A stretch of DNA of 37,824 nucleotides from a virus: IMG/VR virus record IMGVR_UViG_3300007960_000062, positions 1 to 37,824 of that record, one strand, 5' to 3'. The first letter of the stretch is position 1, and every line of letters begins with the position of its first letter. Below the pieces are notes generated by a model. That model made no database searches. It saw nothing but the letters and a program-made list of their open reading frames with translations, and was not told where the DNA came from. The translations under genes and the position numbers were made by a program. Of this stretch, positions 1-37,824 are shown in pieces.

Positions 1-1
1 A

Positions 2-199
2 GAGGATTATTTTGACGGCGGGAACGGGCTGGATAACTGCCGGGTGCTCTGCAAATCTTGCCATAGCGGGAAGACCAAGAAAAATGCGCCGGTCATCGCA
101 AAATCGCGCCGATTGCGTGATAAGAATGCCGGCATAAAAAAGCGCTCCAGCTTTCGTGGCTGGCGTAAGTTCAACGGCGATATAGTATGGAAGGATTAA
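2..199 (+). CDS. HNH endonuclease, C-terminal part (5' end outside window)
   Basis: The reading frame is open from the first bases and ends with TAA at 197-199, leaving 65 residues. Near the start it reads LDNCRVLCKSCHSGKTKK, which fits the second half of an HNH nuclease: the Asn and the final metal-binding His of the beta-beta-alpha fold, with a CxxCH zinc-type knuckle. The remainder is strongly basic, as expected for a DNA-binding tail. Free-standing HNH proteins in phages are usually homing endonucleases or packaging-associated nicking enzymes, and this fragment does not say which. It is read in the same direction as the early genes that follow, and the next start codon lies two bases after its stop. 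The first HNH histidine must lie left of the window, so activity cannot be judged. Confidence 0.75.
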   Translation, partial: EDYFDGGNGLDNCRVLCKSCHSGKTKKNAPVIAKSRRLRDKNAGIKKRSSFRGWRKFNGDIVWKD

Positions 200-201
200 A
201 C

Positions 202-501
202 ATGCTGCCGAAAATCAATTGGAAAAAAGTAACGATGCGCGAAGCGATCGCCATCAAGGCTAATGCCGAAGAGGTTATTGAAAAGCGGCGTGACGAAGAA
301 AAGGCGCGCATTCAGACCGAAGCGCGCAAAATGGCGGCCGAAGCTGGTTTCAAGCTGACTGACATATTTGATGTTGGCGCGACGCCAAAACGGCGCAAAA
401 TCAAACAGAAGCCGCGCATCTATCACCCGACAGACAAAACATTGTCATATGGCGGCTATGGTCCCAAGCCGAAATGGCTCCAGGAAATCGAAGCTGTGTA
501 G
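202..501 (+). CDS. Small basic phage protein, unknown function
   Basis: This 99-residue protein is hydrophilic and basic. Its N-terminal half is an Ala/Glu/Lys/Arg-rich helix, probably amphipathic or coiled-coil, and its C-terminal half is Pro/Tyr/Gly-rich, including the segment YGGYGPKPKWL. I do not recognise the family. The start at 202 is preferred over an in-frame ATG at 187 because GGAAGGA at 189-195 sits six bases before 202, and the upstream HNH gene ends at 199, giving a normal operon junction. The gene is followed within 12 bases by a bidirectional hairpin terminator, so it appears to be the last gene of the transcript entering from the left. Confidence 0.7.
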   Translation: MLPKINWKKVTMREAIAIKANAEEVIEKRRDEEKARIQTEARKMAAEAGFKLTDIFDVGATPKRRKIKQKPRIYHPTDKTLSYGGYGPKPKWLQEIEAV

Positions 502-512
502 AAAACGAGCTA

Positions 513-538
513 GGAGGCGCGTTTCGCAATGCGCCTCC
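513..538. terminator. Bidirectional hairpin terminator between convergent genes
   Basis: GGAGGCGC at 513-520 pairs perfectly with GCGCCTCC at 531-538. Three further inner pairs, one of them G-U, leave a TCGC loop. On the plus strand a T-run follows about nine bases after the stem. On the minus strand CGTTTTC follows a similar distance away. The hairpin lies exactly between the plus gene ending at 501 and the minus ORF ending at 541, as expected for a shared terminator. Confidence 0.6.
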
Positions 539-540
539 CT

Positions 541-756
541 CTAGGAATTTTTCTCATCGTCGAGTACCGGATGACCGGGCGGCGGTGTCCAGCCGAGCGA
601 AACAAGTTGTCGCGCAACTTCCATGTCGATCTTTCCGTTGATGCCGGTTACGAGCTTTTGCGTAAGTTGCATTCGAATGTCGTGCGGCGACGGCCCTTCG
701 GCCACCAGTAAATGCGAGGCGCCTTCGGTTCGTTCCGATATCTTGATGCTTGCCAC
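541..756 (-). CDS. Small phage protein, unknown function
   Basis: This 71-residue ORF starts with GTG at 756. It has a mixed alpha/beta-looking sequence ending in [14 protein letters not shown] recognise no family, although a C-terminal LGWTPP is common in small phage ORFans. Support comes from context. GAGGCCC lies just upstream of the GTG, matching the SD context of the neighbouring early genes, and a symmetric terminator hairpin (513-538) begins three bases after its stop. It is the only minus-strand gene among the plus-strand early genes, with its start only 11 bases from the divergent DUF2493 gene, so any promoter must overlap one of the two coding regions. The alternative is that this is a non-coding spacer. 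Confidence 0.55.
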
Positions 757-767
757 TTGGGCCTCGT

Positions 768-1118
768 ATGAAGATCATCGTTTGCGGTGGACGGCACTAC
801 GCCAATGAGGGCAAGGTAAACGAGATGCTCGATAGCTTGCTGGCAGACGCTCATGGCATGAAGATTGCTCAGGGCGGCGCCAGTGGCGCAGATGAACTTG
901 CCCTTGATTGGGCGAAGGCAAATTGTGATCGTGTTGAGTGGGTCACGTTCAAAGCGGACTGGAAAACCCATGGCCGATCGGCTGGACCAAAGCGAAATCA
1001 GCAGATGCTGGAAACGTTCAAACCGGACATGGTTCTAGCATTTCCGGGCGGGCGCGGAACTGCCGACATGGTGCGTCGCGCGAAGCTCGCAGGCGTTCGA
1101 ACAATGGAAGTCAAATAA
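768..1118 (+). CDS. DUF2493 family protein (SLOG/Rossmann-like)
   Basis: The protein has 116 residues and begins [13 protein letters not shown], the strand and glycine-rich loop of the DUF2493 (YspA-type) family within the SLOG superfamily of nucleotide-binding Rossmann folds. The middle carries [15 protein letters not shown], the conserved GxxxGaD motif, and the C-terminal part has [18 protein letters not shown], the second glycine-rich motif. Length and both motifs match a complete single-domain protein. Such proteins are frequent in phage early regions. They are thought to bind nucleotides or nucleotide-derived ligands, but their role is not established. The ATG at 768 is chosen because the family begins at this strand; no good SD precedes it. 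It leads a plus-strand run of small accessory genes. Confidence 0.88.
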
Positions 1119-1137
1119 AGGGAGCAAAGGCCCGACT

Positions 1138-1401
1138 ATGGCGACGACAAAGATTACCATTGGCGAACACACCTACATTGGCTTACCAAACGATCCCAAG
1201 TCGATGGCGCACGACATCGCTGATCTGTTTTCTACTTTTGATCACGAGCAGCAAGCCGACTTCTTCAACCAACTCGCGCGGCGCGTTTCGGAGTGGCCGG
1301 GACCAGCAGGGATGCAATGGCTGAGCGTATGTGACGGGCTATCTGGCGAAGCCAAGTATATGCTTGCCGATATTGCAGATCACGTGAACGCAAAAAGCTA
1401 A
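1138..1401 (+). CDS. Small acidic phage protein, unknown function
   Basis: This 87-residue acidic protein begins MATTKITIGEHTYIG, probably a short beta hairpin. It continues with helices containing DLFSTFDHEQQADFFNQLAR and WPGPAGMQW, and ends with a helix ILADHVN-like in character (YMLADIADHVNAKS). I do not recognise a named family. Similar small proteins that count or span about 90 residues are common in alphaproteobacterial prophage early regions. AAAGG at 1126-1130 lies seven bases before the ATG, and the spacing to the next gene is only 12 bases, so it is probably co-transcribed with its neighbours. There is no signal peptide or membrane segment. Confidence 0.7.
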   Translation: MATTKITIGEHTYIGLPNDPKSMAHDIADLFSTFDHEQQADFFNQLARRVSEWPGPAGMQWLSVCDGLSGEAKYMLADIADHVNAKS

Positions 1402-1413
1402 CAAAGGCCCGGC

Positions 1414-2001
1414 GTGATCGCTGCACTCTACATTGATCCAAAGGGATGTTATGCGGGGCTGCCGGATGTTGATGCTTGGTGCGAAGTGCGCGATGCAAGA
1501 AATTACGCAGGCCCGTGGCCTGTTGTAGCGCATCCACCGTGCCAGCGATGGGGCAACATGGCTGCGGTCAATTACAGCCGGTGGGGTGGGGATCACAACC
1601 GGCCAGGAAATGATGGCGGGTGTTTTGCTGCCGCACTTGCTGCCGTGCGAGAATGGGGTGGCGTTTTGGAGCACCCAGCTAATAGCCGAGCATTCGCCGC
1701 GCACGGCTTGCCGGAACCTGTATCAATGGGATGGCAACGAGTGTTTGATGGCGGATGGGTGTGTGAGGTTTGGCAATCTGCATATGGGCACAGAGCCAAC
1801 AAAGCGACGTGGCTTTACTACTCAGGAGACAGTCTTCCACCAGAGATGAAGTGGGACAGAATTGTTGGGACGCATCAGATAGGGTTTCACGATCAACGCG
1901 GAAAAAGTCGCAACAAACCGACACTTGGACGACGTGAGAGCATAGCCACGCCAATTGAGTTTCGAGACGCACTAATCAGCATGGCGCGATCGGCGCGCTA
2001 A
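1414..2001 (+). CDS. Phage protein with cytosine-methyltransferase-like PPC motif
   Basis: The 195-residue protein starts with GTG at 1414, six bases after AAAGG. Residues near 38-46 read VVAHPPCQRW, which resembles motif IV (PPC) of C5-cytosine DNA methyltransferases. Near residue 87 there is GGVLEHPANS, placed where the catalytic-partner ENV motif would be but reading EHP. The N-terminus YIDPKGCYAGLPDVDAWC could be a degenerate cofactor-binding region, but no clear FxGxG motif is visible. At 195 residues it is much shorter than a complete C5 methyltransferase. It belongs to a type of short phage protein often labelled DNA methyltransferase-like. Its activity is doubtful, and it may instead modify or recognise DNA differently. 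It sits among early genes with possible anti-restriction roles. Confidence 0.65.
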   Translation: MIAALYIDPKGCYAGLPDVDAWCEVRDARNYAGPWPVVAHPPCQRWGNMAAVNYSRWGGDHNRPGNDGGCFAAALAAVREWGGVLEHPANSRAFAAHGLPEPVSMGWQRVFDGGWVCEVWQSAYGHRANKATWLYYSGDSLPPEMKWDRIVGTHQIGFHDQRGKSRNKPTLGRRESIATPIEFRDALISMARSAR

Positions 2002-2018
2002 TTATTACAGAGGCCACC

Positions 2019-2222
2019 ATGAATACGAACACCCAGAAGAGACAGCCGAAAATGCGGCGCTGCTTTGCTTGCGGCGAAGAAATGGGCGCATATTTCGACT
2101 ATGACCGCCTAGATACTTGCGGCAAACCCGAGTGCGATCGCGAGGCCCGCGACGCCGCAAGACATGAACGTGAAGAGGCGCACGAACAGGCTGACCGCGA
2201 CCTGGGTTATTATCGCTGGTGA
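2019..2222 (+). CDS. Small zinc-ribbon-like protein
   Basis: This 67-residue protein has CFACGEEMGAYFDYDRLDTC followed by GKPECDREAR. The CxxC near residue 15 and a second Cys pair (DTCGKPEC) form a plausible four-cysteine zinc site. The C-terminal half is a highly charged helix rich in Arg, Glu and His. Small zinc proteins of this type in phage early regions may bind nucleic acid or host proteins, but no family can be named. The ATG at 2019 is preceded by AGAGGCC, another member of the AGGCC-type SD set. It follows the methyltransferase-like gene by 17 bases and is probably in the same operon. Confidence 0.72.
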   Translation: MNTNTQKRQPKMRRCFACGEEMGAYFDYDRLDTCGKPECDREARDAARHEREEAHEQADRDLGYYRW

Positions 2223-2242
2223 TTTGGAATTGGAGCCCCGCT

Positions 2243-2281
2243 ATGCGAGATGCCCAAGGGGATGATCTGAGCGACCGTTAA
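2243..2281 (+). pseudogene. Decayed duplicate of the DUF551 gene start (12-codon ORF)
   Basis: The stretch from 2221 repeats the leader and first codons of the gene at 2408. GATTTGGAATTGGAG-CCCCG-CTATGCGAGAT here corresponds to GATTTGGA...TTGGAGGCCCCGACGATGCGCGAT at 2376-2414. The copy still has an SD-like GGAG and an ATG at 2243 encoding MRDAQGDDLSDR before a stop at 2279. It therefore looks like a leftover of a tandem duplication or a recombination scar. The rest of the 185-base gap (2282-2375) has no credible ORF; it contains a small hairpin, CCGGGA/TCCCGG, at 2350-2366. Translation of the 12 codons is possible but unproven. Confidence 0.5.
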
Positions 2282-2407
2282 AGCGGAAGCAATAGGATCA
2301 ACCAGACCACCGGGACGGCGGGTGGCGATGGTCAGGCCAAGTACCACAGCCGGGATGAATTCCCGGTAGCCGTCAGATTTGGAAAATTGGAATTGGAGGC
2401 CCCGACG

Positions 2408-2635
2408 ATGCGCGATAGCCACTGGATAAAGGTTGCAGACACTTTGCCGGATTACGATCTGCAAGTGCTCGTCTACGTCCCTGGCGACCTCCCCGATATG
2501 GTGGTTGCTTATTATCGCGAAGGACCAGATGGGGCGTATTGGGACCACGCCGATGCGGCCCTGTCCGACATTACTGGAATAATGGAACCGGCGCCGACGC
2601 ATTGGCGTTTGAAACCGGCAACGCCACAGGATTAG
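2408..2635 (+). CDS. DUF551 domain protein
   Basis: The 75-residue protein starts at the ATG at 2408 after GGAGG at 2395-2399. It shows the usual DUF551 layout: an N-terminal WIKVADTLPD, then a strand VLVYVPGD, a central aromatic region (YYREGPDGAYWDH), and a C-terminal THWRLKP. The domain is widespread in phages and prophages. It is assumed to be a small ligand- or partner-binding fold, but no biochemical role is settled. An in-frame ATG at 2387 is rejected because it lies upstream of the strong SD. This is the last plus-strand early gene. Its stop is seven bases from the stop of the convergent lysis operon, with no obvious terminator between them. Confidence 0.85.
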   Translation: MRDSHWIKVADTLPDYDLQVLVYVPGDLPDMVVAYYREGPDGAYWDHADAALSDITGIMEPAPTHWRLKPATPQD

Positions 2636-2642
2636 AAAGGCC

Positions 2643-2732
2643 TTACAAGCTCCTTAGCACCTCTGCAAATATCTGCATCCCTGCGACCACCCCGCCAAGC
2701 CAGATCGCAAACCAAAACAGATGTTTGCTCAT
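2643..2732 (-). CDS. Tiny membrane protein (29 aa) ending the lysis operon
   Basis: The start ATG at 2732 overlaps the TGA of the preceding gene in an ATGA junction, the same coupling used by most genes in this block. The 29 residues begin MSKHLFWFAIWLGGVVAGM, a single transmembrane helix, followed by a short amphipathic tail. The size and context suggest a holin-like, antiholin-like or otherwise accessory lysis peptide, but no family match can be claimed. A weak SD (AAAGG) lies upstream. It is the last gene of the right-to-left late transcript before the convergent early region. Confidence 0.6.
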   Translation of the reverse strand: MSKHLFWFAIWLGGVVAGMQIFAEVLRSL

Positions 2733-2998
2733 ACCAGAGCCTTTATGATCGTGGCGATCAGCCCTCCGATCTCCTTCGGCGTCATGTTCGCTACGATTAC
2801 GACGGCCGGGGCGGCCAGGTAGGGCCATTTGCGAAAGAGCCCGTCCAATCTCTGCCTCCAGGTTTCCAGCCGGTCCAAGCGTGCTCCGTGCGATCGCAAC
2901 AGATCCTCGTGCTGCATTGTCGCCTGCTCTGTGAGGCGAATGCGATCCTCGTTGCGATCCACCCGCCGCAGAGCGTAGGTCAATGGGTCGAAGTTCAT
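2729..2998 (-). CDS. Small coiled-coil protein with C-terminal hydrophobic segment
   Basis: The 89-residue protein has a charged N-terminal helix with heptad character over roughly residues 10-50 (DRNEDRIRLTEQATMQHED and the segment after it). A hydrophobic stretch follows, about residues 60-88 (YLAAPAVVIVANMTPKEIGGLIATIIKAL). This layout resembles XhlA/holin-associated proteins, which have a helix followed by a C-terminal membrane anchor. The gene starts four bases after the stop of the neighbouring membrane protein gene and overlaps the next gene by ATGA, so it belongs to the lysis cluster. A direct role in membrane permeabilisation is inferred from context only. Confidence 0.65.
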   Translation of the reverse strand: MNFDPLTYALRRVDRNEDRIRLTEQATMQHEDLLRSHGARLDRLETWRQRLDGLFRKWPYLAAPAVVIVANMTPKEIGGLIATIIKALV

Positions 2999-3001
2999 GT
3001 C

Positions 3002-3406
3002 TCATGTCCGCCACTTTGCGTCTCCGTATCCTATCGCCCAAAGCGCGACGAGGCAGGCGAGACCGGCCGGCCACCACCAGCGCCCGGCGTATTTCGTGAA
3101 CAACGGCTGCATGATGAGCACATTTCCGATCACGATACCCACAAGGGCAACACTCGTGATGTGCCGGATGCTCTCAAGAGCCGTTTGGATTTCAACGTCC
3201 GTATTATGCCGCCAGCTGAGCCAGTAATAACACTGGTGCACAGCTAGGCTGAGCTTGACGATAACAGCGCCAAGCAAGCGGACCTTCATCTCCGGGACTG
3301 GCGTATGGTGCCGGTAATGCGCCAGCACAATTGCCGCGGCAAGCGCCACGGTCCAGACCATGAAGCGGAAAGCGGCCACGAAATCCAAGTCGCCGAATGC
3401 CATCAT
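3002..3406 (-). CDS. Multi-pass small membrane protein, holin candidate
   Basis: The 134-residue protein has about four hydrophobic segments: residues 8-30 (FVAAFRFMVWTVALAAAIVL), 43-62 (LLGAVIVKLSLAVHQCYYWL), 82-100 (ITSVALVGIVIGNVLIM) and 108-125 (RWWWPAGLACLVALWAIG). A basic C-terminus follows. Its start overlaps the o-spanin stop as ATGA. A polytopic protein of this size beside an endolysin and spanins is the best holin candidate in the cluster, but no sequence family is recognised and other small membrane proteins nearby could serve instead. The spanin genes lie upstream of it rather than downstream. Confidence 0.65.
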   Translation of the reverse strand: MMAFGDLDFVAAFRFMVWTVALAAAIVLAHYRHHTPVPEMKVRLLGAVIVKLSLAVHQCYYWLSWRHNTDVEIQTALESIRHITSVALVGIVIGNVLIMQPLFTKYAGRWWWPAGLACLVALWAIGYGDAKWRT

Positions 3407-3642
3407 GCCGCCTCGTTTTCCAAACGCTTGCAGCCATACACAATGCGTGCCTCATTATTGGCGAGTAATTGCGCCGCTGATTTTGCACTCAGCACGTCAC
3501 CCTTGCGCGGCTTGTAGACCGTCCATGCTTCGCACAGCTTCGCCGTCTCAATCAGTGTTGGCATATTCTGTGCGCAGCCGCTTCCAAGCAGTGTTAGGGC
3601 TGATATTGCGACGTATCTTGCGCACCTTCTTATCGCGCTCAT
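3403..3642 (-). CDS. Rz1: o-spanin outer-membrane lipoprotein (Rz1-like), overlapping the i-spanin gene
   Basis: The start ATG at 3642 is preceded by GAGGT. The 79-residue product has a basic N-terminus, a hydrophobic signal core and the lipobox LLGSGC near residues 17-22. This predicts signal peptidase II cleavage and lipid attachment to Cys22. The mature part, about 58 residues, is helical and charged. The gene begins inside the i-spanin gene in another reading frame and runs past its end, the overlapping Rz/Rz1 arrangement known from many phages. O-spanins sit in the outer membrane and pair with the i-spanin to fuse the two membranes after the wall is cut. A longer in-frame ORF exists upstream, but the lipobox position fixes this start. 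Confidence 0.82.
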   Translation of the reverse strand: MSAIRRCARYVAISALTLLGSGCAQNMPTLIETAKLCEAWTVYKPRKGDVLSAKSAAQLLANNEARIVYGCKRLENEAA

Positions 3643-3808
3643 GGGCGACCTCGTTCGATTTCTTGATGACCTTGGCGATTGCTTTCTTGCCGCCAATCGA
3701 ACGCTGATACATATTGTTGATGCCAAGCGCGGTGAGCGCAGCCAAGCCGACAGCCACCATGCGCCCCATGAATGAGCCTGTTACGGCCCGAAATAGTGCC
3801 CATATCAT
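3548..3808 (-). CDS. Rz: i-spanin (Rz-like) inner-membrane protein
   Basis: The 86-residue protein has one transmembrane helix at about residues 14-31 (MGRMVAVGLAALTALGI). A periplasmic domain rich in Lys, Arg and Glu follows (KKAIAKVIKKSNEVAHERDKK), likely a coiled coil. This matches the single-pass i-spanin architecture, though the periplasmic part is shorter than in lambda Rz. The start overlaps the endolysin stop in ATGA. The o-spanin gene begins inside it. The two proteins would form the spanin complex that completes lysis of a Gram-negative host. Assignment rests on architecture and gene overlap, not on sequence similarity. Confidence 0.75.
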   Translation of the reverse strand: MIWALFRAVTGSFMGRMVAVGLAALTALGINNMYQRSIGGKKAIAKVIKKSNEVAHERDKKVRKIRRNISPNTAWKRLRTEYANTD

Positions 3809-4710
3809 GTGTCACCTGAAGGCTGATAATTCCCGTTTTCGTAGCTCTCACGCTTCCAGTGCTTGATGGCTTCGCAAATCAGCCAACCGAACACGCAAGC
3901 GCCTATCACGACTGGTGCACTGTATGCCTTGACGAAGCCGGTAAACACGTCGAGATAGGTTTTTGTGGCTTGGATGTTCGAAATACTGACCGCCTCAACA
4001 ACGGACGTACTAACCGCACCGCCCGCCATCAGGCCGCCAAGGATGTTGGTCGATTTGTATTCGCGGGACTTCTTGGCCAGCGTCTTGTGCGTCGATTCAA
4101 CTGCAACCGCCATGCCCTCATCGAGCGTCGGCGCCGTGCCTCCCAGCGCCGCGATGTCAATCAAAGGCGTCGGATCAATCTTTCGGCCTGGCGAGACTTG
4201 GTAGTGGCCTGCAATGTCGATACCGGGATAGGCATCTCGGATCGACGCCACAACCTCATTGATCGCGGCGTGCTGTTCTGGCGTGTAGGGTAGCCAGATA
4301 TGCCCCCGGCCATGATGCGGCGTGTCCTTTGCCACCAAGCCGTCCCGCTCACCGAACCACTCGCGATAAAACGCCATCGCCTTCTTTGGCGTTCCCTTCA
4401 ATTCGCCTGGATCAACAAGCCCGATCGAGATCGAGAAGCTGTTGCACCACTGCCTGCCCTTCCAGCTTGACCGGCCAGCATGGTTCACACGGCGATTGAG
4501 CGGCGCCAACTGTACAATCTCACCGTCCCGCTCGATGATAATGTGATAGGCAACCTTTCGCGCGTTCTTCTTGCAGTAGTCAACTGCCGATCCCTTATCA
4601 ATCCGCGTGCCGGTGCCGTGCACAACGATGAGCGTCGGCTCGATGACATCGCCGATATGCGCCGTTTGATCATATCGGGCACCGTCGAGCTTGTGATCGG
4701 TGATGTTCAT
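3805..4710 (-). CDS. Endolysin, N-acetylmuramoyl-L-alanine amidase with C-terminal membrane domain
   Basis: The start ATG at 4710 overlaps the upstream stop (ATGA), giving 301 residues. Residues about 20-180 form an Ami_2/PGRP-like zinc amidase. IVVHGTGT contains the first zinc histidine (His31), NHAGRSSW the His77 region, and GHYQVSPGRKIDP the His169, Lys177 and Asp179 positions expected at the active site. It would cut the bond between muramic acid and the stem peptide. Residues about 222-242 and 263-281 are hydrophobic (NILGGLMAGGAVSTSVVEA and VVIGACVFGWLICEAI). The enzyme therefore appears membrane-tethered at its C-terminus, unlike a soluble lysozyme. There is no N-terminal signal peptide, so export or topology must depend on this C-terminal module or on the holin. 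It sits directly before the spanins. Confidence 0.88.
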   Translation of the reverse strand: MNITDHKLDGARYDQTAHIGDVIEPTLIVVHGTGTRIDKGSAVDYCKKNARKVAYHIIIERDGEIVQLAPLNRRVNHAGRSSWKGRQWCNSFSISIGLVDPGELKGTPKKAMAFYREWFGERDGLVAKDTPHHGRGHIWLPYTPEQHAAINEVVASIRDAYPGIDIAGHYQVSPGRKIDPTPLIDIAALGGTAPTLDEGMAVAVESTHKTLAKKSREYKSTNILGGLMAGGAVSTSVVEAVSISNIQATKTYLDVFTGFVKAYSAPVVIGACVFGWLICEAIKHWKRESYENGNYQPSGDT

Positions 4711-5750
4711 GCCGACGCCGCCCTTTGCTTCTGGCGCTCTCGCACGCGCGCCATAACGCGCTCCAGGGCCTCCATCGTCTCCTTCATGCCGTCCGGGTTT
4801 GTTGTCGCGCTGGCTGTTGCCTGGAACGTCTGCGCCGGACGGGGCGGTGCTGGCTCTGCATGAAGCGGCTGAGGCGCCGGCAACCATTCTCGGCTGGCGA
4901 ACGTGTTCTGATCCTCTTCAAGAGGCGCGCCACCGCGGAGCCAGCTTGAACCATACCCGAGGCCGCCAGAAAGAATGGTCAGACCACAACCGAGAACAAG
5001 CGTCATGACAAGGTAAACGAATTCCTGCACACTCTTATTCGGCGCCAAGTCCCAGTTCGCAATTTTTCCGATCTTGTTCGTGATCACATCGATAGGCGAC
5101 ACCTTGCCAGGCGTCTTCTTTGCTTCCGCTCTGACCGTGGCTATGTCCTTGCGGATCGTCGCAAGCTCAGAGTTCGCCTGCTCTACGGTCAAGGATACAG
5201 CCAGCTCATCGCGCTCCTTGCGCAATTCGTCATCGATGCCTTCACAAAGACGCCCGCACCCGCCTCGCTTGGACTCGCGTTCGCGCTTTGCTTCGAGGTC
5301 TGCAATGTTTTTCTTGATGCTGCGCGTGTCCCGCCAGACTTTCACATTCGAAGTCTTTTCAAGCAATGTCGCCTCTCGCCTTTCCAGCGAGGCCAGGCGT
5401 GAATGGACATCCTTCGAAACCTTATTGGCATGGTTCGCGTCAAGCCGCGATCCTTCTCGCATGGCAAACAAAGCGCCGGTATTCGACCCGGCATCCATGG
5501 CGCCGAACAGAACACCGCAGATCAAAAAGATGCGAAGCGGCACCTTCGCCTTACGTTGCTCGGCATAGCTGACAAGCAGGAAAAACAACGGCACAGCCGC
5601 AGAAATCAACGCGCCGCCGGCGGCATTGAAATATTGCGCAAAACGATCGTCGCCGCCCGTCACCCAGCCAAAATATGCCGTGAAACCCATTGATATGCCG
5701 GCCGCCGCAAACGCAGCCCGGCGCAGCCAATCAGACATTGAGGCACGCAT
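4707..5750 (-). CDS. Membrane protein with large coiled-coil domain, unknown function
   Basis: The 347-residue protein has three N-terminal membrane helices (about residues 13-31, 45-63 and 72-88). A long charged coiled-coil region follows (about 112-212) with a Cys-containing break (RGGCGRLCEG), then a fourth helix (about 244-262) and a Pro/Ala-rich tail ending in a basic helix. The even number of helices places both ends on the same side. A perfect GGAGG lies seven bases before the ATG. Its stop overlaps the endolysin start. I do not recognise the family. Candidates are a lysis regulator, a holin partner or a superinfection-exclusion protein. The coiled coil between the TM blocks would lie in one compartment. 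Confidence 0.75.
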   Translation of the reverse strand: MRASMSDWLRRAAFAAAGISMGFTAYFGWVTGGDDRFAQYFNAAGGALISAAVPLFFLLVSYAEQRKAKVPLRIFLICGVLFGAMDAGSNTGALFAMREGSRLDANHANKVSKDVHSRLASLERREATLLEKTSNVKVWRDTRSIKKNIADLEAKRERESKRGGCGRLCEGIDDELRKERDELAVSLTVEQANSELATIRKDIATVRAEAKKTPGKVSPIDVITNKIGKIANWDLAPNKSVQEFVYLVMTLVLGCGLTILSGGLGYGSSWLRGGAPLEEDQNTFASREWLPAPQPLHAEPAPPRPAQTFQATASATTNPDGMKETMEALERVMARVRERQKQRAASA

Positions 5751-5768
5751 TACACACCTCCTTTCGCG

Positions 5769-6353
5769 CTAACCCGCGCGTTGCTGTGCGAACTGTCCGA
5801 GCGATGTCGTCAGGTCCACCACGTCGCCGTCGATCTTGTTGGTGCGACGACGAACTTCGTTGATCTCATTCAAGAGCTGGTGGAACATGCGCATAGTGGT
5901 TGCCGTCAAATCAGCAACCTCATTGGCCAGTTCTGTTGAACCTTCTTCGGTCACGCTGATGCTTGTCGATTGGTCGCCCTCACTGACGACAACGGCAAAC
6001 CCTTCCTCAAGATCGGCAACAGCTTGCGCAAGCTCGGTGACTTTCTCAACCAGATCCCCGAACGCCTTCGGCACTGCCACAGCATCATTGTCGGCAATGC
6101 GTGGCTGTGTGCCTTCAAGCGCTTTGATGCGTGCCGACAAGCCATCAAAAGCACTGCCGAATGAAGCAAACGCCAGGCACTTTTCCTCAAGCGCTTTCAG
6201 CCGTTCATCAAGCTGGCGCAGTGCTTCCGCCACGTCATCGGGAAGCGCGAACTCCTTGACGGTGACCTCGCGCGATTCCGAGTGCCGGCGGTTGATCTGC
6301 TCGACAATCGCAGCCGTGCGATCGCTATGTCCTGTAGGCAACGTGTTCTGCAT
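5769..6353 (-). CDS. Coiled-coil phage protein, unknown function
   Basis: The start chosen is the ATG at 6353 (MQNTLPTG), which has AAAGGA seven bases upstream. A longer frame begins at 6446 but its first 31 residues look unlike the rest. The 194-residue product is acidic and almost entirely helical, with heptad-like stretches such as VAEALRQLDERLKALEEKC and LNEINEVRRRTNKIDGDV. This fits a trimeric or dimeric coiled-coil fibre or a cytoplasmic scaffold. It has no signal peptide or membrane helix. It lies between the tail-fibre partner gene and the lysis genes, and a plus-strand endonuclease gene is inserted just upstream. No family can be named. Confidence 0.72.
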   Translation of the reverse strand: MQNTLPTGHSDRTAAIVEQINRRHSESREVTVKEFALPDDVAEALRQLDERLKALEEKCLAFASFGSAFDGLSARIKALEGTQPRIADNDAVAVPKAFGDLVEKVTELAQAVADLEEGFAVVVSEGDQSTSISVTEEGSTELANEVADLTATTMRMFHQLLNEINEVRRRTNKIDGDVVDLTTSLGQFAQQRAG

Positions 6354-6404
6354 AACCAGTCCTTTTGATTTGACGCAGAACATCACGCAAAGGCATAATA
6401 CCGT

Positions 6405-7049
6405 ATGCCGAAATGGAAACCACTTGAAGAATATCTTGGCGGACAATTTTGTTTTGGACGCCTAACGGTTGTTGCTGACGCTCCTCGGAAACATGACAAA
6501 CGGCAACTGATTTGCCAATGCGATTGCGGGGCAACCACTTTTGTAGACGGATCAAATCTGAAACGCGGGCTCGTGACATCATGCGGATGCTTCCAGCGCG
6601 AAAATGCGTCCGCAAAAGCCAAGAAGCATGGGCGCACCGGAACGCCAGAATATACCGCGTGGAAACGAATGAATCAGCGCACAACAAACCCGAACAACCC
6701 TGACTTCCTGAACTATGGCGCACGAGGAATTTCAGTTTGTCCGGAATGGCGAAATAACTTCGAACAGTTCTATGCTGATATGGGACCACGACCATCACGC
6801 AAACACTCCATAGATCGCATCGACTGCAACGGAGATTATACGCCTAGCAATTGTCGCTGGGCCACGCCGACAGTTCAGGCCAATAACCGGAGGGTCAACC
6901 GCTATGTCATGCGCAACGGGAAGCGCATGACAATAACGGAAGCTGCCCGCGCGGAAGGCATCAAGCCTCACATGGTACACGACAGAATCCGGAAAGGATG
7001 GCCAGAGGCAGATTGGTTTAAGCCAAGACATCCGCGTTACTCCCAATAA
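6405..7049 (+). CDS. Free-standing HNH-type homing endonuclease with zinc finger
   Basis: The 214-residue protein has the layout of a common phage nuclease family. The N-terminal part has FGRLTVVADAP and a four-cysteine zinc site (CQCDCG near residue 38, SCGC near residue 60). The central part has HGRTGTPEYTAWKRMNQR, NYGARGISVCPEW and DRIDCNGDYTPSNCRWA followed by QANNRR, which is the HNH-like catalytic region (Asp/Asn variants). The C-terminal MTITEAARAEGIKPHMVHDR resembles a NUMOD-like helix-turn-helix. It is the only plus-strand gene in this part of the late operon. It overlaps the end of the convergent DUF4376 gene by 13 bases, so it looks like a selfish insertion. AAAGG precedes the ATG. 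Confidence 0.85.
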   Translation: MPKWKPLEEYLGGQFCFGRLTVVADAPRKHDKRQLICQCDCGATTFVDGSNLKRGLVTSCGCFQRENASAKAKKHGRTGTPEYTAWKRMNQRTTNPNNPDFLNYGARGISVCPEWRNNFEQFYADMGPRPSRKHSIDRIDCNGDYTPSNCRWATPTVQANNRRVNRYVMRNGKRMTITEAARAEGIKPHMVHDRIRKGWPEADWFKPRHPRYSQ

Positions 7050-7591
7050 ATGTCAGACATATAATCAGATGGAATGGGAGACATAGCCTGTAGAGTAAAT
7101 GATCCTGCCCAGATGGTTTGCCTGATAACTGCTGCTTGCAGCATTATAGCTTGCCACTCCGGCGCGGTCACGGCCGTTGGCCCCGTATCTGTAACAATCG
7201 TGATCTGTGTAGTCGTGTCGCCCGTATCGATCAAAGCATTGGCGTAGTCGATGACATCACGCCAGCCCACCATGTCTTCTGGCGTTGTGCCGATCTGATG
7301 CACGCCCCTTGCATCACCGAAGTCATAGGCAAAGCCCAGCGCTAGACGGCGCTCACGTTCGGCTTGTACTTCTTCTTGTAACGGCGCAGGCGGGCTGATG
7401 GACACAGATGGACCATTCGGATCAACGAGCCAGTGAGAGACAGGCGCCGACGGCGTCTCGACAGAGAACGCGCCAGGATAATTGCCAACGTGCACGGCGA
7501 TATGTGCGTCTGCACCATTTTGGTCCGGGAAATCCATGAGTTTAGCAACGCGGTTGCTATTGTCCCATGCCATGATTGCTGAATACGACAT
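7037..7591 (-). CDS. DUF4376 protein, likely tail-fibre assembly or tip partner
   Basis: The 184-residue protein carries a C-terminal DUF4376-type region at about residues 73-175. It contains ERERRLALGFAYDFGDARG, HQIGTTPEDMVGWRDVIDYA and a late IMLQAAVIRQTIW. Such domains are found in phage tail-fibre assembly proteins or in fibre-associated proteins encoded beside the fibre gene. The N-terminal half is Pro/Ser-rich and variable, as expected for an adaptor. The gene begins 12 bases after the tail-fibre stop and must be co-transcribed with it. Whether it is a chaperone or a structural tip subunit cannot be decided. Its stop overlaps the convergent HNH gene. Confidence 0.8.
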   Translation of the reverse strand: MSYSAIMAWDNSNRVAKLMDFPDQNGADAHIAVHVGNYPGAFSVETPSAPVSHWLVDPNGPSVSISPPAPLQEEVQAERERRLALGFAYDFGDARGVHQIGTTPEDMVGWRDVIDYANALIDTGDTTTQITIVTDTGPTAVTAPEWQAIMLQAAVIRQTIWAGSFTLQAMSPIPSDYMSDIYWE

Positions 7592-7602
7592 CTGATTATT
7601 TC

Positions 7603-9585
7603 CTACACGTAGGCCAACCGGATGGCACCGGCATCAAAACTAGCTGAACTTGATCGTGTCACGCGAACACGATCAAGTTCAGCCGAAAGCGTTTTCGAAC
7701 CGCCGCCACTAATGCCAACGTTAGATGCATTGACATCGTGCGATGCTCCCCAATGCGTACCATCTGAAGACACCCGATACAGCACCATCACACCATCGAA
7801 ATTGTTGCCGTTGTAAATTATGAATCCGGCAGTGCTAGACCGATCGCCGCTTGCATAGCCGCTCGCTGAAACGTATCCACTGGTTTCAACGCCGCCGCTA
7901 TCGCCAATTTGCACCAACAGATCATCACCAGCGGTAAATGAGACGCCCTCAAACCAAATAACAATCTGGTTAGCCCCGGATGCAATGCCAGTGAAGTCTA
8001 TTGCAGTTCCAGATGTTGATGCCTGCTCGGCTGCGAACGTCCAGTTGCTACCAGCGTTATTGTCTACATACGCCTTGATGGATTGCTGAGTGGCGAGCTG
8101 CGTGGCGCTATCTGAAGACATATCGTCTTCATCCAGAATGGCAGTGCCCGACACGGCCGTATTCAGGACCGGACTGGTCAGCGTTTTGTCAGTCAGCGTC
8201 TGCTCGTCGCTAGTGCCAACGATATCGCCAGTCGGAGGCGTCGGGCCATCAACAAGATCGCCGTCCGCGTTCCAGACGGCAAGATCGCCATCCGTGCCTG
8301 CTGTCCCAGTGATCAGCGTCCCATCAGCGCCAGATTTGAGACTCGCCGCAATTTCCGTGATTGCGTCAACGCTATCCGCTCCGAGTACCGGGCTGTTGAT
8401 CGTTGGGCTTGTGAGCGTCTTATTGGTAAGCGTTTGAGTTGCTGTCAAGCCAACAAGCTGCTCTGAGATGGTCGCCGCGTCATACGTTGCGGCCAGCATA
8501 TCGCCGGAACCAGCACCTGCCGCACCCTTGAGATTAACGCCAGTATCACCCCATGTGCCAGATGATAGCTGATATAGATCATTATCAGCGCTGTCAGCAT
8601 CCACCCACAACGACCCATCAGGGCCGGTCGTGGCAGGCTCGGAATTTTGAACATAAATTTCCTGCGTGTCACCATCCGCGCCATCATCACCAGACCGCAA
8701 GAATGAGATTGAACAATGATCCGCAAGCGTGCCGTTGCTCGCGATATGCGTCAGCGCCAGCGTGTAATAGGTTGAATTGTCAGTCGATCCTCCGGTAATA
8801 GTGTAAATCGCAAATGCGCTCGCGTCAGTCAGGCTCTTGATGATGATGTGCCCGCGCGGGCTGGCGGTGCTATCATCCCACGTTGCCAGAAACGCCGACA
8901 CGTCAACGGAATTGATTTCGCTGTCCGAGATGTTTGCGCCGGTCACACTCGCAAGCGTGGCATTATCAAGCAGGAACTTGCCCGATCCCGGATCTCCGGA
9001 TGTGCCGGTGTTGAACTCCCAGACGATGCCGGATGAAACGCCCTTGGCAAGAATGGCCCAATACGTCGTCCAGGTCGCACCAATGCCGGGCTCGCTCGTC
9101 GCCGCCGATGTGTGATCGGAAAGAGCCACATATGAGTTGCCGTTGTGCGTGACAAAATCGTATTGGTCGTAATCTGTCGCCGTCGCCCAGGCAGAGCGGT
9201 TGGTCAATTGGCGCTGATATGAGGTTTCTTGTGCAACCAGCGTGCGCCGATCAAGTGCGGCCTCCAGCGTCTTTGCCGAAAATGAGCCTGATTTGGTCCA
9301 GACACTCGCTTGCGTGTTCGGCGTGGCGCGCTCGATGCGCAGCGTTTCACCCGAAGCCGGAGCCGTGACCATCGTCACCGTTCCGGTCGCCGGCAGGCCA
9401 TCCGAATCCGTACCGCCCGACACGCTATAGTGCGTCGAGATGGTCTGCACGGTCTCAGCGCCGGTTGAAGCCACCAACGTAACCACGAGGTCAGACGACA
9501 GGAAAAACGGCCACGTTACCGAGAACGCGGTCGTGCTGCCGTTGCCAGCAGACTCTAGCGGTGCATATGCAGTTGAAACGGCCAT
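7603..9585 (-). CDS. Tail fibre protein with T7-type N-terminal domain
   Basis: The 660-residue protein starts MAVSTAYAPLESAGNG. It continues with FSVTWPFFLSSDLVVTLV and GETLRIERATPNTQ, typical of the T7 gp17-like N-terminal domain that attaches the fibre to the tail (residues about 1-125). Residues about 130-180 (WATATDYDQYDFVTHNGNSY) look like a small carbohydrate-binding-type module. The middle has two TLTNKTLTSP / TLTDKTLTSP repeats near residues 382 and 462, motifs common in fibre shafts. The C-terminus is Ser/Gly-rich and ends LDRVRVTRSSSASFDAG, perhaps the receptor-binding lectin-like end. The ATG has no close SD, but a hairpin at 9586-9622 places GAGGAA in its loop. Confidence 0.88.
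   Translation of the reverse strand: MAVSTAYAPLESAGNGSTTAFSVTWPFFLSSDLVVTLVASTGAETVQTISTHYSVSGGTDSDGLPATGTVTMVTAPASGETLRIERATPNTQASVWTKSGSFSAKTLEAALDRRTLVAQETSYQRQLTNRSAWATATDYDQYDFVTHNGNSYVALSDHTSAATSEPGIGATWTTYWAILAKGVSSGIVWEFNTGTSGDPGSGKFLLDNATLASVTGANISDSEINSVDVSAFLATWDDSTASPRGHIIIKSLTDASAFAIYTITGGSTDNSTYYTLALTHIASNGTLADHCSISFLRSGDDGADGDTQEIYVQNSEPATTGPDGSLWVDADSADNDLYQLSSGTWGDTGVNLKGAAGAGSGDMLAATYDAATISEQLVGLTATQTLTNKTLTSPTINSPVLGADSVDAITEIAASLKSGADGTLITGTAGTDGDLAVWNADGDLVDGPTPPTGDIVGTSDEQTLTDKTLTSPVLNTAVSGTAILDEDDMSSDSATQLATQQSIKAYVDNNAGSNWTFAAEQASTSGTAIDFTGIASGANQIVIWFEGVSFTAGDDLLVQIGDSGGVETSGYVSASGYASGDRSSTAGFIIYNGNNFDGVMVLYRVSSDGTHWGASHDVNASNVGISGGGSKTLSAELDRVRVTRSSSASFDAGAIRLAYV
7643..7683 (-). 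terminator. 17-bp perfect hairpin near the fibre gene 3' end, terminator-like
   Basis: GCTGAACTTGATCGTGT at 7643-7659 is the exact reverse complement of 7667-7683, with a seven-base loop. It lies inside the tail-fibre coding sequence, encoding the LDRVRVTRSSS region about 40 bases before the stop. In the minus-strand transcript it is followed by TAGTTTTG. It may be an intragenic terminator or attenuator for the downstream genes, or a structural element for recombination. Its function is inferred only from the symmetry. Confidence 0.45.
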
Positions 9586-9622
9586 GTGCTGCGGTCATTC
9601 CTCGGTTGTTGGGACGCAGCAC
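9586..9622 (-). promoter_or_regulatory. Hairpin with SD in loop at the tail-fibre start
   Basis: GTGCTGCG at 9586-9593 and CGCAGCAC at 9615-9622 are perfect inverted repeats. On the minus-strand mRNA the 3' arm abuts the fibre ATG (9583-9585), and the loop exposes GAGGAA, the only SD-like sequence nearby. Folding would leave the SD accessible and change its effective distance to the start codon, so it may tune fibre translation. The 91 bases from 9623 to 9713, between this element and the 948-aa gene, contain no ORF and only a weak CTGAT/ATCAG repeat at 9642-9656. Confidence 0.4.
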
Positions 9623-9713
9623 ATTCCCGTTTGATACATACCTGATTACGGATCAGTTTGTTAGCCGCTCGTTGGTGTCGGCAACTTTTCTTAGATGGTG
9701 TGGCGAGTGTGTA

Positions 9714-12560
9714 CTATCTGACCGAAACAGAGGCGCCTAGATCGGGATTGCGCCGCGGTTCTGTCTCGCCGGGTGCCCACCAATACTCTTGCTTGAAATC
9801 TTTCTGACGCTTGCGCATCATGCGCCTAAATGCCCGATCAGCTTCCGGGTCAGCGTAGCGGCGCAGTTGATCGAGAACCATGCGCTCCCAGATCAAACGC
9901 GAATACCAGAGATTGCCGCCTGGCATGTTCTTTTTGAGAAAGGCAACGGACTCGCGGCCGATGTTCGTGTCCTTGCCTTCCATGCCCTCGGCGATGTTGC
10001 CAATGATCAGGTTTCGCGCTGGATCGACGATGGAGCCGACCACCGGACCTGCCAGGGTATCCGCCAGGCCGCCACCAAAGCGGTTGACATCCGAAAACAA
10101 GAAATCACCATAGATGCCGAGACCGCCGCCCTGCATGAACGCGGCCCCCCAGAATTTGGGATCATCCATAGACCGCGGGTCTTTGCCGTTGATCAGTTCC
10201 TTGATCTGGATCGCGAGAGCGCCAAGGATGGTCAGATTGATGAGAAGCGGAATGGCCCGAGCGGCCCCTCCAGCCTTGCCAAGCAAGCCCTGTGCACGTG
10301 CCACATCCTGATAGATCGATGTGCCATGCAGGAACATCACCCCGACAGAGAACCCCTTAAATTGCATCGCCAATCGGATAGCTTCGCCCGATGGCGTACC
10401 CGGCGCCGTACCAGCCTGCATGGCAGCGCGCGCACGAACTGTTGGCTCCGGCACCGCCATTTTAGTAAAGCGGTGGATCATCGCCAGAACCTTCAATGCC
10501 AGCTCGCGATCACCAGCCGCCTCGACGTCTTTCGGACGAAGAAACGAGACGCCGCGCTCTGTGTGAACAGGCACTGCTTTCAATCGATCCCAGTCTGCGG
10601 CGTTGAACCCATTGCGCTCCAGAAAACCGCGCCATTCCGGCGTCAGTTCATCGAATGGCAGCGCCAGCGTATCAACCATGTGCGCCTGCAGGTCGAGCCC
10701 GAACGCATGCTTGCCCGCAGTCGTCAGAGGGGAAAGCCCTGACAACGCCAGCACCCGATCCGCGATATATCCGGTTGTTCCGGCGAAATCCGTTGCCGCT
10801 GCATAGCGCGCCTGCTTGTCCATGACGTGCATGGCACTATCGAGGATCAGGCCAGCCCGCACCCCTGCTTGCTGGCCACCCGGCATCAACTGGCGCACAT
10901 ACCCCGTAATGACTGACTTGATGATAGACCGCTTTGGCATGCCAGCCAAAACGCGCGTAGCCTTCTGAAAGCTAACGTCCGTAATAGCTGATACAGCCGC
11001 CGAACCCAACTTTGAGGCTGTCGAGATATTTCGAAGGCCCGCCATGGTGTTGGCCAGTGTGCGATTGACCGGCGTATTCTGCGAGCCTCGCATAATATCG
11101 AACACGCTATCAGCCGACTTGATCCAGTCCCGCGCCCGGCTCATTGGATCGTCAAAGTGGTCCGGCATTTCCTGGCGAACCTTGGCGAGCAAGTCCGCCA
11201 TTTCATCCATGACCGCCTTGTTCATTGCGACTTGTGAACCAAGCGGCTCATCCGCGTCCGGATCCGGCCATTCCATGCGGCTCAGGTTGTCGAGCATGTC
11301 AGAGCCCAACCGCTCGACTTCGGCGTTCTTCGCATCGATCTGCTTTTGCAATCGCGTTGCCGTTTGCTGATTGGCCCCCTTGATCCGGCGGCGAAGGTCA
11401 TAAAGCTCCGTCGTGGCCTTGGCTAGTTCATATTGACGCTCTTCCATCGACTGCGGCGCCTTGGCGAGCGTGCGGCGTATCCGTGTCAGCAGTTCGTCAC
11501 GGATTACATTGTTGGGCTTCGCGCGGGCCGCATGCGCCTGCACAAGCTGCTTCAAGTACGTCATCATAGCAACCGGGTTAGGCCCCAGAACTTCCATGAA
11601 GGCGATGTCGCGGGTCATGGTTGAGATGTGCCCCATGATCGATGACCATGGATCGCCTTCCCCGAAATCCTTCTGGTACTTGAGCCATGAATCCGCATCC
11701 TTGAAATGCAGAAAGCGATGGTCGGCGTGCTGTTTGAACAGAGCACCCTTGCCCATGATCGCCCCGGATGGTTCACGGGTTGACCAGCCATCCGTCGTGA
11801 TTCGCTCCCATATGAATTCAAGCGATTCCTGGAGATCATCGTCAGATAGTCGTTGGCCGGTGAGCGGATGACGCATGCGTTCACGATCAAGCAATGGCGT
11901 GATATACTCAACCCACTGGCCCCGCCCCGCTTTGATTAGCGCTTCCTGGTTGTGGTGCTGCGGTGCGCCGTAGCGGTCAAGCTTTCCGATTGCGCCACCG
12001 GCTGCGTTGAACTGCTGGCGTAGTCCTTCCATGGTGTCAGATATGACCATGGCCAGCTCGGCAGCCGATTGATCGCCGGTTTTCTCGCCGAACATTTCTC
12101 GCACGACATTATCCAGCCTTGCTGCGGTGCGCCCGAAACGGCGTGCCATGTCTCCGGTGATCTTGGCTTTGGCTGAGAACTCGTGCAGCGCGCGTTCCAT
12201 CTTGGCGTGCACCATACCACGGATTGCCATCATGCGTGACTGTACGTCCTGGAATCGTGCCTGCCCGTTGTGCTCAAGCAACCACATCAGAGCTTCTGCC
12301 GGATCGCGATATCCGGAGGCATTGACGTGGTTCAAGATGGCTCGCTCGTTGCGTTGCCGTGCGTTCTCGGTCAGCGCGGCACGGCGGGCTTTATCCGCTG
12401 CGGCAGCTTCAAGTTCGGCCACCATCTGATCCCGCGCGGCGCCGGTTGGAAGCACCTGCTTGGCCAGGTTGTCATAGCGCTTCTTGAGCGCATGGGCGTC
12501 TTCCAGCGTGATCTCGCCCGCTTGGTGAAGCCGATCAATGCAGTCTTTCAATCCAGCCAT
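9714..12560 (-). CDS. Large internal virion / DNA-ejection protein (948 aa)
   Basis: The protein is predominantly helical and charged for its first 550 residues. These include long stretches like ELEAAAADKARRAALTEN and MEERQYELAKATTELYDLRRR. A more hydrophobic later part follows, with the segment AIPLLINLTILGALAIQI around residues 768-785 and GLGIYGDFLFSD shortly after. Size, position between the other ejection genes and the tail fibre, and the mixed helical/hydrophobic character fit the internal core proteins of podoviruses, which leave the capsid first and form a channel through the envelope. The family resembles the large core proteins of BPP-1-like phages, recognised only by style and context. 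Start and stop overlap the neighbouring gene in TAATG, so production is coupled to the polyvalent protein upstream. Confidence 0.72.
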   Translation of the reverse strand: MAGLKDCIDRLHQAGEITLEDAHALKKRYDNLAKQVLPTGAARDQMVAELEAAAADKARRAALTENARQRNERAILNHVNASGYRDPAEALMWLLEHNGQARFQDVQSRMMAIRGMVHAKMERALHEFSAKAKITGDMARRFGRTAARLDNVVREMFGEKTGDQSAAELAMVISDTMEGLRQQFNAAGGAIGKLDRYGAPQHHNQEALIKAGRGQWVEYITPLLDRERMRHPLTGQRLSDDDLQESLEFIWERITTDGWSTREPSGAIMGKGALFKQHADHRFLHFKDADSWLKYQKDFGEGDPWSSIMGHISTMTRDIAFMEVLGPNPVAMMTYLKQLVQAHAARAKPNNVIRDELLTRIRRTLAKAPQSMEERQYELAKATTELYDLRRRIKGANQQTATRLQKQIDAKNAEVERLGSDMLDNLSRMEWPDPDADEPLGSQVAMNKAVMDEMADLLAKVRQEMPDHFDDPMSRARDWIKSADSVFDIMRGSQNTPVNRTLANTMAGLRNISTASKLGSAAVSAITDVSFQKATRVLAGMPKRSIIKSVITGYVRQLMPGGQQAGVRAGLILDSAMHVMDKQARYAAATDFAGTTGYIADRVLALSGLSPLTTAGKHAFGLDLQAHMVDTLALPFDELTPEWRGFLERNGFNAADWDRLKAVPVHTERGVSFLRPKDVEAAGDRELALKVLAMIHRFTKMAVPEPTVRARAAMQAGTAPGTPSGEAIRLAMQFKGFSVGVMFLHGTSIYQDVARAQGLLGKAGGAARAIPLLINLTILGALAIQIKELINGKDPRSMDDPKFWGAAFMQGGGLGIYGDFLFSDVNRFGGGLADTLAGPVVGSIVDPARNLIIGNIAEGMEGKDTNIGRESVAFLKKNMPGGNLWYSRLIWERMVLDQLRRYADPEADRAFRRMMRKRQKDFKQEYWWAPGETEPRRNPDLGASVSVR

Positions 12561-15500
12561 TTATCGCTTACACGCCCCCACTGCTTCGCCTACCTGGTTC
12601 ATGCGGGAGGCTTCGCCCATCTCCATGGAAGCGAGAGTGTGAGCGTCTACGTTCGTCATGGCTTCAACTTGTGGCAGCGTTTCTGCTCCGCTCTGCCACT
12701 TTCCATCCACTCCCCGGAACCACCCGGTCTCACGCCAGACATCTTCACGGCTGAGACCTTCTGCCTCCATCTGCTTGGCTTGGTCGAGTGCACGGTGATC
12801 TGCTGTTGCTGCACGCTCGCCTGCGAAGGAATACATCAGCTTTGATGATCCTTCATGAGCGGGATCAAAGGCGGCGTTTACAGAACGGATGTTGGAGGGG
12901 TCGAAGATAATTATAGTATCGGAAACAATATGGCTACTATTATTTCCAGGATCAATAACATTTCGAACAATTAGCGCATCATGGCCTGCGTTCATAGCTT
13001 CACTGGTTAACGTTGGAATATCTTTTGCAATATCAGCCCCTTCGAGTGCCGCTTGAGAGCCACGATACACTCCGTCATTAACATTCGTCCACATCCGGCC
13101 GGCCGCATCTATCTCCAAAGGATTCGAATAACGCAAATATACTGGAATAATATTTTCACCTTCCGGTGACTTTCCAACTCTCGCGCTTTCTTCCTTTCGC
13201 AAACGCCTAAGATTTTTAAGAATTTCACCCTGGTTTTTGTTTTCGAAATCAAACCGCGCCTTGTCAAGCTCCCGATCAATGCGCTGTCCTTCTCGTGAAG
13301 GGATTCCTAGTGGCCTCGTGTAAGACGATGCTATGTCAGGAGACATGCTAAACGCATAAGCACCTTCTGGATTTGCTGATTTTGACCCGCCACCCGTGCC
13401 AAACGCATCGAAATCCTCGATAGTCCCATGATACCACACTTGCTCAGTATCAAACCCCATATCCCGAGCACGTTGCAACCTGGCTTCCTGGCTCATGTCC
13501 AGACCCGGAGTGATCGGCTTGTCCGCAAACATTGCCATCCGATCTGCTTCCATCTGTGGCGACCGAGCGCCAACCTCACCGCTCTCAATCCGGCGGAACA
13601 CATCTTCAATGCGGGCGTATCCTTTCATGCCGAGCATCTGCCGGACTTCGGAAACGAACTTCACGATGCGGTCAATGATGCCATCGATCGTGGCCCCGAA
13701 GCTGCGGCCCGCTCCCACTCGATCAGCAAACATCTCTGCAATGGTTTCTTCCATCAACGCGGATTCGAGACGGTCAGGATCGTTGTAGCGGCGGCCGTAG
13801 ACCTCACCATATTTGCCATCAACACCATATTGCTCACGCATGCCGTTCTCGCGGGCGAAACGTGTGAAGGCGTCCCATTCCTCATCACGCAATAGGCCCA
13901 ACTGGCGATAGGCATGTATTTCCTCGTGGCGTGCCATCCGCACCGGGTCATTCGACGCCAGTGATACCTTGATCAGCATTTCATCTGGATCGAAGTAGCC
14001 GTCGAGGGCATAGCTTTGACCCGACCGGTTATCACGAAACACAAGCCGATCTTCGACTTCAAAGCGGACTTCATCAGGCAAACGTGCTATGATCTCATCG
14101 AGGCCGCGCCGGACATCCGGCCAGTCGTATGTGGCAAGCGGTGTCAGTGACCGGGCCTGCGGATCGCCCATTGACGTGAGGCCGCCTTCCATGGCCTGCT
14201 GGCGCAGTTGCATTGCCATTTCTTGCTGGCGCGGGTCGGGCGCACGCGGGTTTGCAAACAGCGGCTGTCCTTCGTCCATTACCGCCTCTCTCACTTCCAC
14301 CCGCGACCGTTCAAGGTGTTCTATGATCGCGGACTTGGTGATCTGTTGTTTCGAACCAAGGGCAACTGAAGGCTTTCCCGCCTGTTCCATGGCGTATGAC
14401 GTATTCTCTACAATCTCTCGACCAGCGCCGGATGACGCATGAAAATAACGATCTCCGACCTTGAAAAAGCTATCATAAGAATCGAGATCAATCGTCTTGT
14501 CGATACCCTCAATGATTGATGTGACTTGCTCTGCGGCATCAATCGGGTCAGAGGGAAGTGGACGGTTTCCGAGGTCATAAACCAAATCAATATCACGCCC
14601 CACTTCACCGCGCGCAGTACTACCAACAAGATGAACATTAACAATATCTTTGCCGATCAGGTTGCTGGCATATTTATCGAGTGGTGACTGCGCTAGAACT
14701 TTATCCAGCCCCACCGCATCAATCTCTGCTTCCTTCACCCCTGCCTTGCGCAGCTGGCTCAGCATCTGCTCTGGCGTGCCCTTCTCCTGCTTTATAGAGC
14801 GGGCTGCTTCTAGCGCTTTGGAGTAGTAGCCAAGCTCATCCTGACGGATCAGGTTGCGGCCCATGTCGGTGAAGTTGCCAGGCGGCTGGTTGCCGGAAAG
14901 CGCGAACATGAGGTTCGAACTGTCAGAGCGGGCAGGATCAAAGGCGGCGTTGACTGAGCGGATGTTCGAGGGGTCGAGCACAATCAGTTCATCAGGATAA
15001 TATTGCTTGCCATTCGCATCAAACTCTAAAATGTCATGATGATCCTTTAGTACGATGGTGTCGGCTCCATCATCAATTGCCTTTTTTACAAGGGACACCA
15101 TTCTTTCTTGGTTTTCCGGGATATTCATATCTATGGTTACTTGATTTCCGGGCTTGATATACACATCCGTAATCGCACCCGGCGCATAGGCACTATCGAA
15201 AGATGGTTTCCGACCTATGATTTTATCTAGTAGCGTTCTAAGCTTCCGCTGACGCCGATAATTATATTTATCCGCATGACGCTGAGAATACCATTCAGCC
15301 CGTTTTCGAGATTCAGAAAACCACACGCCTACTATGTCACCAGGATTTCTATTATATTTGTTGGCAAAAGACAGATCAAAAGACTTCGGCGCCACTGCTG
15401 ATCCATTATACCATACTTGTTCCGTATCGAACCCCATGTCCCTTGCTCTTTGGAGACGCGCTTCTTTCGACATATCAAGGCCGGGCGTGACGGGGTCGCG

Positions 15501-17774
15501 GTCGAAGTTGGAAAGCGCGAACATCGTATTGTCGCCGCCGATTTCGCCGTCTTCAATCTCCCGCGCCATGCGCTGTGCATCAATCGCATCACGCAATTGC
15601 CCGTCCGGCACACGCTCGCCAGCACCATCCAGAAGTTCTTCCGTGAGCGCGCGGGCTTCCGGGCCGTTCGGGTCATCGATCAAACGCGGCTCATCGGACG
15701 AGCGTCGTGTCAGAGCGTCAACGCCTTCGTTATCCAGCGCATCCATAATCCGGCGATCGAAGGCATCCATGACGCGCTGTAGCGGCTGGCCTTCATCTGC
15801 CGCCCGTGCCGCCTGGCGCATGAACCGATTGGCAACCGTACCCGGCGTCATCATCGCCCGCACCACAGCACTGTCCATTTCATCGATCGGCAGCGCGCCA
15901 AGAAACTCCGAACCGACCGGCCCCAAGCCATCAAGGCCATTGCTCACGCCGCCCAGAATAATCGCTTGCGTCTGCTCCATGTCGGCTTCGTCGCGAAGCG
16001 CATCACCGATTTCTTGGCGAACCGCTGCCGGACTATCGTCCTCGAGGCGCCCAACCCGCTCGGCAATGCCAGCGTGCCGCGTTGGGTCTTCCACCAGATC
16101 AGCCACAAGAGCGCCAGCACGCGGGCTGAGATCACCCGCTTCGACCATATCGAATGCGTTATCCGACAGGCGGGATAACAGCCGCGCCGTCGTCAGTGTG
16201 TCGGGCAGGTTTGAATCGATCAGGTCCGGCATACCACGAAGCAACCGCGCCGCTTCCATGCCGCGTATTGTGCCGTCCTGCAGGTTCTTCTTGATGCCGA
16301 CCTTGCGCGCATCATCGAGCGTCCAGCCATCCTTCTCACGCAGCAGGATCGCTTCTGCATCGGCTTTCACGTCTTCTGCATCCGCCATGGCTTTGCGCTG
16401 CCGACCGTCAACCAGAATACGCTTGCCGCCTTGTTCCTCGAACGCGATCACGCGGCCGACGTTATCCGTGTCCAGGCGGCCTTGCCGTTCCAGATCGGTC
16501 ACACGCGCCCTGAGACTTTCGACATCGGCTTCCGCCTTGCGCAGATCGAGCATCACCTTGGATGCCTGCCTATCGCCGATCGTGAACTCACCCGGCAGTT
16601 CGGCATCATCTGCCAGCCTTGGAGATCGTGCATCCGGCGTCGGGTCAGGGATACGCGGTGGCGGTTCCGCTTCGTCCATCGTGGAGCGGTATGCTTGCAG
16701 CAATGCGCGCTCGCGGGCTCCATCGTCAACGCCTTCTAGATGAACCGTTGTCATCAGGTCAACATAGTCTTCAGCGCCATTCAACGCGCCGCGAACCGCT
16801 GGTTCTTGGTCAATCCCTACTTTGGCCGCGAACTCACGCGCTGCATCGATATCACCGGATTCCACACGCTCGATCAGCTCCGGTTCGATCTTTGGTGGTG
16901 CTTCTGGCGCCGCTGCTGGTTCCGAATCCCTGACCTTCGGCTCCTCTATGCCCAACACCCGACGCCCTGCCTGGACGCCGGCCTTCCCGCCTCGCCAGAT
17001 ACTACGGCCGCCTGCATCAACCAGAAACCCGAACGCCGCGGCTGACGCAACATCCATCGCCGCGTGGCCGATCCCGGACGGCAAACCGATCTGATTGCGC
17101 TGGTATTGCACATAAGGCTGTAAGGCCGCTTCCACGGCCGCATTATAGGCACCTGATCTCAATGCCATCATGGCAATGCCTCGAAGCCCCGGCCCCGCCG
17201 CCCCCATCGGACCAACCAACATCGCTGCGGCGTTCGTTGGATCAACAAGCATGGCGCCCATGCTGCCCGCCATCATAGCCGGATACTTGAGCCAGCCCTG
17301 ATATGCATCCATGCGTTCTTGCATCGTCTGTTCTGCACGCCGGCCGATCAATGCCGCATCTGAGCGAATGTCAGCTTCAGGATCAATGTAGTTCTTCAGC
17401 TCTGGATGTTTCTCAAACAGCTCCAGCTCACGCTTGCGGAAATCATCATAGATCGACCCGGTGCTGCCATCGACAAGACGATTGACGGATTGTGCCAGCC
17501 GCCCGAAATTCGTCATGCGCTCCGGGTTTTGCAGCTCCTGTCCGGTAACGCGCTTGTATATCTCGATGCGCTTATCATATGCTTCTTCAGAGCGCGCCCA
17601 GCTTGCGTTGACGTTACGGCCTAGTGCATCAGCTTTGAACGTCGAAGTAACGATATCCCACGTTGATGGTTCATTGTTCCCGACAAATGCGCCATCCTCA
17701 TCGACAATCGACTCCGACTGAACCGAGTCTTGCGCATCACGGAGGTTGATTGTGCTGATTGGTCCGAAGTCCAT
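12561..17774 (-). CDS. Giant polyvalent virion protein: ParB/DdrB-like, nucleotidyltransferase, zincin and two ART-like domains
   Basis: The ATG at 17774 (MDFGPISTI) follows AAAGG by seven bases, giving 1737 residues. Residues about 165-260 are hydrophobic (SMGAMLVDPTNAAAMLVG). About 410-640 resembles the DdrB-type ParB domain (RVIAFEEQGGKRILVDGRQR near 440-460). About 760-960 is a first ADP-ribosyltransferase-like cassette starting DTEQVWYNGS. About 1045-1110 has VHLVGSTARGEVGRDIDLVY, the GS...DxD signature of polymerase-beta-type nucleotidyltransferases. Residues 1283-1287 are HEEIH with a later Glu-rich ETIAEMFADR, a zincin-like metallopeptidase. About 1419-1650 is a second ART-like cassette starting DTEQVWYHGT. 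Such mosaics are known as polyvalent proteins, delivered with phage DNA to act on the host at once. Catalysis is inferred from motifs only. ART segments are visibly more AT-rich than their surroundings. Confidence 0.85.
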   Translation of the reverse strand: MDFGPISTINLRDAQDSVQSESIVDEDGAFVGNNEPSTWDIVTSTFKADALGRNVNASWARSEEAYDKRIEIYKRVTGQELQNPERMTNFGRLAQSVNRLVDGSTGSIYDDFRKRELELFEKHPELKNYIDPEADIRSDAALIGRRAEQTMQERMDAYQGWLKYPAMMAGSMGAMLVDPTNAAAMLVGPMGAAGPGLRGIAMMALRSGAYNAAVEAALQPYVQYQRNQIGLPSGIGHAAMDVASAAAFGFLVDAGGRSIWRGGKAGVQAGRRVLGIEEPKVRDSEPAAAPEAPPKIEPELIERVESGDIDAAREFAAKVGIDQEPAVRGALNGAEDYVDLMTTVHLEGVDDGARERALLQAYRSTMDEAEPPPRIPDPTPDARSPRLADDAELPGEFTIGDRQASKVMLDLRKAEADVESLRARVTDLERQGRLDTDNVGRVIAFEEQGGKRILVDGRQRKAMADAEDVKADAEAILLREKDGWTLDDARKVGIKKNLQDGTIRGMEAARLLRGMPDLIDSNLPDTLTTARLLSRLSDNAFDMVEAGDLSPRAGALVADLVEDPTRHAGIAERVGRLEDDSPAAVRQEIGDALRDEADMEQTQAIILGGVSNGLDGLGPVGSEFLGALPIDEMDSAVVRAMMTPGTVANRFMRQAARAADEGQPLQRVMDAFDRRIMDALDNEGVDALTRRSSDEPRLIDDPNGPEARALTEELLDGAGERVPDGQLRDAIDAQRMAREIEDGEIGGDNTMFALSNFDRDPVTPGLDMSKEARLQRARDMGFDTEQVWYNGSAVAPKSFDLSFANKYNRNPGDIVGVWFSESRKRAEWYSQRHADKYNYRRQRKLRTLLDKIIGRKPSFDSAYAPGAITDVYIKPGNQVTIDMNIPENQERMVSLVKKAIDDGADTIVLKDHHDILEFDANGKQYYPDELIVLDPSNIRSVNAAFDPARSDSSNLMFALSGNQPPGNFTDMGRNLIRQDELGYYSKALEAARSIKQEKGTPEQMLSQLRKAGVKEAEIDAVGLDKVLAQSPLDKYASNLIGKDIVNVHLVGSTARGEVGRDIDLVYDLGNRPLPSDPIDAAEQVTSIIEGIDKTIDLDSYDSFFKVGDRYFHASSGAGREIVENTSYAMEQAGKPSVALGSKQQITKSAIIEHLERSRVEVREAVMDEGQPLFANPRAPDPRQQEMAMQLRQQAMEGGLTSMGDPQARSLTPLATYDWPDVRRGLDEIIARLPDEVRFEVEDRLVFRDNRSGQSYALDGYFDPDEMLIKVSLASNDPVRMARHEEIHAYRQLGLLRDEEWDAFTRFARENGMREQYGVDGKYGEVYGRRYNDPDRLESALMEETIAEMFADRVGAGRSFGATIDGIIDRIVKFVSEVRQMLGMKGYARIEDVFRRIESGEVGARSPQMEADRMAMFADKPITPGLDMSQEARLQRARDMGFDTEQVWYHGTIEDFDAFGTGGGSKSANPEGAYAFSMSPDIASSYTRPLGIPSREGQRIDRELDKARFDFENKNQGEILKNLRRLRKEESARVGKSPEGENIIPVYLRYSNPLEIDAAGRMWTNVNDGVYRGSQAALEGADIAKDIPTLTSEAMNAGHDALIVRNVIDPGNNSSHIVSDTIIIFDPSNIRSVNAAFDPAHEGSSKLMYSFAGERAATADHRALDQAKQMEAEGLSREDVWRETGWFRGVDGKWQSGAETLPQVEAMTNVDAHTLASMEMGEASRMNQVGEAVGACKR

Positions 17775-17789
17775 CAGAAAGCCTTTGTT

Positions 17790-18080
17790 ATGAGCGATTG
17801 TGCAATCATTGCTTACTTTGTTGTCCGGGCCATGCTTCCCGAGCCAGCCGTCGATATCGTCCAAAAAGAAGGCAGCATGCAGCGCTGCGAACGCCTGCAA
17901 AAAACTGCCGTAGCCAAAGCCGAACTGGGCAAGCCTCCCTGGTTCGGCGGCATGCCATTGCTCACCATCAACTGCATACCCTGCGCGAAGTATTACGATA
18001 AGACGCAATACCAGATGGTGGACGGACTCCTAAACTTTCAGCGCAAACTACTAAAGCGCGAACTCTCTAAGGCGAAATAA
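17790..18080 (+). CDS. Candidate moron gene, opposite strand to the late operon
   Basis: This ORF of 96 codons on the plus strand fills almost exactly the 307-base gap between two giant minus-strand genes. Its stop lies one base from the stop of the convergent 967-aa gene, and its start is 15 bases from the start of the divergent 1737-aa gene. The product has a hydrophobic start (CAIIAYFVVRAML), a central KPPWFGGMPLLTINCIPC with a CxxC, and a basic helical tail (LLNFQRKLLKRELSKAK). The opposite-strand frame here is also open, but it would only extend the giant protein with unconvincing sequence lacking its SD. No family is recognised. Position and orientation fit a moron. The SD is weak and no clear own promoter was found. 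Confidence 0.55.
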   Translation: MSDCAIIAYFVVRAMLPEPAVDIVQKEGSMQRCERLQKTAVAKAELGKPPWFGGMPLLTINCIPCAKYYDKTQYQMVDGLLNFQRKLLKRELSKAK

Positions 18081-18081
18081 T

Positions 18082-20985
18082 CTATTCCTGCACAAACCAT
18101 TCCTTGCGCCGACGCTTCAGGATCGGGCGCACCGTTGCAAAGTCCAAAACATAGTCTTGACCGTCCGGGGATTTATACGTTTCAAGAACCCCATCTTCGC
18201 CCTCGCGCGCCAGAATATATTTTCCTGTACCCGTAGAGATATAGGAAGCGTTTTTGAGTTCTGCTTCGGTCATATGCCGTCCGGTCAATGTTACCGGTCT
18301 AACCGGCAAATCTTTGATCTTCATCAGGGCCATGACATCATCAAAGCGATCCGTCCGAACATCATGAGGCACAATCACCTTATGCTGTGTAACGCCGTCC
18401 CATCCCGCGCCACGGTAGCCGACGCCACCATAGGAAACCCCACCCACCTCGCGCGCACCGATCAATTCGCTCAAAATCTTTCGATACTCCGAACTGTTAT
18501 AGTCAGCACCGCCGCTCCAACCTTTTTCGCGCGCCTTCGCTTCATATGCCGCATTGGCAAGAGCGATGATAGTATCGCCCGCCGTAGTGGAATGTTTGAA
18601 CACATCACCGAACACAGTCGTCATGTCCGCACGTGCTGCCGTTGCTGAAGGTGCCATGGGCTTGAACGTCTTGCCCAGCACTTTAGGCAACATCATGCCC
18701 TGCTCCGCATAGCTTGCGACCTGCGTCTTCCCCATCACAACGACATGACCGCCAAGCATGGCCGCTTGCGGTGCCTGATCGGACAATTCCTTCAACGCCA
18801 CGCGCGCGGTGTCTTGACCCCACACCGCAGTCATGTCCTTGGCGAGCGCGCCGATCGACAGCTTGCCGCTTTCCAATGCCTTGGCGTAGGCATCACGCTC
18901 CGTCTTGGTAAACACCTGCATTGGTATTGCAAACCGCTGCGACGTAGCTTGAGCCACTTCCAGACGGGTTTGCATGGATTCAGGATTACCGATGCGCAGC
19001 GGCTGCACGTCCTGACCGGTGGCGCGGGCTGCCCATTGGATCGCGTTATCCTTGAGTGCCGTGCGTTGTGCTGCAACGAACTTTTCGACAGTCTCAAGCG
19101 TCTTGCGCTGGCCGACAGTTGGGGGCGACTTCGCAAAGCGCTCGCGCATGTCTGTCAGATACTGCTCGTTGAGAGCAACCGGGTTCTGCTGAAGCGTCGA
19201 TGTCAGCTTTTGAAACCCGACAAGGCCATTGTACTCAGCAGCCAAGTCCTTATTGCCGCTCGCTGCAATCATGCCACGCAATCCCTGCATCTGGACCGCC
19301 GGCAACGAATAGCCTTCCGCCGCGTTGTCCTTCAGTTCCTTGATCATGCCGACAACAGCGCCTTGGAATCGGGCCTGGTATTCCGGCATCTTCTGCATAA
19401 GGGCGCGTTGCAGCATCGTGCCGGATGATTGCGGTGATTGGGCTGTCTGCGTGCTTGTGGCTGACGGCGTTTCGCCTGCAACCTGCGTCGATCTGCCAAA
19501 TCCATTCTTTCGGATATACTCAACCGCATCCATAGCCTCAGTTGCTTTTCTATGGCCGACCGCAACCTCGCCATGACCAAAAACATTCTTTTCAGAAAAT
19601 CCATGCTGCTGCGCCAGCTGGGCTGTAAGAGCATGCGCCGCCTTGATCTGAGCCGGTGTCGCCTTCCCTCCTTTCGGGGTCATAAGGCCGATGCCGATCG
19701 AGTTGCGGTTGCTGAGATACCTTGCCGCATCACCATCTCGCCCTCGACCCCGGCCAGCGTGATTCATTACACTATCGCCAGCGAAATCAATCACCTTGCC
19801 GTTGCGATCGATGTAGTAATTATATCCTGTGTTCGACTTATTCGCCCATGACGCCAAACCATCCATTTGGGTGCCGCCTTCTGTGTAGTGCATGATGACA
19901 CCACGAACAGGCCGCGTCCTCGGATGTCCTACCGTGCGGCGTCCTTTGTATTTTTCAATCGCCACCTCATACGCTATCGCTGCCTGCTTCTGGTCCACCT
20001 TGCTCGGAGTGGGTGGCATCTTGTCTTGTGGGCGTTCTGCTGCCTGCGGCTCCGGCGGTGTAATCCGCCCCAACGATGTGCCCGGCTTTTGTGCTTCATC
20101 TTGCGGCCCAACACCGGGCGGCGGCGTGTCGCCTTCCTGTATAGTGCTTTCTTGCGGCCCTACGCCCGGCGGCGGGACATCTGCCTGGCTTGCCGCGTTA
20201 TCCGGCGCCTGGTTTTGCGTCTCGCCGTTGATTATCCGTTGTGCAATGGACAGAGCCCGCGCCGCGCCCGCCCCACCATAGGACTTAGACAAGCGGTCAA
20301 GCAGTGACACCGCGGCTTTGGTATTCAAGCCTCGCAGCTGATCCTTGATTTGGTCCGGCAGCTTCAGTTCATTGATGATCGCATCTGTGCCCTGCTGCAC
20401 AGCCGTAAACCGCTGCCCGAACTTCTCTTCAAACTGCGGATCGGTCGGGTCGATATAATACGGGTCTTTCGGATCGAACGTGCGGTCGAATTTGGCCCAT
20501 TCCGATGTGACAGCCGATTGCGTGCGGTTGACCGTGCGCTGGCGCACAAACATATTGCCATCGTTCATCGCACGGTTGCGATACGAACCGCGCAACCGCT
20601 CTTCCCATATCTGATGCTTTAGACGATCAGATTCATTTCGAAATGTTACCTTGCCTCGCAACTCATTGAATCGGCCTTCGTTGTATTCAGCACGCTTTGC
20701 CTGCCAATCGTTCGGATCATCCTTATCAACGTTGTAGTTCGCCTTGGATTGCAGATAGTTCTCCTCAAGCCCGTTGGCGACCTGGATACGCTTCAGCTGA
20801 TCTTCGAGCGCCGCGTTCTCGTTGTCCGTGCCGAACGCGCCTTCGAGCCCAGAGCCGAGCTGGCCAATCCCGCGGCCAAGCTGCTGCATTGCCCGCCCCG
20901 GCGCCGTGCCGTAGCTTGCAGGGATATGCGGTTGACTTTGGATGTTGAGCGCGATCGCGGGATCAGCGCGCGGGATTTTGACCAT
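18082..20985 (-). CDS. Virion ejection protein with embedded peptidoglycan amidase domain (967 aa)
   Basis: Residues about 1-260 are charged and helical (GLEENYLQSKANYNVDKDD and the segment after it). About 265-340 is a Pro/Gly/Gln linker containing two PPPGVGPQ repeats. About 355-495 is an Ami_2/PGRP-like amidase: VIMHYTEGG with the first zinc His, NHAGRGRG, SIGIGLM and FGHGEVAVGHRK with a late His. The rest (500-967) is helical, with a more globular C-terminus. A wall-cutting domain inside an internal virion protein lets the phage open the peptidoglycan during DNA entry, comparable in role to the transglycosylase of T7 gp16. This amidase is distinct from the endolysin at 3805-4710. The gene follows the gp14-like gene with no gap. 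Confidence 0.83.
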   Translation of the reverse strand: MVKIPRADPAIALNIQSQPHIPASYGTAPGRAMQQLGRGIGQLGSGLEGAFGTDNENAALEDQLKRIQVANGLEENYLQSKANYNVDKDDPNDWQAKRAEYNEGRFNELRGKVTFRNESDRLKHQIWEERLRGSYRNRAMNDGNMFVRQRTVNRTQSAVTSEWAKFDRTFDPKDPYYIDPTDPQFEEKFGQRFTAVQQGTDAIINELKLPDQIKDQLRGLNTKAAVSLLDRLSKSYGGAGAARALSIAQRIINGETQNQAPDNAASQADVPPPGVGPQESTIQEGDTPPPGVGPQDEAQKPGTSLGRITPPEPQAAERPQDKMPPTPSKVDQKQAAIAYEVAIEKYKGRRTVGHPRTRPVRGVIMHYTEGGTQMDGLASWANKSNTGYNYYIDRNGKVIDFAGDSVMNHAGRGRGRDGDAARYLSNRNSIGIGLMTPKGGKATPAQIKAAHALTAQLAQQHGFSEKNVFGHGEVAVGHRKATEAMDAVEYIRKNGFGRSTQVAGETPSATSTQTAQSPQSSGTMLQRALMQKMPEYQARFQGAVVGMIKELKDNAAEGYSLPAVQMQGLRGMIAASGNKDLAAEYNGLVGFQKLTSTLQQNPVALNEQYLTDMRERFAKSPPTVGQRKTLETVEKFVAAQRTALKDNAIQWAARATGQDVQPLRIGNPESMQTRLEVAQATSQRFAIPMQVFTKTERDAYAKALESGKLSIGALAKDMTAVWGQDTARVALKELSDQAPQAAMLGGHVVVMGKTQVASYAEQGMMLPKVLGKTFKPMAPSATAARADMTTVFGDVFKHSTTAGDTIIALANAAYEAKAREKGWSGGADYNSSEYRKILSELIGAREVGGVSYGGVGYRGAGWDGVTQHKVIVPHDVRTDRFDDVMALMKIKDLPVRPVTLTGRHMTEAELKNASYISTGTGKYILAREGEDGVLETYKSPDGQDYVLDFATVRPILKRRRKEWFVQE

Positions 20986-21471
20986 CTATCCGATCTTCAA
21001 TGCTGCGCCAAAATTGCCGCCGCCAAGCCCCTTGGCAGCACCGCCGAGACCGCCAAGCAACGTGCCGGCAGCGGCCAGCTTGCCAGCCTTGCGCTGTGAC
21101 TTGGCCTCGTATTCCTCCTGCCGCGCCTTGTTCTCATGCGCGACAGCCTTGGATTCCGCATTCGTGTAATTGGTCGATTGATCAATGTTGCGAGCTTCTG
21201 CGGTATCCGTGAACACCGACATAGCCGAGCCAAAGAAAGGATCAACGCCGGCCGCTGAATATCCCGCCGTCTGTTGACCCTGGAGCTTGTCGTATTTCTC
21301 GCCGATACGCTCGGATTCCTGCAAGCCTTCCTGGCGCCGCGAGCGCGCGTTGATCTTCTCGACCTTCGCATTGTATTCGTGATTCGCCGCCTGTGCGTTC
21401 GCGGCCTGCATCTGGCCGGCCGCCGACACTGCGGCGCCAACCAAGCCAAGAGCGGCGGCAGGGGCGCACAT
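20986..21471 (-). CDS. Small internal virion protein, T7 gp14-like
   Basis: The 161-residue protein starts MCAPAAALGLVGAAVSAAG, a hydrophobic helix. It continues with a charged Ala/Gln/Glu-rich helical body (YNAKVEKINARSRRQEGLQE) and ends with a Gly/Ala/Leu-rich hydrophobic stretch (LAAAGTLLGGLGGAAKGLGG). This membrane-active layout and its place directly after the tail tube B gene match T7 gp14 and related internal core proteins, which insert in the outer membrane at ejection. The start overlaps the upstream stop as TGATG. The stop is adjacent to the start of the amidase-containing ejection gene, so the three are probably translated together. Confidence 0.78.
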   Translation of the reverse strand: MCAPAAALGLVGAAVSAAGQMQAANAQAANHEYNAKVEKINARSRRQEGLQESERIGEKYDKLQGQQTAGYSAAGVDPFFGSAMSVFTDTAEARNIDQSTNYTNAESKAVAHENKARQEEYEAKSQRKAGKLAAAGTLLGGLGGAAKGLGGGNFGAALKIG

Positions 21472-24227
21472 CAGCCCGTCACCGATTGTTCAACGACGAT
21501 GCCGCTCAAATAAAACGGCAAGGGCTCGTCATGCTCGATGCGTATCGCCACTTCCTTCCCCCATCCGCCGTCCGTATCAAGTTCAATATACCCGTCTTTC
21601 AGCGGCGGCGATGTATCCATCGGGTCAGCTTCCACACGATAAACCAAGCTCTTACCCGCCGATAGTTGATTGGCTGCATTAGGCTCATCAGCGTTGCGCA
21701 CGCGCACCTTGCCGCCGAGCGATTGGATCACGCGCACATAGACTTGGCTGACGCGCTTGGACCGCGATTGTGCAGTGCCGGCTTGTGCACCTGCCTCGAT
21801 CTCGGTCGGTTCGATCACCATCGTATAGGGATACCCGATCGTCACCGTCGTGCCCGCCACCGGCAATGTCAGACTGCCGGTCGCCGATACCGTGCCCGTT
21901 TCGACCGCGCCGTTGATCAGCATCGTCACGTCTTCCCCGCGCAAGTGCCACAGCCCGGTGATGGTCGATGTTTCCGAGCCTGAATAGGTCAGGTGACTAT
22001 CAAGCAGCTTGGCATCCGCCTTGGCGTCTACATTCTCGCGGAACCGCTTGCCGAGCACTTCGACATAGGCCACCGTGCCGCCATCAATCGTGCGGTTGAC
22101 CTGACACCATAGCTCATCTGAATCCACGCCAGCCGTGACCTCGATCTCCTTGATCAGAGCCCCGGTTCCGGCCAGCGCGTGGCGGTGCCACGGCACAACT
22201 TCTTGCTCGCGCTGATACGTCATCGACGCTAGTTCGCCGTCCGAGCGCAACACCCATATCAGCCGTTCCGGCGTGCGCTGGTACGCAACCTTGATCGCAC
22301 CTTCTCCAAGGATGTGTTCGGAAAATACCGTCAGGTCAACCGAGTTGAACCGATCATCGGAGAACGAATAGGCAAACTCTCTGAGCCGTAGCGAAGCATT
22401 ATCCGGCTCGCCTTCACGCTCACAGTAGAGCACCGCCTGGTCTACATGGACAGGCAGAACATTTGCTGAGCCAACATCGGTTTGCTGAGTGGCTTTGACG
22501 TTCGACGGGCTGAGTGCTTCCTGCTGACTGGACGCCGCGATTGCAAACTCGCCCGACGACGTGCCAGAAATGAGAGCCCGACGCCCCGACATCCAACGGA
22601 TGATATCGCCCTGACCGGCCGGCAGCCGGTAAGCAAGTGCATCGTCATCGTCGTCACCATCCTCGAAATCTTCGAAGGTGCCCGATCGCGTGCCCCATAT
22701 AACGGTTGGATCGTAGTCGGTGCCACCTGTGAACAGCCGCTGCTCGAATAGCGTAATAGCGTTTGGAAACCCGCGATAGTCTGACCATGCCCCCTCTTGC
22801 CAGTAGGTTGTCGCGCCATTGAAACGAACCGAACCGCCGCTCGAATAAGCCGTGTACCCGGACGTATCAACACCGGACAATTCGAACGTAGTGGAGGCAA
22901 CGTTTGCCACGGTGAAGGCAACATTGTTGACCTCCGTCATGCCGACGACGCTTTCAAGCGTAACGACATCGCCATTCGCCAAACCATGCGCCGTTGATGT
23001 CGTCACGACGCCGGGATTGGCTTGTGTAATACCGCTGATCGTTTTGGTTTCACCCGCGATCGATTCAGGCATCTGATAGCGCACGATCGTAGCCGTCACC
23101 TGTGTTGATGACGTATAAGCCGTGATCTGCATCACGCAATAGCCTGGATGCAGGAAGTTGCTGTCAAAATAGACCGTTCCAGATGACGAACCATGCACAC
23201 GCACCGTGCCCGATGTGTGCTCTGGCACTCTGTTGAACGTGGCCCAATTCGATGCGCCCGTCAGATTGGATATGCCGTAAATATTGCCTTGATACGTGTA
23301 GACGTTGCCGCTTGCGAGCGACTTGGTGCTGTCACCGAGCGCCGCGCCGGCAATACCAGAGCCGCCGCCTTCCTCGTACAGTCGGAAGTAGCCGCCGACC
23401 ATATCCGATGTGAAATAAGCACTGGCCGCCGTCATCGTAAACGTCGTGCCCACGGTGTAGGTGCCAAATGCCGTCACGCTTGTATCAAACGACGATGGCG
23501 TCATCGTCAGCGTATCATCCGCGTTGATCGTGCGGAATGGCCCGGTCGTGATCGATGGCTCCGTCAGCGTCCAGGACGTATCCGATAGCCGCGACAGCTT
23601 GCGGATGGGATGCGCCGGATGCACGATATACATGACATCGCGAACCGTCACGACTTGCAACTTCTGGATTTGCGCGGTCGTGTAGGTGGTTGTCAGTTCA
23701 ACGATCTCGCCCGCATTGCCGCCCGATGAATACGCCGTGTAACCCGAGCTATCGACGCCGGACAGTTCAAACGTGTTGGTTGATTGATTAGCAACCGTGA
23801 ACCACCGGTTATTGACTTCGGTCATGCCCGCAACCGATGTCACATAAACCTTGTCACCATTCGAAAAGTTATGGCTCGCGCTCGTCACAACAGCCGGGTT
23901 GGCCTGCGTGATGCCGGTGATGGTCTTGGCCGAATGCGTGATGATGCCCTTGTCTTTGCAAAACCACACGAAGTTATTCCCGAACACCAGCATATAGCTC
24001 TGTTCGGTCGAATACTGAAACCTGATGAACCGGTGACGGTCGGTCGATGGCAGTTCGACAACGTGCTGCGTACCGGAGCGCTTATAGGCACCGCCCTGCA
24101 CCGCGACGATCGCGTTCTCTAGCGCACGGCAACCGTTCTTGACCTTCGACACTTCCGGCCGCGCCCAGATCCGTTGCGAGACTTCGCCGCCGGTGAAATT
24201 ATTAACGATCGCGTTGACTTTGGCCAA
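21471..24227 (-). CDS. Tail tubular protein B / stubby tail protein (gp12-like) with FCCH-type repeats
   Basis: The 918-residue protein begins MAKVNAIVNNFTGGEVSQRI and has NGCRALENAIVAVQGGAYKRSG, typical of podovirus tail nozzle proteins. Two repeats of about 70 residues, near 100-171 and 395-465, share GMTEVNN, FTVAN, TFELSGVD and SGYTAYSSGG. These are the E1-FCCH-like modules often seen in such proteins. Other regions (RGFPNAITLFEQRLFTGG, SGTSSGEFAIAAS) are hallmarks of the family. The protein would form the nozzle of the short tail. The start is TTG at 24227 with GAGG seven bases upstream, one base after the TGA of the gp11-like gene. Confidence 0.9.
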   Translation of the reverse strand: MAKVNAIVNNFTGGEVSQRIWARPEVSKVKNGCRALENAIVAVQGGAYKRSGTQHVVELPSTDRHRFIRFQYSTEQSYMLVFGNNFVWFCKDKGIITHSAKTITGITQANPAVVTSASHNFSNGDKVYVTSVAGMTEVNNRWFTVANQSTNTFELSGVDSSGYTAYSSGGNAGEIVELTTTYTTAQIQKLQVVTVRDVMYIVHPAHPIRKLSRLSDTSWTLTEPSITTGPFRTINADDTLTMTPSSFDTSVTAFGTYTVGTTFTMTAASAYFTSDMVGGYFRLYEEGGGSGIAGAALGDSTKSLASGNVYTYQGNIYGISNLTGASNWATFNRVPEHTSGTVRVHGSSSGTVYFDSNFLHPGYCVMQITAYTSSTQVTATIVRYQMPESIAGETKTISGITQANPGVVTTSTAHGLANGDVVTLESVVGMTEVNNVAFTVANVASTTFELSGVDTSGYTAYSSGGSVRFNGATTYWQEGAWSDYRGFPNAITLFEQRLFTGGTDYDPTVIWGTRSGTFEDFEDGDDDDDALAYRLPAGQGDIIRWMSGRRALISGTSSGEFAIAASSQQEALSPSNVKATQQTDVGSANVLPVHVDQAVLYCEREGEPDNASLRLREFAYSFSDDRFNSVDLTVFSEHILGEGAIKVAYQRTPERLIWVLRSDGELASMTYQREQEVVPWHRHALAGTGALIKEIEVTAGVDSDELWCQVNRTIDGGTVAYVEVLGKRFRENVDAKADAKLLDSHLTYSGSETSTITGLWHLRGEDVTMLINGAVETGTVSATGSLTLPVAGTTVTIGYPYTMVIEPTEIEAGAQAGTAQSRSKRVSQVYVRVIQSLGGKVRVRNADEPNAANQLSAGKSLVYRVEADPMDTSPPLKDGYIELDTDGGWGKEVAIRIEHDEPLPFYLSGIVVEQSVTG

Positions 24228-24228
24228 G

Positions 24229-24858
24229 TCAGAGCCTCACTGTCACGAAGGGCGTAGTGTCAACGGTTTCGCGGGCTGAGCCTTCCTGCGCATCAACCGT
24301 CCGGGCTTCCTCTAGCTTCGACGTGTAGACCTGCCACATGGTCTCGGTCATCGACTTGTTATCAGTCAGAGGAATGGCCAGTTCGGCCGCCAGACGTGCG
24401 GCGAGGCAATCGGTAAAGAGCGCATCGAACTGCACCGTGTCAGTGATCCGGGCGATGTATTCGATCGAGCACGTCGCCTCGTTGGCAAGCAGTGTTCGCC
24501 CCTCGATGCGATACGGGATGCGCGATTCAGACCAAACCCCATCATTGTAGGATTCTCGAGATGAATACCCTTCCGCCTCCCATTTGGTGCGAATGACCTT
24601 CAAGCACCATGGATCGCTTGGCAGCGTGAAGGCATAGGAATATTCAAACGCTGGCGTTGTTCCAGATGCAGCCAGCGCCACCCGGCGCACGGCGAAATTC
24701 CAAGGATGCGCACGCAACACTGAATCCCGGCAGCGCGAATACTGAAGCCGGCACAGATCGCCCGCCTGGCTTGTGTCGCTTCCGATGTCGGTGATGACCT
24801 TATGGCCTATGCTGGTCAGAGCCAGATTGCATAGTTCGGTTTCAGATTCAGCGCTCAC
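24229..24858 (-). CDS. Tail tubular protein A / head-tail adaptor (T7 gp11-like)
   Basis: The 209-residue protein reads ELCNLALTSIGHK, SQAGDLCRLQYSRCRDSVL and AHPWNFAVRR near its start. This is the characteristic N-terminal pattern of T7 gp11-type tail tubular A proteins (LA..IG...I.......A..C...Y...RD..L..HPWNFA). It forms the ring between portal and nozzle. The C-terminal half includes the usual FTDCLAARLAAELAIPLTDN segment. The start is GTG at 24858, overlapping the upstream TGA as GTGA, and the nozzle gene follows immediately. Confidence 0.92.
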   Translation of the reverse strand: MSAESETELCNLALTSIGHKVITDIGSDTSQAGDLCRLQYSRCRDSVLRAHPWNFAVRRVALAASGTTPAFEYSYAFTLPSDPWCLKVIRTKWEAEGYSSRESYNDGVWSESRIPYRIEGRTLLANEATCSIEYIARITDTVQFDALFTDCLAARLAAELAIPLTDNKSMTETMWQVYTSKLEEARTVDAQEGSARETVDTTPFVTVRL

Positions 24859-25223
24859 GTTGCAATCAATCCTTCTGCCCTGAGAAACGCGAGCACTGCG
24901 TTGATGGCCGTGCGCGCTTCGGCATCGACCGTGGCCCCGCCTGATGCATCAGAAATCGCGCCGCCCTGCGTGATATAAGCCTGCACGGTATCGCCAACGG
25001 CATTGGCTATTCGCGCATCCGCCGCCGTTGAGAAATCCGACACTTGCGATGCCGTGTGCGTATGCGCCGGAAGCCCGGCCGCCGAGGCATTCTCAACAAT
25101 CGCCTCGTCTGGCTTGGCCGCAGCCGGGAACGTCTGCAATTCTGCCCTGAGCCGTTCGGCTTCCTTGCCCGTAATGCCGCGGATATCGACAGGTCGCCTG
25201 GTTCGAATATAGCGTCTGGTCAT
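24855..25223 (-). CDS. Small structural-type phage protein with HTHTASQVSDF motif
   Basis: The 122-residue protein has a basic N-terminus (MTRRYIRTRRPVDIRG), a central AGLPAHTHTASQVSDF and a C-terminal helix (AINAVLAFLRAEGLIAT). The HTHTASQ motif is common in phage tail and fibre-related proteins. Its position between capsid and tail genes suggests a minor virion or attachment component, but the role is unknown. The ATG at 25223 has no SD; it directly follows the terminator-like hairpin at 25224-25247. A nine-codon ORF (25249 to 25220) ends in an ATGA overlap with this ATG and could couple translation. A longer in-frame extension upstream is rejected because it overlaps the terminator and the preceding gene. 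Confidence 0.65.
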   Translation of the reverse strand: MTRRYIRTRRPVDIRGITGKEAERLRAELQTFPAAAKPDEAIVENASAAGLPAHTHTASQVSDFSTAADARIANAVGDTVQAYITQGGAISDASGGATVDAEARTAINAVLAFLRAEGLIAT

Positions 25224-25247
25224 ATGGAAAAGGGGGCCGTAGCCCCC
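25224..25247 (-). terminator. Intrinsic terminator behind capsid genes, UACG loop
   Basis: On the minus strand GGGGGC (25247-25242) pairs with GCCCCC (25237-25232) around a TACG loop, followed by TTTT. A six-base G/C stem closed by a UACG tetraloop is very stable. It lies nine bases after the TAA of the structural gene at 25256-25759 and reads with the late transcript, so it would partly terminate transcription between capsid and tail genes, as T-phi does behind T7 gene 10. The short T-run suggests read-through. Confidence 0.7.
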
Positions 25248-25255
25248 ATCCCCCC

Positions 25256-25759
25256 TTAGTCTTGCATGTAGAAGAACATGCCGCCGAGCGAGTCGGTATC
25301 GGCAAGCGCAACATCCTGGCACGTCGCCCGGATAACCACGCCATCCTTGCTCTCGAACAGCTTGGTGTAGCCATCCGCCGCAAGGCCAGCGAGTGTGGTC
25401 AGCTCCTCAAAGCCGATCACATCCGCGGACTCAACAGACAAGCCGTCGAGCAAGCCATTCGGATCAGCCGCAACAGCCGTCCCGGAAAGGTTCGTGTATG
25501 CGTCCCATCCGAGATCGATCGTCGCCGAAGCCGTCGTCCAATTCACATACATAAAGCTGCCGGGCAGGATCAGGCGAACTGATCCCGGCGGGAGCTTCAC
25601 CAGGGCGACGGAGCTTGTTGCATCCCCGGCGCCCGATTGCGTGTGCGTGAAGAACGCCCCTCGCACGCGGCCATGCCAGACCGCCGTTGAAACAAGCGCC
25701 GCTGGCTTCGTCGTGAAAATCGAAGCGTACTGGTCGCTCTCTTGAGTCGTTACTGCCAT
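25256..25759 (-). CDS. Probable capsid-associated structural protein
   Basis: The 167-residue protein begins MAVTTQESDQYASIF. It has a beta-rich, Gly/Thr/Ala-rich sequence with strands such as VRLILPGSFMYVNW and LGWDAYTNLSG, and ends LGGMFFYMQD. It lies 12 bases after the major capsid gene, has an excellent GGAGG site, and is followed by a terminator. High expression beside the capsid gene suggests a decoration, cement or head-fibre-like protein. No family is recognised, so the function is inferred from position and composition. Confidence 0.7.
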   Translation of the reverse strand: MAVTTQESDQYASIFTTKPAALVSTAVWHGRVRGAFFTHTQSGAGDATSSVALVKLPPGSVRLILPGSFMYVNWTTASATIDLGWDAYTNLSGTAVAADPNGLLDGLSVESADVIGFEELTTLAGLAADGYTKLFESKDGVVIRATCQDVALADTDSLGGMFFYMQD

Positions 25760-25771
25760 GTGTCAGCCTCC

Positions 25772-26683
25772 TTATGCGCCAGTCGGGCCAGAAGAAGGAT
25801 CACACAGGATCTGGCCGACCCTTGCTTCTTCCATCCGGGTTGCGCCGATCGTCATGCAGACGAACGCCTGCATCGCATAGTTCTTGTCGTCGCGTTCTGA
25901 AATGCGAGACACGATGTCCTTACCGATGCCGAGCAGCATGCCGCCCTTGGCCCAATAGAGAACCTGATCATCTCCATTGCCATCCGTCGTCGTGCGGTTG
26001 CACGGGATGATAGTAAAGCCACCAAAGTAGCTCACCTTGCCATCGACCAGCGGCTTGATCGCGTTGAAGTCGTGCGATGAAATCTTCTCATCCTTCAGCA
26101 GTGAACCGGCGATTTGCCGCTGCGGAACGATCATGTATTTTTCATCATCAGGATCGACTTCATTGGTGCCGAGGATCTTCGCGGCTTCGAGAATCTTCGC
26201 CACATTAAGCCCGGCATCCGCCGCCGACGTACCCGGCCAGACGACCTGAACACCAACGGTGTTGTTCGTGTCGTAGGCCGTCGAGGTTGAGCCATCGACA
26301 CCAGTGTAAGCCGTGCCAGTTGCCGCCTCGACAATCGCTTCGTCCATTGCCCGGCCCATGGCCATGGCGCCGGCCTCGGCGTATTGCGATGTCGGATCGA
26401 TAAGCATGCGGACCTGATCCTCGCCGTCCACAAGGTCGGCCCAGTCATAGTCCTCAAGCGTCACACGCCTGCGAGCGTGCGGAGTGTCCATCCGAGGCGT
26501 ATCAGCATGCCGGCTGGTGCGCTTGCGGGCGGTCGTTGAACCAAGCTGCTCGTAGAAAGCAGACTTGCCGGTAACATTTTCGACACGCACCGCGCGCCGA
26601 AGTTTCGACCCCTTCTGTTGGGTCAAATGGTAGACGTTCGCCTTGTATTGCTCGACGAACGCCGTCGTGATCTGCACTGACAT
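25772..26683 (-). CDS. Major capsid protein
   Basis: The ATG at 26683 (MSVQITTAFVEQY) has GGAGG five bases upstream, giving 303 residues. The sequence shows typical features of capsid proteins of this podovirus type. Near the start are QQKGSKLRRAVRVENVTGKS and TPHARRRVTLEDYDWADLVD. DEAIVEAATGTAYTG follows, and late comes DDKNYAMQAFVCMTIGATRMEEA, the end of the HK97-like shell fold. It is preceded by scaffold and portal genes and followed by a structural gene and terminator, the standard order. I found no protease gene, so the scaffold is presumably lost or degraded in another way. Confidence 0.88.
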   Translation of the reverse strand: MSVQITTAFVEQYKANVYHLTQQKGSKLRRAVRVENVTGKSAFYEQLGSTTARKRTSRHADTPRMDTPHARRRVTLEDYDWADLVDGEDQVRMLIDPTSQYAEAGAMAMGRAMDEAIVEAATGTAYTGVDGSTSTAYDTNNTVGVQVVWPGTSAADAGLNVAKILEAAKILGTNEVDPDDEKYMIVPQRQIAGSLLKDEKISSHDFNAIKPLVDGKVSYFGGFTIIPCNRTTTDGNGDDQVLYWAKGGMLLGIGKDIVSRISERDDKNYAMQAFVCMTIGATRMEEARVGQILCDPSSGPTGA

Positions 26684-26768
26684 GCAAACCTCCAATGGCT
26701 GATGTTAAGGGTTCGTCGAACCTACGGGTTGTCCGGTGAGGCCGGGCCGTTCGGATCGTGATGCCGGG

Positions 26769-26954
26769 CTAAGCCTGGCCTACTGATACTTGCGGAGGCC
26801 GGCCGCGCCGTTTCTTGGGGGGCTCGTCGCCTTGTCCCTCGGCTACGTAAGCTTCCAGAACTCGCGCCCGTTCGATCCACAAATCCACGTCTGCATTTGT
26901 GACCTTCGGGTTAGCGAGTTCGAGGCATTTCAGGCGGATATCCTGCACCGTCAT
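26769..26954 (-). CDS. Small basic protein with AT-hook-like tail
   Basis: The 61-residue protein starts MTVQDIRLKCLELANPKVTN, a helix with a pattern seen in small phage head-region proteins, then DLWIERARVLEAYV. Its end, EPPKKRRGRPPQVSV, contains RGRPP, the core of an AT-hook-like DNA-binding segment. The start overlaps the scaffold stop as ATGA. A function in DNA packaging or head assembly is conceivable from position but not shown. The 85 bases behind it (26684-26768), up to the capsid start, hold the capsid SD and a short GGTTC/GAACC repeat, and no gene. Confidence 0.68.
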   Translation of the reverse strand: MTVQDIRLKCLELANPKVTNADVDLWIERARVLEAYVAEGQGDEPPKKRRGRPPQVSVGQA

Positions 26955-27871
26955 GCAGCATCTCCACCATAAGCCGCCTCGAATAGCTTGTTACGTTCGG
27001 CAACCACCCGACCGTGATCGGGATGGCTGCGATCAAACAGCGCCTTTTCGTTCTTTTGATTGAACGTGGCAATCGCTGCTTGATAATCCTGCGGGTTGGC
27101 CTGCGCCTGTGGCTTGCCGACAAGCCGGGTTTCGCCGTTCATATCCTTGCCGACACGTTCAGCAAAACGGAGCATGCGCGGGTCGTTGCCGAGCCCGGTT
27201 TCGTTGAGGTATTGCACAAAATCCGGGTCGCCGTATTTCGTCATCGTGCTGCGTGCGCGCTGAAGCGCGGCATCGTAGCCGTTGCCGTATTCGCGCTGCA
27301 TCGAGTGCTGCAATTGCGTGCGCTGTTCCTGGCGCACCTTGGCATAGTTGGCGTGCGCTTCGATTTGCTTTTTGACGAAGCCTTCGTAAAGCCCGCGCGC
27401 CTGGCGTTGGCTGAGACCGTTCGCAAATGCCCAATTGCGATAGGCTTGTTCTGAATCTTCGTCATAGGGCAGATCGGGCGGCAGTTCCGGCCGTTCCCCG
27501 AAATCATAGGCGTCCTGTTCTTTCGGGCGCAGCGCTGCAAACAGCCGTTCATGACCTTCGTCATCGTCTTCGCTGGTTGGCAGCGTCACGCGGTCCTGGC
27601 TCGACATCAGCTTTTCGAGGTTCACATAGGCTTTGCCCATATCCTCGGTGCGGGGCTGTTTCTTCTCAGCATCCCAGAACTTTTCCGGCACCCACTCAGG
27701 GCGCTCGCCATCGACGACCGCTTGCTGAATGGCCTCATCCGCGCTGCCGGCGGCTGGTGGCGGCGCTTCCGGCACCGGCTGGCTTGCCATATCCGTCAAA
27801 AAAGAACCGCCCTCAATAGGTGGGGCGGCGGCTTCTGCTCCGGTTGTCTCGATCGAGGCCGTTTCAGACAT
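26951..27871 (-). CDS. Capsid assembly scaffolding protein
   Basis: The 306-residue protein is acidic and disordered at the N-terminus (many Pro, Ala, Glu). It then has RPEWVPEKFWDAEKKQPR, a hallmark of T7 gp9-like scaffolds, and EKLMSSQDRVTLP. Long charged helices follow (GLSQRQARGLYEGFVKKQIE). The C-terminus, with FNQKNEKALFDRSHPDHGRV, is where such scaffolds contact the capsid protein. It lies between portal and capsid genes, as usual. Its start overlaps the end of the Bbp19-like gene by eight bases. Confidence 0.88.
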   Translation of the reverse strand: MSETASIETTGAEAAAPPIEGGSFLTDMASQPVPEAPPPAAGSADEAIQQAVVDGERPEWVPEKFWDAEKKQPRTEDMGKAYVNLEKLMSSQDRVTLPTSEDDDEGHERLFAALRPKEQDAYDFGERPELPPDLPYDEDSEQAYRNWAFANGLSQRQARGLYEGFVKKQIEAHANYAKVRQEQRTQLQHSMQREYGNGYDAALQRARSTMTKYGDPDFVQYLNETGLGNDPRMLRFAERVGKDMNGETRLVGKPQAQANPQDYQAAIATFNQKNEKALFDRSHPDHGRVVAERNKLFEAAYGGDAA

Positions 27872-28169
27872 GAGTGTATTTCTCCATAAGGTTTTCGCTC
27901 ATTGCATCGACCAGATCAACGTCCTCTGCGGCATCCGCCATGAACGTCTCTGGTTTACGCCCGCACCATGCAGCGATCCGCACTGCAACGTTGCGCTCAC
28001 CGATTGCTATGCCGGCTGTGATTGGATCGCTTCCAGGAATTTCCGAATAAAGATTGAGGCTGAGAAACAATTCAGCCAGCGCCAGCCGGCCGTGCTCCGT
28101 CATGGCGATCGTGCGCCACGCTTCGGCAACCCTGCTGTCGGGCGTCGGGACTTTGCGTGTTCTTGGCAT
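27864..28169 (-). CDS. Bbp19-like small head protein
   Basis: The 101-residue protein has TEHGRLALAELFLSLNLYSE followed by ITAGIAIGERNVAVRIAAW. This resembles the short Bbp19 family of BPP-1-like podoviruses, with a conserved helix, a spacer and a GERN/GRRDVA-type motif. Its function is unknown, but the family is always found between portal and scaffold. The start may be ATG at 28169 (TGATG with the portal stop) or GTG at 28172; the ATG is preferred. Confidence 0.78.
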   Translation of the reverse strand: MPRTRKVPTPDSRVAEAWRTIAMTEHGRLALAELFLSLNLYSEIPGSDPITAGIAIGERNVAVRIAAWCGRKPETFMADAAEDVDLVDAMSENLMEKYTHV

Positions 28170-30064
28170 CACACCACCGGTTCATCTTCAGGAAGCAGCG
28201 CTTCAGGATCAGGCATACCTTCGCCGAGTGCCGCCATGCTTTCCGGCATCTGGCCTTCCACCAACTGCGCGAGTTCTGCCTGTGCTTCTGGGTCTTGGCT
28301 GACGTTCTGCTGGAATGCCTGAATCATCGCGCCGATATCCATACCGCCTTCACCGGCCGTAGCGCCGGCTTGGCTCAGTGCCTGTGCAGCCTGACCGCCA
28401 TCCTTGAGCATGCCCGCGACCGGGCCGCCCATGTTGATCATCTGTTGGGCTTGCTCCATCTGCGCACCCTGTTCCATGGCTTCCTCGTTCTTGAGCAAGT
28501 CAGGATCGTTGTTGAACAGATCCCAGAGCCATGAAATCAGCTTGTCGAGGTCAACGCGCTTCTGGATAAGCTGCGGTCCCATCTCTTGGCCGGCCAGCTG
28601 CAACACGATGCCGAGCGCCTGCATGACCTGGTTGGCTTCCTGCTGCTTCTGAGCGGTCGCAACCGGGCTCACAAACTCAACCGTAAACTCTTTGTCTTCG
28701 AGCACCTGCGGCGGCTTCGGCAGCAGGCCATCACGATTGAGAATACCGAACACCCGCGTAATCAACGGGCCGAGCATTTCGCTTTCGAGACGGCCAACCA
28801 GAGGCCCGAACAAGCGCATCATTTCAGAAGTGCGCTGCACGACCTCGGTCGCTGTCATGTTTGCGCGATCGGTCATGCGCATCAAGTCGGCAAAAAACGT
28901 GCGCAATATCTGCTCTTTCAGAAGCATGATGTCTTCTGATATCGCCTTGAGCCCTTGCAGGCTGACCGGCTGTAGCATTACCCCTTCGCCAGGATTGCCG
29001 CGCCAGTAGTTGATGCCGCCCGGCACCGTCCGCGTCTGGCCCGTCACACCATCCGAGCGCAGCCAGAGCGGCGGATCGGCTGCCTTGTGCATCAGCTTGA
29101 TCTTGGTCAGCACCATCGCCTGGAGCATCTTGACGTCAGGCAGCGCAATCATGCCCGGCGAGCGGCCATAGACTTCGCCGCTGTATTTCGACCAGCGCGC
29201 CACCTGATAAGGAAATTCCGGGAAGCCGCTTTCGCCGAGCTTGTGGCATGCTTCATGCTCGAAATAGCACGACGCGAACGGCATGTTTTTTGCGTTCTTC
29301 GTTCCTGGGTCTCTGTCTTCCCGAGGATAGATCGCGTGGATGACCTTCACCTTGTCATCGTATTTTTGTGCCTCGTAGAGCTCCTTGACCTGATCCGAGA
29401 CTTTCCAGCCCATCCGGTTTTGCATCTGGTACATCTGCCGGACGGTGTACTCGGTGCAGCGGAACAGCGTATCAACGATGCCGTCCACATTCTCGGCGAT
29501 GACGCATTCAGCAAGCGGCCGGCACTCAAACAGAAGGCCCCCGCTTTCCTGCTGACCGACGAACAGCACGGCCGTTCCGAACGAGGCCAGATCGAGATAG
29601 ATTTCGTGAAGGCTGGTTGTGAAGTTGGTCCCCGGCGCATAAATGCGCTGCCACATGATCTGCTCAACGTCGGAGAGATATTTCTGCACCTCCGGCATCT
29701 CGTTGATATCAATCAGGTTACCTTCTTCATCTTCCATGCCGCTGTGGCCAACCATGCGCAGCGAGAACCATTTGCTGGCCGGGTTGGTTGCCATGCCGTG
29801 CAGGCCGGCAGCGAGCATCTCAACGCCCATGATCCCGGTCGGATCATAGACTTTAGTCATCTTCTTCTCGCCCTGGGTGCGCATGCCGACGAAATCGATC
29901 TTACGCGGCGCACACAGCTCCGCTATTTCCTGGCAATGGGCCTCCATATTGGAACGCTCAGTTGAACTTTTAAGACCATCGTAGCGGCGCTTGAGCTCCT
30001 CCATCTTGGCTTTATCGACATCCTTGCCACCTTCACCGCTGGCATAAGACATATTGCGAGCCAT
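28169..30064 (-). CDS. Portal (head-tail connector) protein
   Basis: The 631-residue protein matches podovirus connector proteins of the T7 gp8 type. Near the N-terminus are LKRRYDGLKSSTERSNMEAH and GMATNPASKWFSLRM. In the middle are YQVARWSKYSGEVYGRSPG and LKIKLMHKAADPPLW-like (TKIKLMHKAADPPLW), and in the second half DLMRMTDRANMTATEVVQR. These are all strongly conserved in the family. The C-terminus is Gln/Met/Gly-rich and acidic. The protein forms the twelve-fold ring through which DNA enters and leaves. Its SD, GAGG, lies within the last codons of the HNH gene directly upstream, and the two overlap by one base (TGATG). Confidence 0.95.
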   Translation of the reverse strand: MARNMSYASGEGGKDVDKAKMEELKRRYDGLKSSTERSNMEAHCQEIAELCAPRKIDFVGMRTQGEKKMTKVYDPTGIMGVEMLAAGLHGMATNPASKWFSLRMVGHSGMEDEEGNLIDINEMPEVQKYLSDVEQIMWQRIYAPGTNFTTSLHEIYLDLASFGTAVLFVGQQESGGLLFECRPLAECVIAENVDGIVDTLFRCTEYTVRQMYQMQNRMGWKVSDQVKELYEAQKYDDKVKVIHAIYPREDRDPGTKNAKNMPFASCYFEHEACHKLGESGFPEFPYQVARWSKYSGEVYGRSPGMIALPDVKMLQAMVLTKIKLMHKAADPPLWLRSDGVTGQTRTVPGGINYWRGNPGEGVMLQPVSLQGLKAISEDIMLLKEQILRTFFADLMRMTDRANMTATEVVQRTSEMMRLFGPLVGRLESEMLGPLITRVFGILNRDGLLPKPPQVLEDKEFTVEFVSPVATAQKQQEANQVMQALGIVLQLAGQEMGPQLIQKRVDLDKLISWLWDLFNNDPDLLKNEEAMEQGAQMEQAQQMINMGGPVAGMLKDGGQAAQALSQAGATAGEGGMDIGAMIQAFQQNVSQDPEAQAELAQLVEGQMPESMAALGEGMPDPEALLPEDEPVV

Positions 30065-30591
30065 CAGGCGGTCCTCGCGAATTCACCGCGCAAGGCTATA
30101 TCAGCTTCGCGATACGCTTCATGGGCAAGTTCTGGCGTGTCAAAGGCTCCCAAATACTTCCTTTTTCCATTCACCATGATACGAGCGGAGTATCGACCAA
30201 GTTGCCTGTCCCAGTAGATACCCTTTAAACCAGTCGAGCTCGTGCAATAGGCTTCCGAATTTCCGTTGTTCTGCCACTTATCAGCAAGACGTAGGTTCGA
30301 TATTCTATTGTCACACCGGTCCCCATTGATGTGATCAATGTCCTTGCACGGCCAAATGCCGTGGACATAAAACCAAGCGAGACGATGCGCGAGATAACGA
30401 TCGTACCCAATATTGATCCGCCAATAGCCGTTGGTCGCTAATCCACCCATCGGCTTTCTCATGCGGCGACCAACGCTTGGAACACGCCACCAAAACAAAC
30501 CGCTAGCAGGGTCATACCGCACTTGTGCAACTAGATGGTCGTGCTCAATCAATTTCCAACTAGCCCCCAAGGATCGGCGTCGTGCCGGCAT
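30064..30591 (-). CDS. HNH homing endonuclease with AP2 domain, upstream of portal
   Basis: The protein shows the HNH-AP2 phage pattern: VRYDPASGLFWW, YLAHRLAWFYVHG, IDHINGDRCDNRISNLR with the catalytic DHxxGxxxDN region, and LKGIYWDRQLGRYSARI, where the AP2 domain begins. It ends EFARTA. It would cut DNA at a target near its own insertion site. The ATG at 30591 overlaps the preceding gene by 32 bases, so the true start may be downstream; a TTG near 30548 (encoding LIEHDHL) would remove the overlap. Its terminal codons provide the GAGG ribosome site for the portal gene. It is about the same size as its relative at 35749-36264. Confidence 0.88.
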   Translation of the reverse strand: MPARRRSLGASWKLIEHDHLVAQVRYDPASGLFWWRVPSVGRRMRKPMGGLATNGYWRINIGYDRYLAHRLAWFYVHGIWPCKDIDHINGDRCDNRISNLRLADKWQNNGNSEAYCTSSTGLKGIYWDRQLGRYSARIMVNGKRKYLGAFDTPELAHEAYREADIALRGEFARTA

Positions 30592-30754
30592 TGCCAGCCT
30601 GCCCCGGCGTTGTCAGAAGCGTTGATTGATAGCCGCTGGCCGCTGCCTGGCGCGCTTTCTGTTGCGTCGAGGAACGTGCATCAAGCTGCTCATCGCGCAT
30701 CGGTGTCGGTGCCGGCGGTGCCTGTGGCTCAGGCGGCTTTGATCCACCACACAT
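30560..30754 (-). CDS. Small phage protein of the MCGG type
   Basis: The 64-residue protein begins MCGGSKPPEPQAPPAPTP and ends GNAGTTPILGG. It includes QQKARQAAASGYQSTLLTTPG, a pattern repeatedly found in small proteins before podovirus portal genes, but without known function. The Cys at position 2 is shared with the two neighbours upstream. The start overlaps the preceding stop as TAATG, with GGAGG nine bases upstream. It is probably a minor virion or assembly factor by position. Confidence 0.72.
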   Translation of the reverse strand: MCGGSKPPEPQAPPAPTPMRDEQLDARSSTQQKARQAAASGYQSTLLTTPGQAGNAGTTPILGG

Positions 30755-30969
30755 TACATTGGCCCTCCAGTGTTCGTGGCAGCCGTGCCGCCTGATGCCA
30801 ACTCAGCGCCGAACGTGCCGCCGGTCGATGATGTCTGGCTGTTGGTCGAGGCCGCAACCGCTGCTTTGCGCTGATCGACGTTCGAATAATCTGCTGGCGC
30901 TGGTGCTGGTGCCGGAACTTCGCGAATGATCTCGCGAGTACCACCGCCTTTTTTGCCACCCATGCACAT
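30754..30969 (-). CDS. Small phage protein of the MCMGG type
   Basis: The 71-residue protein starts MCMGGKKGGGTREIIREV. It continues with an Ala/Pro linker and a Ser/Thr/Gly-rich tail (STGGTFGAELASGGTAA). Its first residues nearly equal those of the next gene upstream (MCMGGSKGG), suggesting paralogy or shared N-terminal function. There is no membrane helix. AGGAGA lies eight bases before the ATG. The role is unknown. Confidence 0.7.
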   Translation of the reverse strand: MCMGGKKGGGTREIIREVPAPAPAPADYSNVDQRKAAVAASTNSQTSSTGGTFGAELASGGTAATNTGGPM

Positions 30970-30980
30970 GATGCTCTCTC

Positions 30981-31184
30981 CTATCCTTGAACTACGGGCT
31001 TCGCTGCGTCGCCCAATTCACTGCCGAAATCCGCCGCCGTCACCTTGTTGACCGGCGTTCCAGACTGCCCTTGCCAGACCATCGCGCGCTGGCTTGGATC
31101 GTCACGCTTGATCGTCTCGAATGTCGTCGCCGGGTTAGGTGGTGGCGGGTTTGTGTTGCCACCCTTACTGCCGCCCATGCACAT
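30981..31184 (-). CDS. Small phage protein of the MCMGG type
   Basis: The 67-residue protein starts MCMGGSKGGNTNPPPPNP and continues TTFETIKRDDPSQRAMVWQG. It ends with a helix and AAKPVVQG. It shares the N-terminal MCMGGxKGG with the next gene, but the remainder differs. AAGGAAA precedes the ATG. It is co-transcribed with its neighbours in the block between DUF2833 and portal. No function is known. Confidence 0.7.
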   Translation of the reverse strand: MCMGGSKGGNTNPPPPNPATTFETIKRDDPSQRAMVWQGQSGTPVNKVTAADFGSELGDAAKPVVQG

Positions 31185-31201
31185 GGTTTTTTCCTTTGCG
31201 C

Positions 31202-31342
31202 CTAATCTTCGACAATCAGCATCTCAAGTGTCGCCTCCACCGGCGCACTTGTTGTCGTACTATCGACCCGCATCTTGATGTCGCTGCCGGCTATCGAGTT
31301 CCCGGACGATATGGTGCCGGCAGTCCGGACGAACATCGTCAT
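31202..31342 (-). CDS. Very small phage protein (46 aa), unknown function
   Basis: The ATG at 31342 overlaps the TGA of the preceding gene (ATGA). The product starts MTMFVRTAGTISSGNSIAG and ends VEATLEMLIVED, with alternating strand-like residues suggesting a small beta structure. The precise overlap and the reading frame filling the gap between two genes argue for a real gene although it is short. The SD is weak, so translation is probably coupled to the gene upstream. Confidence 0.65.
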   Translation of the reverse strand: MTMFVRTAGTISSGNSIAGSDIKMRVDSTTTSAPVEATLEMLIVED

Positions 31343-31527
31343 TTCGGCTCTGCCCCAAGCTGCCGCAACGCTGCCTCTATATCCGCAACCTCTCGTTTGC
31401 CTTTGATCACTTTGGCTGCGTATTCATCGGCCTTCGTGAAATGGTGATGGACGTTCTTGTTGTCGTCCTCGAGCGTCTTGCGCTTCGCTTCGAGCAAGGC
31501 TTGCAGTTCGGTGACTGCCGCGTTCAC
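31339..31527 (-). CDS. Small coiled-coil protein (62 aa)
   Basis: The GTG at 31527 overlaps the TGA of the DUF2833 gene (GTGA). The product is one or two charged helices with heptad-like spacing: ELQALLEAKRKTLEDDNKN and IKGKREVADIEAALRQL. A longer frame upstream exists but overlaps the preceding gene out of frame, so it is not used. It may be an assembly chaperone or a minor virion part, but the family is unknown. Confidence 0.68.
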   Translation of the reverse strand: MNAAVTELQALLEAKRKTLEDDNKNVHHHFTKADEYAAKVIKGKREVADIEAALRQLGAEPK

Positions 31528-32036
31528 GCTGCTCTCACGTATCCGCTCTTGAGCACCTGATCGTTCTCGCCATTGAGCCAGACGAAGCGCTGATAAGACG
31601 ATCCATCCTTGCCGAACTTGCGCATCGGCGGACCCTCGCGAACGCCGCCCATCGCCTCGATCATCTTGTGGGCTTCCGCATAGTCGGCGCGGCTGTCGCA
31701 GTGCAGACGGTGCCCGTTGACATCGGAAAGGATGATGTTCGCTTCTTTCCTGAACCACCTGAGCAACGGCATCGCGCCGGCTTTGAAGTCCGCAGTGCCG
31801 AACATGAACACACTCCACACGCCCGGATATTCTTCAACGAACGCTGCGATGGCAGCCGGGCGCCCTTTGTGCCATGAAATCTTGCCGCGACCTCGATTGG
31901 TAATGACGCTGAATACCTCCATGGCAAGCATATCGGCATTATCGTAGTCTCGTAGACCGTAAATCTCTTGCGCATCCCGATCGCGCATGTTTGCGCAGAT
32001 ATATACGATGTCGTTATGCGTTAGATCAGTCAGCAT
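31524..32036 (-). CDS. DUF2833 / T7 gp13-like protein with acetyltransferase-like fold
   Basis: The 170-residue protein contains ISWHKGRPAAIAAFVEEYPG and VWSVFMFGTADFKAGAMPLL. It then has ANIILSDVNGHRLHCDSRAD and EAHKMIEAMGGVREG, and ends GKDGSSYQRFVWLNGEN. This is the conserved pattern of the T7 gp13 / DUF2833 family, which has a GNAT-like fold. T7 gp13 is needed for proper assembly of the internal core, though its catalytic role is unproven. GGGAAA lies seven bases before the ATG. The start overlaps the previous gene by 11 bases. Confidence 0.85.
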   Translation of the reverse strand: MLTDLTHNDIVYICANMRDRDAQEIYGLRDYDNADMLAMEVFSVITNRGRGKISWHKGRPAAIAAFVEEYPGVWSVFMFGTADFKAGAMPLLRWFRKEANIILSDVNGHRLHCDSRADYAEAHKMIEAMGGVREGPPMRKFGKDGSSYQRFVWLNGENDQVLKSGYVRAA

Positions 32037-32280
32037 CCAGCGTTTCCCTCAACTCCGCGGCAGCCTTTGCCACTTCATCGGCGAGCCGACTTAGTTCCGA
32101 ACTCATCGCAGCCGCTTGCTCCTGCGTCTTGCGCAAATCAACAAACGGTCCCGGCGTATACGGCAGCCCCAAAGCGGATTGCAGCTGCCTTACTGTCTGA
32201 ACCGGGCCAGCAAGGTTTGCGCCCAATGCGGCCGCCCGCTTCGATGCTGCACGCAGTTTTTCTACGATGTCATCAGTCAG
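32026..32280 (-). CDS. Small helical protein, probable CTG start
   Basis: The frame is open upstream of the TTG at 32226. It reads LTDDIVEKLRAASKRAAALG from a CTG at 32280 that overlaps the TGA of the large terminase gene (CTGA). GGAG lies eleven bases upstream. Because neighbouring genes use NTGA overlaps and the N-terminus TDDIVEKLR is typical of small phage proteins, the CTG start (84 aa) is preferred over TTG. The product has a central LPYTPGPFVDLRK and a C-terminal coiled coil (ELSRLADEVAKAAAELRE). Its role is unknown. Confidence 0.6.
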   Translation of the reverse strand: MTDDIVEKLRAASKRAAALGANLAGPVQTVRQLQSALGLPYTPGPFVDLRKTQEQAAAMSSELSRLADEVAKAAAELRETLDAD

Positions 32281-33842
32281 AATGGCGAATACTCCGTGCC
32301 CGCATTGATCTGCCTGACGTGGCGCTCATAGTCTGCGGTGCCCACCTCGAACGGATCATAGCCTTGCGTGCTCGTTGCCGGGCGGTTCATCAGATGCTCT
32401 GGGAACAAATCGCCGCCGGCAAACGTCAGACAGAAGGCGTCGGCCTGGTTCGGTGACTTGATGCCCCGCTTCTTCATCTCGTCTTTGCTCTCGACCTTGA
32501 GCTTGCCGGAGCTTTCAACCTTGTATTTCGGGCCGACCAACTCATCCGTCAGCAAGTCCCAGGCGCGCTTTTGTTCGGGCGTCTCAGCCGGCAGGCAAAC
32601 CGCTCGACTATCAAACCACTTGCGCGCCTCGAACCACAGTTCATCCCTCAGCCGCATGTAGCGGTTGCGATCGATGCCGGGTGATTCCCCGACATTCACG
32701 CCGCGAACCGGCAAACCTAGCTCATTGAGACGGTCCACCACGCCGCCGCCCATACCGATCACATCAACGTTGATCGCGCTTGGCCGGTCATTGAGCGGTG
32801 TTTCTCGGTATTCCTTCGTCACAAGGCCGGTTGTCTGCATCAGATCCGCCTTGCGCCATTCCTTCGGCGGCTCGAGCAGCATATTGCCCCGTCGCTTTAC
32901 CAATGCAGTCGTGTCATCACCGAACCTGGCCACGTCCAGGCCCCACACGATCGCCATGCCGTTTGGCTGTACTTCCCGCCCGATCGATGCCTCAATGAGG
33001 CCCAGCGGGATAACTGCATCGTCTTCGGACTGCGGGAACTCACCAAGCACGCGAACACGGTAGACATTGCTGTCTGATCCGTGCTCGTTCGCCATATTTT
33101 TCGCGTATTGCGGCGATACTCGTGAAGATGCCCCGCAAGGCACATGATACCTTCGCCAGCCAGTACGGGCACCGTGAAAAGCCCGATGGAAGTATCCGGA
33201 AGTACGCGTCGGGTTGGCGAACATCATAACCCAAGACTTTTCCGACGAAAGCGCCCCGCCTGCCGTCTCGAAAATTATGTCATCGATGCCTGATGCCTCT
33301 TCGATCAAAAACAGCAAATTATCGCTATGGAACCCCTGCAAGGCCTCGGGTTTCTCGGGCCGCGCTGTCCGCGCCGCAGCAAAGGCTTCCGTTGGATCAG
33401 CCTTCACAACGATGCGCTCGGCGCCAACCTCCAGCATGTTGTGCAGAAACGGCGGCAGCTTGCGCCACCAATGAGCTATTTCCGCCCAAACCACATCGCG
33501 CAACTGATCCTGAGAGTTCGCAGTGATCGGCACCTTGCACGGACGCATGAACAGCAGGAACCAAAGCACCACCCAGGCTTCAACGGTTGTCTTGCCAACA
33601 CCGTGACCAGCCCGAACAGCAAACCGGCGCTGGCCATCCGTGATCGCCGCGCCGACATCCTTTAGGAACTCGCCCTGCCATAACTCTGGCCCGTTCGGCA
33701 GAACCTCGGGCAACGGAGAGCCAGGTTCCCAAGGGTGCCAGTTGTCTTCCGTGATCTCGAACAGTGCTTCAAGAACGAAGTGAAACGGCGACTTTGACCA
33801 TCTCGCTATGTTCTCGCGCCAGTCCCGATTGTATTTAGGCAA
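32277..33842 (-). CDS. terL: Terminase large subunit
   Basis: The 521-residue protein has an ATPase domain with RAGHGVGKTT (Walker A, near residues 77-86) and LLFLIEEASG (Walker B with the catalytic Glu pair, near 176-185). It has a nuclease domain with GLDVARFGDD (near 301-310), INVDVIGMGGG (near 357-367) and SPNQADAFCLTF (near 465-476). These Asp residues bind metal. The motor pumps DNA into the procapsid and cuts it. The start is TTG at 33842; AGGGG lies about 12 bases upstream, rather far, and no ATG is available until residue 99. Initiation is therefore likely weak. The gene follows the small subunit after 62 bases. Confidence 0.95.
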   Translation of the reverse strand: MPKYNRDWRENIARWSKSPFHFVLEALFEITEDNWHPWEPGSPLPEVLPNGPELWQGEFLKDVGAAITDGQRRFAVRAGHGVGKTTVEAWVVLWFLLFMRPCKVPITANSQDQLRDVVWAEIAHWWRKLPPFLHNMLEVGAERIVVKADPTEAFAAARTARPEKPEALQGFHSDNLLFLIEEASGIDDIIFETAGGALSSEKSWVMMFANPTRTSGYFHRAFHGARTGWRRYHVPCGASSRVSPQYAKNMANEHGSDSNVYRVRVLGEFPQSEDDAVIPLGLIEASIGREVQPNGMAIVWGLDVARFGDDTTALVKRRGNMLLEPPKEWRKADLMQTTGLVTKEYRETPLNDRPSAINVDVIGMGGGVVDRLNELGLPVRGVNVGESPGIDRNRYMRLRDELWFEARKWFDSRAVCLPAETPEQKRAWDLLTDELVGPKYKVESSGKLKVESKDEMKKRGIKSPNQADAFCLTFAGGDLFPEHLMNRPATSTQGYDPFEVGTADYERHVRQINAGTEYSPF

Positions 33843-33843
33843 T

Positions 33844-33905
33844 TAGACAATAAACCCCTGTTTTTGAGGTCTCAGGCCGACAATCCTGGCATTTCGCTAG
33901 ACAAT
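33844..33905. repeat. TAGACAAT/GACAAT direct repeats between terS and terL
   Basis: TAGACAAT occurs at 33844-33851 and 33898-33905, and a further GACAAT at 33879-33884. All are in the same orientation inside the 62-base gap between the terminase genes; the last one overlaps the terS stop. They could be binding sites for the small terminase or another regulator, but no evidence beyond repetition and position exists. Confidence 0.35.
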
Positions 33906-34426
33906 TAGTCATGCGCTTGATCGAAATCCGCGTCGATCGTCTGCGCTTCAAGCCGTCGCGGCGCTGTTTGCGGCGCATTCAAGCGCCTGATGAACGCCTC
34001 GAACTCTTCTGAGATCGTGACCTTGTGGTTATGATCAACGTCCTGCTTGTCGCGCCACTCGTCTTTCCTGCGGTTCTTGAGCCAGAAGATTGCCGCAGCC
34101 GTATCGGGATGAACATTCTCGATGTAGGGCGCATATACTGGCTCTTCCGAGCCTGCAGGCATGAATATCTTAACCGCCTCGCGCTGAAAGCCTACAGCCT
34201 TCTGATACAATGACCTTTCCACTCGATCATTGGCCTCTTCCTTGGCAACTTTTACGGCCCGACAAAACTCGGCATGCTGGGATTGCCAGCGCTCGATTGT
34301 TCTGACGGAAACTTCGAAGAAATCTGCCAAATCCGCATCTGTTGCTCCCAACAAACAGAGCTTGGCGGCCTGCTTTGCCATACTCTTTTCGTACTTTGGT
34401 GGCCTGCCTCCTGGGCCTCTAGGCAT
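33905..34426 (-). CDS. terS: Terminase small subunit
   Basis: The 173-residue protein starts MPRGPGGRPPKYEKSM. It has a helix-turn-helix (LGATDADLADFFEVSVRTIE) followed by RWQSQHAEFCRAVKVAKEEA and NDRVERSLYQKAVGF, the usual pattern of small terminases. Then comes a helical oligomerisation part with AAIFWLKNRRKDEW. It binds the packaging site on phage DNA and recruits the large subunit. GGAG lies seven bases upstream, inside the terminal codons of the GIY-YIG gene that overlaps it by eight bases. Confidence 0.9.
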   Translation of the reverse strand: MPRGPGGRPPKYEKSMAKQAAKLCLLGATDADLADFFEVSVRTIERWQSQHAEFCRAVKVAKEEANDRVERSLYQKAVGFQREAVKIFMPAGSEEPVYAPYIENVHPDTAAAIFWLKNRRKDEWRDKQDVDHNHKVTISEEFEAFIRRLNAPQTAPRRLEAQTIDADFDQAHD

Positions 34427-35015
34427 GTCTCATCTCCTGTATGAAGCCGTAGCCTCGCTTCACAGCCTCTATGGCCAGCGCTATAGACGACCACCGATCG
34501 GGAGTAACGTTAGCTGATCTTAGCCAGGCACATACATTTCCCATGCCCTTGTAAACCGGATACACCTTTTGGTAAGCAATCTCCCATCGGTCACCTTCAC
34601 CGGGCAGTGAATTTGACAAATTCACCCTACCAATCAGCCCTATGACAAGACGCTCGAGCGTCAACGCCTGTCTTGACGATAGGCCTTTCATCAGGATCAC
34701 CGGCACTGGTTCCAAGCCGTTTTCAATCAGATCTCGAATTGCCTTATATTTTTTCAACCCCGACACATGCCCTCGTCGCACGTCCCTGACGTGGTGGAAC
34801 ATACGTCTTCCCGTTCCCTTGCCTACATAGATGATTTTACCCATGTCCGGAGACAGCAGGGCATACACATACGAGCCTTCAAGGGGAGGGGATCGATACA
34901 GGGTTTGCCCGGTGCACAGAGCAGAGTTGAGAGCATCCCATGTTTGAACGTAACTGTTCAGGAAATGCCTCAATATCTGCGCTTCGCCTTGGGCTTTGTC
35001 CTGTACCTTAGCCAT
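34419..35015 (-). CDS. GIY-YIG homing endonuclease upstream of terS
   Basis: The 198-residue protein has GSYVYALLSPDMGKIIYVGKG at about residues 47-67, the GIY...YIG pattern with YVYAL and YVGKG. It is followed by GRRMFHHVRDVRRG with the basic residues, and later ALTLERLVIGLIGRVNLSN, where the conserved Glu and Asn lie. It is a free-standing nuclease that probably promotes its own spread. Its final codons (QEM) contain the GGAG used to translate terS. AAGG precedes its own ATG. Confidence 0.87.
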   Translation of the reverse strand: MAKVQDKAQGEAQILRHFLNSYVQTWDALNSALCTGQTLYRSPPLEGSYVYALLSPDMGKIIYVGKGTGRRMFHHVRDVRRGHVSGLKKYKAIRDLIENGLEPVPVILMKGLSSRQALTLERLVIGLIGRVNLSNSLPGEGDRWEIAYQKVYPVYKGMGNVCAWLRSANVTPDRWSSIALAIEAVKRGYGFIQEMRHA

Positions 35016-35025
35016 TTGGGTTGCC

Positions 35026-35343
35026 TTACGGGTTGAGCTTTGGGCTTCCGAGGTTCTTCAGGGCGTCTATGATCTCGTCCGCGTTCGCCGGCTTGGATAC
35101 GTCAACAAGCTGCTCTGACACGGTTTTGTCTGCGATGGCGTGCGGATTGTATTCCTCGACCTTATAATCTGGATGATCGGCACCGGTTTTGATGTTGGCC
35201 AGCTCTGCCGGCGTCCATTGCTGCACTTTGGAGACGTGGATATCGTATTCCTTGAACAGACGCTTGATCATGCCCGTTGCTGTTTGGGTGTCATGCTCTT
35301 TGGCAATGGCGATGATCTGGGGGATGAGGTCAACTGCTGGCAT
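35026..35343 (-). CDS. Small phage protein, unknown function
   Basis: The ATG at 35343 (MPAVDLIPQIIAIA) is preferred because GGAAGG lies eight bases upstream; a longer frame starts at 35394. The 105-residue protein has helices (LIPQIIAIAKEHDTQTATGM, VQQWTPAELANIKTG) and a C-terminal DEIIDALKNLGSPKL. It lies before the terminase genes and may take part in packaging or be an ORFan. No family is recognised. Confidence 0.68.
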   Translation of the reverse strand: MPAVDLIPQIIAIAKEHDTQTATGMIKRLFKEYDIHVSKVQQWTPAELANIKTGADHPDYKVEEYNPHAIADKTVSEQLVDVSKPANADEIIDALKNLGSPKLNP

Positions 35344-35381
35344 TGTCTTTGCCTTCCCAGGAAACAACCCGATTTCAAGCC

Positions 35382-35465
35382 CTATCCAAGGCATCCCAGT
35401 CCGCGGTCATGCTCTGCCATGTTCATAATGGCGTCAGCTAGGGCGGTGATTTGGTTCTCGTTCAC
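35382..35465 (-). CDS. Possible 27-codon gene
   Basis: GTG at 35465 follows GAGG by nine bases. The frame encodes NENQITALADAIMNMAEHDR and stops at 35382. It overlaps the 49-aa gene at 35434-35583 in another frame. The helical sequence is plausible for a phage microprotein, but overlap and size make it uncertain. The bases 35344-35381, up to the next gene, hold that gene's SD only. Confidence 0.35.
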   Translation of the reverse strand: MNENQITALADAIMNMAEHDRGLGCLG

Positions 35466-35583
35466 GTTTGCGGTCCTCTACACATATGCTTCTGTGTGTT
35501 CCGGCTTTCATAAATTCTCGTAGCGCTTCGGCGTGTTCACGTCTTGCGGCAAGTAGAGCGCGGGTTAATTCGGTGACTTTCAC
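35434..35583 (-). CDS. Small basic protein (49 aa)
   Basis: GTG at 35583 overlaps the TGA of the Cys-rich gene (GTGA). The product starts VKVTELTRALLAARREHAEA, a charged helix, and ends in a very basic tail (DRKREREPNHRPS). The exact overlap supports translation. No family is known. Confidence 0.52.
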   Translation of the reverse strand: MKVTELTRALLAARREHAEALREFMKAGTHRSICVEDRKREREPNHRPS

Positions 35584-35744
35584 GTCTGCTGGCCTTCGCA
35601 GATTTTGAATTTATCAATCGAGCACTGGTCTTTGGCGTTTACCTTGTGCCGGCCGATTTCGCAGATGCCGGCATGTGGAGGCGTGGTGCCTATGCCCTGG
35701 TAGCGGGTGCAATCGCGGCAGTTCGGAAGCCAATTACTATTCAT
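35580..35744 (-). CDS. Small cysteine-rich protein (54 aa)
   Basis: The ATG at 35744 (MNSNWLPNCRDCTRYQG) begins a 54-residue protein with cysteines at about positions 9, 12, 28, 41 and 50. These include a CxxC and IDKFKICEG, so a zinc site or disulfide-stabilised fold is likely. The SD-like AGGA lies inside the last codons of the HNH-AP2 gene that ends four bases upstream. Comparable small Cys-rich proteins occur in phages, but no function is known. Confidence 0.65.
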   Translation of the reverse strand: MNSNWLPNCRDCTRYQGIGTTPPHAGICEIGRHKVNAKDQCSIDKFKICEGQQT

Positions 35745-35748
35745 TCGT

Positions 35749-36264
35749 CTACGCGGTCCTTGCAAAATCACCGTGATATTTCTTCGCTGCTGCGCAGTAC
35801 ACTTGATAGGCTTCCGCTGCACTATCAAAGCGTCCTAAATGGATTTGTTTCCCGTGCACCGTCACCTTAGCCTGGAACTTATTCCTCGTTCGGTCCCATG
35901 AAACCCCCTTGTACCCTGACGTGTTTGCAGCTTTCAGCGGCACATTCCACAGGTTCTGTGAACGCGTTGCCTCCCTCAAGTTGCAAATCCGATTATCTGC
36001 GCGGTCCCCGTTGACATGGTCAATGCAAAACCGCGGAAAACGACCATGTACGTAGAACCAGGCCAGCCGATGCGCAAGATATCTCGTGCCGCGAAACCCT
36101 ATCCTTACGTAACCGTTCGAAGGGCTAACATTCTTGAGAGGCACACCAAGCACTAGGGCGTTAGCCGATCTTCCGTTTTCGTTGCGATACCTACGTATCC
36201 AAGAAAATTCACCAGTTTCCGGGTCATACTTGAGGTGACGCCGGAGATCGTCGAGATCAATCAT
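35749..36264 (-). CDS. HNH homing endonuclease with AP2 domain (second copy)
   Basis: The 171-residue protein has LKYDPETGEFSWIR, YLAHRLAWFYVHG, IDHVNGDRADNRICNLRE and SGYKGVSWDRTRNKFQAKV. It ends HGDFARTA, the same architecture as the protein at 30064-30591. The two are clearly homologous yet well diverged in most positions. The ATG at 36264 overlaps the preceding stop by eight bases. Its terminal codons again supply the SD region for the next gene. Confidence 0.9.
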   Translation of the reverse strand: MIDLDDLRRHLKYDPETGEFSWIRRYRNENGRSANALVLGVPLKNVSPSNGYVRIGFRGTRYLAHRLAWFYVHGRFPRFCIDHVNGDRADNRICNLREATRSQNLWNVPLKAANTSGYKGVSWDRTRNKFQAKVTVHGKQIHLGRFDSAAEAYQVYCAAAKKYHGDFARTA

Positions 36265-36655
36265 CTCTTTCAGCTTGCCTCGCTTCGACCTCTAGTGGGG
36301 ATCGACGATAACCATAGCGGATGTAGTACCACACGATTTTGGCAGACCAAAGACAAAGACCATCACGATCGATTTGGCGGATGTGCTGGCGTTCGTGGCG
36401 GATGAGCCAGTCCTGGTCCCAGTAATCAGGATGAATGTAGACGGTTCGGTTGGGCAGTGTCAGGCCGGCAAAACCGGTGAGATCGAAGAACCATGTGAGG
36501 ATGCGGCCGGACCTGTATGTGGGGTAATCGTCCTGTTCTTTCGCCTCTCGCACGTTGAATGAGAGATCGCGATTAACGCTGACCTCGTATTCCTCTGGAT
36601 GGTTCACGAAGATAAGAAAATCCCATATGTCATGCTGGCGTGCGGGCTCGTTCAT
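36257..36655 (-). CDS. Small zincin-like metallopeptidase protein
   Basis: The 132-residue protein contains WLIRHERQHIRQIDRDG, an HExxH-type motif (HERQH) at about residues 86-90. Downstream are YGYRRSPLEVEARQAE, with a Glu that could be the third zinc ligand. The N-terminal part is strand-rich (YEVSVNRDLSFNV). Such short zincins are common in phages and may act on host or virion proteins, but they could be inactive binders. The start overlaps the end of the previous gene by 26 bases; AAAGG lies nine bases before it. Confidence 0.72.
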   Translation of the reverse strand: MNEPARQHDIWDFLIFVNHPEEYEVSVNRDLSFNVREAKEQDDYPTYRSGRILTWFFDLTGFAGLTLPNRTVYIHPDYWDQDWLIRHERQHIRQIDRDGLCLWSAKIVWYYIRYGYRRSPLEVEARQAERDD

Positions 36656-36812
36656 CGGCTCTGACCTTTTGGATCAGCTTGAAAACGCGATCGGCGATGT
36701 CGGCTTTGTCTTCTTTGGGAACGCCGCCGCGGGCCATGCGGCCGATTTCGCCCTTGAGGTCGATGTTGAACACGTCAATGACGACCTGCTTGGCCAATTC
36801 CATATCGTTCAT
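36630..36812 (-). CDS. Small helical protein (60 aa)
   Basis: The ATG at 36812 overlaps the upstream TGA (ATGA). The product begins MNDMELAKQVVIDVFNIDLK. It is a charged helical protein with a basic, Gly-containing middle (RMARGGVPKEDK) and ends RADERARTPA. No family is recognised. It belongs to the compact group of small genes at the beginning of the late operon. Confidence 0.62.
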   Translation of the reverse strand: MNDMELAKQVVIDVFNIDLKGEIGRMARGGVPKEDKADIADRVFKLIQKVRADERARTPA

Positions 36813-37003
36813 CCGAACTTGATCCTACCCTGCAGGAAGGCCCAGGCGGCGGCGAAGTACAGCAGATTGAGCGGCGGCATGGTCGGGACCATCGGGATGC
36901 GAACGCCGTAGGCTTGCGCGATCGTCACGACAAAAATCAGCAACAGAGTGATGGATACCGCCTGCTGGATCAGCGTCATGATCTGGCTGAAGTTGATGGT
37001 CAT
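36809..37003 (-). CDS. Small membrane protein with two helices
   Basis: The ATG at 37003 (MTINFSQIM) follows GAGGT by six bases, an excellent site. The 64-residue product has two hydrophobic helices, about residues 15-32 (SITLLLIFVVTIAQAYG) and 44-60 (LNLLYFAAAWAFLQG), and a short basic tail. Two-helix small membrane proteins may be holin-like, exclusion or assembly factors; the location far from the endolysin argues against a classical holin. A 14-bp inverted repeat lies in its leader. Confidence 0.7.
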   Translation of the reverse strand: MTINFSQIMTLIQQAVSITLLLIFVVTIAQAYGVRIPMVPTMPPLNLLYFAAAWAFLQGRIKFG

Positions 37004-37019
37004 TCTTACCTCATGAAGC

Positions 37020-37089
37020 ATTCGCCCGCGCCCGTGTCCGGGAGTGCCACTATGGGCTATCAGCGATTGTGCGGAGGGCGCGGGCGAAT
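37020..37089. repeat. 14-bp perfect inverted repeat in the leader of the two-helix gene
   Basis: ATTCGCCCGCGCCC at 37020-37033 is the exact reverse complement of 37076-37089, with a 42-base loop. It fills nearly the whole gap between the genes ending at 37091 and starting at 37003 and stops about five bases before the SD. It could fold as a leader RNA structure, a protein-binding operator or a terminator without a T-run. No gene lies in the loop. Confidence 0.55.
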
Positions 37090-37090
37090 T

Positions 37091-37297
37091 TCAGTGATAC
37101 TCGATTGATGAGGTTGCTGTTTGCAGATGGATCAGCAACACGGCGAGACCATATGCGCGTTGATAGCTCAGTAGTGCGTCGAACTCAGCGCAACAATCCT
37201 CTGTCAGTCTGCGGTCTAGGTCGATCAGGCGCTTTGCTCTTTGAGCGTCCGCGATTATGCGGTCAAGCTCTGCCGAAAGTGCCTGCCGGGGGGTCAT
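37091..37297 (-). CDS. Small phage protein, first gene of the late operon
   Basis: The ATG at 37297 (MTPRQALSAELDRII) with CGGAA seven bases upstream gives 68 residues. A longer frame with a TTG start at 37396 is possible but lacks a good site. The product is helical (DAQRAKRLIDLDRRLTEDC) with a Leu/Ile-rich later part (AYGLAVLLIHLQTATS). No family is recognised. It is the first phage gene next to the host-like sequence on the right. The bases 37298-37439 contain no other gene, only the promoter candidate. Confidence 0.6.
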   Translation of the reverse strand: MTPRQALSAELDRIIADAQRAKRLIDLDRRLTEDCCAEFDALLSYQRAYGLAVLLIHLQTATSSIEYH

Positions 37298-37416
37298 TGG
37301 TATTTCCGAAGTTTGGGCGCAATACCCTAATGTGGCCAATGCGAGTGTTGGCCGGGGTGCTCCGGGACCTACGCTTACGAGGTCCAAATCAGTCAAGCAT
37401 CATCCCTTGAGAAGAT

Positions 37417-37445
37417 CAGATACCACAGTGCATTGATTTGCTCAA
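37417..37445 (-). promoter_or_regulatory. Candidate sigma70-type promoter for the late operon
   Basis: On the minus strand TTGAGC (37445-37440) is separated by 17 bases from TATCTG (37422-37417), with TGG immediately before the latter as an extended -10. The matches to consensus are only moderate. It would start transcripts just before the first small late gene. Its -35 overlaps the stem of the adjacent hairpin. Position is the main support. Confidence 0.25.
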
Positions 37446-37482
37446 TCAACATGCTGGATTTGATGTTGATTGAGCTTTTTTT
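37440..37482 (+). terminator. Strong hairpin with T-run at the phage/host junction
   Basis: GCTCAATCAACAT at 37440-37452 pairs perfectly with ATGTTGATTGAGC at 37463-37475, and seven T follow on the plus strand. Read on the minus strand, the A-run comes before the stem and the T-run is absent. Thus it is a complete terminator only for plus-strand transcription, although the only nearby genes are minus-strand. It may be a former bidirectional terminator behind the porin gene whose distal side was replaced at integration. Confidence 0.65.
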
Positions 37483-37488
37483 GTCACA

Positions 37489-37824
37489 TCAGAACCGGAT
37501 ACGAGCCCCGCCAACGATCACCGTGGCATCATCGACAACGCCAGGAGCCGCACCGTCGAGGTCGTATTTGCGGCCTGATAGATAAACCTCCATGGCTGCC
37601 GGGTCGATCGCTTGGACGATACCGCCGCCCCAATAGTCATCCACGCCCTTAATTTCGATCCGACCATATTCCGCAAAAAGCGTTGTCTTGCCCATGGCGG
37701 AAAGTTTCTGCTCGAAGCCCAATCTGCCGTGATAGCCGCGTAGCTCTTCGCCCATGGCCTGGATGCGTCCGGCTGAGCCTGAAACGAACAGACCGGTCGG
37801 CACGTGCATGATGCTGGCCGAACC
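37489..37824 (-). CDS. Outer-membrane porin-like protein, C-terminal part (continues beyond window)
   Basis: The frame is open to the window edge and ends with TGA at 37489-37491. Visible strands such as GYHGRLGFEQKL, TTLFAEYGRIE, WGGGIVQAID, AAMEVYLSGRKYD and ATVIVGGARIRF alternate polar and hydrophobic residues. The protein ends in Phe, the recognition signal for beta-barrel insertion. This fits the last strands of an alphaproteobacterial porin, presumably chromosomal. Phage-borne porins exist (lysogenic conversion), so a phage origin is not entirely excluded. The N-terminal part is outside the window. Confidence 0.78.
   Translation of the reverse strand, partial: GSASIMHVPTGLFVSGSAGRIQAMGEELRGYHGRLGFEQKLSAMGKTTLFAEYGRIEIKGVDDYWGGGIVQAIDPAAMEVYLSGRKYDLDGAAPGVVDDATVIVGGARIRF

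What the first reader, a model, noticed from the sequence alone, without database searches (positions are those of the whole stretch)
12561..17774. Giant ejected polyvalent protein combining ART, nucleotidyltransferase, ParB-like and zincin motifs
One 1737-aa ORF in the ejection-protein cluster has a ParB/DdrB-like region (VDGRQR near residue 457), a polymerase-beta-type nucleotidyltransferase signature (GSTARG...DIDL near 1050), a zincin HEEIH (1283-1287) and two ADP-ribosyltransferase-like cassettes. Known polyvalent proteins carry such toolkits to counter host defences at infection. The particular set here, two ARTs plus a nucleotidyltransferase in one virion protein, may define a multi-effector injection system.
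Basis: partly seen in the sequence, partly recalled or inferred. Interest (0 to 1): 0.85.

Follow-up and report, generated by a model that had tools for sequence, protein, structure and literature searches.

The report
Phage ejection protein carrying effector domains
This is a 1,737-residue internal virion protein of a short-tailed phage, probably injected with the DNA, that carries several enzyme-like domains; such 'polyvalent' proteins are known, and the new points are a nucleotidyltransferase-like domain spliced into a shared helical module and a second ADP-ribosyltransferase that looks inactive.

Summary
The ORF is real but lies on the MINUS strand (17774 to 12561, 1737 aa). It occupies the fixed slot of a T7-gp16-type ejection protein in a podovirus structural operon; the same gene order occurs in three relatives, and in one the next virion protein is fused to it. 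It is a phage-type polyvalent protein (Iyer et al. 2017). LPD23 (E 4e-18) and the C-terminal ART (E 4e-10) pass Pfam cut-offs. The zincin domain is supported by a conserved HExxH...E and a confident model. The other ART (residues ~765-953) is homologous, but Asn replaces the strand-1 His seen in every compared ART, so it is probably inactive. The nucleotidyltransferase (1032-1137) has no detectable close homologue. Its Pol-beta signature still outscores 20,000 shuffles and 2,509 other phage segments, and it interrupts a conserved helical module that is continuous in most relatives. A Pol-beta NTase was reported only from conjugative-element polyvalent proteins, so its presence in a phage ejection protein is the unusual part. 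The ParB-like region is conserved in relatives, but ParB homology was not confirmed. 'Two ARTs' is not novel: up to 12 copies are known. Verdict: new variant of a known kind; function inferred, not shown.

The parts
12561..17774 (-). 1737-aa polyvalent internal virion (ejection) protein
   Evidence: Open frame from ATG with AAAGG upstream; conserved operon slot
16965..17279 (-). N-terminal stretch (res. 166-270) similar to T7-gp16-type internal virion proteins
   Evidence: phrog_342, E 1.5e-9; also shared with L009, L010, L002
15930..16622 (-). ParB-like region (res. 385-615, DGxxR at 456-460)
   Evidence: Conserved in L009, L014 (Ruegeria phage), L032, L034; no Pfam or PDB ParB match
14916..15482 (-). 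ART1 (res. 765-953): ART-like cassette, strand-1 His replaced by Asn (WYNGS)
   Evidence: ART-PolyVal 18.9 bits, below cut-off; alignment of relatives; repeat of ART2 end
14682..14840 (-). N half of conserved helical module (res. 979-1031)
   Evidence: 83.1 bits to a model built from relatives only
14364..14681 (-). Pol-beta nucleotidyltransferase-like insert (res. 1032-1137), GSTARG-x4-DIDL, possible third Asp near 1095-1097
   Evidence: Pfam NTP_transf_2 and Polbeta are the top two hits, in register, sub-threshold; ranks first against 20,000 shuffles
14286..14363 (-). C half of the helical module (res. 1138-1163)
   Evidence: 16.8 bits in register; C-half model 20.8 bits against best shuffle 4.0
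13545..14174 (-). Zincin-like metallopeptidase (res. 1201-1410)
   Evidence: HEEIH 1283-1287 and downstream EETIAE conserved in relatives; model pLDDT 90 and above over most of the domain
12840..13505 (-). ART2 (res. 1424-1645): ADP-ribosyltransferase with WYHGT and FDP
   Evidence: PF18760 above cut-off; best structural matches are PARP-type ART domains, not significant in PDB, significant in BFVD
12696..12833 (-). LPD23 domain (res. 1648-1693)
   Evidence: PF18838, E 4e-18
9714..12560 (-). 948-aa internal virion protein, in frame after TAA-ATG; fused to the polyvalent protein in L010
   Evidence: phrog_684 E 1.5e-168; L010 fusion, 34.6% over 907 aa; junction
18082..20985 (-). 967-aa internal virion protein with Amidase_2
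   Evidence: PF01510 E 4.8e-18; same slot in relatives
20986..21471 (-). 161-aa internal virion protein
   Evidence: phrog_418 E 1e-26

Best explanation
The protein is a T7-gp16-type ejection protein expanded into a phage-type polyvalent protein. It is made with the virion proteins, packaged as part of the internal core, and ejected ahead of or with the DNA; its N-terminal part and the 948-aa partner help form the DNA channel. After or during entry its zincin domain cuts the chain, releasing effector units. The most likely working effectors are ART2, which would ADP-ribosylate host proteins, and the NTase, which would transfer a nucleoside monophosphate to a host target. ART1 is a decayed copy kept as a spacer or binding module. 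Shown: gene position, operon conservation, fusion partner, domain homologies, loss of the ART1 His, insertion of the NTase-like segment in the helical module. Inferred: packaging, ejection, self-cleavage, and all catalytic activities and targets.
For: Structural operon (tail tubes, internal virion proteins, polyvalent protein) is kept in three other contigs, with a 72% identical major head protein in one. N-terminal match to phrog_342; L003 carries the phrog_342 C-terminal region in the same polypeptide as its polyvalent domains; L010 fuses the 948-aa virion protein to it. ART2 and LPD23 over Pfam cut-offs. Zincin HExxH...E conserved and confidently modelled, with zincin peptidases among weak PDB matches. 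NTase beats all controls and sits in a clean module split. Literature describes polyvalent proteins as injected and processed by zincins (PMC5512222).
Against: No proteomic or biochemical data. The ART2 strand-2 Tyr column reads Ala, with a Tyr one residue earlier, so its activity is uncertain. The NTase has no close homologue and no structural confirmation (pLDDT 43). N4 virion RNAP and some plasmid polyvalent proteins are delivered uncut, so self-cleavage is not assured.
Confidence: 0.7

Rival explanations
1. It is mainly a structural ejection protein. The added domains are worn-down, interchangeable cassettes with little remaining catalysis, kept as filler or scaffold.
For: ART1 lost its strand-1 His; ART2 strand-2 Tyr column is not Tyr; the ParB-like region lacks the FQ(F/Y)K stretch seen in its relatives; relatives vary greatly in cassette content.
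Against: Zincin HExxH...E and the ART2 His and Asp are kept; the NTase GS and DxD residues are kept.
Confidence: 0.2
2. The 1032-1137 insert is not a nucleotidyltransferase but an unrelated linker that happens to contain a GS-DxD-like string.
For: No Pfam hit above cut-off, no homologues in viral, phage, plasmid or bacterial genome searches, poor model. Other relatives carry plain extensions at the same loop.
Against: Top two of 24,736 Pfam families are both Pol-beta families in register; highest score against 20,000 shuffles and 2,509 phage segments.
Confidence: 0.2
3. The gene is expressed inside the cell late in infection and is not ejected; for example it processes virion proteins or modifies the host during assembly.
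For: A zincin next to virion genes could serve virion maturation; P1 DdrB is cut before packaging (PMC5512222).
Against: Position, gp16-like N terminus and fusion with a virion protein in L010 point to the particle.
Confidence: 0.1

Closest known systems
Phage-type polyvalent proteins (Iyer et al. 2017, PMC5512222)
   Same: Large multidomain protein beside virion genes, with zincin, HYD-type ART and LPD23; presumed injected
   Different: Contains a Pol-beta NTase, which that survey found only in conjugative-element polyvalent proteins; one ART lacks the His; built on a T7-gp16-type ejection protein
T7 gp16-type internal virion protein (phrog_342)
   Same: Operon slot and a stretch of N-terminal sequence
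   Different: No lysozyme domain found in it; carries effector cassettes; C-terminal virion part is a separate gene
Phage P1 DdrB
   Same: ParB-like segment and zincin in a virion-associated protein (by literature)
   Different: Pfam ddrB-ParB model gives no match
IMG/VR contig 3300037882_000813 (L009)
   Same: Same operon; shares N terminus, ParB-like region, LPD23, zincin and helical module
   Different: Two zincins, no NTase insert in the part held; its contig ends inside the gene

Membership tests
Phage-type polyvalent protein | Several unrelated enzymatic or LPD domains in one chain | tested here: met
   LPD23 and ART-PolyVal over cut-off, zincin by conservation and model
Phage-type polyvalent protein | Encoded among virion genes | tested here: met
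Phage-type polyvalent protein | Packaged and injected | not testable with these tools
   Needs virion proteomics and an ejection assay
ART-PolyVal / Tox-ART-HYD2 (ART2) | Sequence match over curated cut-off | tested here: met
   41 bits whole protein, cut-off 31.2
ART-PolyVal / Tox-ART-HYD2 (ART2) | His strand 1, Tyr strand 2, Asp strand 5 | tested here: inconclusive
   His and Asp kept; Tyr column reads Ala with a Tyr one residue earlier
ART-PolyVal / Tox-ART-HYD2 (ART1) | His in strand 1 | tested here: not met
   WYNGS; His kept in all compared ARTs whose strand 1 is visible
Zincin-like metallopeptidase of polyvalent proteins | HExxH plus downstream Glu on a second helix | tested here: met
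   HEEIH at 1283 and a downstream EETIAE, conserved in relatives; helices in model
Pol-beta superfamily NTase | GS...DxD signature and family similarity | tested here: inconclusive
   Signature present; sub-threshold Pfam, but first of over 22,000 controls
Pol-beta superfamily NTase | Pol-beta fold | tested here: inconclusive
   Model too poor
DdrB-like ParB | Match to ddrB-ParB or ParB_N model | tested here: not met
   No match
T7 gp16-type ejection protein | Sequence and operon slot | tested here: met
   phrog_342 E 1.5e-9 over about 105 aa only; conserved order

The most novel reading that the evidence does not exclude
A podovirus ejection protein delivers an active minimal Pol-beta nucleotidyltransferase, inserted into a conserved helical hairpin that serves as a docking site for effector domains, and uses it with an ART to modify host proteins at the moment of infection; the boundary between phage-type and conjugative-type effector sets would then be porous.
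Probability: 0.35. Interest if true: 0.6.

Novelty: new variant of a known kind. Interest (0 to 1): 0.42.

Why it matters
Polyvalent proteins are thought to be among the first phage effectors to act in a cell, yet few have been tested. This one ties effector cassettes to a T7-gp16-type ejection protein through a conserved operon and a fusion in a relative, and shows a helical module that accepts inserts at one loop. It makes the delivery of NTase and ART activities by an ejection protein directly testable.

Tried and rejected
Whole-protein and NTase-only scans of viral and genome contigs found no close relative. A degenerate DNA pattern for the NTase signature gave only unrelated hits. Weak tblastn NTase hits in two sets of bacterial genomes (385 and 398) were chance matches. 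A single-sequence fold of 965-1165 failed (pLDDT 43). ParB was sought by Pfam, a family profile and PDB without support (the thermonuclease hits are weak and not accepted). The idea that two ARTs are new was dropped: up to 12 copies are published and L033 has two.

Full report
What is there. The window is a 37,824-base virus record. The virion genes read on the minus strand: terminase subunits, portal, a scaffold-like gene, major head protein, two tail tubes, three internal virion proteins and a tail fibre. The reported ORF is the minus-strand frame 17774-12561, 1737 aa with an ATG and an AAAGG just upstream. The plus strand of this stretch, read in the same register, is full of stops.

Setting. 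In three other viral contigs the order tail tubes, 161-aa and 967-aa internal proteins, polyvalent protein is the same; one of these shares a 72% identical head protein. In L010 a 3,529-aa chain carries zincin, ART, LPD23 and the helical module, and ends in the homologue of the window's separate 948-aa virion protein (34.6% over 907 aa). In the window the two genes are in the same frame, divided by TAA-ATG. The N-terminal part matches T7-gp16-type internal virion proteins (phrog_342, E 1.5e-9, about 105 aa). L003 joins its polyvalent domains to the phrog_342 C-terminal region. Together these make an ejection-protein role the best reading; packaging itself is not shown.

ARTs. ART2 passes the Pfam cut-off. 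ART1 scores 18.9 bits and shares its flanks with ART2 (LDMS..EARLQRARDMGFDTEQVWY and DPSNIRSVNAAFDPA; one end is an 85% DNA repeat). Iyer et al. define this clade by His, Tyr and Asp in strands 1, 2 and 5. ART1 reads WYNGS where every compared ART with a visible strand 1 has His. The strand-2 position is variable in this set (Y, F, W; Ala in ART2 with a Tyr next to it). So ART1 is probably inactive and ART2 possibly active.

Zincin. HEEIH and a Glu about 60 residues later (EETIAE) are conserved in most homologues from other contigs. With a 14-row alignment the domain is modelled at pLDDT 90 and above over most of its length. PDB matches are weak (best E 0.02) but consist almost wholly of PARP-type ART domains and zincin peptidases. 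Matches to viral models, several annotated as ART-PolyVal or large polyvalent proteins, are significant (36 at E 0.001 or better).

NTase. Residues 1032-1137 split a helical module (GYYSKALEAA...KGTPEQML...AGVKxAEI...VTRDEIxxHLEENRV) that is continuous in most of about 35 loci and has other extensions at the same loop in a few. A model built only from relatives matches the window in two pieces, 979-1031 (83.1 bits) and 1138-1163 (16.8 bits); for the second half alone the best of 1,000 shuffles scored 4.0 against 20.8. The insert contains LVGSTARG-x4-DIDLV and a possible third Asp near 1095-1097. Pfam's top two families are NTP_transf_2 (E 0.04) and Polbeta (E 0.17), in register but below cut-off. 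A profile of 39 NTases drawn from bacterial genomes scores the insert 15.6 bits, above all 20,000 shuffles (best 12.9) and all 2,509 other phage segments. No homologue of the insert was found in any collection searched. I take a Pol-beta NTase as probable, about 0.8, and unproven. [quoted passage not shown]

ParB-like region. It is conserved in L009, L032, L034 and Ruegeria phage 45A6 with an invariant DGxxR, but no ParB model or structure matches, and the window copy lacks the FQ(F/Y)K stretch of its relatives. ParB membership is not claimed.

Assessment. The finding is a good example of a known class with an unusual domain and one decayed domain, not a new system. The mechanism (ejection, zincin processing, ART2 and NTase modifying host targets) follows the published model for polyvalent proteins and is inferred here.

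Noticed in passing
12558-12563 (minus strand): The 1737-aa and 948-aa genes are in the same frame, separated only by TAA-ATG, while a relative (L010) has them fused; fission, read-through or sequencing error are all possible.
   Followed up: partly
18082-20985: The 967-aa internal virion protein has an inserted Amidase_2 domain (res. 357-480), likely to open the cell wall during ejection; a second amidase gene lies at 3805-4887.
   Followed up: partly
L010, protein residues 1864-1971: A second ART of a different clade (PF01129) in the same polypeptide as an ART-PolyVal domain.
   Followed up: no
L008, L024, L034, L037: The helical module has loop extensions of about 50-75 residues at or near the place where the window has the NTase; these may be other inserted domains.
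   Followed up: no
30064-30591 and 35749-36264: By eye, two HNH-endonuclease-like genes within or beside the packaging and structural genes; not searched.
   Followed up: no
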